A stretch of 64,000 nt of DNA from Lysobacterales bacterium 66-474 (GTDB lineage Bacteria; Pseudomonadota; Gammaproteobacteria; Xanthomonadales; Rhodanobacteraceae). The notes below the pieces were generated by a model that was given only the letters and a program-made list of their open reading frames with translations, was not told where the DNA came from and did not search any database. The stretch covers positions 248,001 to 312,000 of the forward strand of contig MKWP01000016.1 of assembly GCA_001899805.1 (NCBI GenBank). Direction: 5' to 3'. The translations under genes and the position numbers were made by a program. This document shows positions 1 through 64,000 of the stretch, piece by piece (position 1 is the first letter of the stretch; each line of letters opens with the position of its first letter).

Positions 1-32
1 GGGCCGCCGCCGCTGTTGGTACTCATGCCCAT
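1..32 (-). CDS. exbD: ExbD-type biopolymer transport protein, N-terminus only (partial)
   Basis: Only the first ten codons (MGMSTNSGGG) lie in the window; the gene runs off the left edge. The ATG at 32 has an AGAGGG ribosome-binding site 7-8 bases upstream and starts 12 bases after the exbB stop, so it is the next gene of the tonB-exbB-exbD operon. ExbD is the single-pass partner of ExbB in the proton-driven TonB motor. The assignment rests on position after exbB rather than on recognisable domain sequence; a second start at 26 (MSTNSGGG) is equally possible. Confidence 0.6.
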   Translation of the reverse strand, partial: MGMSTNSGGG

Positions 33-44
33 GACGAGACCCTC

Positions 45-866
45 TTACTTCTTGACGGCCGGCGGCGGCACCGCGGCGGCCGGACGGGCGGCAGCGGTCT
101 GCGAACCGGTCTCGATGCGCGCACCGGTGGCGAAGAAGTCGTGCAGGTCATGCGCGAATTCGTCGAAATGCGCGATCGTGACACGGTTGGCGCGCGAGTA
201 GGCGTTGTAGGCGATGACCGCCGGGATCGCCGCGAACAAGCCGATGGCGGTCATGATCAGCGCCTGGCCGACCGGACCAGCGACCGCGGAAATCGACGAT
301 TCACCGCTGGCGCCGAGGTTGATCAGGGCGTAGTAGATGCCCATCACGGTACCCAGCAGACCGACGAACACCGCGGCGGAACCTACGGTCGCCAGCAGCG
401 TGAGGCCGCCCTCGAGGTTGCGGCTTTCGCGATCGACCGCCTGGCGCAACGCGCGATCGACGAACTCGGAACGATTCAGCGCTTCGACCATGCGGCTGCC
501 TTCGTGACGCTGATGGTGCGCAGCGGCCGAAGCGGCTTCCAGTGCGATCTTGGAGAAAGGCTCGGAACGCGGCTGCTTCTCCATCACCCTCACGGCATCC
601 TGCGCGGACGGGGTATCCCAGAACTTCTGGATGACCTTGTCCATGCGCGAACGGATCAGTCCGTTGCGGATCGCGATCGCGATGATGAAATACCACGACG
701 CCACCGACATGATCACCAACACGATCAGCACCAGCAAGTCGATCGCGTGCTCGGCCGGATGCGTGACGATCTGGGTGAGGAAGTGACTCGCGCCAACCTG
801 TTGCAGGGCTTGCGCGTTGGCATTGCCGACTGGTGCGGCGGCTTGTGATGCTGCTTCTTGGATCAT
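45..866 (-). CDS. exbB: ExbB/TolQ-family proton channel protein
   Basis: 273-residue inner-membrane protein of the MotA/TolQ/ExbB family, which with ExbD converts proton-motive force into TonB movement for outer-membrane receptors. Three hydrophobic segments are visible (about residues 43-66, 155-180 and 198-222), with the long cytoplasmic loop between the first two. The TM2-TM3 part, with the run LLGTVMGIYYAL and the following GPVGQALIMTAIGLFAAIPAV, is the conserved family core. The N-terminus is Ala/Gln-rich and the C-terminal tail Ala/Pro-rich. The ATG at 866 is preceded by AAGGAAGGG. It lies 84 bases after tonB and directly before exbD, so the three genes form one leftward operon. ExbB rather than TolQ is chosen because of the adjoining tonB. 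Confidence 0.93.
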   Translation of the reverse strand: MIQEAASQAAAPVGNANAQALQQVGASHFLTQIVTHPAEHAIDLLVLIVLVIMSVASWYFIIAIAIRNGLIRSRMDKVIQKFWDTPSAQDAVRVMEKQPRSEPFSKIALEAASAAAHHQRHEGSRMVEALNRSEFVDRALRQAVDRESRNLEGGLTLLATVGSAAVFVGLLGTVMGIYYALINLGASGESSISAVAGPVGQALIMTAIGLFAAIPAVIAYNAYSRANRVTIAHFDEFAHDLHDFFATGARIETGSQTAAARPAAAVPPPAVKK

Positions 867-950
867 GGCGCTACCCTTCCTTCAAGTTGTAGCAAGTGGA
901 ACGTTGAATGACGGACTCTAACGGATTCGAACCCGTTGAGCGTGAAGTTT

Positions 951-1607
951 CTATTCGATGCCGCTCAGGCTGAAATTCACCGGGACCAGCACGACGCCGC
1001 CGGTTGGCCTGCCGTTCTGGACGCCCGGGTTGAACCGCCAATGCCGCGCGGCTTCCTCCGCGGCGCGGTCGAGTTCGCGATAGCCGCTGGACTTCTGGAT
1101 CCTGACATCGACCACTTCGCCGGCGGCGTTGATGGTGATGGCCAGGATCACTTCTCCCTGATGGCTCTGACGCACCGCCTGGATCGGATATTTCGGCGGA
1201 TTGCGATTCTTGTAGCTGATGTCGACCGACGGCGCGACATCCGCGGGCGGCGGTGGCGGCGCGGGCGGGCGCGGCGGCGCGGCCGGCGTCGACATGGTCG
1301 ACAATTCCTGCGGCGGCGGCGGCGCCGGCGGCGGCGGCAACGGCGGCGGCCTCTCCAGCTTGATCACCTTCGGTGGCGGCTGCTTGGGCGGTTCCGGCGG
1401 CGGCGGTGGTGGCGGCGGCGGCGGTGGTGGCGGCGGGATGAACTCGACGCGCACGATCTTCTGCTGGCTGTTCTTCTTGGCCTGCGGCGGGGCTGCGGGG
1501 GCCAGCAACATGATGATGATGCCGGCGTGCAGCGCAATCGCGAACGCGACTGCAATGGTGCGCCACCAGTTGAACCGTTTGCGGTCTTGAGCCGACGTGC
1601 GTGCCAT
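951..1607 (-). CDS. tonB: TonB energy-transducing protein
   Basis: 218 residues. An N-terminal membrane anchor (about 17-36) is followed by a long periplasmic spacer of proline blocks, including 14 consecutive prolines near residue 58, and a C-terminal TonB domain (about 140-218) with the typical YP-x2-A start, GEV-x-L-x-I-x-N, SSGY-x-x-LD-x-AA and WRF-x-P elements. It couples the ExbB/ExbD motor to TonB-dependent outer-membrane receptors. The polyproline run implies a need for elongation factor P during translation (inference). It is the first gene of the tonB-exbB-exbD unit; the ATG at 1607 has no strong ribosome-binding site. Confidence 0.95.
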   Translation of the reverse strand: MARTSAQDRKRFNWWRTIAVAFAIALHAGIIIMLLAPAAPPQAKKNSQQKIVRVEFIPPPPPPPPPPPPPPEPPKQPPPKVIKLERPPPLPPPPAPPPPQELSTMSTPAAPPRPPAPPPPPADVAPSVDISYKNRNPPKYPIQAVRQSHQGEVILAITINAAGEVVDVRIQKSSGYRELDRAAEEAARHWRFNPGVQNGRPTGGVVLVPVNFSLSGIE

Positions 1608-1720
1608 CGTTTATTGAACCAGTCGCTGACCTGTTGGGCCCCACTGCAGTCGCCGTATCGTTTTCGATCCGGCTCAGCAACCAAGGCGGCGGAAAAGTGT
1701 CGAACGTTACACCAGCATGA

Positions 1721-1745
1721 GGGCTTTGCCTAGTGGGCAAAGCCC
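1721..1745. terminator. Perfect 10-bp hairpin between the TPR gene and tonB
   Basis: GGGCTTTGCC (1721-1730) pairs perfectly with GGCAAAGCCC (1736-1745) around a 5-base loop. On the plus strand GTTTGTTT follows; on the minus strand, the direction of the flanking genes, no U-run follows. It may still end or attenuate transcription of the TPR gene; a strong intrinsic terminator is not supported. Confidence 0.35.
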
Positions 1746-1795
1746 GTTTGTTTCGCGTGTCTTTCGGGCACCCGGCATCCCGGCCGGCCTGCGTG

Positions 1796-3175
1796 TTACT
1801 TGTGCCCCAATTGTTTCAAGGTGCGGCGCGCATCGGATCGCGTTTCCGGATCCTGTTCGGCTTGCTTGTACGCGGCGATTGCCGCGGTCTTGTCCTTCAG
1901 GGCGAGTTCGGCATTGCCGAGTGTCAGGTAGGCCGCGCCGACGCGCTTGAATCCGCCCTTCGCGATCGCCTGCTTGAGCGCATCGCGGGCTTCCTTGTGG
2001 CGGTCCAGGTTTTCCAGCATCTGGCCGCGCAGGAAGTCCACCTGGCCGGTCTTGGCGTCGGGCGACGCTTTTCCATACGCGGCCGCGGCGTTCTTGTAGT
2101 CGCCCGCGATCGCATACGAGTCGCCCAGCAACTTGTAGCTGTCGACGCCGGGCTGGATGATACCCTTGTCCATGCCCTCGTTCAGGACCGCGACGGCTTT
2201 CAGCGCGTTGGCCTTGGGGTCGGAACTGTTCTGGCCGAGGTTGTCGTACATCTTGGCCATGTTCATGTAGCCGGTTTCGTCCTTGATCTGGCCGTTCGAG
2301 CGGGCGCGTTCCAGCAGCGCGAGCGCCTTCTGGTCCTGATGCGCGTTGATGTAAATGGCGATGACGTTCTGCAACAACGTGCTGTTGTTGGGATCCTTGG
2401 CCAGCGCCGCCTCGGCGAGCTTGGCGGCATCGTCGTACTTGTCCATCGCGAAATAGCTGGCCATTTCGATCTGGTCCCAGCTGGGCTGAGGTTTGTCGCT
2501 GAGCGACTTGGCCTTCTGGATCGCCGCAACCGCTTCGGGATACTTCTGCAGGCGGTAGTAGGCGTTGCCCTTCAGCGCATCGATGTCCGCCGATTGCGCA
2601 CCACTCTGGTTGCTCCAGCTGTCGAGCGTGGTCAGCGCATCGCCGTAATCCTCGTCCGCGATGTACATCTGCGCGAGCGCCTCCAATCCCTGGAAGTAGC
2701 TGTCGTTGTCGAGTGCGTTCGAATCGATCGCCTGCTTCTGCAAGGCGATCGCGCCCTTGGTGTCACCTCCGCGATACTTCACCTGGGCGAGGCCCAGCAT
2801 GGCAAGCGCCTTGGCGTAGGCGTTGCTGCCCGAATCGGCGATCGGCTGCAGATCCTTGAGCGCGGTCGCGGTGTCGCCACTGTTGGCCGCCTGCAACCCT
2901 TCGTTGAGGCTCTTGCCCTCCTTGGCGCTGACACCGGTCTTGGCGGGCTCCTTGCGGGTCGCGTTCGGATATTTGCTTTCGTGCTTGGCTTGCTTGTCGG
3001 ACTGCTTGTCGGACTTCTTCGTCTGCTGTTCGCCGCACTTGTGCTGCAGCATCTGGATATCCGAACACTGCTGTCCGCCCTGTCCGCCCATTTGCGCAAA
3101 TGCGACAGAGGGCAGGAGCACCAGTGCGAGCGCGGAACACATGCCGCAAACCAGCCAGCGGGAGTCGGGCTTCAT
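1796..3175 (-). CDS. Exported tetratricopeptide-repeat protein
   Basis: 459 residues from the ATG at 3175, chosen because it is preceded by AGAGGAA and opens a clear signal peptide (hydrophobic core VCGMCSALALVLLPSVAFAQ); longer readings lack these. The mature N-terminus is Lys/Gln-rich and low complexity (about 45-85). The rest is alpha-helical with repeated TPR-like A/Y/G spacing (for example SYFAMDKYDDAAKLAEAALAK) up to the C-terminus. TPR proteins are protein-protein scaffolds. No enzymatic motif is visible and the partner is unknown; being beside tonB and gyrB does not fix a role. It probably acts in the periplasm. Confidence 0.85.
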   Translation of the reverse strand: MKPDSRWLVCGMCSALALVLLPSVAFAQMGGQGGQQCSDIQMLQHKCGEQQTKKSDKQSDKQAKHESKYPNATRKEPAKTGVSAKEGKSLNEGLQAANSGDTATALKDLQPIADSGSNAYAKALAMLGLAQVKYRGGDTKGAIALQKQAIDSNALDNDSYFQGLEALAQMYIADEDYGDALTTLDSWSNQSGAQSADIDALKGNAYYRLQKYPEAVAAIQKAKSLSDKPQPSWDQIEMASYFAMDKYDDAAKLAEAALAKDPNNSTLLQNVIAIYINAHQDQKALALLERARSNGQIKDETGYMNMAKMYDNLGQNSSDPKANALKAVAVLNEGMDKGIIQPGVDSYKLLGDSYAIAGDYKNAAAAYGKASPDAKTGQVDFLRGQMLENLDRHKEARDALKQAIAKGGFKRVGAAYLTLGNAELALKDKTAAIAAYKQAEQDPETRSDARRTLKQLGHK

Positions 3176-3289
3176 CGGGATTCCTCTTGCAGGCAACTGC
3201 ACAGATCGCGAACGGGAGGGTGAGGGTAGCGCGGTCCGTGCGCAAAGCTCAAGTACCGACAAACCCGTCGCCCGAAACGGCACCACGCA

Positions 3290-5728
<2,439 letters not shown>

Positions 5729-5744
5729 TCAATGCAAACGGTAC

Positions 5745-5750
5745 ATTATA
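5745..5750 (-). promoter_or_regulatory. Consensus -10 box upstream of gyrB
   Basis: A perfect TATAAT on the minus strand lies 43 bases before the gyrB start. No good -35 hexamer is found at 16-18 bases upstream, so this would be a weak or activator/supercoiling-dependent promoter. Such promoters are known for gyrase genes, but the mechanism here is inferred. Confidence 0.5.
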
Positions 5751-5773
5751 CCTTGACTGCCGGGCTGCAGCTT

Positions 5774-6844
5774 TCAGGCCTGTGACAGGCCGACATGTTC
5801 CACGTGGAACATCTGGGCTCGGGAATCGCCTTGCCTGGGTCGAGACGTGGCGGTCAACCAGGACTGCAGCGGCTTGCCCGTCAACCATGCAACCACCTTG
5901 GTTGCGTGGTCCTCGTCAAGCTCGGAGCTCAAGTCATCCAGACACAGCAGCGGATATTCGCCAGTGTGCTTCTCGAGCCAACGGACTTGGGCAAGGGCGC
6001 AAACCAGTGCGATGGCCTTGGCTTGACCCCTCGACAAATGTTCCCGCTGTGAGATCCGCGAGAAATGCAGCATCCAATCGGCGCGATGCGGGCCGCGCTG
6101 GGTGTACCCGTGCTCGCGATCTCGCCGTCTCTGGCTCGCAAGCTCCGCGGCCAACCCCGACGCTTCATTCCAGCCCGGGCGATAAGCAACCTGTACGTGG
6201 CCCAGCTCCGGAACCAGCCAAGACGCCTCTTCCACGAGGAAAGGTTCAAGGCTGGCGAGGCATTCGCCCCGCATCCGATGAATCCGCTCGGCCAAAACAG
6301 CCAAATCGTGCTCCCACGGTTCGAACATGCTGTCTGCAGCATTCGCGCGGAGCAGGCTGTTGCGTTGTCGCAATCCACGACGCCATCTTCGCCAAATTTC
6401 CAACGACTCGTGTTCCACGTGGAACACGCTCCAATCCAGGAAATTGCGCCGCTCCTCGGCGGGGCCAAGGATCAACGACAGGCTTTCGGGGCCGAAGCAC
6501 ACCACCGGGCAAGCCTCGAACAAAGGCGCGAGGGTGACGAGATCAACTCCATCCATGCGGGCTTGCCAGCGGTCCTCCCGCCTTGTCAGCCCCAGCCGGT
6601 GGACGCCTCGCCGCCGGCCTTGCAACTCGGCGTATATCGTGAATCCCGGGGCACCGTGGCGAGCGGGTGCCGAGCGCCCGCCCGCGCGGAACGAGCGACC
6701 ATGCGAAAGAAGGTAAGCGGCTTCCAGCAGGGTGGTCTTGCCGGTGCCATTGGCGCCGACCAGCCAGTTGACGCCCGGACCGGGCGCGAAATCGAGGCTC
6801 TCGAAGCAGCGCAGGTTCGAGACCCTCAACAAGGCGATGTTCAT
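5774..6844 (-). CDS. recF: DNA replication and repair protein RecF
   Basis: 356-residue SMC-like ATPase that helps load RecA at gaps and stalled forks. The Walker A motif GANGTGKT is at 30-37. A signature-like region (HLSRGQAKAIALVCALAQ) and a Walker B run (LLCLDDLSSELD) lie in the C-terminal half. The gene is 43 bases after dnaN and 72 bases before gyrB, the usual dnaA-dnaN-recF-gyrB order. Two copies of the parS palindrome are embedded in it, both read as FHVEH: one at the end (MFHVEHVGLSQA) and one near residue 140 (SVFHVEHESLEIW). The C-terminus therefore carries a peptide dictated by a DNA site. Confidence 0.97.
   Translation of the reverse strand: MNIALLRVSNLRCFESLDFAPGPGVNWLVGANGTGKTTLLEAAYLLSHGRSFRAGGRSAPARHGAPGFTIYAELQGRRRGVHRLGLTRREDRWQARMDGVDLVTLAPLFEACPVVCFGPESLSLILGPAEERRNFLDWSVFHVEHESLEIWRRWRRGLRQRNSLLRANAADSMFEPWEHDLAVLAERIHRMRGECLASLEPFLVEEASWLVPELGHVQVAYRPGWNEASGLAAELASQRRRDREHGYTQRGPHRADWMLHFSRISQREHLSRGQAKAIALVCALAQVRWLEKHTGEYPLLCLDDLSSELDEDHATKVVAWLTGKPLQSWLTATSRPRQGDSRAQMFHVEHVGLSQA
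5796..5811. other. parS: parS centromere site 1 (ParB-binding palindrome)
   Basis: TGTTCCACGTGGAACA is a perfect 16-bp palindrome whose GTTCCACGTGGAAC core matches the chromosomal parS consensus. It lies within the last codons of recF, about 2.3 kb from the dnaN-dnaA gap. ParB binds such sites near oriC and with ParA segregates the origin; parA and parB are not in this window. Confidence 0.9.
6411..6426. other. parS: parS centromere site 2 (ParB-binding palindrome)
   Basis: A second identical 16-bp palindrome, TGTTCCACGTGGAACA, sits inside recF 615 bases from the first, where it also encodes FHVEH. Two exact copies in one gene close to the origin make chance very unlikely. Confidence 0.9.
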
Positions 6845-6887
6845 CGCCGCGCCTTCTTGCCGGGGGTGCGCGGCGCGAACTGGGAGA

Positions 6888-7988
6888 TCAAAGTCTCAAT
6901 GGCATCACGACATGCTGGGTTTGCTGGCTGGAAGCGCCGCGCAGAAGGCAACTCGACTGGGCGTCGCGCAACTGCAAGTGCACGCGTTCGTCATTGAGCG
7001 AACCCAATGCATCGAGCAAATACCCCACATTGAACCCGATGGCGATATCGCCCACCTTGGTTTCGGCTTCGATTTCTTCGAAAGCCTCTTCCTGTTCGGG
7101 GTTGTGGGCAATGATGCGCAGGCACTGCGGACTGACTTCCAGTCGAACGCCGCGGTACTTTTCGTTGGAGAGAATGGCTGCGCGCTGCAAGGCGTTGCGC
7201 ATGACTTCGCGCTCGACCTGGACCACCTTGTCAGCGCCAAGGGGGATGACCGCTTCGTAATCGGGAAACTTTCCGTCGATCAACTTGGAAGTAAACACCA
7301 CGTCGCCGCGGCGCACCCGGATGTGGTTGGTGGAAAACTCGACGCTCACCACATCGTCGCTGGCCTCGAACAGGCCAAGCAGTTCCGTCACGCCCTTGCG
7401 CGGGATGATGAGTTGGCGGTTGCCCTTGACGGGCACGTCCAGCGCCGTCTCGGACATCGCCATGCGGTGTCCGTCGGTCGCCACGCAACGCAATTCGGTG
7501 TTGCGCAGATCCAGCAGCAACCCGTTGAGGTAATAACGGACATCCTGATTCGCCATGGCAAAGGACGTGCGCTCCATCAAGCCGCGCAGGATCCCCTCCG
7601 GGAGGGAAACCTTGTCGGTCACCTCGATTTCGTCGGTGGTCGGGAACTCGTCCGCGGGCAGGCTGGCCAAGGTGTAGCGGCTTCGTCCGGCATGCATGAC
7701 GACCCGATCACCCTTGACCTGCACGTCGACCTTCACTCCGTCAGGCAACGCCCGGAGCAGGTCGAACCATTTTCTTGCCGGGACGGTGGTTTCGCCATCC
7801 TCGCCCAGTTCGACCGGGCAGCTCGAGCGCATCTCGACCTCGAGATCCGTCCCTGTCAGGGATAGCCTTCCCCCTTTGACTTGCACCAGAAGGTTGGCGA
7901 GAACAGGCAAGGTTTGCCGGCGTTCGACCACGCCGACGACCTGTTGCATCGGTTTGAGCAAGGATTCGCGTTGAATGCTGAAGCGCAT
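6888..7988 (-). CDS. dnaN: DNA polymerase III beta subunit (sliding clamp)
   Basis: 366 residues, the family's normal length. It starts MRFSIQRESLLKPMQQVVGVVERRQTLPVLANLL, the usual opening, and ends MPLRL, the clamp C-terminus (MPxRL/MPMRL in relatives). It dimerises into the ring that tethers replicative and repair polymerases to DNA. It follows dnaA after about 207 bases of probable origin DNA and precedes recF by 43 bases, so it may be transcribed from the origin region and with recF. Confidence 0.98.
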   Translation of the reverse strand: MRFSIQRESLLKPMQQVVGVVERRQTLPVLANLLVQVKGGRLSLTGTDLEVEMRSSCPVELGEDGETTVPARKWFDLLRALPDGVKVDVQVKGDRVVMHAGRSRYTLASLPADEFPTTDEIEVTDKVSLPEGILRGLMERTSFAMANQDVRYYLNGLLLDLRNTELRCVATDGHRMAMSETALDVPVKGNRQLIIPRKGVTELLGLFEASDDVVSVEFSTNHIRVRRGDVVFTSKLIDGKFPDYEAVIPLGADKVVQVEREVMRNALQRAAILSNEKYRGVRLEVSPQCLRIIAHNPEQEEAFEEIEAETKVGDIAIGFNVGYLLDALGSLNDERVHLQLRDAQSSCLLRGASSQQTQHVVMPLRL

Positions 7989-8195
7989 TGTTGATCCCCG
8001 TATCGGTCTTTTATCTTGGTTGTACTTGTAGATAAAGTCGTAGAAGCAGGCTTTGTTGATAACAGATGCTTTCTGTAATTTGCTTTATAAACAATAACTT
8101 ATCATCTTGTGCAGAGTTCTGCGCCGTTGGGACTAGCGGTGCATGAGTTGTGGATGATTTGTCGATCCCGCACCAGCCCGAAACTGTCCACAAGT
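7989..8195. other. oriC: Candidate replication origin (oriC) between dnaA and dnaN
   Basis: The 207-bp dnaA-dnaN gap contains 9-mers one mismatch from the DnaA box TTATCCACA: TGTAGATAA at 8027-8035, TGTTGATAA at 8054-8062 and TGTGGATGA at 8149-8157. A weaker CTGTCCACA lies at 8184-8192. Between them, 8062-8110 is strikingly AT-rich for this genome and could be the unwinding element. No perfect box is present. The alternative dnaA-rpmH gap has no comparable cluster, so I favour this gap. It must also hold the dnaN promoter. Confidence 0.65.
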
Positions 8196-9509
8196 TTACC
8201 CAGTCAATATCCGGATCAGCTTGTCCCAGTCCTGGCGCAGGCGCATGTCGGTGTCGCAAAGGCTCCGTATCTTCTTGCAGGCGTGCATCACCGTGGTGTG
8301 GTCCTTGCCCCCGAAGGCCTCGCCGATCTCCGGCAGGCTGTGCTCGGTCAGTTCCTTCGCCAGCGCCATGGCAATTTGCCGCGGCCGGGCCAGCGAGCGC
8401 AACCGTCGCTGTGACAGCAGGTCGGACAGGCGCAGCTGATAATAATCGGCGACGGTCTTCTGGATGTTCTGGACGGTGATCGCGCGCGCGTGCACGTTGA
8501 ACAGGTCACGCAGCGTTTCCTGGGCCAGTTCGACGGTGATCCCGCGTCCCGACAGGTTCGCTTGCGCCGCAACGGTGTTGAGCGCACCTTCCAGTTCGCG
8601 CACGTTCGAGCGGATCCGGCGCGCCAGCAACAGCGCGACGTCGCTGGGCAGCGGGATACCGCGGGTCTGGGCTTTTTCCAGCAGGATCGCGGCGCGGGTC
8701 TCGAAATCGGGCGGTTCGATGGCGACGGACAAGCCCCAGCCGAGGCGCGACTTCAACCGGAGCTCCAGATTGTCCACTTCCTTCGGGTAGCGGTCGCAGG
8801 TCAGGATGATCTGCTGGCGCGACTCGTAGAGCGTGTTGAAGGTGTGGAAGAACTCTTCCTGGGTCGCGTCCTTGCCGGCGAAGAACTGGATGTCGTCGAT
8901 CAGCAGCGCGTCGACCGAGCGAAAGCGGTGCTTGAAGTCGTCCATGTTCTTGTTGCGCAGCGCCGCGATCATCATTTCGGTAAAGCGTTCGGAATGCACG
9001 TACAGCAACTTCATCGACGGGTTGTGCTTCAGCATCAGATTGCCCGCGGCTTGCATCAGGTGGGTCTTGCCGAGGCCGGTGCCGCCGTAAAGAAGCAGGG
9101 GGTTGTAGGCGCGACCCGGGTTGTGGGCCACCTGCATGGCCGCGGCCTTGCCCAACTGGTTGGATTTGCCCTCGACGAAATTGTCGAAGGTGTAATGCGG
9201 ATCGAGATTGTGTTGCTGGGCGACCGGCGGCGGCACGCCTGGCGATGTGGCCAGCGGCTTGGGTACGGGCGAGATCGAACCCACCTCCAGGCGCAGCGGG
9301 ACAGGACGCCCGGCCAGCGCGGACAGGGTGCCCTCGATGCGCGCGAGGTAGCCGTTGCGCACGAATTCGAGGGTATAGGTGTTCGGCGCGAACAGCCTCA
9401 GGGTGCCGTCGTCGTCACGCGCCTGCAGCGGCTGCAGCCAGGTGTGCAACACGCCGGGTTCGATTTCGCCTTCGAGCCTGGCGAGGCAGCGTTGCCAGAG
9501 ATCGCTCAT
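8196..9509 (-). CDS. dnaA: Chromosomal replication initiator protein DnaA
   Basis: 437 residues from the ATG at 9509 ([15 protein letters not shown]), the normal DnaA start; longer readings are non-homologous. Domain I (1-80) is followed by a short Pro-rich linker, then the AAA+ domain with Walker A GGTGLGKT (142-149), Walker [13 protein letters not shown] and the sensor region. Domain IV carries the box-binding signature [13 protein letters not shown]. DnaA-ATP opens oriC and loads the helicase. The gene diverges from rpmH. A TAGACT-like -10 at 9583-9588 on the minus strand is a possible promoter but lacks a clear -35. Confidence 0.98.
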
Positions 9510-9649
9510 GGAGTCCCGCGGTGGATGGGTCCGGATTGGATCAGGATGCCCATGCGCGACGTTCGCGCGTGGTGAACGAGTGAGTCTAACAGGCTGTCCG
9601 AACACTGCGGACGTGACCGGCTGCCGCGGCGAGATGGCGCCGATTTTCG

Positions 9650-9679
9650 TTGACGCACACCCCGCGGCGATCGTAGAAT
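9650..9679 (+). promoter_or_regulatory. Sigma-70-type promoter of rpmH-rnpA
   Basis: TTGACG (9650-9655) and TAGAAT (9674-9679) are separated by 18 bases, and rpmH starts 59 bases after the -10. Both hexamers match consensus at five of six (-35) and five of six (-10) positions, fitting a strong ribosomal-protein promoter. Confidence 0.7.
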
Positions 9680-9738
9680 CCACGGTCTTTTTCCATGCAT
9701 GACCCGCCACGCGCGGGACCCCTGCCGCGGAGCCACCC

Positions 9739-9873
9739 ATGAAACGCACCTACCAGCCCAGCGTGCTCAAGCGCGCCCGCACCCACGGGTTTCGTGCCCG
9801 CATGAAGACCGCCGATGGCCGCAAGGTCCTGTCCGCGCGTCGCGCCAAGGGCCGCAAGCGCCTGATCCCGTAA
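9739..9873 (+). CDS. rpmH: 50S ribosomal protein L34
   Basis: 44 codons, [20 protein letters not shown] and onward to the end RKRLIP. This is the full length and the near-universal L34 sequence rich in Arg and Lys. It is first in the rpmH-rnpA-yidC-mnmE series and diverges from dnaA, the classic arrangement. rnpA follows after 24 bases. Confidence 0.98.
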
Positions 9874-9897
9874 GCCAGATCCTGACAGAATGCAGGC

Positions 9898-10272
9898 ATG
9901 GCCGGCTTGCCGCCTTCCGCGCGGCTGCGCCGAGCCGCCGAATTCGCCGCGCTGCGGCATGCGCAGGGGCGAATCCATGCACGCCACTTCCTGTTGCGTT
10001 GGATCGCATCGCCGACAGGCGAGGCCAGGCTGGGTCTGGCGGTATCACGCAAAGTCAGCAAGCGCGCCGTGGCACGCAACCGGATCAAGCGGATCGCGCG
10101 TGAATCGTTCCGGCTGCGTCGCGGATCGCTGCCCGCCGTGGATGTGCTGGTGATCGCGCGATCCTCCGCAGCCACGATCGACCGGATCGCGTTGCGCGGT
10201 GATCTCGATGACGCATGGCGGAAGCTTGAAGCGTTGAAGCCTGTATCCACACCCGGCACAATCGGCGGCTGA
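9898..10272 (+). CDS. rnpA: Ribonuclease P protein component
   Basis: 124 residues, small and basic. The family signature is SKRAVARNRIKRIARESFR, the 'RNR' helix that binds RNase P RNA, with the preceding LGLAVSRKV strand. It assists the catalytic RNA in removing 5' leaders from pre-tRNA. The ATG at 9898 lies 24 bases after rpmH. The small gene yidD, often found between rnpA and yidC, is absent: only 40 bases separate rnpA from yidC. Confidence 0.95.
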   Translation: MAGLPPSARLRRAAEFAALRHAQGRIHARHFLLRWIASPTGEARLGLAVSRKVSKRAVARNRIKRIARESFRLRRGSLPAVDVLVIARSSAATIDRIALRGDLDDAWRKLEALKPVSTPGTIGG

Positions 10273-10312
10273 CCCGCGCCAAGCCATCGCGCGGCCCACT
10301 TCGAGTTCCCCC

Positions 10313-12031
10313 GTGATCAATCAAACACGTACCCTGCTGGTCGTGGCGCTGCTGGTCGTCGCCTACTTGTTGTGGCAGGCGTGGCAACACGACTATCCGT
10401 CCATTCCGCCGCCGTCACCGCCCGTGGCCGGCGCGGTGCCCGCGTCATCGCCCAGCGTGCCGGAAGCGCCCGCAAGCGCCGCCACAACCAGTTCATCGAC
10501 ACCCGCCGCGAGCGTGCCCGAGACTTCGGGCAACGTCGTTGCCACGTCCTCGGCCGACCTGATCACGGCCAGCAATGACGTGTTGCGGCTCACGATCGAT
10601 CCGCGCGGCGGCACCATCGTCGGCGCCGATCTGCTGGACTATCCGCAACAGGTCAAGCGCGGCAGCCCGCCGGTGCGGCTGCTCGACGACACGCCGGCCA
10701 ATTACTATGTCGCGCAGAGCGGGCTGGTCGGCGCCGACGGCAGTGTCGCGCCCAACCACCTCGCCGAGTTCACCGCGACCACCCGGGAAAATGCGCTGGC
10801 GCCCGGGCAGAAACAGGTCGTGGTGACGCTGGATTGGCACGACGCCGCGACCGGCGTCAGCGTGGTCAAGCGCTACACCCTGGTCCGCGGCAGCTACGTG
10901 GTCGGGTTGTCGCAGCAGATCGACAACCTCGGCGCCAAGGCGTGGCACGGCAATGCCTACGAGCAGCTCGAACGGGTCGAGCCGCCGCCGCCGCCCAAGC
11001 ACTTGCTGGAGTTCTACAACCCGGACAGCCTCAGCTTCACCGGTGCGGCGTGGTACAGCCCCGACGAAAAATTCAAGAAACTCGCCTTTGACAAGTTCGA
11101 AAGCGAACCGCTCAACCAGGCGGTGACCGGGGGCTGGGTCGCGATGAGCCAACGGTTCTTTCTGGGTGCCTGGATACCCGGTGACAAGCAACCCGAGCGC
11201 TTCGGCAGCGTGAAAATCGCCGGCCAGGGCGCCGATGGCAAGCCGCGCTACCTGGTTCGCGAAATGGGACCGGCCTTGAGTGTCGCGCCCGGCGCCAGCG
11301 TCACCAGCAGCGCGAACCTGTATGTCGGCCCGAAGTTGCAGAACGAACTGGGCGACATCGCGCCGGGCCTGAACCTGACGGTCGACTACGGCATGTTCAC
11401 GGTGATCGCGGCACCGATGTTCAAGCTGTTGTCGTGGCTGCATTCGCTGGTTCGCGACTGGGGTCTCGCGATCATCGCGTTGGTGCTGATCATCCAGGCC
11501 GCGACCTGGAAGCTCACCGAGGCGCAGTACAAGTCCGGTGCGCGCATGCGCAAGCTGCAGCCGCGCATGAAGGCGCTGAAGGAGCGCTTCGGCGACGACA
11601 AGCAGAAATACCAGCAGGCGATGATGGAGCTGTACAAGAAGGAGAAGATCAACCCGATGGCGGGTTGCCTGCCGGCGCTGATCACGATGCCGATCTTCCT
11701 CGCCCTGTACTACGTGCTGATCTTCAGCGTCGAATTGCGGCACGTGCCGTTCCTGTGGATCCCGGACCTGTCCGCGGCCGACCCGTATTTCATCCTGCCG
11801 GTGCTGTACGCGTTGACCATGCTCGGCCAGCAGTTCCTGACCCCGATGCAGGGCATGGACCCGACCCAGGCGCGGATGATGAAGGTGATGCCGGTGCTGT
11901 TCTCGGTGCTGTTCTTCTTCTTCCCGGCGGGCCTGACCCTGTATTACGTGGTGCGCGGCATCTGCATGTTGGGACAGCAGTGGCACATCACGCGCAAGAT
12001 CGAAAGGGCGGACGCGCGCGCGCGGGCCTGA
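10313..12031 (+). CDS. yidC: Membrane protein insertase YidC
   Basis: 572 residues from a GTG start. An N-terminal membrane segment (about 3-20) is followed by a Pro/Ala/Ser-rich linker, a large periplasmic beta-domain (about 80-350), then the conserved insertase core. In the core, MFKLLSWLHSLVRDWGLAII and the hydrophilic cytoplasmic loop with KYQQAMMELYKKEKINPMAGCLP precede the final transmembrane segments ending in the basic tail ITRKIERADARARA. YidC inserts and folds inner-membrane proteins alone or with SecYEG, including Fo subunits a and c encoded about 2 kb downstream. mnmE follows after 17 bases. Confidence 0.97.
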   Translation: MINQTRTLLVVALLVVAYLLWQAWQHDYPSIPPPSPPVAGAVPASSPSVPEAPASAATTSSSTPAASVPETSGNVVATSSADLITASNDVLRLTIDPRGGTIVGADLLDYPQQVKRGSPPVRLLDDTPANYYVAQSGLVGADGSVAPNHLAEFTATTRENALAPGQKQVVVTLDWHDAATGVSVVKRYTLVRGSYVVGLSQQIDNLGAKAWHGNAYEQLERVEPPPPPKHLLEFYNPDSLSFTGAAWYSPDEKFKKLAFDKFESEPLNQAVTGGWVAMSQRFFLGAWIPGDKQPERFGSVKIAGQGADGKPRYLVREMGPALSVAPGASVTSSANLYVGPKLQNELGDIAPGLNLTVDYGMFTVIAAPMFKLLSWLHSLVRDWGLAIIALVLIIQAATWKLTEAQYKSGARMRKLQPRMKALKERFGDDKQKYQQAMMELYKKEKINPMAGCLPALITMPIFLALYYVLIFSVELRHVPFLWIPDLSAADPYFILPVLYALTMLGQQFLTPMQGMDPTQARMMKVMPVLFSVLFFFFPAGLTLYYVVRGICMLGQQWHITRKIERADARARA

Positions 12032-12048
12032 GCCGCGCGGGCTCACGC

Positions 12049-13389
12049 ATGCACGCGACCACGGAAACCATCGCGGCCATCGCGACCCCTCCGGGACGCG
12101 GCGGCGTCGGTGTGGTGCGGACAAGCGGCGCCGCGTCGCGTGCGATCGCGACAGCGGTCTGCGGCATCGATCCCGCACCGCGGCATGCGCACTACGTGGC
12201 GTTTCGCGACGGCGAAGGCAACACGCTCGACCGCGGACTCGCGACGTACTTTCCCGCGCCGCACTCATTCACCGGCGAGGATGTGCTGGAACTGCATGCG
12301 CACGGCAGCCCCGTGGTGCTCGACCGGTTGCTGCGGCGCGCCTGCGAGCTGGGCGCGCGGCCGGCGCGCGCGGGCGAATTTTCCGAGCGGGCGTTCCTCA
12401 ACGGCAAGCTGGATCTCGCGCAGGCCGAAGCGGTCGCGGATTTGATCGCGGCACGCTCCGAAGCGCAGGCGCGCGCGGCGCAACGTTCGCTCGAAGGCGA
12501 GTTCTCCGGGCGCGTGCAGGCGCTGGCGGACATCGTGGTGCGCTTGCGCGTGGAAGTGGAGGCGGCGATCGATTTTGCCGAGGACGCTTCGGAAAGCGCG
12601 TCGCGTGAAGTGCTTGCGCGGCTGTTTGCCGAAGCGACGGCCGCGCTCGATGCCTTGCTGTCGGCCACGCGTCGCGGCCTGCGCCTGACCGACGGCCTGC
12701 ACGCGGTGATCGTCGGCGAGCCCAACGTGGGCAAGTCGAGTCTCATGAACGCATTGGCCGGCAACGACCGCGCGATCGTCACCGACATTCCCGGTACCAC
12801 GCGCGACGTGCTGCGCGAATCGATCGCGTTCGACGGCGTCGAACTGGTGCTGGCCGATACCGCGGGCCTGCGCGAATCGAAAGATGTGGTCGAGGGCGAA
12901 GGCATCCGCCGCGCACGCGCCGAGCTGGCCCGCGCCGACATCGTGCTGCGGGTGATCGACGATGCCGGCGAGCTTGCGCCTGACGAGGGGTTCATCGACG
13001 CACCGGACGCGGCGACGCGCCTCCTCATCGTCAACAAGATCGACCTCGCCGGGTCGGCGCCGTGGCGTCGCGAGCGCGACGGCGTGGTCACGATCGCCCT
13101 GTCCGCACGTACCGGGGCGGGACTCGAGCTGTTGCGCGATGAACTGCGCCGCGTCGCGCTGGGCGGCGAGGTGGAGGGCATGTTCAGTGCGCGCACGCGC
13201 CACGTTGTCGCATTGGAGCGCGCGGGTGGTCACCTGGCCGCCGCGCGCGCCGGGCAAACGTACGCGACCCCCGAGCTCGTGGCCGAGGAACTCGCCGCCG
13301 CGCAGCGTGCGCTCGGCGAGATCACCGGCGCATTCACCAGCGAGGATCTGCTGGGTGCGATCTTTTCCACGTTCTGCATCGGAAAGTGA
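12049..13389 (+). CDS. mnmE: tRNA uridine-5-carboxymethylaminomethyl modification GTPase MnmE
   Basis: 446 residues. The N-terminal tetrahydrofolate-binding domain starts TIAAIATPPGRGGVGVVR. A helical domain holds the G domain, with Walker A GEPNVGKS (223-230), the DIPGTTRD switch, DTAGLR and NKID. The C-terminal CIGK with its conserved Cys is intact. With MnmG it modifies wobble uridine 34 of several tRNAs. It is the last gene of the rpmH group; a strong hairpin begins at its stop codon. Confidence 0.97.
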   Translation: MHATTETIAAIATPPGRGGVGVVRTSGAASRAIATAVCGIDPAPRHAHYVAFRDGEGNTLDRGLATYFPAPHSFTGEDVLELHAHGSPVVLDRLLRRACELGARPARAGEFSERAFLNGKLDLAQAEAVADLIAARSEAQARAAQRSLEGEFSGRVQALADIVVRLRVEVEAAIDFAEDASESASREVLARLFAEATAALDALLSATRRGLRLTDGLHAVIVGEPNVGKSSLMNALAGNDRAIVTDIPGTTRDVLRESIAFDGVELVLADTAGLRESKDVVEGEGIRRARAELARADIVLRVIDDAGELAPDEGFIDAPDAATRLLIVNKIDLAGSAPWRRERDGVVTIALSARTGAGLELLRDELRRVALGGEVEGMFSARTRHVVALERAGGHLAAARAGQTYATPELVAEELAAAQRALGEITGAFTSEDLLGAIFSTFCIGK

Positions 13390-13440
13390 GTTCAGGATGA
13401 ACTCACCCCGTGCCGCACAGGGACGTGCGTGACACGGGGT
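13386..13440 (+). terminator. Two tandem hairpins at the mnmE stop codon
   Basis: GTGAGTTCA (13386-13394) pairs with TGAACTCAC (13398-13406) around 3 bases and includes the TGA of mnmE. ACCCCGTG (13405-13412) then pairs with CACGGGGT (13433-13440), with an inner GCAC/GTGC. There is no U-run, so intrinsic termination is not assured, but the position suits a transcription end or 3' stabiliser before the atp operon. Confidence 0.4.
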
Positions 13441-13628
13441 CCAGAGAATGAAAGTCGCCGTCCCGGACAAGCACATGGATGCACGACGATCCGGTTCAAT
13501 GTTCGCCCCGTGCCATGCACGCGGACGCGAGCGATGCTGGGCCAGGCCTTGCTCCTTCGCAGCGATTGCGCGCCGGGCGAGTAGCGCAAAACTCCTGAAA
13601 ATCCAGCGGGAAAGACGGCATTCGCCGG
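13441..13628. other. Gap between mnmE and the atp promoter with no convincing gene
   Basis: Short open frames exist on both strands (about 65 codons each), but none has a recognisable domain, a good ribosome-binding site or coding-like composition. I see no gene here. Confidence 0.5.
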
Positions 13629-13658
13629 TTGCTACGCCAGTTTGACCGCTGCTACAAT
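13629..13658 (+). promoter_or_regulatory. Candidate promoter of the atp operon
   Basis: TTGCTA (13629-13634) and TACAAT (13653-13658) are 18 bases apart, 59 bases before the proposed atpI start. The -10 matches five of six positions and the -35 four of six. Confidence 0.5.
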
Positions 13659-13716
13659 TCCACGGCTTGATTGCAAGGTTTTGGGTGGGTCGAAGGCACG
13701 CCCGAGGTGGCTGAAC

Positions 13717-14085
13717 TTGGACAACTCCCTCGCTGCTGGCAGACGGCTCGCCATTCAGGTGGTGCTGGCGCAGGCGGCGGCGGCAATCATCGTCGGATCG
13801 TTGTTTCTCGTCAGGGGTGCGGCGTCGGCCCTTGGTGCGTTCGGCGGCGGAGTGGTGGTGGCGCTCGGCACCGCGGTGCTGGCGTTGCGGGTGTTCAGGC
13901 CGCCACCGGCGCGCGGCGCCGTCACCATGCGGCGGTTTGCGCTGGGGACGTTGCTGAAATGGCTGGTCGTGCTGGGCGGCTTGTTCCTGATCCTGGTGCG
14001 CTGGCGATTGCCGCTGGTGCCCGCGCTGGTCGGGGTCGCCACGGCGATGTTGGTGAACTGGCTGGTTTTGCGCATCGACGTTTGA
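13717..14085 (+). CDS. atpI: ATP synthase subunit I
   Basis: 122 residues from a TTG start at 13717, chosen because GAGGTGG lies just upstream; an earlier TTG in the same frame would overlap the promoter. Four hydrophobic segments are visible (about 10-33, 35-55, 72-92 and 96-118), the usual AtpI topology. AtpI is a non-essential assembly factor for the c-ring. It is first in the operon and 26 bases before atpB. Confidence 0.85.
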   Translation: MDNSLAAGRRLAIQVVLAQAAAAIIVGSLFLVRGAASALGAFGGGVVVALGTAVLALRVFRPPPARGAVTMRRFALGTLLKWLVVLGGLFLILVRWRLPLVPALVGVATAMLVNWLVLRIDV

Positions 14086-14111
14086 CACGGGATTAGGCTG
14101 GGACTCAAGGC

Positions 14112-15462
<1,351 letters not shown>

Positions 15463-15518
15463 AGCCTCGCGACGACCGCGACGTTGAACCCCGAGAGTTA
15501 CGCGAGAGGATTGCGACC

Positions 15519-15989
15519 GTGAGCATCAATGCCACGCTCATCGCCCAGATGCTGGTCTTTTTGATCCTGGTCTGGTTCACGATGAAATTCATCTGGCCGC
15601 CGATCATGAAGGCCATGGAAGAGCGCGCCAAGCGCATCGCCGACGGCCTGGAAGCCGCCGACCGCGCGCGCAAGGAATTGGCCGATGCCAATACGCGCGC
15701 CGACGACGAGGTCAGGAAGGCCCGTGCCGAAGCCGCCGTGATCATCGAGCGGGCCAACCAGCAGGCCGGACAGATCGTCGACAAGGCGCGTGCGGATGCG
15801 TTGCTGGAAGCGGCCAAGCAGAAGGCCCAGGCGCAAGCCGACATCGAGAACATGGCGCACCGCGCCCGCGCCGAGTTGCGCGGCCAGGTCGCCACGCTGG
15901 CGGTGCAGGGTGCGGAGAAGATCCTCGGTCGCGAGGTCAACGCCGCGACGCACAAGGCCTTGCTCGATCAATTGGTCGAGGGAATCTGA
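15519..15989 (+). CDS. atpF: ATP synthase Fo subunit b
   Basis: 156 residues, the same length as E. coli b. An N-terminal membrane helix (about 5-25, ending [13 protein letters not shown]) leads into a long charged, Ala-rich coiled coil forming the peripheral stalk, with a C-terminus that binds delta. The start is GTG at 15519, preceded by AGAGGA 8 bases away. A 153-base gap with two hairpins separates it from atpH. Confidence 0.95.
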
Positions 15990-16026
15990 CATGACGCCGG
16001 CATTCGCCAAACGGCAGCCAGTCTCC

Positions 16027-16074
16027 AGCCCCCTTGAGTCAAGGGGGCTGCGAATCCTGCGCGGCAGGATTCGC
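16027..16074. repeat. Two adjacent perfect 11-bp hairpins between atpF and atpH
   Basis: AGCCCCCTTGA (16027-16037) pairs with TCAAGGGGGCT (16039-16049). Immediately after, GCGAATCCTGC (16050-16060) pairs with GCAGGATTCGC (16064-16074). Most atp operons have only a short gap here. The doublet is likely a repeat insertion that could stabilise the upstream message or reduce read-through. Confidence 0.85.
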
Positions 16075-16142
16075 GGGGGTTGTGGAGGAATGGAGCTGTC
16101 ACGCGCGACAGCCGCGGTCGTCGTGCCACGAGGAGTCGCGCT

Positions 16143-16676
16143 GTGACGCAGCCGCTGACCATCGCCCGGCCCTACGCCCGCGCCGCGTTCGAACACGCCA
16201 GGGCGCACGCCGTGGTGTCGGAGTGGGCGGGCAAGCTCGCCTTCGCCGCCGAAGCCTCGGTCGATCCGCGGGTGAGCGCGCTGTTCGGCGATCCGCGCGT
16301 CGAACCGCGCGCACTGGCCACGCTGTTCCAGCAGGGCGGCGAAACCGGCGACACGGACTTCACGCATTTCCTGGAACTGCTGGCCGACAACCGCCGGCTG
16401 CGCGAACTGCCGGAAATCGCGGCGCTGTTCGAGCAGATGAAGCGCGAAGCCGAGCACGTGCTGCGGGTGCGCGTGCGCAGCGCGGTGCCGCTGGACGACG
16501 CGCAGACCCAGCGCCTGGTCGAGGCGTTGCAACGCCGCTACCACAGCGAGATCGATCTCGAGCGCAGCGTGGATCCCTCGGTGCTGGGCGGCGCGCTGAT
16601 CGACGTCGGCGAAACCGTGATCGACGGTTCGTTGAAGAGCCGCCTGGCCAAGCTCGAAACTGCATTGACGAATTGA
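16143..16676 (+). CDS. atpH: ATP synthase F1 subunit delta
   Basis: 177 residues, identical in length to E. coli delta, from a GTG at 16143 with GGAG upstream. It shows the N-terminal [14 protein letters not shown] opening and the C-terminal [28 protein letters not shown], both family hallmarks. It joins the b stalk to the top of the alpha3beta3 head. atpA follows after 61 bases. Confidence 0.95.
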
Positions 16677-16737
16677 ATCGAGACAAACTGAATCGGCTGC
16701 ACCGCATCCGGCGGCGCACGCAACAGGAAAGCAAATC

Positions 16738-18285
16738 ATGGCGACCACACTCAACCCTTCCGAAATCAGCGAACTGATCCGCGCGCGCATCGAGCAGTTC
16801 AAGCTGTCGGCCGAGACCCGCAACGAAGGCACGCTGACCAGCGTGTCCGACGGCATCGTGCGCATCCACGGCCTGAATGACGTGATGGCCGGCGAAATGA
16901 TCGAGCTGCCGGGCGACACCTTCGCACTGGCGCTGAACCTCGAGCGCGATTCGGTCGGCGCGGTGGTGCTGGGCAAGTACGAGCACCTCTCGGAAGGCGA
17001 CACCGCCAAGACCACCGGCCGCATCCTCGAAGTGCCGGTCGGTCCCGAAATGCTGGGCCGCGTGGTCGATGCGCTGGGCCACCCGATCGACGGCAAGGGT
17101 CCGGTCAACACCAAGCTGACCTCGCCCGTGGAGAAGGTCGCGCCGGGCGTGATCTGGCGCCAGTCGGTGTCACAGCCGGTGCAGACCGGCTACAAATCCG
17201 TCGACTCGATGATCCCGATCGGCCGCGGCCAGCGCGAGCTGGTGATCGGCGACCGCCAGACCGGCAAGACCGCGCTGTGCGTGGATACCATCATCAACCA
17301 GAAGGGCACCGGCGTGAAATGCATCTACGTCGCGATCGGACAGAAGCAGTCCTCGATCGCGAACGTGGTGCGCAAGCTGGAAGAACACGACGCGATGAAG
17401 CACACCGTGATCGTCGCCGCCTCGGCCTCGGATTCCGCCACCATGCAATACATCGCGCCGTACGCCGGTTGCGCGATGGGCGAGTACTTCCGCGACCACG
17501 GCGAAGACGCGCTGATCATCTACGACGATTTGACCAAGCAAGCCTGGGCGTACCGCCAGATCTCGTTGCTGCTGCGCCGTCCGCCGGGTCGCGAGGCGTA
17601 TCCGGGCGACGTGTTCTATCTGCATTCGCGCCTGCTGGAACGCGCCGCACGCGTCAACGCCGAGTACGTCGAGAAGGAAACCCACGGTGCGGTGAAGGGC
17701 AAGACCGGTTCGCTGACCGCATTGCCCATCATCGAAACCCAGGCCGGCGACGTGTCCGCGTTCGTGCCTACCAACGTGATCTCGATCACCGACGGCCAGA
17801 TCTTCCTCGAGACCGACCTGTTCAACGCCGGCATCCGCCCGGCCGTGAATGCCGGCATCTCGGTGTCGCGCGTGGGCGGCGCGGCGCAGACCAAGATCGT
17901 CAAGAAGCTGTCCGGCGGCGTGAAGCTGGCGCTGGCGCAGTACCGTGAGCTCGCGGCGTTCGCGCAGTTCGCCTCCGACCTCGACGCCGCGACCCGCGCG
18001 CAGTTGGAACGCGGCCAGCGCGTCACCGAGCTGATGAAGCAGAAGCAGTACGCGCCGCTCTCGATCGCGCAGCTCGCGATTTCGCTGTACGCGGCCGAGA
18101 AGGGCTATCTGGACGATCTGCCGATCCCGCAGATCCTGCCGTTCGAGCACGCGCTGCACCAGTTCATGCAGGCCAACCACGGCGAGCTGATGCAGAAGAT
18201 CGTCGAGACCGGCGACTGGAACAACGACATCGAAGGCACCTTCAAGACCGCGTTGGACGAATTCAAGAAGACGGGCAGCTGGTAA
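16738..18285 (+). CDS. atpA: ATP synthase F1 subunit alpha
   Basis: 515 residues, full length. Walker A GDRQTGKT lies near 170 and the family signature [14 protein letters not shown] is present near 365. The start [19 protein letters not shown] is typical. Alpha binds non-catalytic nucleotide and completes the catalytic sites with beta. atpG follows after 6 bases, suggesting translational coupling. Confidence 0.98.
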
Positions 18286-18291
18286 TTCCCC

Positions 18292-19212
18292 ATGGCAGGC
18301 GCACGCGAAATCCGAACCAAGATCAAGAGCGTCGCGAACACCCGCAAGGTGACCAGCGCGCTGCAGATGGTGTCCGCATCCAAGATCCGGCGTGCGCAGG
18401 AACTGATGCGCACCTCGCGTCCGTATGCGCGGCACATGCGCCGGGTGGTCGCGCACATTGCGCAGGCGACGCCCGACTACCAGCATCCGGCGCTGAAGGA
18501 ACGCGAGATCAAGCGCGTCTGCTACCTCATCGTCTCCACCGATCGTGGCCTGTGCGGCGGCCTCAATTCCAACCTGTTCCGCAAGGTGCTGGCCGGTATC
18601 CACGGTTGGCAGCAGAAGGGCGTCGGCGTCGAGGTCATCGCGATCGGCCAGAAGGCCGCGCAGTTCTTCCGCCGCGTCAAGGTGGACATGGTCGGCACCG
18701 TCACCCATCTGGGCGATCATCCGCGCCTCGAGAAGCTGGTCGGCGTGATGAAGATCGCCGACGACGCCTTCATGCAGGGCAAGATCGACCGCATCTATCT
18801 TTGCTACAACCAGTTCGTCAACACCATGACCCAGCGTGCAACGGTCGATGCGTTGATTCCGCTGCCGGCGGTGGCCGAGGAAATCGAGGGCGCCACGGGC
18901 GACGAATTGCACCCGGCATCCGAAGACGCCAGGGTCGAGCGCGCGACCAGTTGGGATTACCTGTACGAACCGGAAGCGGAACCGGTGATCCGGCATGTGC
19001 TGAACCGCTATTTCGAGGCGATGGTGTACCACGCCACACTGGAGAATCTGGCCAGCGAACACGCGGCGCGGATGGTGGCGATGAAGGCGGCGTCCGACAA
19101 CGCCACCAAGGCCATCGGCACGCTGACGCTGGTCTACAACAAGGCGCGCCAGGCGGCCATCACCCAGGAGATTTCCGAAATCGTGGGCGGCGCTGCGGCG
19201 GTCGGTGGCTGA
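18292..19212 (+). CDS. atpG: ATP synthase F1 subunit gamma
   Basis: 306 residues, somewhat longer than E. coli (287). The N-terminal coiled-coil helix starts [29 protein letters not shown]. The C-terminal helix ends [21 protein letters not shown] with the signature ITQEI.EIV. Extra residues lie in the globular middle, around the acidic [14 protein letters not shown] segment. Gamma is the central rotor shaft. A 191-base repeat-filled gap separates it from atpD. Confidence 0.97.
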
Positions 19213-19238
19213 AAAGGCCGCGAATCAAAAACAATGCC

Positions 19239-20843
<1,605 letters not shown>

Positions 20844-20850
20844 GTATTCT

Positions 20851-20963
20851 TGTCATTCCGGGGCGGCCCGCAGGGCCGAACCGGAATCGGTTGAGGCGGC
20901 GCTGCCACGACACCGATTCCGGGTTCCATCGCCGATAAAACCAGCGATGGCCCCGGAATGACG
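20851..20963. repeat. Palindromic repeat (module B pair) between atpD and atpC
   Basis: TGTCATTCCGGGGCGG near 20851 is matched by CCCCGGAATGACG ending near 20963. The internal CCGGAATCGG and CCGATTCCGG pair with each other. It fills most of the 186-base gap and is homologous to the atpG-atpD repeat. Confidence 0.85.
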
Positions 20964-21029
20964 AAATGTTTTTGACGAGACGCAACCGGTACCGGTATCG
21001 CGTCCGAGCCAATAAAGCGAGCGAAACAC

Positions 21030-21452
21030 ATGTCCACCATCCGTTGCGACATCGTCAGCGCCGAAGCCAACATCTTCCATGGCGACGTGGCCATGGTCAT
21101 CGCCAGCGGCGAAGCCGGCGAGCTCGGCATCGCGCCGCGCCACGAGCCGCTGCTGACGCGCTTGAAGCCGGGCCAGGTGGAGGTGGTGGGCGAGGACGGC
21201 AAGCGCCAGGGCTTCTACGTTTCCGGCGGCATCCTCGAAGTGCAGCCGAATGTCGTCACCGTGCTGGCCGACGCCGCGCTGCGCGCCGACGAGATCGACG
21301 AAGCGTCGGCCAGGCGTGCCAAGGAAGAGGCCGAGCGCATCCTCGCCAACCGCGGCGAGGCCAAGACCGTCGAGCAGGCGCAGGAACAACTCACCCAGGC
21401 CTTGGCGCAGTTGTCCGCGCTGGAGCGCCTGCGCAAGAACCTGCAGCACTGA
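21030..21452 (+). CDS. atpC: ATP synthase F1 subunit epsilon
   Basis: 140 residues. The beta-sandwich domain ([17 protein letters not shown] through [20 protein letters not shown]) is followed by two C-terminal helices (about 88-140) that can inhibit hydrolysis. It is the last atp gene. About 1 kb of repeat-rich DNA separates it from glmU, so glmU is probably not simply the next operon gene. Confidence 0.96.
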
Positions 21453-21462
21453 CAAACATGCT

Positions 21463-21779
21463 CCCTCTCCCGCTTGCGGGAGAGGGTTGGGGTGAGGGCA
21501 GTACTTGCCCCTCCGCGTGCGGGGAATCGACATCCCTGTCTTTTTCCGCGCCGCTACCCGCTTTGATTCCCTCTCCCTTCGGGAGAGGGTGCCCCGTCAG
21601 GGGCGGGTGAGGGTTCGACTCCTCGCGCGAGGTCACACGGCATCCCTGTCTTTTTCCGCCCGCCTTTCGCGCGAGCAACCTCCAACAATGTCGTCATTCC
21701 GGGGCCGCTCGAAGGGCGGAACCCGGAATCGGTTTGTTCTTCGCGGAAACCGCTGACCGACATCCCTGTCCTTTTCCGC
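21463..21779. repeat. Repeat mosaic after atpC: modules A-D-A-D-B-D
   Basis: Module A is a hairpin with CCCTCTCCCGC/GCGGGAGAGGG followed by GGGGTGAGGG (21463-21498), and a second A copy lies at 21569-21613. Module D is the 19-mer CATCCCTGTCTTTTTCCGC at 21531-21549 and 21641-21659, with one change at 21761-21779. Module B (GTCATTCCGGGGCC to ACCCGGAATC) lies at 21691-21731. No gene is visible here. Module C follows directly. Confidence 0.85.
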
Positions 21780-22082
21780 CCGCCTCCCGCGCGGGCGTGC
21801 CACTTTCTCTTGCGTCGCCAAGAGAAAGTGGCCAAAGAGAAGGCGACCCCGCGGACGTGCCCTTCGCACATCCATGTGCTGCGGGTCCGCTCGCGTGCGC
21901 CGGGGTTCGCCGACGGCACCTCCCTGCGCCGGCGGCGAACTGACCGGCTTCCTGCCGGTCATCCTTCGGACTGATCCGCCGCCCGCTCGCCGCGTCCGAG
22001 GGGCCCGATCTGGCACGCGTCGCATCGCGGATGTCCTCGCGGGTGACGGCGCCGTTGCCCGCTTCGCCGACGGCCATTCCTA
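21780..22082. repeat. Structured element, module C copy 1
   Basis: It begins with CGCCCGC/GCGGGCG arms and the perfect 12-bp hairpin CACTTTCTCTTG (21801-21812) with CAAGAGAAAGTG (21819-21830), then GGCCAAAGAG. GCACAT (21866-21871) and ATGTGC (21874-21879) form the next stem around CC, flanked by GCGGAC and GTCCGC. The same architecture recurs at 40771-41036 and, inverted, at 41833-42086. The long open frames here lack domains and ribosome-binding sites, so I treat the element as non-coding. Confidence 0.7.
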
Positions 22083-22101
22083 GCCTGCCCTTTTCTTGAT
22101 C

Positions 22102-22134
22102 CGTTCGCGCTGAGCGTAGTGAGCGAAGCGAACG
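22102..22134. repeat. Short hairpin repeat upstream of glmU
   Basis: CGTTCGC (22102-22108) pairs with GCGAACG (22128-22134), with GCTGAGCG and GAGCGAAGC between. This resembles another common dispersed intergenic palindrome. No promoter is evident. Confidence 0.45.
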
Positions 22135-22201
22135 AAGTCGAAGCGCAGCGAACGCCCTCATGCACTAGAGTGCGTGCACATCTCGGGAAAACGCCCATCG
22201 C

Positions 22202-22357
22202 ATGAACCGCTTGTACTTCGGCGGCAACCTGCACGTGCTGCGCGGGCCGGTCAACGTCGCGATGGTGCATGCGTGTTATCCCGACCTCGCGCGGGGCGGC
22301 CACACTTTCAAGAAGGCGCGCCGCGAGCAGGGCAAGGCGGACCAGGGCGGCCTGTTC
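22202..22357 (+). pseudogene. Possible remnant of a DNA methyltransferase gene
   Basis: The reading frame opens [15 protein letters not shown], very like the first residues of site-specific DNA methyltransferases (MNRLYFGDN-x-x-VLR), but then passes straight into [19 protein letters not shown], which looks like a basic methyltransferase C-terminus. No catalytic motifs (such as DPPF) lie between. The frame continues into a partial module B sequence without a stop at the expected end. The simplest reading is a gene that lost its middle. The similarity is short and from memory, so this is tentative. Confidence 0.3.
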
Positions 22358-22457
22358 CGAGTTTCGTCATTCCCGGGGCAGGCCGGGGCGGCAACGGCTG
22401 TATTCCGCCCCCTGCTTTGCGCTATCGTGGCGCGACCGAATGGGGGAGAAGGAAGAG

Positions 22458-23834
22458 ATGGCCGACCCGCTGCACGTGATCGTCCTCGCCGCGGGCGAGG
22501 GCAAGCGCATGAAGTCGATGCTGCCGAAGGTGCTGATGCCGTTGGCCGGCGAGCCCCTGCTCGCGCACGTGCTGGACACCGCGCGTGCGCTGCGCCCGGA
22601 AGGTTTGCACGTGGTCTACGGCCACCGCGGCGAACAGGTGCGCACCGCGTTCGCGCGCGACACCGACATCCACTGGGTCCACCAGCAGGAGCAGCGCGGC
22701 ACCGGCCATGCGGTACGGATGGCGCTGCACGACATCCCCGATCCCGCGCGCGTGTTGGTGCTGTACGGCGACGTGCCGTTGCTGCGCGCGGAAACGCTCA
22801 GGGAACTGGTTCTCACCCACGCCGAACTCGCGGTGCTGGCGGCTGAGCTCAGCAATCCGACCGGCTACGGACGCGTGCTGCGCGACGGCCTCGGCCGGGT
22901 GCGCGCGATCGTGGAGGACCGCGACCTGGACGCTTCGCAGCGCGACATCCGCATCGTCAACACCGGCGTGACGTTCGCGGAATCGCGGTTGCTGCGCGGC
23001 TGGGTCGGACGCCTGTCGCCCAACAATCTGCAGGGCGAGCTCTACCTCACCGACGTGTTCGCGCTGGCCGCGGAAGACGGCACGCCGGCCGACGTGGTGA
23101 TGACCGCCGACGCGATCGAGGCTTTCGGCGCCAACGACCCGGCGCAGCTTGCCGGGCTCGCGGCGTACCTGCGGCTGCGCGATGCGACGCGCCTGATGCT
23201 GGCGGGCGTCAGGATCGCCGATCCCGCGCGCTTCGACTTGCGCGGGCATTTCAGCCACGGGCGTGACGTCGAGATCGACGTGGACGTGATCCTCGAGGAC
23301 GGCGTCACCTTCGGCGACGGCGTCAAGGTCGGGCCGTTCTGCCGGTTGCGCAACGTCAACCTCGCGGCCGGCACCGAGGTGCTGGCGCACTGCGACCTCG
23401 AGGGCGTCACCACCTACGGCGCCTGCAAGATCGGCCCGTTCGCGCGGCTGCGCCCCGGCACCGAACTCGCGGCCGGCGTGCACGTCGGCAACTTCGTCGA
23501 GACCAAGAAGGCCAAGCTCGGCGAGGGCAGCAAGGCCAACCACCTGACCTACCTCGGCGATGCGCGCGTGGGCGCCGGCGTCAACATCGGCGCGGGCACC
23601 ATCACCTGCAATTACGACGGTGTCAACAAGCACCTCACCGAAATCGGCGACGGCGCCTTCATCGGTTCCAACACCGCGCTGGTCGCGCCGGTGCGGGTGG
23701 GCGACCACGCCACCATCGGCGCCGGTTCCACCATCACCGCCGATGCGCCGGCGGACAAGCTCACCCTCGCACGCGGGCGGCAAGCCACGATCCAGGACTG
23801 GGAACGGCCGCACAAGGACGAACCGCGCGAGTGA
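22458..23834 (+). CDS. glmU: Bifunctional GlmU: GlcN-1-P acetyltransferase and GlcNAc-1-P uridyltransferase
   Basis: 458 residues. The N-terminal pyrophosphorylase has the [17 protein letters not shown] motif (about 10-26), slightly variant from GxGTRM, and VLYGDVPLL. The C-terminal left-handed beta-helix (about 250-440) shows hexapeptide repeats and the acetyltransferase features [29 protein letters not shown] and [11 protein letters not shown]. It makes UDP-GlcNAc for peptidoglycan and LPS in the cytoplasm. The ATG at 22458 is preceded by AGGAAGAG; an in-frame ATG six codons earlier overlaps that site. Confidence 0.97.
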
Positions 23835-23870
23835 GTGCGCGCGCCGCCGGTGTACCCCGGCGCCAGGAAA

Positions 23871-24857
23871 TCAGGGCAGCAGCACGAAGCGGCTGATCGA
23901 CTCCGCGACTTCGCGCGGTTTTTCCATGATCGACATGTGCCCGCAGCCGGTCAATTCGGTGACACCGATGTTGGGTGCGTGGACGAGGCCCTTGCGGATC
24001 GCATCCAGCGCGGACACGTCGATGATCCGGTCCTGCATGCACCAGATCGCCAGCGTCGGCGCGGTGATGTCGGGCAGCTTCGCTTCGAGCGCGTCGCGTT
24101 GGTCCGGTGACGTGATCTCGCGCATCACCTTGTCGTCGAACGCGCGCTCGCGCTTCGACTTGTCCACGAACACGTCCTGGATGCGCGGCGGCAGCGACGG
24201 TGGGTCCGCGAACAGCAGCGATGCAAGGTGCCGGAAGCCGGCGCGATCGTCGATGTCGAACGGGCTCTTGCCGGCCTTCAATTCGCGCACGAAGACGTTT
24301 TCCTTGAACTTGACGCCGGCGCTGTCCACCAGCACCAGCGCAGCGACACCCTTCGGATATTTCGCCGCGTACAGCCCCGCGATCGCGCCGCCCATCGAGT
24401 GCCCGGCGACGGCGATCTCGCCGAGGTGCAGCGCATCGACGAAGCCGTGCAGGCGATCCACCTGCGCGGCGTAGCCGTAATCGGCGTTCGGCAAACGCGT
24501 GGATTCGCCCCAACCCGGCAAGTCGGGGAGGATCACCCGGAAGTTCCCGGTGAGGTACTTCGTCGCCAGCAACCAGTCGGCGTAGCTGCCGCCGAAGCCG
24601 TGCAACAGCAGCAGCGGCGGGCCGTCCTGCTTGCCGCCTTCGAAGTACACCCAGCGGGTGTCGCCGACCTGCACCGATTGCTGGTGCAATCCGTCGCGCC
24701 ACGCCTGCCACGCGATCCCGCCGCGCAGCAGCCATTGCGGCGCGATGAAATACACGCCGAGCCCGATCGCCGCCAGCGCGATCACCACGCCGCCCAGGAT
24801 TTTCAGGCGCCATGCGAAGCGCGCGAGCAGCACGTCACGGGTGGGGTTCTTCGACAT
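23871..24857 (-). CDS. Membrane-anchored alpha/beta-hydrolase
   Basis: 328 residues. An N-terminal basic stretch and hydrophobic anchor (about 19-40) are followed by an alpha/beta-hydrolase fold: LLLLHGFGGSYADW (oxyanion region), nucleophile elbow GHSMGG with Ser 154, and the C-terminal TGCGHMSIMEKP with the catalytic His. Family members are lipases, esterases and C-C hydrolases; the substrate is not deducible. The start at 24857 has AGGA 9 bases upstream. It begins 5 bases after the M1 aminopeptidase stop, so the two are probably co-transcribed and translationally coupled. Confidence 0.88.
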   Translation of the reverse strand: MSKNPTRDVLLARFAWRLKILGGVVIALAAIGLGVYFIAPQWLLRGGIAWQAWRDGLHQQSVQVGDTRWVYFEGGKQDGPPLLLLHGFGGSYADWLLATKYLTGNFRVILPDLPGWGESTRLPNADYGYAAQVDRLHGFVDALHLGEIAVAGHSMGGAIAGLYAAKYPKGVAALVLVDSAGVKFKENVFVRELKAGKSPFDIDDRAGFRHLASLLFADPPSLPPRIQDVFVDKSKRERAFDDKVMREITSPDQRDALEAKLPDITAPTLAIWCMQDRIIDVSALDAIRKGLVHAPNIGVTELTGCGHMSIMEKPREVAESISRFVLLP

Positions 24858-24862
24858 GCGCG

Positions 24863-26755
24863 TCAATCCTTGTTCGCGCCGTCCCTGGCCTCGGCCGCGC
24901 GGGTCTTCGCGAACAACCGCTCCACCGCCATCTGCGTCAGCGGGTGGTAGCCGTCCTTCGCTTTCGCGTACACCTGCTCGGCGTAGGCGAAACCCTCCGG
25001 CGTCTGCACGAACGCCTTGTACACCGGCATGGTGAGATACAAGCGCCCGATGCGTGTCATGTGCCCGGCGGCCGCCGGCCACACGGCCTTGTCGCCGGCC
25101 GCGATCGCGTGCACGTACCAGCGCATGCCGATTTCGGCGTTGGGCGTGCCGGTGAGGTGCCACGCGACGTCGAGCTGCTGCACCTTCGCGAGCGGCGGCG
25201 CATCCGGCAGGCGGTCGAGGAAGTACATCCACTCCTGCGTATTCCAGCCGCCTTTGTCGGACTTGCCCGCGTCGAGCTTGTCGGCGGCGAGCGTGCCGGC
25301 GAGGAATGCCGCGCGCTGCTTGTCGATCGCGCCGAAGCGCGGCGAATCGGGAATCGGCGCATCCTTCGGGATGCCCGCGCCGTACACCCACTCCTTCACC
25401 TCGTCCCAGCTCATCCTGCCGGGATATTTTTCGATCAGGTTGGGCTTCAGGTAAGCCAGCATCTGTTCGGTGGTGATGCTGTGCCACGCGAAATGGTTGA
25501 AGTAGCCCTTCAGCCATGCGTCGAAATGCTCGCGCCCGAATTTCTGTTCCAGCGTGCGCAGGAACCACGAACCCTTGTCGTAGGCGACGTCGGAAAGCTC
25601 GTCATCGGCGTCCACGTCGCGCGGCTGCGGCGCGAGCCGCTGCGCGTTCTCCGGCATCTTGCCGATGGTTTTTTCGAGGTTGCGGATCGCCAGCAGCGTT
25701 TCCTCGGTTTCCTGGCGCTGGCCGTACAGCGCCTCGGTGACGCGGCCCTGCACGTAGGTGGTGAAGCCCTCGTTCAACCAGCCGTCGCGCCAGGTCGCGT
25801 TGGTGACGAGGTTGCCCGACCACGAGTGCGCGAGTTCATGCGAGATCACGCTGACCAGGCTCTTGTCGCCGACGATGATCGTCGGCGTCGCGAAGGTCAT
25901 GTTGGGATTTTCCATGCCGCCGAACGGGAACGACGGCGGCAGCACCAGGATGTCGTAGCGGCCCCAGCGGTACGGGCCGTACAGCTTCTCGGTGGTCTCG
26001 ATCATCTTTTCGGTGTCTTCGAACTCGTGCGCGGCCTTCGCGACCACCGAAGGCTCGGCATAGACCGCGCTGCGCGGCCCGGTTTCGCGCACGTCGATGT
26101 CGCCGGCCGCGATCGCCATCAGGTACGACGGGATCGGGTGGGTCTGGTCGAAATCGAACGAACCGTCCAGTGCGTGCTTCGGATCGTTGGGCGCGCTCAT
26201 CACCACGCGCACGTCTTTCGGCGCCGCGACGTGCGCCTTCCAGGTGAAACGGATCGCGGGCGAATCCTGCAGCGGAATCCACGAGCGCGCGTGGGTCGCT
26301 TCCGATTGCGAAAACAGGAACGGCAGCTTCTTGTCGGCGGTCTGGGTGGCGCTCAGCCATTGCAGGCCGCTGGCGTCGGGCGACGTGGTATAGGCGATGC
26401 GCACTTCGTGCGGATGTTTCGGCGCGGCGATGGTCAGCTTGGAACCCATGTCCTGCACCGGCGCGGCGAGTTCGTACTTCAATGCGCTGGCGTGGCCCTT
26501 GCCGTCCAGTGCTTCGATCGAGGCAATCTTCAGGTTCTCGGTGTCCAGCACCAAGGCCTGCGCGGACGGATTCTTCCAGTCCAGCGTCAGCGTCGCGACA
26601 CCGTCCAGTTGCCTGTGCGTGAAATCGACCTTGAGGTCCAGGTCGATGTGGTGGATGACAACCTCGTTCGGCTGTGCGTAGGAGTGCGGATCGGCGGCCT
26701 GCGCGGCGACCGGCAGCACGAAGGCCCCGAGGGCGAGGGTGGATAGCAGGCGCAT
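24863..26755 (-). CDS. Exported M1-family zinc aminopeptidase (leukotriene A4 hydrolase-like)
   Basis: 630 residues from the ATG at 26755, preceded by AGGAG. A 21-residue signal peptide ends PVAAQA-A. Catalytic features: GGMENPN (279-285) for substrate N-terminus recognition, HELAH zinc ligands (306-310) and the third ligand Glu 329 in NEGFTTY. The C-terminal alpha-helical domain matches the leukotriene A4 hydrolase-like M1 branch. It probably trims peptide N-termini in the periplasm. It is upstream of and coupled to the alpha/beta-hydrolase. Confidence 0.93.
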   Translation of the reverse strand: MRLLSTLALGAFVLPVAAQAADPHSYAQPNEVVIHHIDLDLKVDFTHRQLDGVATLTLDWKNPSAQALVLDTENLKIASIEALDGKGHASALKYELAAPVQDMGSKLTIAAPKHPHEVRIAYTTSPDASGLQWLSATQTADKKLPFLFSQSEATHARSWIPLQDSPAIRFTWKAHVAAPKDVRVVMSAPNDPKHALDGSFDFDQTHPIPSYLMAIAAGDIDVRETGPRSAVYAEPSVVAKAAHEFEDTEKMIETTEKLYGPYRWGRYDILVLPPSFPFGGMENPNMTFATPTIIVGDKSLVSVISHELAHSWSGNLVTNATWRDGWLNEGFTTYVQGRVTEALYGQRQETEETLLAIRNLEKTIGKMPENAQRLAPQPRDVDADDELSDVAYDKGSWFLRTLEQKFGREHFDAWLKGYFNHFAWHSITTEQMLAYLKPNLIEKYPGRMSWDEVKEWVYGAGIPKDAPIPDSPRFGAIDKQRAAFLAGTLAADKLDAGKSDKGGWNTQEWMYFLDRLPDAPPLAKVQQLDVAWHLTGTPNAEIGMRWYVHAIAAGDKAVWPAAAGHMTRIGRLYLTMPVYKAFVQTPEGFAYAEQVYAKAKDGYHPLTQMAVERLFAKTRAAEARDGANKD

Positions 26756-26886
26756 GGGCGCTCCTGTCGGTAAATAGATGACGAGTATGCCAGCGCCCCG
26801 CGCCGCGCGCCCCTGCACAAAGTCGTGCGGGCGTTTGCAATGTGCGTCGCGTAAAATCCGCCGTTCCCTTGCGCGGAGATTGCGGC

Positions 26887-27570
26887 ATGCCGACCCTGTA
26901 CATCGCCAACAAGAATTATTCGTCGTGGTCGCTGCGCCCGTGGGTGCTGTTGCGCGAACTCGGCATTGCGTTCGAGGAAAAGATCATGCCGTTCCACGGC
27001 GGCGCGTTCACCCGCTTTTCGCCCAGCGGCAAGGTGCCCTGCCTGACCGACGGCGCGACCACGGTGTGGGATTCGCTGGCGATCACCGAATACCTCGCCG
27101 AGGCGCATCCGGGCGTGTGGCCGGCCGACAAGGCCGCGCGTGCCTTCGCGCGCTGCGCCGCCGCGGAAATGCATTCCGGCTTCATGGCGCTGCGCACGCA
27201 ATGCGGCATGAACTGCGGCATCCGGGTCAAGCTGCGTCGCATCGACAACGCGTTGAAGGGCGACCTTGCGCGCCTGGATGCGTTGTGGAACGACGGCCTG
27301 CAGCGTTTCGGCGGACCTTTCCTCGCAGGCGGCAGGTTCACTGCCGCCGATGCGTTCTTCGCGCCGGTCGCGTTCCGCATCCAGACCTACGCACCGCCGC
27401 TGGATGACGCGGCGAATGCCTACGCGCAACGCTTGCTGGCGCTGCCGTCGATGCAGGATTGGTATCGCGCGGCGTTGGCCGAAACCTGGCGCGACGCCGC
27501 GCACGATGCCGAAGTCGCGCAGTGGGGCACGGTCACCGAAGACCTCCGCGCTTCGGAAACCTCCAAATAA
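26887..27570 (+). CDS. Glutathione S-transferase family protein
   Basis: 227 residues from the ATG at 26887. The thioredoxin-like N-terminal domain has YSSWSLRPWVLLRELG, the likely glutathione-activating region with Ser residues, and the cis-Pro segment GKVPCL with the DSLAITEYL helix. The C-terminal helical domain begins near 90. Substrate unknown. Its last codons (ETSK-stop) coincide with the left end of a small inverted-repeat element, so the 3' end may have been altered by insertion. Confidence 0.88.
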   Translation: MPTLYIANKNYSSWSLRPWVLLRELGIAFEEKIMPFHGGAFTRFSPSGKVPCLTDGATTVWDSLAITEYLAEAHPGVWPADKAARAFARCAAAEMHSGFMALRTQCGMNCGIRVKLRRIDNALKGDLARLDALWNDGLQRFGGPFLAGGRFTAADAFFAPVAFRIQTYAPPLDDAANAYAQRLLALPSMQDWYRAALAETWRDAAHDAEVAQWGTVTEDLRASETSK

Positions 27571-27700
27571 CCTGCTGCGCTCGGCAGCTCGCGCGCCGGC
27601 GGTGCTCGCAATGCTCACGTACTGTCGTGTACGCTTCCGCTTGCTGCGCTCCGGCGTCCCGCCATCTGCCTTCGCTCGCGACGGTTCTTCGGAGGTTTCC
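27555..27700. mobile_element. MITE-like element with 18-bp imperfect terminal inverted repeats
   Basis: The left end GGAAACCTCCAAATAACC (27555-27572) matches the inverted right end, which reads GGAAACCTCCGAAGAACC on the minus strand (27683-27700), at 16 of 18 positions. The 110 bases between contain a small CGTAC/GTACG hairpin and no gene. No target-site duplication is obvious. The left end overlaps the last five codons of the upstream gene. Confidence 0.45.
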
Positions 27701-27718
27701 CTACCTGGGCGAAAAGCG

Positions 27719-28360
27719 TCAAGGCAGTTCGCTGACCGTGTGCGGGTCCTCGCTGTACGGATGCATGGTCGCGAGGAATCCCGGTTGCGACTGGACCCGC
27801 GCGATCCAGGCGCGGAAGTGCGGGTACGGTTGCAGCGGAATCCCGGCCTCTTCGGCGCGGCTGGCGTAGGCGAATATCGACATGTCGGCGATGCTGTAGC
27901 GTTCGTTGGCGAGGAACGAGCGCGCCGACAATTCGCGTTCGAGGATGCCGAGCGTGCGTGATGCCGCCTTGCGCTTCATCTCGACCAGTGCCGGCGGACG
28001 CTGCGCCAGCTTGCCGGTAAGCGTCCAGTAGCGCAGCGAGCCGATCACCGATTCCACGCGCTCCTGCTCGAAGTGCAGCCACTGCTGGACCTTGGCGCGT
28101 TCGTAGGGATCGGACGGCATGTACGGCGTTCCATCGGCGAGGTAGGCGAGGATCGCGTTGGATTCAGCGAGCACGCGGCCATCATCGAGACGGATGGCCG
28201 GCACCGTACCGGTCGGGTTGATGGCAAGGTATTCGTCGTTGCGTCCCGCGCCTTCGAAGATGCTCACGATCTCGGTGCGATGGGGTCGCCCGAGGTGGTT
28301 GAGCAGCAGGCGCACCTTCCAGGCGTTCTGCGAAGGCGGGTAATCGAACAAGGTCAACAT
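27719..28360 (-). CDS. Glutathione S-transferase family protein
   Basis: 213 residues, starting MLTLFDYPPSQNAWKVRLLLNHLG. The N-terminal thioredoxin-like domain has NPTGTVPAIRL (cis-Pro) and ESNAILAYLADG. The C-terminal helical domain (about 85-213) has the SIADMSIFAYASRAEE core. It resembles the subgroup often annotated as GST or YfcG-like, but the substrate cannot be read off. It is not close to the other GST of this window, so tandem duplication is not implied. It converges on the upstream GST across the MITE-like element. Confidence 0.88.
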   Translation of the reverse strand: MLTLFDYPPSQNAWKVRLLLNHLGRPHRTEIVSIFEGAGRNDEYLAINPTGTVPAIRLDDGRVLAESNAILAYLADGTPYMPSDPYERAKVQQWLHFEQERVESVIGSLRYWTLTGKLAQRPPALVEMKRKAASRTLGILERELSARSFLANERYSIADMSIFAYASRAEEAGIPLQPYPHFRAWIARVQSQPGFLATMHPYSEDPHTVSELP

Positions 28361-28543
28361 GGCGCAGCTCCGTCATCGAAAGCGCGAAGGTTGCCAGTTC
28401 GCGGGTCGCCGCACCATCCGGATTTTGCGCTCCGTCCATCGCGAAGAGCCATCAGGCCGCAAATAAACGCAAATGAGCAGCATTGATTTGCCCGCTTTGG
28501 CCTTATTTGCGTTGATTCGCGTTCATTCGCGGACAATCTGCAT
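28361..28543. repeat. AT-richer intergenic palindrome between the GST and proline iminopeptidase genes
   Basis: CGCAAATAAACGCAAATG (about 28456-28474) and, inverted, TTATTTGCGTTGATTCGCG (about 28503-28521) form an imperfect stem. ATTCGCGTTCATTCGCGG follows. It looks like a dispersed repeat; no gene is visible. Confidence 0.45.
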
Positions 28544-29506
28544 TTACTCCTTCCGGGCAAAGCGTCCAGCGAAAGCGTCGGTGGATTCGACCAGCTTGTC
28601 GACGATCGCCGGATCCGACGCCGAATGTCCCGCCAGCACGATGTGGAACCCGGCTTCCGGCCACGCCTGATGCAGCTCGAACGCAGTCTTCACCGGACAG
28701 ATGATGTCGTAGCGGCCATGCACGATGGCCGCCGGAATGTGCCGGATTCTTCCAACCTCGTGCAGCAACTGGCCCGGTTCCAGGAACATGCCGTGGCGAA
28801 AATAGTATGCTTCCAGCCGCGCCAGGCTCACCGCCTTGTGCGGTTCGTCGAAGTCACCGCCTGCATCCGGGTCGTGAACCAACGTCGTGCTGCCGCCTTC
28901 GTAGGCACTCCACGCCCGCGCGGCGGCGAGTCGCATTGCTTCGTCGTCGCTCTCCAGGCGCCGCCAGTAGGCTTCGATCATGTTGCCGCGCTCGGCTTCG
29001 GGAATGAAGTCGCGAAAGCGTGCCCAGCGTTCGGGGAAAATGCAGCGCGCGCCGCCGTCCATCTCGTTGAACCAGCGCAGCTCCTCTTCGCGTGCGAGGA
29101 AGATGCCGCGCAACACCAGCCCGGTCACGCGACCGGGATGCGCTTGGGCATAGGCCAGCGCCAGTGTCGAACCCCACGAACCGCCGAACACCAGCCAGCG
29201 TTCGATGCCGAGGTGTTCACGGATGCGTTCGATGTCGGCGACCAGATCCTGCGTGGTGTTGTTTTCGAGTTCGGCAAAGGGCGTGGATCGGCCCGCGCCG
29301 CGCTGGTCGAACAGCACCACGCGCCAGCGCGCGGGATCGAAGAAGCGCCGGTGGTACGGCGACAATCCGGAACCCGGACCGCCGTGCAGGAACACCACCG
29401 GCAGGCCATCGGGATCGCCGCATTCCTCGATGTAAAGAGAGTGTCCGTCGCCGACTGCAAGGCGTTCGCTGCGGTACGGTTCGATTTCGGGGTAAAGCTC
29501 TCTCAC
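28544..29506 (-). CDS. pip: Proline iminopeptidase
   Basis: 320 residues of the S33 alpha/beta-hydrolase family. It starts YPEIEPYRSERLAVGDGHSLYIEECG, the typical bacterial opening, with the oxyanion motif HGGPGSG (41-47), nucleophile GGSWGS with Ser 110, and C-terminal Asp in HGRYDIICP and His in AGHSA. It removes N-terminal proline from peptides in the cytoplasm. It stands alone and no operon partner is evident. Confidence 0.95.
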   Translation of the reverse strand: MRELYPEIEPYRSERLAVGDGHSLYIEECGDPDGLPVVFLHGGPGSGLSPYHRRFFDPARWRVVLFDQRGAGRSTPFAELENNTTQDLVADIERIREHLGIERWLVFGGSWGSTLALAYAQAHPGRVTGLVLRGIFLAREEELRWFNEMDGGARCIFPERWARFRDFIPEAERGNMIEAYWRRLESDDEAMRLAAARAWSAYEGGSTTLVHDPDAGGDFDEPHKAVSLARLEAYYFRHGMFLEPGQLLHEVGRIRHIPAAIVHGRYDIICPVKTAFELHQAWPEAGFHIVLAGHSASDPAIVDKLVESTDAFAGRFARKE

Positions 29507-29556
29507 GATCAGAATTCGCTATGGACGTTCACACTGTCACTCTTCAGCAGGGCGGC

Positions 29557-29829
29557 TCAATGGTTGAAAAGGTCGTGCCGCCGAAGCAACACCATAGCCA
29601 GCGCGACGAAGACTAAAAGCAAAAACGCTGCCAGCATTCGGCTGCGCCGCGTGCGGTGGCTGTAGATCGCCATGGAAGCCCAGGCCAAGCAACCGAATGC
29701 GCCGGTGACGATTCGCAACCGGTTTGTCGGCGACGCCGTGAACGCCATGAAGGTACCAATTGCGGAGATTGCGCACAAAATGCGCAACGTCATGCTGAGT
29801 TCCAATGGCGAACGCCGGTCGGATTGCAT
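29557..29829 (-). CDS. Small hydrophobic membrane protein of unknown function
   Basis: 90 residues (78 if the second ATG at 29793, with GGAA 7 bases upstream, is used). Three hydrophobic stretches (about 13-31, 39-53 and 61-81) alternate with short basic loops (THRTRRSR-like and the final RRHDLFNH). No family is recognised. The first start lies 8 bases after the ubiE stop, so it may be read with ubiE. Confidence 0.5.
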   Translation of the reverse strand: MQSDRRSPLELSMTLRILCAISAIGTFMAFTASPTNRLRIVTGAFGCLAWASMAIYSHRTRRSRMLAAFLLLVFVALAMVLLRRHDLFNH

Positions 29830-29837
29830 CGCAGCTT

Positions 29838-30599
29838 TCAGACCTTGTACCCGCGATGGATCGCCACGATGCCGGCGGAAAGATTGCGCACCTGCACGCT
29901 GCGGAAGCCCACCGCTTCCATCATGGCCTTGAGCGTCGCCTGATCGGGATGTTTCCTGATCGATTCGGCGAGGTAGCGGTAGCTGTCCTCGTCGTGCGCG
30001 ACCAGCTTGCCGATCCGTGGCAGCACCTGGAACGAGTGGAAGTCGTACAGCGGCGCCAGCCACGTCTGGTTGACCTTCGAGAATTCGAGGATCAACGCGC
30101 GGCCACCGGGTTTCAGCACGCGCTGCATTTCCGCGAGCGCCTTGTCCTTGTCGGTGACGTTGCGCAGCCCGAAGGCAATCGTCACCGCATCGAACGATTC
30201 GTCCGGAAACGGCATGGCCTCGGCATTCACCTGCGCCCAGCGCAAGCCCTGCAACAGGCCGCGATCGAGCAACCGGTCGCGGCCCACGCGCAGCATTTCC
30301 GCGTTGATGTCGGCGACGACGATTTCGCCCTTGTCGCCCACGCGCGGCAGCAGTAGCGCGGCGATGTCGCCGGTGCCACCGGCAAGGTCGAGCACGCGAT
30401 CACCCTTGCGGATACCGGATGTTGCAACGAAGTGACGCTTCCACAAACGGTGGACGCCGAACGACATCAGGTCGTTCATCACATCGTACTTGCCGGCGAC
30501 GGACGAGAACACCTCGCCGACCAGTTTCTGCTTTTCGGCGATCGGCACTTCGCGATAGCCGAAGTGGGTGGTGGTGTCGGGGGTGTTCGATTCGGTCAT
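29838..30599 (-). CDS. ubiE: Ubiquinone/menaquinone biosynthesis C-methyltransferase UbiE
   Basis: 253 residues from the ATG at 30599. The family opening [33 protein letters not shown] is followed by the SAM-binding [11 protein letters not shown] (70-80) and the second signature [14 protein letters not shown]. It methylates the benzoquinol ring in coenzyme Q synthesis. Two other ubiquinone genes, ubiJ and ubiB, lie about 6 kb away. Confidence 0.96.
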
Positions 30600-30685
30600 G
30601 CGTGCATTGTACGGCTGCTGTGCGCGTGCTTCGAATGCTCCGACCCACGGCACGCGAAGGTGTAAAGACTGCAGATCACAAGACT

Positions 30686-30812
30686 CGTCGTTCCGGGGCC
30701 GTCCGCAGTTCCATCGCGGACGGAACCCGGAATCCAGTTTTGGCGCCTATGGCGAAGGAAAATGGATTCCGGGTTCTGCCCGCAAACAGCGCGGGCAGCC
30801 CCGGAATGACGA
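30686..30812. repeat. Palindromic repeat (module B pair) between ubiE and the M16 protease gene
   Basis: CGTTCCGGGGCCGTCCGC near 30690 and CAGCCCCGGAATGACG near 30797 form the ends. CGGAACCCGGAATCCAG and ATGGATTCCGGGTTC lie inside and pair as well. It is the same repeat family found in the atp operon. Confidence 0.85.
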
Positions 30813-30835
30813 TCAAACCAGCTCGGGCCCGGTGG

Positions 30836-33676
30836 CTACTTCACCGGATTGCCGTCCGCATCGATCACATGCACCTGGCCGAGGTTCAGCGCGCGCACGG
30901 GCGCTTCGATCTTCGACAGGTCGCCGACGATCACCCAGGTCAGCTGGTCCGGGTGGATCACTTCCTTCGCGGCCGCGTTGACGGCGGCGTCGGTCTGCGC
31001 CTCGATGCGTCCTTTCAACGTCTGCACGTAATCGTCGGGACGATCGTATTTCACGATGCCCTGGACCGCGTTCAATACCGCCTGCGCGGTTTCGTACTGA
31101 CCCGGCATCTTGCGCACGTCGTTGTCCTTGATCTTGGCGATCTCGGCGTCGGTAAGCGGTTTGTCACCCGCCACGGCGCGCGCTTCCTTCAGGATTTCCT
31201 CGGCCGACGGCGCGGTCTTGTCGGTCTGCACCGGCGCGTACATCAGGTACGGACGCTGGCCGATCGCGTTCGGCGAAAAACTGCGCGCGCCATACGACCA
31301 GTGCTTGTCCTCGCGCAGGTTCATGTTGAGGCGCGAGGAGAACGTGCCGCCGAAGGCGCCGTTCATGGTACCGATCTCGAGTTCGTTGGGTGCCTTGGTG
31401 GAGGGCGCAACCAATCCCGCGATGATCACCGACTGCTGCGCGCCCGGGCGATTGACCAGGTACACGCTCGCCTTGGCCGGGTAATCGACCTTGGCGAGGT
31501 TCTTGGCCGGGATCTTCGCGGCCGGGGCCTTCCAGTCGCCGAACACCTTTTCCAGTTGCGGGATGATCGCGTCCAGCGTGGTGTCGCCCGCGACCAGGAT
31601 CTTCATGTTGTCGGGACGGATGTAGTCGCGCATGAAGGCCTGCATGTCGGTCGTGGTCAGCGACTTGATGGAAGCCTCGGTGCCCGAGCCGGTGAACGGG
31701 ATCGCGTAGGCATTGCCCTGGCCGTACAGGATCGGCGGCAGCAGGCGCAGGGCCACCGACATGGGTTGCGCCTTTTCCTGCTCGATCCCGGCCAGCCATT
31801 GCCCGCGGATCCGGGCGACGTCGGCGTCGCGGAACGCCGGGTTGCGCACGATGTCGGCATACAGCGCCAGCGAATCGGCGAGGTTGGCGTCCAGCGCGCT
31901 CATCCAGGTTTGGCAGATGTCGAGGTCGCAACCGCTCGCGATCTCGGCGCCCAGGCGCTGCTTGCGTTCGGCGATCTGCACGGAATCAAGATCGCGGGTG
32001 CCTTCGTCCAGCATGCCCATCGTGAAGCTGGACGTGCCGAGCTTCCTGCCCTGGTCGGCGGCATAACCCGCGTCGAACAGCGCTTCGACCTGCACCACCG
32101 GAATGGAATGGCGTTCGGCCAGCACCACTTCAATGCCGTTCGCGAGCTTGCCGTGCTGCAGCTTCGGGAAGCTGAGTTCGGGGAACGTCGTCACCTGTGG
32201 CACGCCCTTGGCGCGATCGACATCGCTCCTGGTGACCTTGTAGTCACCCTTGGACGTCAGCTTGTCGGCGGGACGGCCCGGAATCGCGGTGCGGCCGGCG
32301 ATGTCCGCCGCATCCTTGGCCTCGACCTTGCCCGGCACCACGGTGAGCGTGTAGTCGCCCTTCGAGAGCCACTTGTCGGCTGCGGCTTTCACCCCGGCCG
32401 GCGTGGCCGCCATCGTGGCGTCGTAATCCTTCTTCCACGCGCCCGGGTCGTTGCGGTAGACCTGACCTTCGGCCAGCGTCACCGCCTTGCCGGAGAAGCC
32501 GCCGACCTGTTCCAGGCCGCGGATCGTGGATGCCTGATAAGTGGTCTTGGCGCGCGCCAGCTCGTCCGCGGTCGGGCCATCCTTGAGGAACTTCGCCCAT
32601 TCATCGGCGATCGCGGCTTCCACTTTTGCGGGATCGACGCCCTTCTTCACGTCCACCTGCAGCAACGTCATGCTGGCGAGCTCGAACGGCATCGCGCCGA
32701 CCGACACGTCATCGGCCAGCTTGTCCTGATAGACGAGGCGCTGGTACAGGCGCGAGGTCTTGCTGCCGCCCAGTACCGTGGTCGCAAGGTCCAGCATCTG
32801 CTGGTCGTTGCCGCCGGCGTCGATGCCCGGCGTGTTCCACTCGCGGTAGATGCGCGTCTGCGGCACGTTGTCGGTCATCGTGCCCGAGGTGGACGTGTCG
32901 CGCGCGGTGATCCACGGCTGCGGACGCGGTACCTGCGGGCCGGCCGGGATGTCGCCGAAATACTGCATGGCCTTGTCGCGCGCCTGCGCGGGCGTGATGT
33001 CCCCCACCAACACCAGCGTGGTGTTGGCCGCGCCGTAGTAATCCTTGAACCACTGTTTCACCGTCGCCAGCGACGCGGCATTCAAGTCCGCCATCGAGCC
33101 GATGGTGCTGTGGTGGTACGGATGGTTGGCCGGGAACGCGTTGGCCTGGATGTCCTGGAACACGCGGCCGTAGGGTTGGTTCTCGCCCTGGCGCTTCTCG
33201 TTCTGCACCACGCCGCGCTGCACGTCCAGCTCCTTCTGGCCGATCGCGCCGAGAAGGTGCCCCATGCGGTCCGATTCCATCCACAGCGCCATGTCCAGCG
33301 CGGTGGTCGGCACGGTCTCGAAATAATTGGTGCGATCCAGCCACGTGGTGCCGTTCATGCCGGTGGCGCCGGCGAGTTCAAACGGCTTGAAGTAGCTGCC
33401 TTTGTTGTTTTCCGAGCCCGAGAACATCAGGTGCTCGAACAGGTGCGCGAAGCCGGTCTTGCCCTCGGGCTCGTAAGCCGAGCCCACGTGGTACCACACG
33501 CTCACCGCCACGATCGGCGCCTTGTGGTCTTCGCTGACCACCACGGTCAGGCCGTTGGGCAGGGTGAAACGGGTGTAGGGAATGTCGATGTTGTTGCCTG
33601 CCTCGGCCGCCTGCAGCGGGCCGGACAACAAGCCGACCGCAAGCGCTGCGAAACACGCCATGAAGAACGTGCGCAT
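30836..33676 (-). CDS. Exported M16-family zinc metalloprotease (two-domain insulinase type)
   Basis: 946 residues from the ATG at 33676, with GGAGG 7 bases upstream and a signal peptide ending LQAAEA. The N-terminal M16 half has the inverted zinc motif HLFEH (78-82) and downstream GVVQNEKRQ carrying the third ligand Glu. The C-terminal half is a second M16 fold without the zinc motif (starting near ATFPELSFPKLQ), closing the chamber. It degrades peptides in the periplasm. The gene is monocistronic and precedes the repeat at 30686. Confidence 0.94.
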   Translation of the reverse strand: MRTFFMACFAALAVGLLSGPLQAAEAGNNIDIPYTRFTLPNGLTVVVSEDHKAPIVAVSVWYHVGSAYEPEGKTGFAHLFEHLMFSGSENNKGSYFKPFELAGATGMNGTTWLDRTNYFETVPTTALDMALWMESDRMGHLLGAIGQKELDVQRGVVQNEKRQGENQPYGRVFQDIQANAFPANHPYHHSTIGSMADLNAASLATVKQWFKDYYGAANTTLVLVGDITPAQARDKAMQYFGDIPAGPQVPRPQPWITARDTSTSGTMTDNVPQTRIYREWNTPGIDAGGNDQQMLDLATTVLGGSKTSRLYQRLVYQDKLADDVSVGAMPFELASMTLLQVDVKKGVDPAKVEAAIADEWAKFLKDGPTADELARAKTTYQASTIRGLEQVGGFSGKAVTLAEGQVYRNDPGAWKKDYDATMAATPAGVKAAADKWLSKGDYTLTVVPGKVEAKDAADIAGRTAIPGRPADKLTSKGDYKVTRSDVDRAKGVPQVTTFPELSFPKLQHGKLANGIEVVLAERHSIPVVQVEALFDAGYAADQGRKLGTSSFTMGMLDEGTRDLDSVQIAERKQRLGAEIASGCDLDICQTWMSALDANLADSLALYADIVRNPAFRDADVARIRGQWLAGIEQEKAQPMSVALRLLPPILYGQGNAYAIPFTGSGTEASIKSLTTTDMQAFMRDYIRPDNMKILVAGDTTLDAIIPQLEKVFGDWKAPAAKIPAKNLAKVDYPAKASVYLVNRPGAQQSVIIAGLVAPSTKAPNELEIGTMNGAFGGTFSSRLNMNLREDKHWSYGARSFSPNAIGQRPYLMYAPVQTDKTAPSAEEILKEARAVAGDKPLTDAEIAKIKDNDVRKMPGQYETAQAVLNAVQGIVKYDRPDDYVQTLKGRIEAQTDAAVNAAAKEVIHPDQLTWVIVGDLSKIEAPVRALNLGQVHVIDADGNPVK

Positions 33677-33802
33677 GTGATGTCCTCCCCGGACCATTGG
33701 GTTGTCCAGCCAACCTAGCCGAGGCCCGGCGGGAAAGCAATCGACCGGACGACACACCCGCGGATGGCGGGGTTACACTCGGGGAAAGCCAGGAAAGCGG
33801 CC

Positions 33803-34501
33803 ATGCAGCGTTGTATCGTCACCGGTGCCAACCGTGGGCTCGGGTTGGCCCTGGTCACCCAATTGCTGGAACGCGGCGCACGCGTGCTGGCCTGTTGCCG
33901 CGACCCCGCGGGGGCCAAGGTTCTGGATGCGCTGGCGGCGGCAAATGGCGATCGGGTGGCGGTCCACGCGCTGGACGTGGCCGATCCGGCGGCGATCGAG
34001 GCATTGCCGAAGGCCGTGGCCAAGCACCTGCAGCGCGTGGATCTTCTGGTCAACAACGCCGGCGTGCTGGTGTCGGGCGAACGCTTCGGCAACGTCCAAG
34101 CCGAATCGCTGGCGGAAAGCTTCGCGGTGAATGCTTCGGCGCCACTGTTGATCACCCAGGCGCTGGCGCCGCTGCTGGCGCTGGGCAACAAGCCGCGGGT
34201 GCTGTGCGTCACCAGCCAGATCGGCTCGATCGCGCAATCCGCCAGCTTCCGCACGGTCAGTTATGCGATGAGCAAGGCCGCGCTCAACATGGCGGTGAAG
34301 CGGCTGGCCACGGAACTCGCGCCGCGCGGCATATTGGTGTTGACTGCGCACCCCGGCTGGGTCAAGACCGAGATGGGCGGGACCGGCGCCACCATCGCGC
34401 CCGCCGATTCAGCACGCGCCCTGCTGAACCTGATCGAGCGCGCGCAGATGCAGGATGCCGGCAAATTCCTGGCCTACGACGGTGCGGAACTCCCTTGGTG
34501 A
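33803..34501 (+). CDS. Short-chain dehydrogenase/reductase
   Basis: 232 residues from the ATG at 33803 (AGGA upstream). The nucleotide-binding TGANRGLGLAL (8-18), NNAG, the catalytic Ser in VTSQIGSI, and Tyr-x3-Lys in SYAMSKAAL are all present, so it is probably active. It resembles the C-factor/carbonyl-reductase-like SDR group. Substrate unknown. It diverges from the M16 gene. Confidence 0.9.
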   Translation: MQRCIVTGANRGLGLALVTQLLERGARVLACCRDPAGAKVLDALAAANGDRVAVHALDVADPAAIEALPKAVAKHLQRVDLLVNNAGVLVSGERFGNVQAESLAESFAVNASAPLLITQALAPLLALGNKPRVLCVTSQIGSIAQSASFRTVSYAMSKAALNMAVKRLATELAPRGILVLTAHPGWVKTEMGGTGATIAPADSARALLNLIERAQMQDAGKFLAYDGAELPW

Positions 34502-34683
34502 ATCGGCCGATCCGGCCGCGGCTTGAGTGTCGTCCTGCCAGGAAAACGTGAAGCCGTTCACGTTGCGGAATGGCCGTCGCGCCCGGTTTACCAAAGTTCG
34601 CAATTCACGAAATCGCGTGGCACTGGCGATGCTTCGTATTCCGGGCCGGAAGCTTCCGGTGCCGACATCGACAGGTGGGGACC

Positions 34684-34779
34684 ATGAAATCCGAAACGAT
34701 CCTGCTTCGGGGCATGTTCGTGATGGCCGCGGCGGCAACCCTGTTTGGCATCGTCTCGATCATCGCCAGCGCGCACTGA
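34684..34779 (+). CDS. 31-residue putative single-span membrane peptide
   Basis: MKSETILLRGMFVMAAAATL then FGIVSIIASAH. A hydrophobic segment (about 9-28) follows a short charged N-terminus, and a strong AGGTGGGG ribosome-binding site lies 3-10 bases before the ATG. Small size and absence of homology in view keep this tentative. An AACGTGAA/TTCACGTT palindrome lies about 120 bases upstream. Confidence 0.45.
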   Translation: MKSETILLRGMFVMAAAATLFGIVSIIASAH

Positions 34780-34887
34780 ATCCACGTTGGAAACCGTGCA
34801 TCCGCCGCTTCGGCCGCTTGATGCGGGCGTCCGCGGTGGCGGATGTGCGTTCGCGCGCGCCTTCGGGCGCGCCGCGATAATGCGTGG

Positions 34888-35352
34888 ATGCTGCACGTCA
34901 TCCTGTTCCAGCCCGAGATTCCGCCCAACACCGGCAACGTGATCCGGCTTTGCGCCAATGCCGGCGCGTCGCTGCACCTGGTCCGCCCGCTCGGGTTCGA
35001 GCTCGACCACGCCAAGCTGCGCCGCGCGGGGCTCGACTACCACGAATTCGTGAACGTGATGGCGCACGCCGATCTCGCTGCGTGCCTCGCGTGGTTGCAG
35101 CAACCGCGCGTGTTCGCGTTCACCAGCCACGCGACACGCCGCTTTACCGATGCGCGTTTCGCGGATGACGACGCGTTGCTGTTCGGGCGCGAAACGTCCG
35201 GGCTGCCGGACGATGTCCTGCAGACGGTTCCGGAATCGCGACGCCTGCGCCTGCCGATGCAGCCGGACAGCCGCAGCCTCAACCTTTCCAACGCGGCCGC
35301 GATCGCGGTGTACGAGGCGTGGCGGCAACTGGGTTTCCCGGGAAGTGTTTGA
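34888..35352 (+). CDS. trmL: tRNA (cytidine/uridine-34 2'-O)-methyltransferase TrmL
   Basis: 154 residues, a minimal SPOUT methyltransferase. [26 protein letters not shown] is the family opening, and the knot-forming motifs are [11 protein letters not shown] and [26 protein letters not shown]. It methylates the wobble ribose of tRNA-Leu isoacceptors. The ATG at 34888 is chosen because upstream residues are not conserved-looking. Confidence 0.95.
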
Positions 35353-35356
35353 CGAT

Positions 35357-35935
35357 TCATCGTAGAAGAATCCACACGCCCAACGCGGCAAACAGCGCAG
35401 CGGTGGCAAGCCGCGTCGCACGCAAAGGCATGCGCGTGGCGAAACGCGCGCCGAGGAACACCACGGGCACGTTGGCGGCGAGCATGCCGAGCGTGCTGCC
35501 GGCGATGACTTGCCACAACGGCTGGTACTGCGCGCCCAGCACCACCGTCGCGATCTGGGTGCGGTCACCGAGTTCGGCGAGGAAGAACGCGATCACCGAC
35601 ACCGCGAACACGCCGCGTCCATGCCGTGGCGGTGCGTCGACCGGCTCCTCCTTTTCGGGGAGCAGTGCCCATGCGGCGACCGCGAGGAACGACAGCCCGA
35701 TCAACCAGCGCTGCACCCCTGGCGTCATCCAGCGCGCCAGCCAGGCCCCGAGTTCGGCGGCGATCGCGTGGCTCAGCAGGGAGGCGATCAGGATGCCTGC
35801 GCAGATCGGCCACGGCTTCTTGAACTTCGCCGCCAGCACCAGCGACAACAGCTGCGTCTTGTCGCCGATCTCGGCCAGCGCGACAGCGCCCAGGGAAATC
35901 AGGAACGGGGAAACCAGCAAGGCTTGCAAGGGCAT
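35357..35935 (-). CDS. GDT1/TMEM165-family membrane transporter (probable Mn2+ exporter)
   Basis: 192 residues with six hydrophobic segments in two homologous halves, each with the family motif E-x-G-D-[KR]-[ST]: AEIGDKTQ near 21-28 and AELGDRTQ near 119-126. Bacterial members (MneA-like) export manganese. A yybP-ykoY manganese riboswitch lies immediately upstream, supporting this. The annotated ATG at 35935 sits directly after GGAG, too close for ideal initiation; a TTG two codons later at 35929 has better spacing. It converges with trmL, 4 bases apart. Confidence 0.9.
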   Translation of the reverse strand: MPLQALLVSPFLISLGAVALAEIGDKTQLLSLVLAAKFKKPWPICAGILIASLLSHAIAAELGAWLARWMTPGVQRWLIGLSFLAVAAWALLPEKEEPVDAPPRHGRGVFAVSVIAFFLAELGDRTQIATVVLGAQYQPLWQVIAGSTLGMLAANVPVVFLGARFATRMPLRATRLATAALFAALGVWILLR

Positions 35936-35998
35936 CTCCGGGGGCCGGTGACACGCGACAATCCCGTGCGCGTTCCGGCCCGGACACGTGCACGCGGA

Positions 35999-36110
35999 CT
36001 GTCGGTCTCATCGATGCGGGTTGGTGCATCGCCTGCGCCACGGCCGGCTGGCCGAGCGTGTTGACGCAGGCCCTTCCGCGGCATGCGGAAGGCGACTACT
36101 CCCCGACGGA
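35999..36110 (-). ncRNA. yybP-ykoY manganese riboswitch upstream of the GDT1-family gene
   Basis: On the minus strand the leader shows the motif's conserved islands in order: GTCGGGGAGTAG (near 36108-36097), CCTTCCGC/GCGGAAGG stem, GTCAACACGCTCG (near 36068-36056), and GATGAGACC (near 36014-36006) followed by CGAC closing the P1 stem with GTCG. These are the residues that bind Mn2+ in this riboswitch class. Downstream, GGGCCGG and CCGGCCC near the start codon could form the expression platform. The placement before a manganese-exporter-type gene matches known examples. Confidence 0.9.
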
Positions 36111-36118
36111 GTGCGCGC

Positions 36119-36147
36119 AGGGTACCGGTTGCAGGCGTGCTTGGCAA
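36119..36147 (-). promoter_or_regulatory. Candidate promoter of the riboswitch leader
   Basis: On the minus strand TTGCCA (36147-36142) and TACCCT (36124-36119) are 17 bases apart. The expected transcript start near 36112 coincides with the 5' edge of the riboswitch. Confidence 0.5.
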
Positions 36148-36230
36148 CGCAAGCCGCTGTTGTGAAAAGTCAGGGCGAGGACGGGCGTCTACGCGATGCT
36201 GGGGGCATCGCGTGCCCGTCCGAGCGACCG

Positions 36231-36259
36231 GCCACGGAGCTCTTGGCCATGGACGGCAA
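36231..36259 (+). repeat. Module G repeat, copy 1
   Basis: GGCCACGGAGCTCTTGGCC followed by ATGGACGGCAAG. Close copies occur within the ubiB insertion (near 37557-37584) and, inverted, at 60234-60265. It lies in the gap before ubiJ and has no coding support. Confidence 0.6.
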
Positions 36260-36371
36260 GCTTTTGGGCCGGGCCGGCGCCAGCCACCATGGATGGTTTC
36301 TTGCACGGAGTTTGTGGCCGCTGTTTGCACAGCCAACGCGGCGATCAGAGGCGATCGCATACAATGAATGG

Positions 36372-37022
36372 ATGCCCGATCGCGAACCCAACGCCTGGAT
36401 TCCCCACCCGTTGCGCCGACTCGGCGGCATGGCGCTCACCCTCGCGCTGAACCGCCTGGTCGCCCTCGATCCCGAGTCGCGCGAGGCGATCGGCAAGCTG
36501 GAAGGCCGCCGCATCGGCGTGTACCTGAAGGGTCCCGAGATCGCCTTTGCGATCGCTGCGCGCAACGGCACGCTGCAAATCGAACCGCCGCCAGGGGCCG
36601 ACAACGCCAACGCCACGGATTTCGAAGTCAAGGCCACGCCCGGTTCGTTGCTGGCGATGGCGTTGGGCCGCGACGGTGATGCGCACCCCGCCGGCAAGGT
36701 CGAAATCGCCGGCGACGCGGAACTCGCCCGGCAGGTGCAGAAACTCGCGCGCGACTACAGGCCCGATTTCGAGGCGGCGTTCGCATCGGTGTTCGGCGAA
36801 GTGGCGGGCACCGCGATCGCGCGCGCCCTGAACGACGCGGCGCAGTGGGTCGGCGAAGGCGCGCGGCATTTCCGCGACGACACCATCGACTGGTTGCGCG
36901 ACGAAGCGCGGCTGACCGTGCCGCACGGCGAGATGAATGCATTCCTCGATGACGTGGATGCGCTGCGCGAACGGACCGAGCGGCTGGCGACCCGGTTGCG
37001 CAACCTGGATCGCAAGCCATGA
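36372..37022 (+). CDS. ubiJ: Ubiquinone biosynthesis accessory factor UbiJ (SCP2 domain)
   Basis: 216 residues. An SCP2 lipid-binding domain (about 12-110, NRLVALDPESREAIGKLEGRRIGVYLKGP onwards, with KATPGSLLAMALG) is followed by a helical C-terminus containing DYRPDFEAAFASVFG and a coiled-coil end (DVDALRERTERLATRLRNL). UbiJ scaffolds the ubiquinone-synthesis complex. Its stop overlaps the ubiB start (ATGA), indicating translational coupling. The ubiE gene is not adjacent here, unlike the ubiE-ubiJ-ubiB cluster of E. coli. Confidence 0.92.
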   Translation: MPDREPNAWIPHPLRRLGGMALTLALNRLVALDPESREAIGKLEGRRIGVYLKGPEIAFAIAARNGTLQIEPPPGADNANATDFEVKATPGSLLAMALGRDGDAHPAGKVEIAGDAELARQVQKLARDYRPDFEAAFASVFGEVAGTAIARALNDAAQWVGEGARHFRDDTIDWLRDEARLTVPHGEMNAFLDDVDALRERTERLATRLRNLDRKP

Positions 37023-38866
37023 CGCCGCTGCGCCTGTTGCCGCGCGTGCTGCACGTCACCGCGGTGCTGGTGCGCTATCGCGTCGACGACATGATCGACG
37101 AACAGCACGTGATGCGGCCGTTGCGCTGGCTGCGCGCGTTGCTGCCGCGACCGCGCAAGCAGATCGCCGCGATGCCGCGCGGCGCGCGGTTGCGCCTTGC
37201 GCTGACCGAGCTCGGGCCGATCTGGGTCAAGGCCGGACAGGTGCTGTCCACCCGTCGCGACCTGATTCCCGAGGACGTGGCCGACGAACTGGCGCAGTTG
37301 CAGGACCAGGTGCCGCCGTTCCCGGGCAGCGAGGCGCGCGCGATCGTCGAGGAATCGCTCGGCAAACCCGTAGGCGAACTGTATGCGGGGTTCGACGAAA
37401 CGCCGTTGGCCTCGGCGTCGATCGCGCAGGTGCACGCGGCACGGCTGCTGCCGTCTTTGCCCCCCTCTCCCTCCGGGAGAGGGGTTGGGGGTGAGGGTTC
37501 GGTTGCGCGGAATGCGGCATCGCGCGAAACCGCACCCGCACCTGCCCCTGCGGGGCACCACGGAGCTCCTGGCCAGGGATGGCAGCCTCCGCGGGCGGCA
37601 GAGGGAAGCAAGGCACAGCCTGCGGCTGCGTCATTCGAAATGGGTCGCGAAGTCGTGGTCAAGGTATTGCGGCCGAACGTCGCGAAGAACGTCCGCCGCA
37701 ACCTCGAACTGCTGGACGCGCTGGCGCGGCTGGTCGAGCGCTGGCACCCGCAGGCCGACAAGATCCGCCCGCGCGACATGTTCGACGAAGTCGCCAAGAC
37801 CCTGCACAACGAGCTGAACCTGCAGAACGAAGGCGCCAACGCCAGCCTGCTGCGCCGCAACTTCCAGAATTCCGACGACCTGTACGTGCCGGAAATCTTC
37901 TGGTCGCACAGCGGCGAAAAGGTGTTGACCATGGAGCGCGTGCACGGCATTCCCGCCGACGACGTGGTCGCGCTGGAGAAAGCCGGGATCGATCGACGGC
38001 GGTTGGCCGAAAAGGGCGTGCGCCTGTTTTACGAGCAGGTATTCCGCGACAACTTCTTCCACGCCGATGCGCACCCCGGCAACATCTGGGTCGACCCCAC
38101 CCGCATTCGCGACCCCCGCTTCATCGCGTTGGACTTCGGGATCATGGGTTCGCTGCCGGAGGAGGACCAGTACTGGCTGGCGGAAAACTTCATCGCGATG
38201 TTCGAACGCAACTATCGCCGCATCGCCGAGTTGCACCTCGCCGCCGGCTGGATGCCGCGCCACATCCGCGTCGACGAGCTGGAAGCCGCGATCCGCACCG
38301 TATGCGAGCCCTACTTCACGCGCCCGCTGTCGGAAATCTCGCTGGCGGAAGTGGTGGCCAGACTGTTCAGTACCGCGCGCAAGTTCGAGTTGACGCTGCA
38401 GCCACAGCTGATCCTGCTGCAGAAGACCCTGCTCAACGTCGAGGGGCTGGGCCGCCAGCTCGACCCCGGGATCGACATCTGGTCGGTGGCGCAGCCGGTG
38501 TTGAAGCGCATCCTCGCCGACCGTTACAGCCTGAAGCACGCCGTCAAGGAAATCCGCAAGCGCGTGCCGGAGTGGATGCGCATCGCACCGCTGATTCCCG
38601 AGAAAGCCCACGACGCGCTGCAGGCGCTGGCCGAAGGCAATGGCCCGCTGCAGGTCGGCGAGCGCGAGCTGGAACACCTGCACATGCTGGCGCGCGAAAT
38701 CCAGCGCCGCATCCTCGCGGGGGCATTCGGCGGTGCGCTGCTGGTGGGCGCCGCGCTGGTCCTCGCGCTGGCGCCGCGCCTGGGCATCTGGCCGCCGCTC
38801 GCGCTCGCCGTTGTCGGCGTGGCGAGCTTCGCGATCGCGTGGCCGTGGCAACGCGCGAAGAAATAA
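37019..38866 (+). CDS. ubiB: Atypical kinase UbiB with a repeat-derived insertion
   Basis: 615 residues, longer than the roughly 550 usual. KxGQ motif at 71-74 (WVKAGQVLSTRRDLIP), Ala/Ser-rich nucleotide loop near 131-142 (ASASIAQVHAARL), then an extra segment 144-208. The beta-strand GREVVVKVLRP follows with Lys 215. Downstream are TMERVHGI, the catalytic HADAHPGN, and the metal-binding DFG in ALDFGIMG. Two C-terminal transmembrane helices (about 568-585 and 592-606) anchor it. All kinase-family motifs are retained. The inserted segment consists of DNA otherwise seen as intergenic repeats. UbiB is required for ubiquinone synthesis, probably acting on lipids or the Ubi complex. Confidence 0.94.
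   Translation: MTPLRLLPRVLHVTAVLVRYRVDDMIDEQHVMRPLRWLRALLPRPRKQIAAMPRGARLRLALTELGPIWVKAGQVLSTRRDLIPEDVADELAQLQDQVPPFPGSEARAIVEESLGKPVGELYAGFDETPLASASIAQVHAARLLPSLPPSPSGRGVGGEGSVARNAASRETAPAPAPAGHHGAPGQGWQPPRAAEGSKAQPAAASFEMGREVVVKVLRPNVAKNVRRNLELLDALARLVERWHPQADKIRPRDMFDEVAKTLHNELNLQNEGANASLLRRNFQNSDDLYVPEIFWSHSGEKVLTMERVHGIPADDVVALEKAGIDRRRLAEKGVRLFYEQVFRDNFFHADAHPGNIWVDPTRIRDPRFIALDFGIMGSLPEEDQYWLAENFIAMFERNYRRIAELHLAAGWMPRHIRVDELEAAIRTVCEPYFTRPLSEISLAEVVARLFSTARKFELTLQPQLILLQKTLLNVEGLGRQLDPGIDIWSVAQPVLKRILADRYSLKHAVKEIRKRVPEWMRIAPLIPEKAHDALQALAEGNGPLQVGERELEHLHMLAREIQRRILAGAFGGALLVGAALVLALAPRLGIWPPLALAVVGVASFAIAWPWQRAKK
37448..37642 (+). repeat. In-frame repeat insertion within ubiB (modules A and G)
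   Basis: About 195 bases (65 codons) lie between the VHAARL and GREVVVKV codons, where other UbiB proteins have only a few residues. Module A is recognised by CCCCTCTCCC (37462-37471) with GGGAGAGGGG (37475-37484) followed by TTGGGGGTGAGGGTTCGG. Module G is recognised by CACGGAGCTCCTGGCC followed by AGGGATGGCAG (near 37558-37585). The encoded stretch is Pro/Ala/Gly-rich. Its length is a multiple of three with no stop codon, so the frame continues. Confidence 0.85.
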
Positions 38867-38964
38867 CGGCCATCGCAGTCGCTTTCAAACGAACGCGCAG
38901 GTTGGGCTGACGCGGGCTTCATCGGCGGAAGCCCTACGTCATCACTATCGCGATCCCGCGTTGG

Positions 38965-38993
38965 GCTTCCCCCGGATCGAGTCCGGGGGAAGC
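38965..38993. terminator. Hairpin between convergent ubiB and gpmA
   Basis: GCTTCCCCCGG (38965-38975) pairs perfectly with CCGGGGGAAGC (38983-38993), inside larger GTTGGGC/GCCAAC arms. It lies between two converging genes and could act bidirectionally, but no U-run follows and it also resembles a dispersed repeat. Confidence 0.45.
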
Positions 38994-38999
38994 GCCAAC

Positions 39000-39743
39000 C
39001 TACCTGGCACGCCCCTGGTTTGCCACCGCGGCGGCTTTCGCCGCAATTTCGTCCGCATCGCCCAGATAGAAATGCTCGACCGGTTTCAACGCGTCGTCGA
39101 AGCGATAGACCAGCGGCACGCCGTTCGGAATGTTGAGTCCGGTGATGTCGGCATCGGAAATGCCGTCGAGGTATTTCACCAACGCGCGCATCGAATTGCC
39201 GTGCGCGGACACCAGCACGCGCTGGCCGGAACGAATGGCGGGCGCCAGCACCTCATGCCAGTACGGCAACACGCGCGCCACGGTGTCCTTGAGGCATTCG
39301 GTCAGCGGAATCTGCGCGGGGTCGAGTTTCGCGTAGCGCGGATCGCCGGCGTAGGTATTGTCCCGAGGATCCAGCGGCGGCGGCGGCACGTCGTAGCTGC
39401 GCCGCCAGATGTGCACCTGTTCGTCGCCGTGTTTCTCCGCGATTTCCGCCTTGTTCAAACCGGTCAGCGCGCCGTAGTGGCGTTCGTTCAAGCGCCAGTC
39501 GGTGACCACCGGCAACCACGCCAGATCCATCGCGTCCTGCACGCCCCACAAGGTGTGCACCGCGCGGGTCAGCACCGAGGTGTGCGCGATGTCGAACGCG
39601 TAGCCTTCCTTCTTCAGCAACTCGCCCGCTTCGCGCGCCTCGACGCGGCCCTGCTCGGTGAGGTCGATGTCGGCCCAGCCGGTGAAACGGTTTTCCTTGT
39701 TCCACAGCGACTGGCCGTGGCGAACCATCACGAGGGTGGGCAT
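39000..39743 (-). CDS. gpmA: 2,3-bisphosphoglycerate-dependent phosphoglycerate mutase
   Basis: 247 residues from the ATG at 39743. The phosphohistidine signature [20 protein letters not shown] is at the N-terminus (His 9). [15 protein letters not shown] with the catalytic Glu is near 85-99, and [17 protein letters not shown] carries the second His. It interconverts 3- and 2-phosphoglycerate in glycolysis. A long run of repeats separates it from ubiB, and it diverges from the lipoprotein gene. Confidence 0.96.
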
Positions 39744-39809
39744 GGCGGCGCCTGTCCGGTAAAACAACGCATTCTAGCGAATGCGCCACAAGTCACGGTG
39801 ACCATGGGC

Positions 39810-39830
39810 CTATTGTCAACACCACAATAG
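39810..39830. promoter_or_regulatory. Inverted repeat between divergent gpmA and the lipoprotein gene
   Basis: CTATTGT (39810-39816) and ACAATAG (39824-39830) flank CAACACC, a perfect 7-7-7 palindrome in the shared upstream region. A dimeric regulator might bind here; no regulator is identified. Confidence 0.35.
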
Positions 39831-39876
39831 TAAGGCAGGATCAACGTTGCCACGCGCAAATGCGCAGGAGGGTTCC

Positions 39877-40605
39877 ATGCGATCCGCACGACTTTACGCA
39901 TACGTCTTCACCCTGTTGGCGTCACCGCTCGCGCTTGCCGCGTGCGTGAGCGGCGTCAACGGCTCGGTCGATGTCGCGGCAGGCTCGAGTGTTTCCGACG
40001 CCAGCACCGTCAACGGTTCGGTGAACGTCGCCGCCAAGGCCAAGGCCGGCAAGGCTTCCACCGTCAACGGCTCGATCAACATCGCCGAGGACGCGGAAGT
40101 CGGCAGCGCCAGCACCGTCAACGGGCATGTCACGCTCGGCCAGCACGCGACCGTCGGCAGCGTGGATACCGTCAACGGCGGCATCACCCTGGATGCCAAC
40201 GCCACCGTCACCGGCGACGTGACCGCGGTCAACGGTGCGCTCAGCCTCGCCAACGGTTCGGCCGTGAACGGCGCACTGACCAACGTCAACAGCCACATCA
40301 GCATCGACGGTGCCCACATCGGCAAGGGCATCACCACCGTCAACGGCGACATCGACATCACCGGCAACGCGGTGGTCGATGGCGGCATCAAGGTGAAGAA
40401 GCCGAGCGACAACGGCATCCTCGGCATCCACTTCGGCGGCGACAACATCCCGCGCATCACCATCGGCCCCGGCGCGACCGTGAACGGCCCGCTCGACTTC
40501 GAACGTCCAGTCAAGCTCTACATCAGCGACCAGGCGCATGTCGCGGGGCCGATCACCGGCGCAGAGCCGGTGAAGTTCTCGGGCGCGACGCCGCCGGCGT
40601 CCTGA
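39877..40605 (+). CDS. Lipoprotein with 18-residue VNG repeats (predicted parallel beta-helix)
   Basis: 242 residues from the ATG at 39877, with a strong AGGAGGG site. A lipobox LAAC puts the lipidated Cys at 23. The triplet VNG recurs at residues 27, 45, 63, 81, 99, 118 and 155, with V137 matching as VNS: exact 18- or 19-residue spacing, with short hydrophobic-polar alternations (VNVAA, INIAED, VTLGQ, ITLDA) between. This is the pattern of a regular parallel beta-helix rung, akin to polymer-forming bactofilin-like folds. The last part (about 175-242) has a different, less repetitive texture. Function unknown; envelope location is likely. Confidence 0.8.
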   Translation: MRSARLYAYVFTLLASPLALAACVSGVNGSVDVAAGSSVSDASTVNGSVNVAAKAKAGKASTVNGSINIAEDAEVGSASTVNGHVTLGQHATVGSVDTVNGGITLDANATVTGDVTAVNGALSLANGSAVNGALTNVNSHISIDGAHIGKGITTVNGDIDITGNAVVDGGIKVKKPSDNGILGIHFGGDNIPRITIGPGATVNGPLDFERPVKLYISDQAHVAGPITGAEPVKFSGATPPAS

Positions 40606-40630
40606 CGCACAACGCGGAGTTCCCGGCGTT

Positions 40631-40740
40631 CCCTTCCCCCGCTTGCGGGGGAAGGTGCCCGCAGGGCGGATGGGGGCGATTCTTGCACCCTCCCCCTCGC
40701 CGTCATTCCGGGGCGACCCGAAGGGTCGAACCCGGAATCC
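40631..40740. repeat. Modules A and B left of the orphan gene
   Basis: Module A: CCTTCCCCCGC (40632-40642) pairs with GCGGGGGAAGG (40645-40655), then GATGGGGG. Module B: GTCATTCCGGGGC to AACCCGGAATCC (40702-40740), with GACCC/GGGTC inside. Mirror copies lie at 42126-42258. The stretch has no gene. Confidence 0.85.
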
Positions 40741-40770
40741 ATGTTGATCTTGATCTCGCTCGCGTGAGTC

Positions 40771-41036
40771 GACGTTCGTGTCTTGGTTCCGCTCGCCTCC
40801 GCGGCGAGCGTGCGACTTTTGTTTCGGCAAAAGTCGCCAAAACCATTGCGCTGGGCATGCCGGCTTCAGCGACGTCGTGTCGCTGAAACTTCCCTGCGAT
40901 GCTCGCCGATCGCGCGCCGGCGCGAACTCCTACTTCCATGTAGTCGAACATGCGCGCCTTGCTCGCGCGATCGGCTGCGCTTCTCGGCGTCATGCAACGG
41001 CGCGTTCGTCGCTTCGCTGCCGGCCATCCATGGCCT
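40771..41036 (+). repeat. Structured element, module C copy 2 (left arm)
   Basis: Stems in order: CGCTCGCC/GGCGAGCG (40791-40810 region); GCGACTTTTG (40812-40821) with CAAAAGTCGC (40828-40837); TTCAGCGAC (40865-40873) with GTCGCTGAA (40879-40887); GATCGCGCG (40908-40916) with CGCGCGATC (40964-40972), inside which CTAC and GTAG (40930-40943) close on TTCCAT. It ends with GGCCATCCATGGCC (41022-41035). It is homologous, in reverse, to 41833-42086. Confidence 0.8.
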
Positions 41037-41177
41037 ACGTCCGTGGACGCGCCGAGTTTTCTGGACCCATCAGCGCACCCCGAAACGGTCGGCTCCGCAA
41101 ACGCGTTGATCGGCTTGCCCGCAGCGGCACACCGCTGGTGATAACTTACCGTTGCCTGATGTGTGGGACGCAAAACC

Positions 41178-41810
41178 ATGAACTTGTCTATTTCTTGGCA
41201 ACAATCAACCGGGATTGCGCGGTGGGTTGCGTCCATTGCTATTCCGGCTGCGGCGGGGTTGATCGGCGTCCTCATCGGCGCATGGCTTACATCTCGCCGA
41301 GAGCAAAAACAGCGAAAGCTGGCTTTTCTGGAGAAACAGCTGAGTTTCTTCTATTCCCCCATGCTTGGTCTTCGAAACGAGATCAGAGCGCGTGGTGCCT
41401 TTCGCGTGCAAGTGCAAACCGAAGCAGATGACGCGTGGAAACAGCTTTGTGGTGAAACTGAAGGTCTCAGTATTGATGCACGCCAACGCTTCTCAAGCGA
41501 GCGTTGGCCTGAGTTCTCGCGCATCATCGAATACGACAACACCAAGCTTCACGAGGAATTGTTACCGGCTTACAGAAAAATGGTTGCGCTTTTCCGTGAC
41601 GGTTACTGGTTGGCTGAACCAGAAACGCGGATTTATTACGCGGGCCTTCTCCAGTTTGTCGAAATCTGGGACCGCTGGGTCGACAAAGCTCTACCGCGTG
41701 AGGTCTTGAAACGGCTTGGGCATAACGAAGACAGCCTCACTCCGTTCTATGCGCATATTGAGCGAATGCACGACGCCATTCGCCAAAAGCTTAAGGATGG
41801 TGCTCCGTGA
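41178..41810 (+). CDS. Orphan membrane-anchored protein of unknown function, low GC
   Basis: 210 residues from the ATG at 41178 (or a GTG five codons earlier). A membrane segment (about 17-40, IAIPAAAGLIGVLIGAWLTS) is followed by a basic stretch (RREQKQRK) and a cytoplasmic, mostly helical domain with LEKQLSFFYSPMLGLRNEIRARG and a tryptophan-rich middle. I know no function for it. By eye its GC content is near half, clearly below neighbouring genes, and codon use is correspondingly different. It is framed by inverted copies of module C, then B, then A, suggesting arrival by transfer. Confidence 0.75.
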   Translation: MNLSISWQQSTGIARWVASIAIPAAAGLIGVLIGAWLTSRREQKQRKLAFLEKQLSFFYSPMLGLRNEIRARGAFRVQVQTEADDAWKQLCGETEGLSIDARQRFSSERWPEFSRIIEYDNTKLHEELLPAYRKMVALFRDGYWLAEPETRIYYAGLLQFVEIWDRWVDKALPREVLKRLGHNEDSLTPFYAHIERMHDAIRQKLKDGAP

Positions 41811-41832
41811 AGTAATCCTCGTGCGACAAGGC

Positions 41833-42086
41833 AGGCCATGGATGGCCGTCACCGAAGCGAGAAACGGCGCCATTGGCGGTGCCGCAGCTGCGCTGACGAT
41901 CGCGCGAGCAAGGCGCGGATGTTCGAGCGCAGGGATGCGCGAGTTCGCGCCGGCGCGCGATCGGCAAGCGGCAAGGGGAGTCGAGACAACAGGATGTTGT
42001 CGAGACCACTGCCTCCGGCGCAATGGTTTTTGGCTACTTTTTGCCGAAACAAAAAGTAGCACGCTCGCCGCTGAGGCGAGCGGAAC
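41833..42086 (-). repeat. Structured element, module C copy 3 (right arm, inverted)
   Basis: Read on the minus strand it repeats the order of copy 2: CGCTCGCC/GGCGAGCG; an 11-bp stem GCTACTTTTTG (42033-42043) with CAAAAAGTAGC (42050-42060); a palindrome around TGTTGTC; GATCGCGCG (41898-41906) with CGCGCGATC (41954-41962), inside which GCGC/GCGC (41927-41940) enclose ATCCCT on the minus strand; and GGCCATGGATGGCC (41834-41847). The small stems differ in sequence from copy 2 but remain paired. Confidence 0.8.
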
Positions 42087-42125
42087 CCGATACGTGCGTT
42101 GTGGACTTGCGAGAGACGCAAAAGA

Positions 42126-42258
42126 GATTCCGGGTTCCGCGCTACGCGCGGCCCCGGAATGACGAAGTGAGGGGAAGACGCGGAAAAAGACAGGGATGTC
42201 ATGCGAGACACGTACCCTCACCCGGCGCTGCGCGCCACCCTCTCCCACTGGGAGAGGG
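42126..42258 (-). repeat. Modules B, D and A right of the orphan gene (inverted)
   Basis: B: GATTCCGGGTTCCGCG to CCCCGGAATGACG (42126-42164). D: GCGGAAAAAGACAGGGATG (42180-42198), the complement of CATCCCTGTCTTTTTCCGC. A: ACCCTCACCC, then CCCTCTCCC (42238-42246) with GGGAGAGGG (42250-42258). This mirrors the left-hand order. A further CCGGGATGACG near 42285 is a degenerate B end. No gene lies between the orphan gene and algC. Confidence 0.85.
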
Positions 42259-42312
42259 AGAAAAGCTGGATCCCGGCCTGCGCCGGGATGACGAACGAGA
42301 GCGAAGCGCGCG

Positions 42313-44721
42313 TCAGAACGGCAACGCGAGCGTGTTGTCGCACGCCAGCAACTGCGCGCGGAACGCGTCCTGGATGCGCTTCAACGCATCGGCGTTGTCG
42401 GCGTCGAAGCGCAGCACCAGCACGGGCGTCGTGTTCGACGCGCGCACCAGCCCCCAGCCGTCCGGCCAGTCGGCGCGCACGCCGTCGATGGTGGTGATGC
42501 GCGCGCCGTCGAATTGCGCGCGGTCGCGGAAGCGCGTGATGAAGGGATGGTTCTGGCCTTCCTGCATCGGGATGTGCAGTTCGGGCGTGGACACGCCTTT
42601 CGGTAGCGTGGCGAAGATTTCCTCGGGCGCGCGGCCTTCGGGATCGTCGGCGAGGATTTCGAGCAGCCGCGCGGCGGCGTAGACGCCGTCGTCGAAGCCG
42701 TACCAGCGTTCGCGGAAGAAGAAGTGTCCGCTCATCTCGCCGGCGAGTTGCGCGCCGGTTTCCTTCATCTTGGCCTTGATCAAGGAGTGCCCGGTTTTCC
42801 ACATCAGCGGGCTGCCGCCGGCTTTCAGGATCAGCGGTTGCAGATGTCCCGTGCATTTGACGTCGTACAGGATCGTCGCACCGGGATTGCGGGTCAGCAC
42901 GTCCTGCGCGAACAGCATCAGCACCCGATCGGGGTAGATGATTTCGCCCGCCTTGGTCACGACGCCGAGGCGGTCGCCGTCGCCGTCGAAAGCCAGGCCG
43001 ATGTCGGCGCCGGTTTTCTGCACCATCAGGATCAGGTCGGCGAGGTTCTTGGGCTCGGATGGGTCGGGATGGTGGTTGGGGAAGGTGCCGTCGACGTCGC
43101 AGTACAGCGGGATCGGTTCGCAGCCGATCGCGTGCACCACGCCCGGCGCGGTGTTGCCGGCGATGCCGTTGCCGCAGTCGACCACGACCTTCAGCGCGCG
43201 TCCGGTCTGGATGTCGGCGGCGATGCGGTCGATGTATTCCGCGGCGATGTCGTGCAGGCGCAGCGAGCCGCTACCTTCGGCGAAGCGGTGGTCGGCGATG
43301 CGCTGGTAGAGGTCCTGGATCGCGTCTTCGGCCAGGGTTTCGCCGCCGATCACGATCTTGAAGCCGTTGTAGTCGGGAGGATTGTGGCTGCCGGTGACCG
43401 ATACGCACGAGCCGGTGTTGAGTTGGTAGGCGGCGAAGTAGCTGACCGGCGTCGGCACCGCGCCGATGTCGACCACGTCCACGCCGGTTTCTCGCAGCCC
43501 CTCGATCAACGCGCCGGAAAGATCCGGTCCCGACAGCCGGCCGTCGCGGCCGACCACGATCTCGTGCAGGTCCTTGTCGCGCACGGCGCTGCCGATCGCG
43601 CGGCCGAGTTGGCGCGCGACGCCTTCGGTCAGCGTCTGGCCGACCACGCCGCGGATGTCGTAGGCGCGGAAGATGCCGCGATCCGGAATCGGGTCGTCCT
43701 GCGCGGCGGTCGCGGCGGCGGGCATTCCCCGCTTCACCGCCGGTGCGGGTTTGGCCGAAGGCTTGGGCGAGGCAGGCGTCGTCGCGACGACTTCGGACAG
43801 CACGGGTTCGTCGCGCAGCGGTGCGCCACCGAGGCGCGCACGCAGGCGCGGGCGCGACCACAGCAGCAGCACGCCGATCACGAACGCCGCGACGGCCAGC
43901 CCCAGCGCGAATGCCAACGACTGCGTGACCGGCAACCAGAACTGCGGTGGTGCGGAGGTGATGCGGAGCAGGCTGTGCGGCACCGCCACGCCCGGATCGT
44001 CGGCACTGGACAGGCCGCTGGCGCCGGCGCTGGCGAGCACGATGTCTCCGGATTGGGTGCTTTGGCGCAGGTCGAGCCTGCCTTCGCGGACCTGCGCTCC
44101 GGCCAGCACGATGCGCAGCGGCGCATCGGAAAAATCGACCGTGGCCCAGGCCAGCGGCTTGCCGTCCGGGCCCGGGATGGGGCCGGCGAAACTTGTCACA
44201 TGCGCGACCGGCGCTTGTGCGGCGCCGATGTCGCCGTCGCTGAGCGCGGACATCAGTTGCGCTGCGCGCGCATAGCCGAGTTGCTGCAGGTTGCCGTGCA
44301 GCACTTCGTTGAGCTGGTTGCTGTACAGCGTCACCGCCCGGGCATCCTTCAGCCCCGCCTTGATGAGCTGCGCAACCGCGCTGCGCGTGGCGTCGTCGTC
44401 GGCGAGTTGTGCGGCCAGCGTGGGCTGGCCGAGCGCCTTGACCACCTGCGCGCGTTCGTCGGCGATGATCAGCGCGATCTTCTGCGCGGCGTCCAGGCGG
44501 GCCTGCGCCAGCGCTTCGGCGTCGGCGGTCTGGCGCGTCAGCAGCCATGCCTGCCAGCCCATGAACAAACCGAACAGGGCCAGCAGGGTACCCAGTGCGA
44601 GCGCGAGGTCAGCGACGATCTCGGCGATGCCGCGGCGCAGGCTGAAACGCGCGCCGACAGCTCGCGCGGCCGCCTGCACGTCGGGGGTTTTCTTCTTGAC
44701 GCCCGTCGATTCGTTGACCAT
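42313..44721 (-). CDS. algC: Phosphomannomutase/phosphoglucomutase with N-terminal membrane sensor-like domain
   Basis: 802 residues from the ATG at 44721. The C-terminal 440 residues are a complete alpha-D-phosphohexomutase: RAYDIRGVVGQTL, the phosphoserine loop TGSHNPPDYNG, metal-binding DGDGDRLG, sugar-recognition GEMSGHFFF and phosphate-binding RASNTTPVLVLRF. The first 330 residues add two membrane helices (about 35-60 and 270-295) flanking a periplasmic domain, then a Pro/Ala linker. It makes mannose-1-P and glucose-1-P for exopolysaccharide and LPS. The N-terminal domain could sense envelope state (inference). Only one base separates it from the dut stop. Confidence 0.93.
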   Translation of the reverse strand: MVNESTGVKKKTPDVQAAARAVGARFSLRRGIAEIVADLALALGTLLALFGLFMGWQAWLLTRQTADAEALAQARLDAAQKIALIIADERAQVVKALGQPTLAAQLADDDATRSAVAQLIKAGLKDARAVTLYSNQLNEVLHGNLQQLGYARAAQLMSALSDGDIGAAQAPVAHVTSFAGPIPGPDGKPLAWATVDFSDAPLRIVLAGAQVREGRLDLRQSTQSGDIVLASAGASGLSSADDPGVAVPHSLLRITSAPPQFWLPVTQSLAFALGLAVAAFVIGVLLLWSRPRLRARLGGAPLRDEPVLSEVVATTPASPKPSAKPAPAVKRGMPAAATAAQDDPIPDRGIFRAYDIRGVVGQTLTEGVARQLGRAIGSAVRDKDLHEIVVGRDGRLSGPDLSGALIEGLRETGVDVVDIGAVPTPVSYFAAYQLNTGSCVSVTGSHNPPDYNGFKIVIGGETLAEDAIQDLYQRIADHRFAEGSGSLRLHDIAAEYIDRIAADIQTGRALKVVVDCGNGIAGNTAPGVVHAIGCEPIPLYCDVDGTFPNHHPDPSEPKNLADLILMVQKTGADIGLAFDGDGDRLGVVTKAGEIIYPDRVLMLFAQDVLTRNPGATILYDVKCTGHLQPLILKAGGSPLMWKTGHSLIKAKMKETGAQLAGEMSGHFFFRERWYGFDDGVYAAARLLEILADDPEGRAPEEIFATLPKGVSTPELHIPMQEGQNHPFITRFRDRAQFDGARITTIDGVRADWPDGWGLVRASNTTPVLVLRFDADNADALKRIQDAFRAQLLACDNTLALPF

Positions 44722-44722
44722 G

Positions 44723-45190
44723 TCACGCAACCCCGGTGGAGCCGAATCCGCCGGCGCCACGTTCGCTCGGTGCGAAGTCTCCCACCATCCGCCACGCCAC
44801 GCGCGCCACCGGCGTCACCAGCAGTTGCGCGATGCGGTCGCCCGGTTGGATGGTAAACGGCGCGTTGCCGCGGTTCCAGCACGAGATCATCAAGGGACCC
44901 TGGTAATCCGCGTCGACCAGGCCGGTGAGGTTGCCCAGCACCAGTCCGTGCTTGTGGCCGAGGCCCGAGCGCGGCAGGATCAGCGCGCACCAGCCGGGAT
45001 CGGCGATGTGGATCGCGAGCCCGGTCGGGATCAGCGCGCTGTCGCCGGGGGCGAGGACGACCGCGGTTTCCGGCGCGGCGCGCAGGTCCATCGCGGCGCT
45101 GCCGTCGGTCGCGTACGCGGGCAGCGGAATGCTCGTCCCGAGGCGCGGGTCGAGGCGTTTCAGTTCCACGCCCACCACGCTTGCGCTCAT
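44723..45190 (-). CDS. dut: Deoxyuridine 5'-triphosphate nucleotidohydrolase
   Basis: 155 residues, trimeric dUTPase type. Conserved motifs: [14 protein letters not shown] (I), [11 protein letters not shown] (II), [15 protein letters not shown] (III), PGDRIAQLL (IV) and the C-terminal [10 protein letters not shown] (V) that closes the active site. It keeps dUTP low and supplies dUMP. Its ATG overlaps the coaB stop (ATGA), and algC follows, the coaBC-dut-algC order also seen in pseudomonads. Confidence 0.97.
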
Positions 45191-45861
45191 GCCTGCGCCT
45201 GCGCGCGGTAGCGGACGGCGATGCGCGCGACCAGCGCCTTCGCCAGTTCGGGCTTCGATGCGCGCGGCAGGTTTTCGCCGCCGCCCGGCCAGATCAGGTC
45301 CAGCGCGTTGTCGTCGGAGCCGATGCCGACGTTTTCGCCGACGTGGTTGGCGGCCAGCATGTCGAGTTTCTTGCGTTCCAGTTTCTTGCGTCCGTTTTCG
45401 AGCACGTGGTCGGTCTCGGCGGCGAAACCCACCACGAACGGACGCGGATCGCGCTTGGCGACTTCGGCGAGGATGTCGGGGTTTTCGACGAGTTCCAGCA
45501 CCGGCGCGCCGGACGGACCCTTCTTGATCTTGCGCGCCGAGTATTCGGCCACGCGCCAGTCGGCGACCGCGGCGGTGGCGATGAAAATGTCGGCGTCGTC
45601 GATCGCCCGCATCACCGCGTCGCGCATCTGCAGCGCGCTGCGCACGTCCACGCGGCGCGCGACGCCGGCGGGCGTCGCCAGGGCGACCGGACCCGCGATC
45701 AGGGTGACCTCGGCGCCGGCTGCCGCGGCGGCGGCGGCGACCGCGAAACCCATCTTGCCGGAGCTGCGGTTGCCGAGGAAACGCACCGGGTCGATGTCTT
45801 CGTAGGTGGGGCCGGCGTCGATCACGACCCTGAGCCCGGCGAGCGATGCATCAGGCGACAT
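45187..45861 (-). CDS. coaB: Phosphopantothenoylcysteine synthetase (CoaB) as a separate gene
   Basis: 224 residues corresponding to only the C-terminal half of the usual fused Coa[48 protein letters not shown] and [10 protein letters not shown]. It joins cysteine to 4'-phosphopantothenate using CTP. The start ATG lies inside the 3' end of coaC in another frame (11-base overlap, ATGTCGCCTGA), so translation probably depends on coupling. In most bacteria both activities are in one polypeptide. Confidence 0.93.
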
Positions 45862-46426
45862 GCGCGCCGCCCGGCGCCATCAGCGCCTGCACCAACTGTT
45901 GCGGCTCCAGCATCCGCCCCGGTCCCGATTCGCCTTCCGCGAGCGGGCCGTTGGCGGGGCCGAGGATCGCGACGCCGCGCGCGCGCAGGGTCGCGACGTT
46001 GGCTTGCGTGGCCGGGTGCAGCCACATGCGGTGGTTCATCGCCGGCGCCACCGCGAGCGGCGCGGTGGCGGCGAGGCACAACGTCGCAAGCAGGTCGTCG
46101 GCAAACCCGTGCGCGAGTTTCGCCAGCGTATCGGCAGAAGCCGGCGCGATCAGGATCGCATCCGCCCAGCGCGCGAGTTCGAGGTGCCCCATGCCCATTT
46201 CGGCCTCGGCATCCCACAGGCCGTGGCGCACAGGCTGGCCGGAAAGCGCCTGGAACGTGAGTGCGGTGACGAAGCGTTCGGCGTTCTCGGTCAATACCAC
46301 CCGCACCTCGGCGCCGGCGTCGCGCAGGCGGCGCACCAGCTCGCACGCTTTGTACGCGGCGATGCCTCCCGACACCCCGAGCAGGACGTGTCGATGTTCG
46401 TTGGGGCGTTGTCCCCTGGCACTCAT
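45851..46426 (-). CDS. coaC: Phosphopantothenoylcysteine decarboxylase (CoaC) as a separate gene, altered active-site loop
   Basis: 191 residues equal to the N-terminal half of CoaBC. FMN-binding [16 protein letters not shown], catalytic His 81 in [18 protein letters not shown] (95-100) and APAMNHRMW with Asn 131 are present. The substrate-recognition clamp, usually (A)CG(D/E)xGxGRM with a catalytic Cys, reads [11 protein letters not shown]: Glu 164 stands where Cys is expected (codon at 45935-45937). It decarboxylates phosphopantothenoylcysteine in CoA synthesis. Divergent from radC. Confidence 0.92.
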
Positions 46427-46575
46427 GTCGGCATCCGCTGACAGGCAAACCGGCGGTTAGCTTACCGGATTCCACCCTGCGCACTTCTGGCACCGGCGTT
46501 CCCGCACCTGCATCGTTCGAACGTTCGTCCGTGGCACGTGGGCCGGATGGACGCGCATGTGGACGGAGCGACGAC

Positions 46576-47241
46576 ATGAGCATCAAGGAATGGCCGAGTG
46601 ATGAACGCCCGCGCGAGAAGCTGCTTGCGCGTGGCGCCGGCGCGTTGACCGCCGCGGAGCTGGTGGCGATCCTGCTGGGCAGCGGCATCCGCGGCCACAG
46701 CGCCGTGGACATGGGACGCGACTTGCTGGCGCGCGCAGGTGGCCTGAATGCACTGCTGAAAAGCGATCTCGGTGACATGCCGGGGCTGGGGCCCGCCAAG
46801 CGTGCGCGCCTGGTCGCCGCGCTGGAACTGGCGCGGCGTTGTCTCGGCGAGGAGCTGGCGGCGCGTCCCGCGCTGGTGAGTCCACGCGACAGTGCGGCGT
46901 TCCTGAAGGCGCAGCTCGCGCACAAGCCCTACGAAGTTTTCGCCTGCCTGTTCCTCGACAACCGCCATCGCGTGCTGGCGTTCGAGGAATTGTTCCGCGG
47001 CACGCTGGATGGCGCGTCGGTGCATCCGCGCGAGGTGGTGCGCGCCTCGCTGAAGCACAATGCGGCGGCGGTGATCCTGGCGCACAATCATCCGTCCGGC
47101 GTGGCCGAACCCTCCGCTGCCGACCGCAACATCACCCACCAGCTGCGCGATGCCTTGCAACTGGTCGGCGTGCGGGTGCTGGACCACCTGGTGGTCGGTG
47201 CGGGCGAACCGACGTCGATGGCCGCACGCGGGTTGATTTGA
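46576..47241 (+). CDS. radC: RadC family JAB/MPN-domain protein
   Basis: 221 residues. The N-terminal helix-hairpin-helix region ([21 protein letters not shown]) is followed by a JAMM metalloprotease-like domain with the HNHPSG...D motif (about 174-189). Its role in DNA repair is disputed for this family. It diverges from coaC, an arrangement conserved in many gammaproteobacteria. The ATG at 46576 has GGAG 8 bases upstream. Confidence 0.93.
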
Positions 47242-47303
47242 CGAAGTTCCGGGGCCGTCGTTGCGCGCCGGCGCTTGACAAGTCGAGCATTCTTCGGAGC
47301 CAG

Positions 47304-47476
47304 TTATACACAGCACGGAATCACAAGCGGTTGGCGTTGGCTTTTATTGCACTTTCATTAAACAGCTCGTATCGGATTGAGAATGAAGACTATTTCAAAC
47401 TGACGTGATGCGGAATGGCTCACAAACCGCCACTTCCAGAGCCAAGTCTTCCAGAGTATCCACCAGGTTATCCACA
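47304..47476. promoter_or_regulatory. DnaA-box cluster in the radC-argS gap
   Basis: The 303-base gap is AT-rich for this genome and contains TTATACACA (47304-47312, one mismatch), GTATCCACC (47456-47464, two mismatches) and a perfect TTATCCACA (47468-47476), all in the same orientation. The remaining gap holds a possible argS promoter and no gene. Confidence 0.55.
47347..47375 (+). promoter_or_regulatory. Possible argS promoter
   Basis: TTGCAC (47347-47352) and TATCGG (47370-47375) are 17 bases apart. The -10 is weak. The transcript would have a leader of about 160 bases that includes the downstream DnaA boxes. Confidence 0.3.
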
Positions 47477-47544
47477 ACCCCGGATTTGGTCGCGAATCGG
47501 CGCTGCGCTACGATGGCGGACCGCCAACCGCCTGACCCGACCCC

Positions 47545-49227
47545 TTGAAAGACGCCCTCCGCGAGCTGTTGCTGCATGCGCTTGACCAGCTCCATCGGGA
47601 CGGCGGGCTCGATGCCCCGGCGCCCGCGTTCGTGATCGAACGCACCCGCTCACGCGAACACGGGGATTTCGCCTGCAATGCGGCATTGCTGTTGGCGAAA
47701 ACCCTTGGCCGCAAGCCGCGCGACATCGCCGGGGTCATCGTGGGTGCCTTGCCTGCCAGCAAGCTGGTCGAACGGGTGGAGATCGCTGGGCCGGGTTTCA
47801 TCAATTTTTTCCTTTGCGATGCCGCATGGCACGAGGAGATCCGCCGCGTGCTGCACGACGGCGCGCACTACGGCCACAGTCGTGTCGGCGCAGGTCGCGC
47901 GGTGGGCATCGAGTTCGTTTCGGCCAACCCGACCGGGCCGCTGCATGTGGGCCATGCGCGCGCCGCCGCGATCGGCGATACGCTGGCGCGGCTGTACTCG
48001 GCAACCGGCTGGAAGGTCTGGCGCGAGTTCTATTACAACGATGCCGGCGCCCAGATCGCGAACCTCGCGCTGTCGGTGCAGGCGCGCATCCGGGGCATCG
48101 AACCGGACAGCCCCCACTGGCCTGCCGACGGTTACCGCGGCGACTACATCCGCGACGTCGCCCGCGATTACCTGGACGGCGCCACGGTCGAGGCCGGCGG
48201 CGAGCGCGTCTCGGCCGCGAAGGACCCCGATGATCTGGACGCGATCCGCCGCTTCGCGGTGACCTGGCTGCGCCGCGAACAGGACCAGGACCTGCGTGCG
48301 TTCGGCGTTGTCTTCGACGTGTATTTCCTCGAGTCCTCGTTGTATACCGACGGCAAGGTGCAGCAGGTCGTCGAACGCATCGCGGCGCAAGGCCATTCGT
48401 ACGAAGCCGACGGCGCGCTGTGGCTGCGCGCCACCGAATTCGGCGACGACAAGGACCGCGTGATGCGGAAGTCCGACGGCACCTATACCTACTTCCTGCC
48501 TGACGTGGCCTATCACCTGTCCAAGTGGGAACGCGGCTACAAGCACGCGATCACCGAACTCGGTGCCGACCACCACGGTTCGCTGGCGCGGGTGAAGGCC
48601 GGCCTGCAGGCGCTCGACATCGGCATCCCGAAAGGGTGGCCGCAGTACGTGCTGCACCAGATGGTGACGGTGATGAAGGGCGGCGAGGAAGTGAAGATCT
48701 CCAAGCGCGCCGGCAGTTACGTCACCCTGCGCGACCTGATCGAGATGGCCGGTCTGGACGCCACGCGCTATTTCCTGATCGCGCGCAAGAGTGACTCGCA
48801 ACTGGTGTTCGACATCGACCTCGCACGCGCGCAGACCAACGACAATCCGGTGTACTACATCCAGTACGCGCATGCACGGGTGTGTTCGGTGCAGCGCCAG
48901 ATGCACGAGCGTTCGATCGTGTTCGAGGAACTCCATGCGCTGAAGCACCTCGACCGGCTGGACGGCGAACACGCACGCGCGGTGATGGCCGGGGTCTCGC
49001 GTTTCCCGGAAACGGTCGAGACCGCGGCGGAAAACCACGAACCGCATCTGCTGGCACAATACCTGCGCGACCTGGCCGGTGCGTTCCACGTCTGGTACAA
49101 CGCGGAACAATTCCTGGTCGACGACGAGGATTTGCGCAACGCGCGCGTGGCCTTGGCCTACGCAACCCGGCAGGTGCTCGCCAATGGACTCGGTATGCTG
49201 GGCGTTTCGGCACCCGAATCGATGTGA
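47545..49227 (+). CDS. argS: Arginyl-tRNA synthetase
   Basis: 560 residues from a TTG start ([16 protein letters not shown]). The class I HIGH motif appears as [20 protein letters not shown]. The tRNA-binding N-terminal and anticodon-binding C-terminal domains are present. The usual KMSKS site is replaced by [19 protein letters not shown], which is normal in many ArgRS enzymes. It charges tRNA-Arg. The SPOR gene follows after about 100 bases. Confidence 0.96.
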
Positions 49228-49330
49228 CGATCTTTTCCTTTTCCGTGGAATGACTGAAGCGATCCGCGCGGATCGCACGATCACGTTCCTGCAACGGCAG
49301 GTTTGCAAAACAGGCATACGAGGGCTGGCA

Positions 49331-49951
49331 GTGGCAACGCAACGCAACGGCAGGCAGGCGGTACGCAACGGTGGTCCGCACATTCCGGGCTGGGCCTTGT
49401 TTCTTGCAGGCGTGGTGGTCGGCCTGATCCTGTTCGCGTTCGCGAGCCGGCACCTGCCCAGCCTGCGCCGCAACGACCAGCCGCAGGCCAATCCCAACGC
49501 AGTCGCCGAACAGGGCAGCTCGCCCGGTATCGCCGGCAGCAGCGCAGCGTCCAGCGGCTCGCAATTCGACTTCTACAAGGTGCTGCCCGAGAAGGAAGTC
49601 GTGATCCCCAACGCCGAACTGTCGGCGATGGCGAAAGCCGAGCAGCAGAAAGCCGCGACGGCCAACAATGCCAGCGTTTCCGCGCCGGGCGGTGCCACCG
49701 CGACCGGTGCTTCGCAAGGTGGCGGCTACGTCCTGCAGGTCGGCTCCTACCCCGATGCCGGCAAGGCCGAGGCGATGAAGGCGCAACTCGCCCTGCAAGG
49801 CTTCACCGCGCATGTGCAATCGATCACACTGGATGGCAAGGTCTGGAACCGCGTCCAGATCGGACCGTTCGCTTCAGCCACGCAATTGCAATCGGTACAG
49901 AAGCAACTGACGGACGCCGGCATCCACGCGATTCCGCTGAAGGAAAAGTGA
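49331..49951 (+). CDS. SPOR-domain inner-membrane protein (FtsN-like)
   Basis: 206 residues from a GTG at 49331, preceded by GAGGG. A short cytoplasmic N-terminus, a single membrane span (about 20-38, WALFLAGVVVGLILFAFA), an Ala/Ser/Gln-rich periplasmic linker and a C-terminal SPOR domain (about 128-206, GGYVLQVGSYPDAGKAEAMKAQL) are visible. SPOR domains bind denuded septal peptidoglycan, as in FtsN and DedD. Position after argS fits divisome FtsN relatives. The stop overlaps the next start by one base. Confidence 0.85.
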   Translation: MATQRNGRQAVRNGGPHIPGWALFLAGVVVGLILFAFASRHLPSLRRNDQPQANPNAVAEQGSSPGIAGSSAASSGSQFDFYKVLPEKEVVIPNAELSAMAKAEQQKAATANNASVSAPGGATATGASQGGGYVLQVGSYPDAGKAEAMKAQLALQGFTAHVQSITLDGKVWNRVQIGPFASATQLQSVQKQLTDAGIHAIPLKEK

Positions 49952-50700
49952 TGGGAACGGCCCTGGTCACCGGCGCCTCCGCCGGGTTTGGCGCCGCGAT
50001 CGCTGCGAAGTTTGCCGGGAACGGCTGGCGTGTGATCGCGTTCGCGCGCCGCGCCGATCGCCTCGCGCAACTGGTCGAACGTTTCGGCGCCGAACGCGTG
50101 CATGTTGCCGCGTTCGACATCCGTGATGAAGCGGCCATGCGCGCCGCGCTCGCTGCGCTGCCGGCAGGCTTTCGCGACATCGACCTGCTGGTCAACAACG
50201 CCGGCCTCGCTTCGGGCACGGCGAAGGCGCAGGATTCCGATCTCGCGCAGTGGCGGCAGATGATCGACACCAACGTCACCGCGCTGGTGACGTTGACGCG
50301 TCTGCTGCTGCCGCAGCTCATCGAACGCCGCGGCGCGATCGTCAACATCAGTTCCATTTCCGGCACGCATCCCTACACCGGCGGCAACGTGTACGGCGGC
50401 ACCAAGGCCTTCGTCACCCAGTTTTCCGCGAACCTGCGCGTGGACCTGCACGGCACCGGCGTGCGCGTCACCAACATCGAACCCGGCATGGCCGAGACCG
50501 AATTCACGCTGGTGCGCACTGGCGGCAATCAAGCTGTATCGGACAAGCTTTACGCCGGCGCGCATCCGATAACGGACACGGACATCGCCGATACCGTGTG
50601 GTGGGTCGCCAACCTGCCGCCGCACCTCGACGTGACGCGGCTTGAGATGATGCCGGTCAGCCAGTCGGCGGCAGGGCTGCAAGTGGCGCGCGACGCGTGA
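49951..50700 (+). CDS. SDR oxidoreductase, YdfG-like (NADP-dependent 3-hydroxy-acid dehydrogenase)
   Basis: 249 residues. MGTALVTGASAGFGAAIAAKFA binds NADP, NNAGLASGTAKAQ and NISSISGTHPYTGGNVYGGTKAFV carry the catalytic Ser, Tyr and Lys, and EPGMAETEFTLVR is the substrate-loop segment typical of YdfG. YdfG reduces malonic semialdehyde and oxidises serine-type hydroxy acids. It shares TGATG-type overlap with the SPOR gene, so they are co-transcribed, though a functional link is not evident. Confidence 0.9.
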   Translation: MGTALVTGASAGFGAAIAAKFAGNGWRVIAFARRADRLAQLVERFGAERVHVAAFDIRDEAAMRAALAALPAGFRDIDLLVNNAGLASGTAKAQDSDLAQWRQMIDTNVTALVTLTRLLLPQLIERRGAIVNISSISGTHPYTGGNVYGGTKAFVTQFSANLRVDLHGTGVRVTNIEPGMAETEFTLVRTGGNQAVSDKLYAGAHPITDTDIADTVWWVANLPPHLDVTRLEMMPVSQSAAGLQVARDA

Positions 50701-50702
50701 CG

Positions 50703-51167
50703 TTACACGGGTTTGCTTACCATCAACCAGAAGATGGCGAGTACGCCCAAAAACGCTGGCCAGCCCAGCCAGAACCACCAACGCATGACACGGTAGTAGC
50801 CGGTCGGCAGGGGGACGTTGCCGGTTACGGCAGCCAATGCCAGATTGCGTGCGCGGACTTGCAGCCACAGCACCGGCAGCCAGCAGGCACCAACAAGGAC
50901 GAACAACATCAGTGCGGTTTTCACCCAGAACGCCGCAAACCCTATCCCGAGATATTGCACAAGCCACCATCCGGTGATGAGTTGGGTCACTACCGCGGGT
51001 GCGGTGAAGCAGGTATCTGCTATCACCACAACGCGCGTGGTTTCGGCGATCAGCGAAGCATCGCGGCGACGATGCGCCATCCACATGAAGAACGCGATGC
51101 CAAGTCCGGTACCGAACAACAGCGTCGCGGACAGGATGTGCATCCATTTGACCCACAGATACACCAC
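50703..51167 (-). CDS. DUF2269-type integral membrane protein
   Basis: 154 residues from a GTG at 51167, chosen because GGAGG lies 6 bases upstream inside the end of the preceding gene. Four hydrophobic segments are visible (about 5-27, 45-68, 73-95 and 125-147), with the opening VYLWVKWMHILSATLLFGTGLG and an aromatic C-terminal run WWFWLGWPAFLG. The function of the family is unknown. It starts 2 bases after the stop of the SDR-DoxX gene, so the two are coupled. Confidence 0.8.
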   Translation of the reverse strand: MVYLWVKWMHILSATLLFGTGLGIAFFMWMAHRRRDASLIAETTRVVVIADTCFTAPAVVTQLITGWWLVQYLGIGFAAFWVKTALMLFVLVGACWLPVLWLQVRARNLALAAVTGNVPLPTGYYRVMRWWFWLGWPAFLGVLAIFWLMVSKPV

Positions 51168-51169
51168 AG

Positions 51170-52462
51170 TCACCTCCGGTCGCTCAGCACCCACAGCACG
51201 GCGATGGCGGGCAGGATTACCAGATTCTTTGCCAATCCACCCAGCGGCGCGAGCCAGCTTGCCGGCATCCACAGACTGAAAACGATCGTGTAGCAAAGAA
51301 CGCATGTTGCCATGCCGGTTAGTGCCCAACGCCTGCGCCAGCCGCTGGCAAGCCAAACCGCGAACGCGAGGTCCACGCCGCCCGCGACCCTTGCCAGCGC
51401 GACGGCAAACGGTGGTGGTAACCACATGACGCGCAGCGACTCGACTGTTGCGGCTGATGCAAACAGACCGGCCAGGCCGGAGACGATCCACAAGATGGCC
51501 AGCGCCGCGCACAACAAAGGAGCTAGAAAATACAGTCGTGCGTGCCAGCGATCCTGCACCTGACTTGGATGTGTCGACTGGACTTCAGCCAACCCGCGCG
51601 GCGCGAGGCCGAAAGTTTTCTCCAGTTGCGGTGGCGTTTCCGGAGCCGTGACGTTGCCGCGCCGAAGCATGCGCCAGATCGTCGCACTCATGGGGCCGCG
51701 GCCAAAACATTCGGCAATCCAGACCTGCAATAACACCAGCCCCATCGGTACCCGAATGACGCGCTCACCCGGAATGTGCAACCAGTGTCGCCATTGTCTT
51801 AGATATTCGCGAAGCGAAACTGGTGTGGGCCCACCGATCTCGAATATGCCAGCTGCATCTGCTGTGATCGCACGTGCGACGATTTCAGCGAGATCGCGGA
51901 CGTCTAGCGGTTGCATCTGCCATTCCCCGGTGCCCGGCACCCACACACCGAACGGCAGCGCCGCCAGCGCGCGCAGTAGCGAAGTGCCACCGTAGGAGCC
52001 TGCCATGGAGTACACCACGGAAGGCCGTAGCACAACCACACGTAGCGGCAATTGCAAAAGTGCAGCATCAAAGCGGTGCTTGGATGCAACGAACTCGCCG
52101 TCGCGCGGATCACCCAGTACCGAAATCTGCAGGAAACAGCGGATACCGCGATCGACGCAGGCGCGTGCCAGCGCTAGTGGACCGCGCGCATGCACTGCGT
52201 CGAAAGTCTGGACGCTTGATTCGCGCAGGATTCCAGCCGCATTGACCACTGCGTCAACACCTTCCAGCGCGTCGCGCCAATGTTCCGATGTCGTCATCGA
52301 GGCCAAATCGCATTGGCGCTCGTCGTTCGTGCCGGGCACTCGCGATCGCACGCCTGACAACACCCGGTAGCCATGACGCTGCAGTTCCGCGCCAATGGCC
52401 TTGCCGAGGAAACCGTGACCGCCGATCACAAGCACTGTCTCGCGGCAGGTCTCCGGACTCAT
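51170..52462 (-). CDS. NAD(P)-binding SDR with C-terminal DoxX-like membrane domain
   Basis: 430 residues. The Rossmann part starts VLVIGGHGFLGKAIGAEL and has AVVNAAGIL and a QISVLGD segment, resembling extended/atypical SDRs (NmrA or complex I 39-kDa-like). From about 305 four hydrophobic helices follow (FLAPLLCAALAILWIVSGLAG and on), matching a DoxX-like unit. Such fusions are known but uncharacterised. It is in one unit with the DUF2269-type gene downstream, suggesting a joint membrane redox function (inference). Confidence 0.85.
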   Translation of the reverse strand: MSPETCRETVLVIGGHGFLGKAIGAELQRHGYRVLSGVRSRVPGTNDERQCDLASMTTSEHWRDALEGVDAVVNAAGILRESSVQTFDAVHARGPLALARACVDRGIRCFLQISVLGDPRDGEFVASKHRFDAALLQLPLRVVVLRPSVVYSMAGSYGGTSLLRALAALPFGVWVPGTGEWQMQPLDVRDLAEIVARAITADAAGIFEIGGPTPVSLREYLRQWRHWLHIPGERVIRVPMGLVLLQVWIAECFGRGPMSATIWRMLRRGNVTAPETPPQLEKTFGLAPRGLAEVQSTHPSQVQDRWHARLYFLAPLLCAALAILWIVSGLAGLFASAATVESLRVMWLPPPFAVALARVAGGVDLAFAVWLASGWRRRWALTGMATCVLCYTIVFSLWMPASWLAPLGGLAKNLVILPAIAVLWVLSDRR

Positions 52463-52475
52463 GTCTGTGAATCCC

Positions 52476-54392
52476 CTAAACTTGTGTGGCCGGCACTTCA
52501 GCGAGGTAGGTGTATCCCGTCAGGCCGGCCTCCAGCGCCGCTTCGAGACGTTGCGATTCCTGGTCGGGCAATCCGGCGGCGGAAATTTTCTCGCGATAGG
52601 CCGCGCGCAAATCGTCGGGCTTGTAACCGACGTAGTCGAGCAGCATGTCGGCGGAGTCGCCGCGGCGCGCGCCGTCCAATGAAAATCCATCGCCATCGAC
52701 GCGCACGTTCACCGCATCGGTGTCGCCGAAGAGATTGTGGATGTCGCCGAGGGTTTCCTGGTACGCGCCGACGAGGAAGATGCCGAGCCGGTACGGCTCG
52801 CCCGAGCGCAGTTCGTGCAACGGCAAGCTCACGTCGAGGTCGCCCGATTCCACGTACACGTCCACGCGGCCGTCGGAATCGCAGGTGAGGTCGGCCAGCG
52901 TGCCGCGCCGCGTGGGGTTCTCGTCGAGGCGCGTCAGCGGCATGATCGGGAAAATCTGGTCGATCGCCCACACGTCGGGGATCGATTCGAACACCGAGAA
53001 GTTGCAGAAGTATTTGTCGACCAGCTTCACGTCCAGCGCGTCGATGATTTCGCGGTGCGAACGCTCGTCGGGTTTCAGGTGCTTGCGTATGCCCAGCGCG
53101 ATCGCATGGAACAGCGCGTCGAGTTTGGCGCGCTGCGCGAGATCCAGCACGCCTTGTGCGTACAGAAGGTGTCCTTCGTTCAAATACTGCTGTGCGTCCT
53201 GCCAGATTTCGCGCACGGGGCGGCGGTCCAGCGCCGCCAACGTTTCGCGCAGGGACCGCAGCACCGGCGATTCGTCACCGGTTGCGGGCGGCACCGCGCC
53301 GTCGGGTGCGGCTTCCACTTCGCTGACGTTGACGACCAGCACCGCGTGGTGCGCGGTCATCGCGCGCCCGGATTCCGTCAGCACGTGCGGCGGCTCGATG
53401 TGCCACTCCGCGCAGGCGGCGGCCAGCGGCGCGACGATCGCGTTGGCGTACTGGTCGAGGTCGTAGTTGATCGAGCACTCGCTGCGTGAGCGCGTGCCTT
53501 CGTAATCGACGCCGAGCCCGCCGCCGACGTCCACGTGGTCGAGCGGCAGGCCCAGCGCGCGCAGCTCCGCGAAATGCCGCACCGCTTCGCGCATGCCAGC
53601 CGAGATGTCGCGCAGGTTCGAAATCTGCGAGCCCATGTGGAAATGCAGCAGGCGCATCGTGTGCGTCAGGTTCGACTCGCGCAGGCGCGCGGCCAGCGCC
53701 AGCAACTGCGCGGGCGTCAGGCCGAACTTGCTCTTGTCGCCGCCGGTGTTCTGCCACTTGCCGGCACCGATCGAGGCCAGCCGCACGCGCACGCCGAGCC
53801 TCGGTTCGACGCCGAGCGCCTTCGATTGCGCGATCACGTGTTCGAGTTCGGAGGGCTTCTCGATCACGATCACCACGTCGATGCCGAGCTTGCGGCCGAT
53901 CAGCGCGATACGGATGTAGTCGGCGTCCTTGTAGCCGTTGCACACCACCAGCGAACCGGCGCGCGCAAGTCCCAGCACGGCCAACAGCTCCGGCTTGGAA
54001 CCGGCTTCCAGACCGAATCCCGTGCCTTCCGCGCGCGGCGACTGCGGGCCCTGTGCGAGCGTGCCCGCGACCGCGCGCTGCTGGTTGACCTTGATCGGAT
54101 ACAGCGCGGTGTACCCGCCCGCGTAGTGATGCGCGCGCATCGCATCGGCGAACGCGGCGCGCAGGCGCGCGCGGCGATCGAGCAGGATGTCGGGGAAGCG
54201 CAACAGCATCGGCAGCCGCAGCCCGAGCCCCTTCGCCCGTGCGACCGCATCGTCCAGTGCAATGGCGGGGCCGTCGGCGCCGCGCGGTCGCATCACCGCG
54301 CGTCCCGCGTCGTCGATGTCGACGTAGCCGTCGCTCCAGTGTGCAACCGAATAGGTATCGCGGGCGGCATCGATGTTCCAGGCGTTCGTCAT
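52476..54392 (-). CDS. speA: Biosynthetic arginine decarboxylase
   Basis: 638 residues from the ATG at 54392 (MTNAWNIDAARDTYSV). The PLP-binding Lys 101 is in ALYPIKVNQQ, FHMGSQISN and DVGGGLGVDYEGTRS form the phosphate and substrate sites, and the insert and C-terminal domains match the large SpeA family. It makes agmatine from arginine. It is divergent from speE, so the polyamine genes share a 155-base promoter region; a TACAAT -10 for speE is visible near 54511. Confidence 0.95.
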   Translation of the reverse strand: MTNAWNIDAARDTYSVAHWSDGYVDIDDAGRAVMRPRGADGPAIALDDAVARAKGLGLRLPMLLRFPDILLDRRARLRAAFADAMRAHHYAGGYTALYPIKVNQQRAVAGTLAQGPQSPRAEGTGFGLEAGSKPELLAVLGLARAGSLVVCNGYKDADYIRIALIGRKLGIDVVIVIEKPSELEHVIAQSKALGVEPRLGVRVRLASIGAGKWQNTGGDKSKFGLTPAQLLALAARLRESNLTHTMRLLHFHMGSQISNLRDISAGMREAVRHFAELRALGLPLDHVDVGGGLGVDYEGTRSRSECSINYDLDQYANAIVAPLAAACAEWHIEPPHVLTESGRAMTAHHAVLVVNVSEVEAAPDGAVPPATGDESPVLRSLRETLAALDRRPVREIWQDAQQYLNEGHLLYAQGVLDLAQRAKLDALFHAIALGIRKHLKPDERSHREIIDALDVKLVDKYFCNFSVFESIPDVWAIDQIFPIMPLTRLDENPTRRGTLADLTCDSDGRVDVYVESGDLDVSLPLHELRSGEPYRLGIFLVGAYQETLGDIHNLFGDTDAVNVRVDGDGFSLDGARRGDSADMLLDYVGYKPDDLRAAYREKISAAGLPDQESQRLEAALEAGLTGYTYLAEVPATQV

Positions 54393-54547
54393 CGTCGGTC
54401 TCCGGATAACGAGGGGTGGAACGTCGCAGCGGCGGGCCTTGACGCGAAGGAAAGGTCGACCGGAAGCCACCATCGCCGCGGGATCGACAGCGGCCATTGT
54501 AACGCCCGGCCGCTACAATCCGGCATTCGCCATTGAAGGTTCCGCGC

Positions 54548-55396
54548 ATGTCGTCCAACTGGTTCACCGAGCAGCACGAGGCTTCCGGTTCGTCGATCGG
54601 CTATCGCATCACGGAAAAGCTCGCCGACGAACAGACGCCGTTCCAGCACATCGAGGTTTACGCGACCACCGACTGGGGCAACCTGATGGTGATCGATGGC
54701 TGCGTGATGCTGACCAGCCGCGACAATTTCCTGTACCACGAGATGATGACGCACCCGGCGCTGTACACGCACGCGGCGCCCCGCAACGTGGTGATCATCG
54801 GCGGCGGCGATTGCGGCACGTTGCGCGAAGTGTTGCGCCACCCGGAAGTCGAATCGGTGGTGCAGATCGACATCGACGAACAGGTGACGCGGCTCGCGGA
54901 GCAACATTTCCCGGAGCTGTGCGAATCCAACGACGATCCGCGCGCGAAACTGCTGTTCGATGACGGGATCAAGTACATGGCCGAGGCCGCGCCGGCCTCG
55001 CTGGACGTGGTGATCGTCGATTCCACCGATCCGGTCGGGCCGGCCGAAGGCCTGTTCAACCAGAAGTTCTACGCGAGCTGCTTCCGCGCGCTGCGCGAGG
55101 GCGGCATCCTGGTGCAACAATCCGAGTCGCCGCTGGTACTCATGGCTTTGATCCAGTCGATGCACAAGGCGATGCGCGAGGTCGGCTTTTCGACCACCCG
55201 CACCCTGCCGTTTCCGCAGCCCTGCTACCCGACCGGCTGGTGGAGCTGCACGCTGGCGCGCAAGGCCGGTCCGCTCGATGCGTTCCGCGAGGATGATGCT
55301 TCGGACAAACCGTTCACGACGCGTTACTACAACGCCGGCATCCACCGCGCCGCCCTGGCGCAACCGGAATTCATGCGCAGCGCATTGCCTGCCTGA
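54548..55396 (+). CDS. speE: Spermidine synthase (polyamine aminopropyltransferase)
   Basis: 282 residues from the ATG at 54548. The family features WFTEQHEASGSSIGYRI, LMVIDGCVMLTSRDNFLYHEMMTHPAL, VVIIGGGDCGTLREVLRH and VDSTDPVGPAEGLFNQKFY (catalytic Asp) are all present. It transfers aminopropyl from decarboxylated SAM to putrescine. It lies opposite speA. Confidence 0.96.
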   Translation: MSSNWFTEQHEASGSSIGYRITEKLADEQTPFQHIEVYATTDWGNLMVIDGCVMLTSRDNFLYHEMMTHPALYTHAAPRNVVIIGGGDCGTLREVLRHPEVESVVQIDIDEQVTRLAEQHFPELCESNDDPRAKLLFDDGIKYMAEAAPASLDVVIVDSTDPVGPAEGLFNQKFYASCFRALREGGILVQQSESPLVLMALIQSMHKAMREVGFSTTRTLPFPQPCYPTGWWSCTLARKAGPLDAFREDDASDKPFTTRYYNAGIHRAALAQPEFMRSALPA

Positions 55397-55470
55397 GTCC
55401 GGCTGCACCGGCCAGTAAACATTCATCCGGCCTTGTTTAGCTTCACCCCACCCACCCATCGGTACTCATC

Positions 55471-56544
55471 ATGCGTCTTGTCGTGATCCCCGTCCTTCTC
55501 GCCGCGCTGTTCGCCACAGGCAGCGCGTTCGCGACCCCGGCCGCGCAACTCGCGCCGGATTCCGCCGCGACGAGCAGTCCGGCCATCACGAGCACGGCCG
55601 GTCCCGCCCCGAAGGTCTCGCCTGCGGACCAGAAGCGCATCGACGCGATCCAGCAGTACCAGCACGATCTGGTCAACGTGGTCGCGTTGCGCGCCGAGCC
55701 CGATTACCTGCTGGGCGCCGCGATCCTTGCCAAGCCGTTCACTGACCAGACGCCCGGCCTCGATTTCGATGCGCTGAGCCAGCGCGCCGCCGCCGCGACG
55801 GGCGCCGGGCCCGCGGCCGAGTGGACGCGGCTCGGCGTGTGCAAGGACAAGTCCGATTGCCCGAACGCGAAAGCCGACGCGTACCTGAAAAAGCACGCCG
55901 CCGGCAATGCGGCGATCTGGCTGGTCGATCTGGATCTGGCCGCGGCGAACAAGGATGCCGCGGCGGAACGCAAGGCTCTCGCGAGGGCGGCGAGCGCGCA
56001 AACCTATGACGATTACTACGGCAAGGTGCTGGCCGGTGTCGGCAAGGCCGTCGCGGTGTTGCCGCCGCTGGCCGACACCACGCAGGGCGCGCATGACGGC
56101 CAGCCGGACAATGGCGAAGGCGTGCGGTTGTTCGTGGCGATCAACGCGACGCAGTCGCACCTGCGGCCGGACCTGGGGCCGCTGGTCGAACTGTGCGGCA
56201 AGGATGCGGTGGCCAGGCACGCCGGAACCAGGGCGGACTGCCTGAAGCTCGCGCACACCCTGCAGTGGGGATCGAGTCCGATCGCGCGCGCGGTGGGTTT
56301 GCACATCCAGGCCGAACTGAATCCCGACGACCGGGCGCAGGACGAGCAGGCCAGCCGGAACCTTGCCTGGCAGGTGCACCAGTACTCGGGCTTGCTGCAG
56401 CGCGCCCTCACCGACCCGTCGCTCGCCTCGCAATGGCTGATGACGGCGCGCAATGGCGGCACCGAATTGAGCCTGATCCTCGCGACCCTGCGCGCCAACC
56501 AGATTCCACTGGACGCGCCAGCCGACGCCGGTTCCGGCAAATAA
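55471..56544 (+). CDS. Exported protein of unknown function
   Basis: 357 residues. A signal peptide (1-21, ending GSAFA) precedes an Ala/Ser/Pro-rich linker. The rest is helical and Ala-rich, with conserved-looking Cys residues near 124-130 (GVCKDKSDC) and near 244-259 that could form disulfides. No family is recognised. It may be co-transcribed with sixA, which starts 11 bases after its stop. Confidence 0.7.
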   Translation: MRLVVIPVLLAALFATGSAFATPAAQLAPDSAATSSPAITSTAGPAPKVSPADQKRIDAIQQYQHDLVNVVALRAEPDYLLGAAILAKPFTDQTPGLDFDALSQRAAAATGAGPAAEWTRLGVCKDKSDCPNAKADAYLKKHAAGNAAIWLVDLDLAAANKDAAAERKALARAASAQTYDDYYGKVLAGVGKAVAVLPPLADTTQGAHDGQPDNGEGVRLFVAINATQSHLRPDLGPLVELCGKDAVARHAGTRADCLKLAHTLQWGSSPIARAVGLHIQAELNPDDRAQDEQASRNLAWQVHQYSGLLQRALTDPSLASQWLMTARNGGTELSLILATLRANQIPLDAPADAGSGK

Positions 56545-56555
56545 GGGCGACGGGC

Positions 56556-57032
56556 ATGCGCGAGTTGTTGTTGTTCAGGCACGCCGAGGCGATGTCGGCC
56601 GGTCCCGACGGGCGCGACATCGAACGTCCGTTGAGCCTGCACGGCGAGGCGCAGGCGCGCGCGGCGGGCACGTGGCTGGCCGAACAGGATGCGATTCCCG
56701 ATGCAGTGCTGTGTTCGCCGGCGCGCCGTGCGCAGATGACCGCCGACGCGGTCGGCAAGTCGCTGCGCGTGCCGGTCCCGCAGTTCCTGCCCGCGATCTA
56801 CCAGGCCACGCCGGGCGATCTGCTCACGCTGGTCGAGAACCATGCACCGGATGCCCGCCGGGTGCTGCTGATCGGGCACAACCCCGGCCTCGAGCAACTG
56901 CTGGCGCTGCTGACCGAAGGCCGTTCGGCGGGCGCACGCGGCATGTCGCCCGCGACGATCGCGTGGATCGAACTCGCGGACGACGCGCTCGAACCCGGAC
57001 ATGGGCGGCTGCGCCTGATCTGGTCGCCGTGA
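56556..57032 (+). CDS. sixA: SixA-type phosphohistidine phosphatase
   Basis: 158 residues. The histidine-phosphatase motif LLLFRHAEA (His 9) opens the protein, and LIGHNPGLEQLLALL carries the second His. SixA enzymes remove phosphate from histidine in phosphotransferase or Hpt domains. Its stop overlaps the next GTG start by ATGA/GTGA-type coupling (TGA at 57030-57032 within GTGA). Confidence 0.9.
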   Translation: MRELLLFRHAEAMSAGPDGRDIERPLSLHGEAQARAAGTWLAEQDAIPDAVLCSPARRAQMTADAVGKSLRVPVPQFLPAIYQATPGDLLTLVENHAPDARRVLLIGHNPGLEQLLALLTEGRSAGARGMSPATIAWIELADDALEPGHGRLRLIWSP

Positions 57033-57616
57033 AGGCCGCGCTGGCACTGGCATTGCTGCTGCCGTGCCTCGCGCTCGCGGCCGCGCCTGCAGTCGAAACG
57101 CGAACCTGGCCGATCGACCCCGCGCAGTCGCTGGCGCAGTTCAGCGTGCGCAAGTTCTGGTTTGCCCACGAGCGCGGCACGTTCCCGAGCATGCACGGCA
57201 GCCTGCGCGGGATCGATACCCGCGCCGGCGTCGACCTCGCCGAGGTCGAGGCGACGCTCGACGTCGCCGACCTGCAGATGGACGACGCCGATGACCGCGA
57301 ACACGCGCTGGGCGGGAATTTCTTCGACGCCGCGCGGTTCCCGGTCGTCCGCTTCGACTCCGATCCGTTCCCGCTGGCCGATCTGGCGGGCGGCGGAAAC
57401 CTGCACGGCTTGCTGACCCTGCACGGCGAGCGCCATCCGGTGGCATTCGCGTTGTTGCCTTCCGACTGTCCGCGCCAGCCGCTCGAATGCATGATCCGGT
57501 TGCGCGGCACGATTTCCCGTTCGCTGTTCGGCATGCGCATGTGGCGCGGCGTGCTGTCCGACAAGGTCGAACTCGATTTGCGGATCCGGTTGGCGCCGCA
57601 GGCCGCGGAAGATTGA
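57029..57616 (+). CDS. YceI-family exported protein
   Basis: 195 residues from a GTG overlapping sixA. A signal peptide (about 1-21, ending LALAA) precedes a lipocalin-like YceI beta-barrel: WPIDPAQSLAQFSVRKFWFAHERGTF, then DLQMDDADDREHALGGNFFDAARFPVVRF and the C-terminal strands. YceI proteins bind isoprenoid-type lipids in the periplasm. Its link with sixA is unclear. Confidence 0.88.
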   Translation: MKAALALALLLPCLALAAAPAVETRTWPIDPAQSLAQFSVRKFWFAHERGTFPSMHGSLRGIDTRAGVDLAEVEATLDVADLQMDDADDREHALGGNFFDAARFPVVRFDSDPFPLADLAGGGNLHGLLTLHGERHPVAFALLPSDCPRQPLECMIRLRGTISRSLFGMRMWRGVLSDKVELDLRIRLAPQAAED

Positions 57617-57640
57617 CGCGCCCCGTATCATGCGGGTGCG

Positions 57641-59476
57641 ATGTGGTTTCGTCTGCGAACAAGACTTGTCTGGTCCGCCTGCGCGTTCGTGCTGGTGCTG
57701 GCGGGCTGCGCGCCGCTTTCCACCAGGCACATCGAGCGCGCCAATCACATCGTCGCGATGTCGGCCGACCACCGCGTCGACTGCGACCAGCCCGACCATT
57801 GTGCGCAGCCATCGCCGTTCATCGCGCAGGCCGAACGCGCGATCGCGGCGTCCACGCCCGACCGTCCCCGCAATACCGTGACCCTCCTGGACATCGGCCA
57901 GAACTCGCTGGCGGCGCGCATCAACCTGATCCGCGGAGCGCGCCAATCCATCGACATCCAGACCTACATCTGGTCCAAGGACGACGCCGGCATGCTGGTG
58001 CTGGACGAACTGGTGAAGGCGGCGCGGCGCGGCGTGCAGGTGCGCATCCTTGCCGACCAGCTGGGATCGTTGAACGACCCGAGGCTGCTTTCGCGGCTGG
58101 CGCGCGCCAGCGGCAACCTGCAGATCAAGTTGTACAACCCGACCTTCGACAGCGCCCGCAACAATTTCGTCGAATACACCGCAAGCGTGTTGTGCTGCTT
58201 CAACAAGTTCAACCAGCGCATGCACAACAAGCTGTTCCTGGTGGACGACGAGGTCGGCATCGTGGGCGGGCGCAATTACGCGAACGAGTACTACGACTGG
58301 GATCCGCAGCTCGACTTCCTCGACCGCGACGTGATCGTGGCGGGCGTGGCCGGACGCCAGATGGAAAAAAGCTTCGACCTGTTCTGGGACAACGACCGCT
58401 CGGTGCCCCTGACGCACCTGAAGGACGTCAACGCCGACATCCTGAAACACCCGTTCGACGCGGAGCCCTGGATCGAACCGCGCTTCGCCGATCCGCAACG
58501 CGTGACGGGAATGCGCGTGGACGCCGAAGACCCCGTCTTCCTGCAAACCCGGCTGCTGGACCACAGCCTCGACGTCGGCCTGGTCGATTACTTCTACGAC
58601 ATGCCCTCCAAGGACGAGGCGGTGCACGGGCCGGATTCGCGCGAACTGACCCGCGACCTGATGAAGATGCTGTCGGACGCGCGCGAACAGATCGTGCTGC
58701 AAACCCCGTACCTGGTGTTGACGAAGCGCGCCGGCAGGATCTTCGAGGCATTGCAGGAAAAGAAACCGCCGGTACAGGTGATCGTCTCCACCAATTCGCT
58801 GGCGTCCACCGACGCACTGCCGGTGTACGCGCTGTCGTACAAGCACCACAAGAAGTTCCTGGTCGACTACGGCTTCCGGATCCACGAATTGATGCCGCAC
58901 CCCGCCGACGCCGCGGACATGCTGGGCGACTATTACCGCCTGTCAGGCTTCGGTTCGGAACAGTCCTCGCCGCACCGCGGCGGGCGCGCGCCGATCGAGC
59001 CGGGAAGCCCGGGCCCGCGCATCAGCCTGCACGCGAAATCGCTGGTGGTGGACGGCCGGATCACGATGGTGGGATCGCACAACTTCGATCCGCGTTCCGC
59101 GCATTACAACACCGAAGACGGCGTGATCATCGACGATGCTGCCTTCGCGGCACAGGTGCGCGATTCGATCCTGCGCGACGCGGCGCCGCGCAACGCCTGG
59201 CTGGTGGCGCCGCGGCATCCCATCCCGATCATCGGCGATGTCAGCCAAGCGATCGGCGACGTCTCCCGCTCATTGCCGCTGTTCGACCTCTGGCCGTGGG
59301 CCTATGCCACCGACTACCAGTTGAAGCCCGACTGCCAGCCGATACCGGCGACCGATCCGGATTTTCTGAAGTGCTGGGAACCGGTCGGGGATTTCCCGCA
59401 GGTCAACCTGTCGCTGACCGCCATCATCACCCGCTTCATCACCGCCTTCGGGGCGGGCATCCAGGGCATCCTGTGA
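57641..59476 (+). CDS. Phospholipase D-superfamily lipoprotein (cardiolipin synthase C-like)
   Basis: 611 residues. A lipobox LAGC gives lipidated Cys 23. Two phospholipase D HKD motifs are visible: HNKLFLVDDEVGIVGGRN and HAKSLVVDGRITMVGSHNFD, each with following Asn. The overall length and NEYYDWDPQLDFLDRDVIVAG segment resemble ClsC/YmdC-type cardiolipin synthases that join phospholipids. Acting on envelope lipids is likely, exact substrate uncertain. It starts 25 bases after the yceI gene. Confidence 0.88.
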   Translation: MWFRLRTRLVWSACAFVLVLAGCAPLSTRHIERANHIVAMSADHRVDCDQPDHCAQPSPFIAQAERAIAASTPDRPRNTVTLLDIGQNSLAARINLIRGARQSIDIQTYIWSKDDAGMLVLDELVKAARRGVQVRILADQLGSLNDPRLLSRLARASGNLQIKLYNPTFDSARNNFVEYTASVLCCFNKFNQRMHNKLFLVDDEVGIVGGRNYANEYYDWDPQLDFLDRDVIVAGVAGRQMEKSFDLFWDNDRSVPLTHLKDVNADILKHPFDAEPWIEPRFADPQRVTGMRVDAEDPVFLQTRLLDHSLDVGLVDYFYDMPSKDEAVHGPDSRELTRDLMKMLSDAREQIVLQTPYLVLTKRAGRIFEALQEKKPPVQVIVSTNSLASTDALPVYALSYKHHKKFLVDYGFRIHELMPHPADAADMLGDYYRLSGFGSEQSSPHRGGRAPIEPGSPGPRISLHAKSLVVDGRITMVGSHNFDPRSAHYNTEDGVIIDDAAFAAQVRDSILRDAAPRNAWLVAPRHPIPIIGDVSQAIGDVSRSLPLFDLWPWAYATDYQLKPDCQPIPATDPDFLKCWEPVGDFPQVNLSLTAIITRFITAFGAGIQGIL

Positions 59477-59575
59477 CGCTCGATGACCGTGTCGGGCGGC
59501 CCGCCAGGCCTGATTGACGCCGTCACGGCCGCTCGTTAGTCTGCCGCATTCAGCCGCCTGTTCGAGGATTCAGCC

Positions 59576-60148
59576 ATGCCGATGGACATCAACATCCAGT
59601 TGAGTGACGACGACCTGCAGTTCTTCGTCAAAGGCATGCATGACGTGCAGGCCAGCGTCAAGGATGAAAGCGCCGACACGATCATCGCGGCGGCGCAGAA
59701 ATTGCTGGACGAGACCCGGTCCGCCCACGTGCCGCCGTTCATTGCCGAGCGCATCGGCAGCGTGGAGTCGATGATCGCCATGTCCCGCGACGTCGGGTTC
59801 AACCTGCCCGCGGACGATCGCAAGCGGGTGCTGGCCGCACTGGCGTACCTGGCGGACCCCAACGACGCGATCCCCGACAATGTGCCGGTGCTGGGCTTCC
59901 TCGATGATGCCATCATGATCGAGCTGTGCCGCCAGGATCTGCGTTTCGAGATCGAAGCCTATGACGATTTCTGCGCGTGGCGCGCCGACGAGGCGCGTGC
60001 GCGCGGCATCGACCCGGAGAAGTTGATGGCGCAACGTGCCGACTGGGCGGATGCGCGCGCTGCGGAAGCCATCACCTTGATGCGCCGTCGCCGCAAGGAG
60101 TCCTACGCCAGCGGCGCGTGGAAGCCGACCCTGTTCAAGGTATCTTGA
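59576..60148 (+). CDS. YkvA/DUF1232 family protein
   Basis: 190 residues. The DUF1232 motif RKRVLAALAYLADPNDAIPDNVPVLGFLDDAIMIELC (about 82-118) is clear, embedded in a helical protein with an acidic N-terminus (MDINIQLSDDDLQFFVKGM) and a basic C-terminus. Function is unknown. A short, weakly conserved hydrophobic stretch is present, so membrane association is possible. Confidence 0.82.
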   Translation: MPMDINIQLSDDDLQFFVKGMHDVQASVKDESADTIIAAAQKLLDETRSAHVPPFIAERIGSVESMIAMSRDVGFNLPADDRKRVLAALAYLADPNDAIPDNVPVLGFLDDAIMIELCRQDLRFEIEAYDDFCAWRADEARARGIDPEKLMAQRADWADARAAEAITLMRRRRKESYASGAWKPTLFKVS

Positions 60149-60233
60149 ATGCGTTCATCCCTGAACGCTGCTTCGAATGACGAAAAAGCGGAATGCGGGG
60201 TTGGGCCGTTCGACGAGTCCACCTCGGCCTGGA

Positions 60234-60265
60234 GCCGCCGTCCATGGCCGAAAGCTCCGTGGCCT
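60234..60265 (-). repeat. Module G repeat, copy 3 (inverted)
   Basis: On the minus strand it reads GGCCACGGAGCTTTCGGCC followed by ATGGACGGCGGCTCC, nearly identical to copy 1 at 36231 and the copy in ubiB. It lies in the 154-base gap between two genes and has no gene. Confidence 0.6.
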
Positions 60266-60302
60266 GACTTTCCACCAACAGCCGCTTCGAACGTAACGCT
60301 TG

Positions 60303-61589
60303 TCACGGACGTTCCAGGATCGCCACCACACCCATCCCGCCGGCGGTGCAGATCGAGATCAGGCCGCGGCCCGAACCCTTCTGCGCCAACAGCTTGCCCA
60401 GCGTCGCCACGATCCGCGCTCCGGTGGCGGCGAACGGGTGGCCGGTGGCGAGGCTCGATCCGTTGACGTTGATCCTCGCGGGGTCGATCGAACCCAGCGG
60501 TGCATCCAGTCCCAGCCGGTTCCTGCAGTAATCGGCCGACTCCCACGCGCGCAGCTGGCACAGCACCTGCGCGGCGAAGGCTTCGTGGATCTCGTAGAAG
60601 TCGAAGTCCTGCAGCTTCAGTCCGGCCCGCTGCAGCATGCGCGGCACCGCGATCGTGGGCGCCATCAGCAAGCCTTCGCCGTGCACGTAATCGACGCCCG
60701 CGACTTCGGCTTCGACCAGGTGCGCCAGCACCGGAAGGTTGCGTGCAGCGGCCCAATCCTCGCTCGCCAGCAGCACCGCCGCGGCGCCATCGGAAAGCGC
60801 CGAGGAATTGCCGGCGGTCAGGGTGCCCTTGCCGGATGACTTGTCGAACGCGGGCTTCAGCGCCGCCAGCTTTTCCAGCGTGGTGTCGGGGCGCAGCAGG
60901 TTGTCACGCGCGACGCCGCGGAATGGGACCACCAGGTCGTCGAAGAAGCCCCGGTCGTAAGCGGCCGCCAGCTTGCGATGGCTTTCCAGCGCCCACTGGT
61001 CCTGTTCGGCACGCCCGATCTTCCATTCGCGCGCCATCTTCTCGCAATGCTGGCCCATCGACAGCCCGGTGCGCGGTTCGACCACGCCCGGTACCTGCGG
61101 CTTCAGTTCGCGCAGCCGGAACCCGCGCGTCGCGGCCTTGAATTTTCCGCCGAACGTGCGCGCGCGATTCAAATCCAGCAGGCGTTGCTGCAGGCGATTC
61201 GAATACGTGAGCGGCACCTGGCTGGTGGTGTCCGAACCGCCGCCGATACCCGCCTCGATCTGGCCGGTCGCGATCTTCTGCGCAACCAGGATCGCGTTGT
61301 CCAGTGAGGTGCCGCAGGCGCGCGCGGTGGTGAGTCCCGGCGTGGTCATCGCGAGCCCGGAAGATTGCAGCGCCTCGCGGGCGAGATTCCAGTCGGCCGG
61401 ATGCTTCATCACCGCGCCGAACGCGACTTCGCCGAGTTCCATGCCGTGCAGGCCGAACCGCTCGACCAGCGCGCCCAGCACTTCCACCGACATCCCGAAA
61501 TTGCCGAGATCGGCATACGCCGTGTCGCGCTTGCAGAACGGTATGCGCACGCCGCCCAGCACGGCGACGCGACGGGTTTGCGGGATCAT
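60303..61589 (-). CDS. fadI: Acetyl-CoA C-acyltransferase (FadI-type thiolase)
   Basis: 428 residues. The nucleophilic Cys 92 lies in TTARACGTSLDNA, HEAFAAQ carries the catalytic His, and GHPFAATGARI and ICTAGGMG bear the second His and Cys. The RVAVLGGVRIPFCKRDTAY opening and length match FadI-like thiolases of fatty-acid beta-oxidation. No partner fadJ is nearby, so the operon is split from the rest of the cycle here. The symbol reflects the family and is likely but not certain. Confidence 0.88.
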   Translation of the reverse strand: MIPQTRRVAVLGGVRIPFCKRDTAYADLGNFGMSVEVLGALVERFGLHGMELGEVAFGAVMKHPADWNLAREALQSSGLAMTTPGLTTARACGTSLDNAILVAQKIATGQIEAGIGGGSDTTSQVPLTYSNRLQQRLLDLNRARTFGGKFKAATRGFRLRELKPQVPGVVEPRTGLSMGQHCEKMAREWKIGRAEQDQWALESHRKLAAAYDRGFFDDLVVPFRGVARDNLLRPDTTLEKLAALKPAFDKSSGKGTLTAGNSSALSDGAAAVLLASEDWAAARNLPVLAHLVEAEVAGVDYVHGEGLLMAPTIAVPRMLQRAGLKLQDFDFYEIHEAFAAQVLCQLRAWESADYCRNRLGLDAPLGSIDPARINVNGSSLATGHPFAATGARIVATLGKLLAQKGSGRGLISICTAGGMGVVAILERP

Positions 61590-61667
61590 GGCCCATCCTC
61601 TCGGGACTTGCTGTCTGCAAGGCTAGCGCATTCGCTGTCTCGCGGTGACGCCACCGCGAACACCTGC

Positions 61668-62135
61668 TCAGTCGAACCGGGTGAACCCGTGTCGCAGCAT
61701 CCTGTACGGCTCTTCCTGCATGCCCAGCGACAGGTAAGTCCGTTGCGCGCGCGTGTTGTCGCGTTCGACGTACAGGCGCAATCCGACCGCGCCCGCCGCA
61801 CGTGCGCGGCGTTCGACTTCGGCGTACAGCGCCTGGAACACGCCGTGCCGGCGATGCGGTGGCGTCACGTAGACGCTCTGGAACCACCACCAGTCGCCGT
61901 TGCGCCAATCGCTCCATTCGTGGGTGACCAGCAGGCAACCTGCCGGTTCGCCGTCGCGTTCGGCGACCAGGTAGAGACCCCGCCGCGAATCCTCGAATAC
62001 CGCGCGCGTGCCGCGCGTCAATACGTCACGATCCAGCGCCTTGTGCTCGGTCTCGCGCGCCATCGCGGCGTTGCAATCGACCAGGAACGGAACGTCGTCC
62101 GGCGTGGCGGGACGAACCTGGATCGAGGGATTCAT
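61668..62135 (-). CDS. GNAT-family N-acetyltransferase
   Basis: 155 residues. GNAT fold: QVRPATPDDVPFLVDCNAAMA opens, then WWFQSVYVTPPHRRHGVFQALYAEVERRA with the acetyl-CoA-binding loop R-R-H-G (usually Q/R-x-x-G-x-G/A), and GLRLYVERDNTRAQRTYLSLGM at the end. Substrate unknown. Its ATG overlaps the ntrC stop (ATGA), so it is in the same transcript. Confidence 0.9.
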   Translation of the reverse strand: MNPSIQVRPATPDDVPFLVDCNAAMARETEHKALDRDVLTRGTRAVFEDSRRGLYLVAERDGEPAGCLLVTHEWSDWRNGDWWWFQSVYVTPPHRRHGVFQALYAEVERRARAAGAVGLRLYVERDNTRAQRTYLSLGMQEEPYRMLRHGFTRFD

Positions 62136-63535
62136 CGTGGGTCCTTGTCGCGGCGGCGGGAACTGCCGAGCTTGCGTGTCAGCGTATTGCGTCCGAGGCC
62201 CAGTGCCTTTGCCGCATTCTGGCGATGCCCCATGTGCGCGGCCAGTGCGGCGTCCAGCAGCACGCGATCGAAACGCTCGCGGGCGCTTGCGTGCAGGTCG
62301 CGCGCGCCGGCGGCCAATTCCGCATCGGCCCAGCCGCGCAACACCGGCTCCCAGGGCAACGCCGTGCCTGCCCCGGCAGTTGCCGCCCGTGTTCCGGCTT
62401 CGCCGAGATCTTCGCGCCGGATGCTGGCCCCCGTCGTGATCACCGCGAGGCGGCGGCACAGGTTTTCCAGTTGCCGCACGTTGCCGGGGAAATCCATTTT
62501 CGCCAGCGCTTGCAACGCCGTCTGGGTGAAATGTTTCTCGGGCAACTTCAATTCGCCGGCGGCGATCGCGAGGAATCTTTTTGCCAGCAACGGGACGTCG
62601 GAACGGCGGTCGCGCAACGCGGGCAGGTGGATGCGCACCACGTCGAGGCGGTGCAGCAGGTCGGCGCGGAACTCGCCGCGCGCGGCCCTTGCGTCGAGAT
62701 CCTGGTGCGTGGCCGCGATCACGCGCACGTCGCTGCGGATCAACTCGCGACCGCCCACTCGGTAAAACTCGCCGCCTGCGAGTACCCGCAGCAGGCGCGT
62801 TTGCAGCGCCAACGGCATGTCGCCGATTTCGTCGAGGAACAGGGTGCCGCCTTCGGCCTGCTCGAAGCGTCCGCTGCTGCGCCGCTGCGCGCCGGTGAAG
62901 GCGCCGGCTTCGTGGCCGAACAATTCCGATTCCAGCAATTCCGCCGGGATCGCGGCGGTGTTCAGCGCAACGAACGGGCGTGCGCGTCGCGCGCTTTCCT
63001 CGTGCAGGGCACGCGCGACCAGTTCCTTGCCGGTGCCGGTTTCGCCGGTGACCAGCACGCTCAAGTCGCTGGCGGCGACGCGGCCGATCAATCGGAACAC
63101 TTCGCGCATCGGCGCGCTTTCGCCCAACAGCGCGTGGCGCGAGGCTTCCTCTCCGGGCGTGGTTGGCGGGCGTGCGGTTTCGGCGAGCGCGCGCCGCACC
63201 GCGGCCAACGCGTGGTCGAGGTCGAACGGCTTGGCCAGGTAATCCGCCGCGCCTTCGCGGTATGCCGCCGCGGTGGTCGCGACGTCGGTGAAGGCGCTCA
63301 TCACGATCACCGGCAGGTCCGGATGCGCCGCCTTCGCCTCGCGCAACAAGGCCAGTCCGTTCGTGCCGGGCAGCCGCACGTCGCACACCAGCAGCGCCGG
63401 AGCCCCGCGCCGCAACGCGCGTTGCGCGGTTTCGGCGTCGGCGAATTCCGTGACCGAGTGTCCTGCATCGCGAAGCGCCGTCGCCAGCACGAAGCGCACC
63501 GCGCGATCGTCATCGATGACGAAGATTTCGCTCAT
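62132..63535 (-). CDS. ntrC: Sigma-54-dependent response regulator (NtrC type)
   Basis: 467 residues. Receiver domain with phospho-acceptor Asp 52 (LLVCDVRLPGTNG) and Lys 102 (YLAKPFD), an AAA+ domain with Walker A GETGTGK (164-170), the sigma-54-contact GAFTGA loop (211-216), LFLDEIGDMP Walker B, and a C-terminal Fis-type helix-turn-helix (MGHRQNAAKALGLGRNTLTRKLG). It closely resembles NtrC (glnG) of the nitrogen system. Overlaps with ntrB (ATGA) and the GNAT gene (ATGA) point to one operon. No glnA is in view, so the nitrogen assignment rests on domain form. Confidence 0.92.
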   Translation of the reverse strand: MSEIFVIDDDRAVRFVLATALRDAGHSVTEFADAETAQRALRRGAPALLVCDVRLPGTNGLALLREAKAAHPDLPVIVMSAFTDVATTAAAYREGAADYLAKPFDLDHALAAVRRALAETARPPTTPGEEASRHALLGESAPMREVFRLIGRVAASDLSVLVTGETGTGKELVARALHEESARRARPFVALNTAAIPAELLESELFGHEAGAFTGAQRRSSGRFEQAEGGTLFLDEIGDMPLALQTRLLRVLAGGEFYRVGGRELIRSDVRVIAATHQDLDARAARGEFRADLLHRLDVVRIHLPALRDRRSDVPLLAKRFLAIAAGELKLPEKHFTQTALQALAKMDFPGNVRQLENLCRRLAVITTGASIRREDLGEAGTRAATAGAGTALPWEPVLRGWADAELAAGARDLHASARERFDRVLLDAALAAHMGHRQNAAKALGLGRNTLTRKLGSSRRRDKDPR

Positions 63536-64000
63536 GCATGTTCTCCCGTGCGCGGACGGCGCGGCAACAACAGCACGAAACAGGTTCCGCTTTCGCGACG
63601 TTGCAGGGTCAACTCGCCACCATGTTCGCGTGCGATCTCGCGTGCGAGGGCAAGTCCGAGGCCGGTTCCATCCGCGCGACCCGAGACCATCGGTTCGAAC
63701 AACGTCGTCGCGATGGCATCGGGCACGCCGTCGCCGTCGTCCTCGATTTCGATGCGCAATGCGGGGACGCGTTGGCCGCGTGTGTCGCGCCAACCGGCTT
63801 CGGCGCGGCTGCGCAGCACGATGCGCCGCGCACTGGCCTCGACCGCGTTGCGCACCAGGTTCAATACCGCCTGCAGCAGGCGATCGGGATCGCCGTGCCA
63901 GGCCGGCAGGCTCGGATCGTAGTCGCGTGCAACCGCGACGGGCACCTGTTCGGCTTCGAGCAGTTCCGCGACGCGTTCCAGCAGTGCATGCACGTTCACC
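63532..64000 (-). CDS. ntrB: Histidine kinase (NtrB type), C-terminal part only (partial)
   Basis: 156 residues of the ATPase domain lie in the window; the sensor and phospho-His parts are beyond the right edge. N box NLVRNAVEA, G1 DDGDGVP, F-box region TTLFEPMVSG and G2 GTGLGLAL are present. It is the partner of the response regulator whose ATG overlaps its stop. Confidence 0.85.
   Translation of the reverse strand, partial: VNVHALLERVAELLEAEQVPVAVARDYDPSLPAWHGDPDRLLQAVLNLVRNAVEASARRIVLRSRAEAGWRDTRGQRVPALRIEIEDDGDGVPDAIATTLFEPMVSGRADGTGLGLALAREIAREHGGELTLQRRESGTCFVLLLPRRPRTGEHA

Follow-up and report, generated by a model that had tools for sequence, protein, structure and literature searches.

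A stretch of intergenic DNA in the window (the whole 64 kb analysed here, lying on contig C16 of the genome G000, which comprises 3.73 Mb in 16 contigs) raises the question of how a single low-GC gene came to be enclosed by a nested mirror image of repeats. To its left lies a bactofilin-like lipoprotein gene (39847-40605; Pfam Bactofilin 2.4e-5, 24.9 bits, below the cut-off of 27.9) and to its right, on the minus strand, a gene with a phosphomannomutase domain (42313-44760), here labelled algC. The first-pass annotation read the composite between these neighbours as A-B-C-gene-C'-B'-A' and considered that it might move as a unit with the repeats as its ends. The features are listed below, together with one further member of the repeat family found in the window.

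40631-40676, plus strand: outer repeat A, a GC-rich hairpin (read from the sequence)
40702-40741, plus strand: left repeat B, GTCATTCCGG..CCCGGAATCCA (repeat search; orientation rule)
40769-40784, plus strand: D-like outer terminus of the left arm, CGACGTTCGTGTCTTG, consensus CGACATCCCTGTCTT (sequence)
40785-41036, plus strand: arm C, with its tail GGCCATCCATGGCC at 41022-41035 towards the gene (repeat search and profile; covarying structure)
41036-41047, plus strand: left core half, TACGTCCGTGGA, a degraded TGCN6GCA (core comparison)
41178-41810, plus strand: cargo, a 210-aa gene of GC 0.526, orphan by homology searches (sequence and homology searches)
41822-41833, minus strand: right core half, intact on this strand, TGCCTTGTCGCA (core comparison)
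41834-42087, minus strand: arm C', inverted (repeat search and profile)
42126-42164, minus strand: repeat B', inverted (repeat search)
42182-42201, minus strand: D', a terminus-like sequence outside B' (sequence)
42214-42258, minus strand: repeat A', inverted (sequence)
21758-22021 (also 21638-21678), minus strand: further family member, a Y half without C (profile search)

Direct reading and an inverted-repeat search both bear out the mirror order. Inverted pairs were obtained at 40785-40820/42052-42087 (94%), 40901-41003/41867-41969 (78%), 41003-41036/41833-41866 (88%) and 40692-40746/42119-42173 (75%), and the two C arms align over ~250 nt at 78% identity (E 8e-48 in a BLAST search of their own genome). 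The symmetry holds overall but fails in the detail of D, the left D-like end lying between B and C and D' lying beyond B'.

The enclosed gene

None of 634 sliding windows of 633 bp (step 100) across the 64 kb has a GC content lower than that of the gene. An alternative GTG start at 41163 is possible, and a hydrophobic stretch close to the N-terminus of the protein can be read from the sequence. No Pfam, NCBIfam or PADLOC family matched above cut-off. Homologues were found neither in the 40 other genomes of the relatives search (41 including its own) nor in the 397 other genomes of the phylum sample (398 including its own), and none was found among viral contigs or plasmids. A collection of 84,980 species genomes yielded one homologue, at 47% identity, which belongs to a Candidatus Tectomicrobia MAG; the DNA around it is low in GC and has no C match. 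The AlphaFold2 model of the protein, built on a two-sequence alignment, has a mean pLDDT of 48. As judged by these sequence comparisons the gene is an orphan, and the first impression that it looks foreign was upheld both by its GC, which is under that of every equal-size window, and by its lack of matches in the relatives search and phylum sample. A second low-GC stretch of the window, at 7501-8533, has a GC of 0.548-0.559 in four 633-bp windows.

Structure and distribution of the C repeat

C is a structured repeat of ~253 nt with covarying hairpins. When the window's C was used as query, each of the 16 genus genomes yielded matches; outside the genus, matches were few and weak and came from 3 of 25 genomes. 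Profile searches revealed at least 28 copies in G000 and 133 copies, with split matches merged, in 112 loci, namely the window, 20 others from G000 and 91 from relatives; these loci were chosen among the matches listed, noticed pairs first, and their filled and empty shares are no genus-wide estimate. The least biased set, which is all copies longer than 100 bp among the matches listed for G000, consists of 12 arms in 6 pairs, 10 C-Y copies, 4 single copies with a tail and 2 partial copies.

An alignment of 96 copies (from 99 listed references, three of which were left out) gave a fold of 52 pairs, 34 of which have both sides changed in at least one sequence. Whole stems fall into discrete alleles, such as GCCGATCGCGCG (22), GCGCCAAGCGGG (20) and GCCGAACGGCGG (12) in one arm of the main stem. 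The hairpin stems of C vary as whole alleles with few half-changed intermediates, a pattern that looks like stem swapping or templated correction and not like single mutations. The covariation itself may have arisen in RNA, in folded single-stranded DNA or through hairpin-templated correction; comparison of G-U with A-C mismatches in the stems gave no clear signal on either strand. Rfam returned nothing above the gathering score in seven C-bearing sources and no match up to E 5 in window positions 39800-42400.

Three arrangements of C were observed: C-Y, C-C' with the tails facing, and single C. In the first, a half element of 311 nt, Y, comes after C, and the C head recurs in inverted form at the outer end of Y. 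Here, 39 of 41 Y matches come after C in the same order and within 32 nt of it, none comes before C, and two stand alone. The Y half at 21758-22021 of the window is a decayed member of the same repeat family, and its site carries C in two other genomes, G012 (L149) and G007 (L178). Single C copies at one site in four species (L126, L146, L156 and L176) have identities of 0.865-0.931, and in L126, L146 and L176 the C tail reaches an ATG within ~60 nt, in similar sequence; these copies are possibly domesticated.

The outer repeats of the composite are not peculiar to the window. A B motif was found within 200 bp of the C head in 26 of 117 arms in one orientation and in 1 of 117 in the other (45 of 2000 control windows), and 22 of the 26 lie 19-54 nt from the head. 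The D terminus ends at the C head in 36/117 arms vs 0/2000 control windows, and A-like motifs occur within 200 bp of the head in 13/117 vs 10/2000. The A-B-C order is a tendency of the arms, with A and B on the head side, and two such arms placed face to face account for the nested mirror. The outer A and B repeats would be passengers that prefer the head side.

Tail-to-tail pairs and the empty palindrome

The mirrored composite recurs across the genus. The 112 loci contain 26 pairs of C copies no more than 2 kb apart. Of these, 25 are tail-to-tail and none is head-to-head, the lone exception being a 64-nt fragment in direct orientation; in G000 all six pairs are tail-to-tail. The 25 comprise 11 empty pairs, 11 occupied pairs and 3 collapsed, overlapping palindromes.

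In the empty pairs, 27-32 nt separate the profile ends, and the consensus of the core is TGCN6GCA-N3-TGCN6GCA. The length of this core is exactly 27 nt in 9 of the 11 (8 by pattern, L177 by reading), 26 nt in L171, and altered in L095. Depending on the base, the six dyad positions are conserved at 17 to 21 of 21 arm ends; both ends of an empty element were counted, and these are not independent. Occupied elements mostly retain the outer TGC (T 22, G 15 and C 18 of 23), while the bases of the inner GCA survive in fewer than half (11, 8 and 11 of 23), which gives no support to exact insertion at the centre of the core. Copies of C lacking a tail were dropped from this statistic, and the left arm of L076 enters it twice, once among the filled arms, to which it was added by hand, and once among the single ones.

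The occupied pairs hold 82-1091 bp between the tails. Nine of them contain a gene, and the other two, L024 (136 bp) and L090 (82 bp), do not. No large insert was found within any arm: no two C fragments in collinear order on one strand were seen within 3 kb of each other. Collapsed elements, the arms of which meet at internal points, were seen at L156:8374-8556, L172:2476-2776, L174:2465-2716 and L077:1457-1485, a form that deletion at a long hairpin's tip would be expected to leave.

Sites shared between species

The window's site could be compared in six of 15 genus relatives (G004, G006, G009, G010, G012 and G013; G001, G003 and G008 were left out). The nearest relative, G004, carries A, a shortened C, two genes, a remnant of C', B' and A'. 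Its flanks are 90-91% identical to those of G000, and the tail-proximal part of the left arm is 84% identical over 102 nt. G006 retains only a collapsed head hairpin and the outer extension. Versions of the lipoprotein-algC site free of C, which the first-pass annotation had envisaged in relatives, were found in G009, G010, G012 and G013, where the spacers are short. The first-pass annotation would have been refuted by conservation of the region throughout the relatives with the repeats elsewhere in random order; neither was observed. In G015, a single C (L165:2131-2372) lies 27 nt past the lipoprotein gene with its tail towards the gene; algC is not in the 5 kb examined beside this lipoprotein gene and is found elsewhere in the assembly. 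In G002, G005, G007, G011 and G014 the lipoprotein gene is not in the stretch examined beside algC.

Many of the other elements, too, have counterparts at the orthologous intergenic site of several species, and their state varies. L020 and L087 are filled, and at the same sites, with both flanks common, L171 and L170 respectively are empty. Both flanks are likewise common to the window and G004 and to L011 and L089, and one flank is common to L015 and L088; within none of these three pairs do the cargoes match each other in DNA or protein. On the strength of such comparisons, the composite is probably an occupied palindromic single-gene slot at a fixed intergenic site, the cargo of which would change over time.

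A different use of the inverted arms would be one in which recombination between them flips the cargo and the mirror acts as a phase switch. L011 and L089 have the outer sequence and one arm in common (322 bp at 88.5% identity), and between the two the element lies inverted with respect to the flanking DNA; the arms of L015 and L088 match better crosswise (85.6% and 80.7% vs 78.8% and 74.9%), and cargo genes occur in both orientations. The inverted pairs, however, differ in cargo, inversion of one and the same cargo was not seen, and the arms are only ~72% alike on average, which makes a switch of this kind very improbable.

A non-autonomous composite transposon of the mobile-insertion-cassette or MITE type was also considered, in which the arms would serve as terminal inverted repeats, a transposase would act in trans and the gene would be carried along. 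The inverted ends with their conserved outer terminus, the D end at the C heads, fit such an element, as do the foreign cargo, the dispersed copies and the absence of a transposase among the cargo proteins examined. It is nevertheless at odds with several observations, which also count against the initial suggestion of movement as a unit with the repeats as ends. DNA and protein comparison revealed no cargo common to any two of the examined sites. Inspection by eye of the one plus/minus site compared showed no target duplication, the intergenic DNA of relatives at the window's site being too diverged for this purpose. The arms of one element have a mean identity of 0.717 (13 elements) vs ~0.75 for random copies, and elements stand at orthologous sites with different contents. 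We consider a composite transposon unlikely.

A comparison of C copies between sites counts against the slot and against simple inheritance of its arms. Copies of C at the same site are on average 0.760 identical vs 0.748 for copies at other sites, and the nearest neighbour is a same-site copy in 8 of 73 cases (the site labels were set by hand, and S16 lumps two copies). Given that same-site copies are on average not more alike, many sites may be refilled or converted and not inherited unchanged; the closely similar single copies of L126, L146, L156 and L176 are among the exceptions.

Cargo genes and integron cassettes

Genes were found in the nine occupied pairs noted above and in the G004 element, which has two genes and arms too truncated to count as a pair; each holds one or two genes. 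The GC of these ten cargo stretches is 0.52-0.59 vs 0.66 for G000 loci. Pfam matches above cut-off identified an FRG protein (L087), Mrr_cat (L100), Mrr_N (L089) and, in G004, DUF4440 and SnoaL. The L096 cargo is RAMA/DUF4357/DUF2924-like, below the cut-offs, and the L088 protein and the four cargo proteins of G000 matched no Pfam family above cut-off. Models for candidate defence genes in PADLOC matched 3 of the 11 cargo proteins tested, with values of 1.6e-91 (L100), 1.3e-39 (L087) and 5e-8 over one domain (L096).

Some of the cargo is linked to integrons. An attC covariance model was built from 15 of 30 attC sites collected from integron loci and run over 14 sources. In the G004 cargo it detected an attC between the two genes (40 bits, E 6.6e-7) and none at the outer end adjoining C. 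A second attC was found in L111 (43 bits, E 1.2e-7), 27 bp from the C tail and near a contig end. A half site in L088, matched by profile (E 9.3e-6), was not supported by the covariance model (E 0.27), and L015 gave a weak hint (E 1.7). The model found no attC up to E 5 in the window, and none in the remaining cargoes. Over 477 nt, the DUF4440 gene of G004 has 87% identity with the cassette that stands first beside intI in G006. This match begins at CGTTAGGC, which is a cassette boundary upstream of which the two sequences differ, and it extends to the end of the G006 contig. The cargo of G004 at the window's site is made of integron cassettes, with attC and a G^TTRRRY boundary.

Two of at least 89 attC matches in seven genomes (150 candidates scored per genome), those of G004 and L111, lie beside C tails vs 0.03 expected by length (cargo ~8.2 kb of ~23 Mb), a comparison in which most attC lie elsewhere and those in arrays are not independent. 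Sites of attC away from both integron and C pairs, single or in small clusters, were seen at L028:404-1646 and in G000, G004, G006, G014 and others. The integron region of G004 contains a 253-nt direct repeat (L132:12983-13235 and 14177-14429), which has no C match despite its equal length.

IntI was found above cut-off in 8 of the 16 genus genomes. The match in G000 is on contig C11 and the window on C16, and no integrase or attI lies beside the window cargo. Two genomes with occupied elements, G015 (L088, L111) and G007 (L096), both fragmented assemblies, gave no IntI above cut-off, which counts against IntI as the agent in general. In Xanthomonas, by way of comparison, the integron has been described as ancestral to the genus (PMC12444791). 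Since IntI acts on folded attC and on off-target sites, as documented (PMC10127599), it is plausible as the inserter of the cassette cargoes; for the window gene nothing points to IntI directly.

The same facts would allow off-target cassettes simply to enter hairpin-rich intergenic DNA, with the C pairs as tolerant bystanders. The presence of IntI in half of the genus genomes, the attC outside arrays and away from C pairs, and the documented off-target activity (PMC10127599) are all compatible with this. Against it, cargo is found between two C tails while the arms are without large inserts, 39 of 41 Y matches follow C within 32 nt, and most cargoes, that of the window included, have no significant attC. 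We give little credence to C as a mere bystander.

Discussion

If the composite is an occupied slot, the empty palindrome, two C arms tail-to-tail about a 27-nt dyad core, would be the basic unit. Comparison of species suggests that a foreign gene lodges at the core of an empty element already in place, after which the arms would stay and the cargo would be replaced or lost, or the element would collapse. The window gene would have arrived in the same way as the other cargoes. For cassette cargoes, an off-target integron integrase is the leading candidate agent. Long palindromes break, and capture of a gene by break repair at the unstable tip of the hairpin would be an alternative. A more far-reaching proposal, which we put forward tentatively and regard as rather unlikely, is that many palindromic single-gene docking sites with a dedicated 27-nt core, scattered along the chromosome at sites shared across species and filled with and emptied of foreign genes, including integron cassettes and candidate defence genes, might form a distributed gene-capture system beside the integron, like an array split into single slots.

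Several known systems resemble this arrangement in part. Foldback elements have long inverted arms and a centre that is optional and variable, as in the C element; the latter differs in being bacterial and in its small covarying hairpins, its core dyad and its sites common to several species. Clusters of attC without an integrase are known. The G004 cargo, consisting of integron cassettes with attC, resembles the cassettes outside arrays described in PMC10127599, although it lies between C arms and away from intI, and the window cargo is without a recognisable attC. Mobile insertion cassettes and TIME-type composites likewise carry passenger genes between inverted repeats without a transposase (PMC6304161, PMC4133298). 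Mobile insertion cassettes, as these sources describe them, have 38-bp transposon ends, whereas the C arms are structured repeats of ~250 nt; the C element furthermore showed no target duplication at the site compared and no repeated cargo at the examined sites, and it has an empty form with a 27-nt core. REP/BIME sequences with RAYT are also dispersed intergenic palindromes in inverted arrangement, and by the description in PMC2817692 the C unit is about ten times longer and, unlike them, carries cargo. Despite its many C copies, G000 has no Y1_Tnp match, and 7 of the 16 genus genomes have one. A Y1 transposase (RAYT) was set aside as the mover in G000 on the same count.

No description of the C element was recognised in the literature searched, which was judged by titles and the starts of abstracts and had most subscription papers outside its scope. 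Within that literature, the element is a new variant of known themes, namely inverted repeats around passengers and cassettes outside arrays. The tail-to-tail rule, the 27-nt dyad core and the turnover of foreign genes at shared sites were not found described there.

The C arms clearly exemplify compensatory change of whole stems in a DNA repeat. If the composite is indeed such a slot, the genomes of this genus would hold small fixed places for keeping and exchanging single foreign genes, which would explain orphan low-GC genes between housekeeping genes. The elements would then amount to a list of places in which to seek new defence-type genes, and the exit of cassettes from integrons and their settling elsewhere would become testable site by site.
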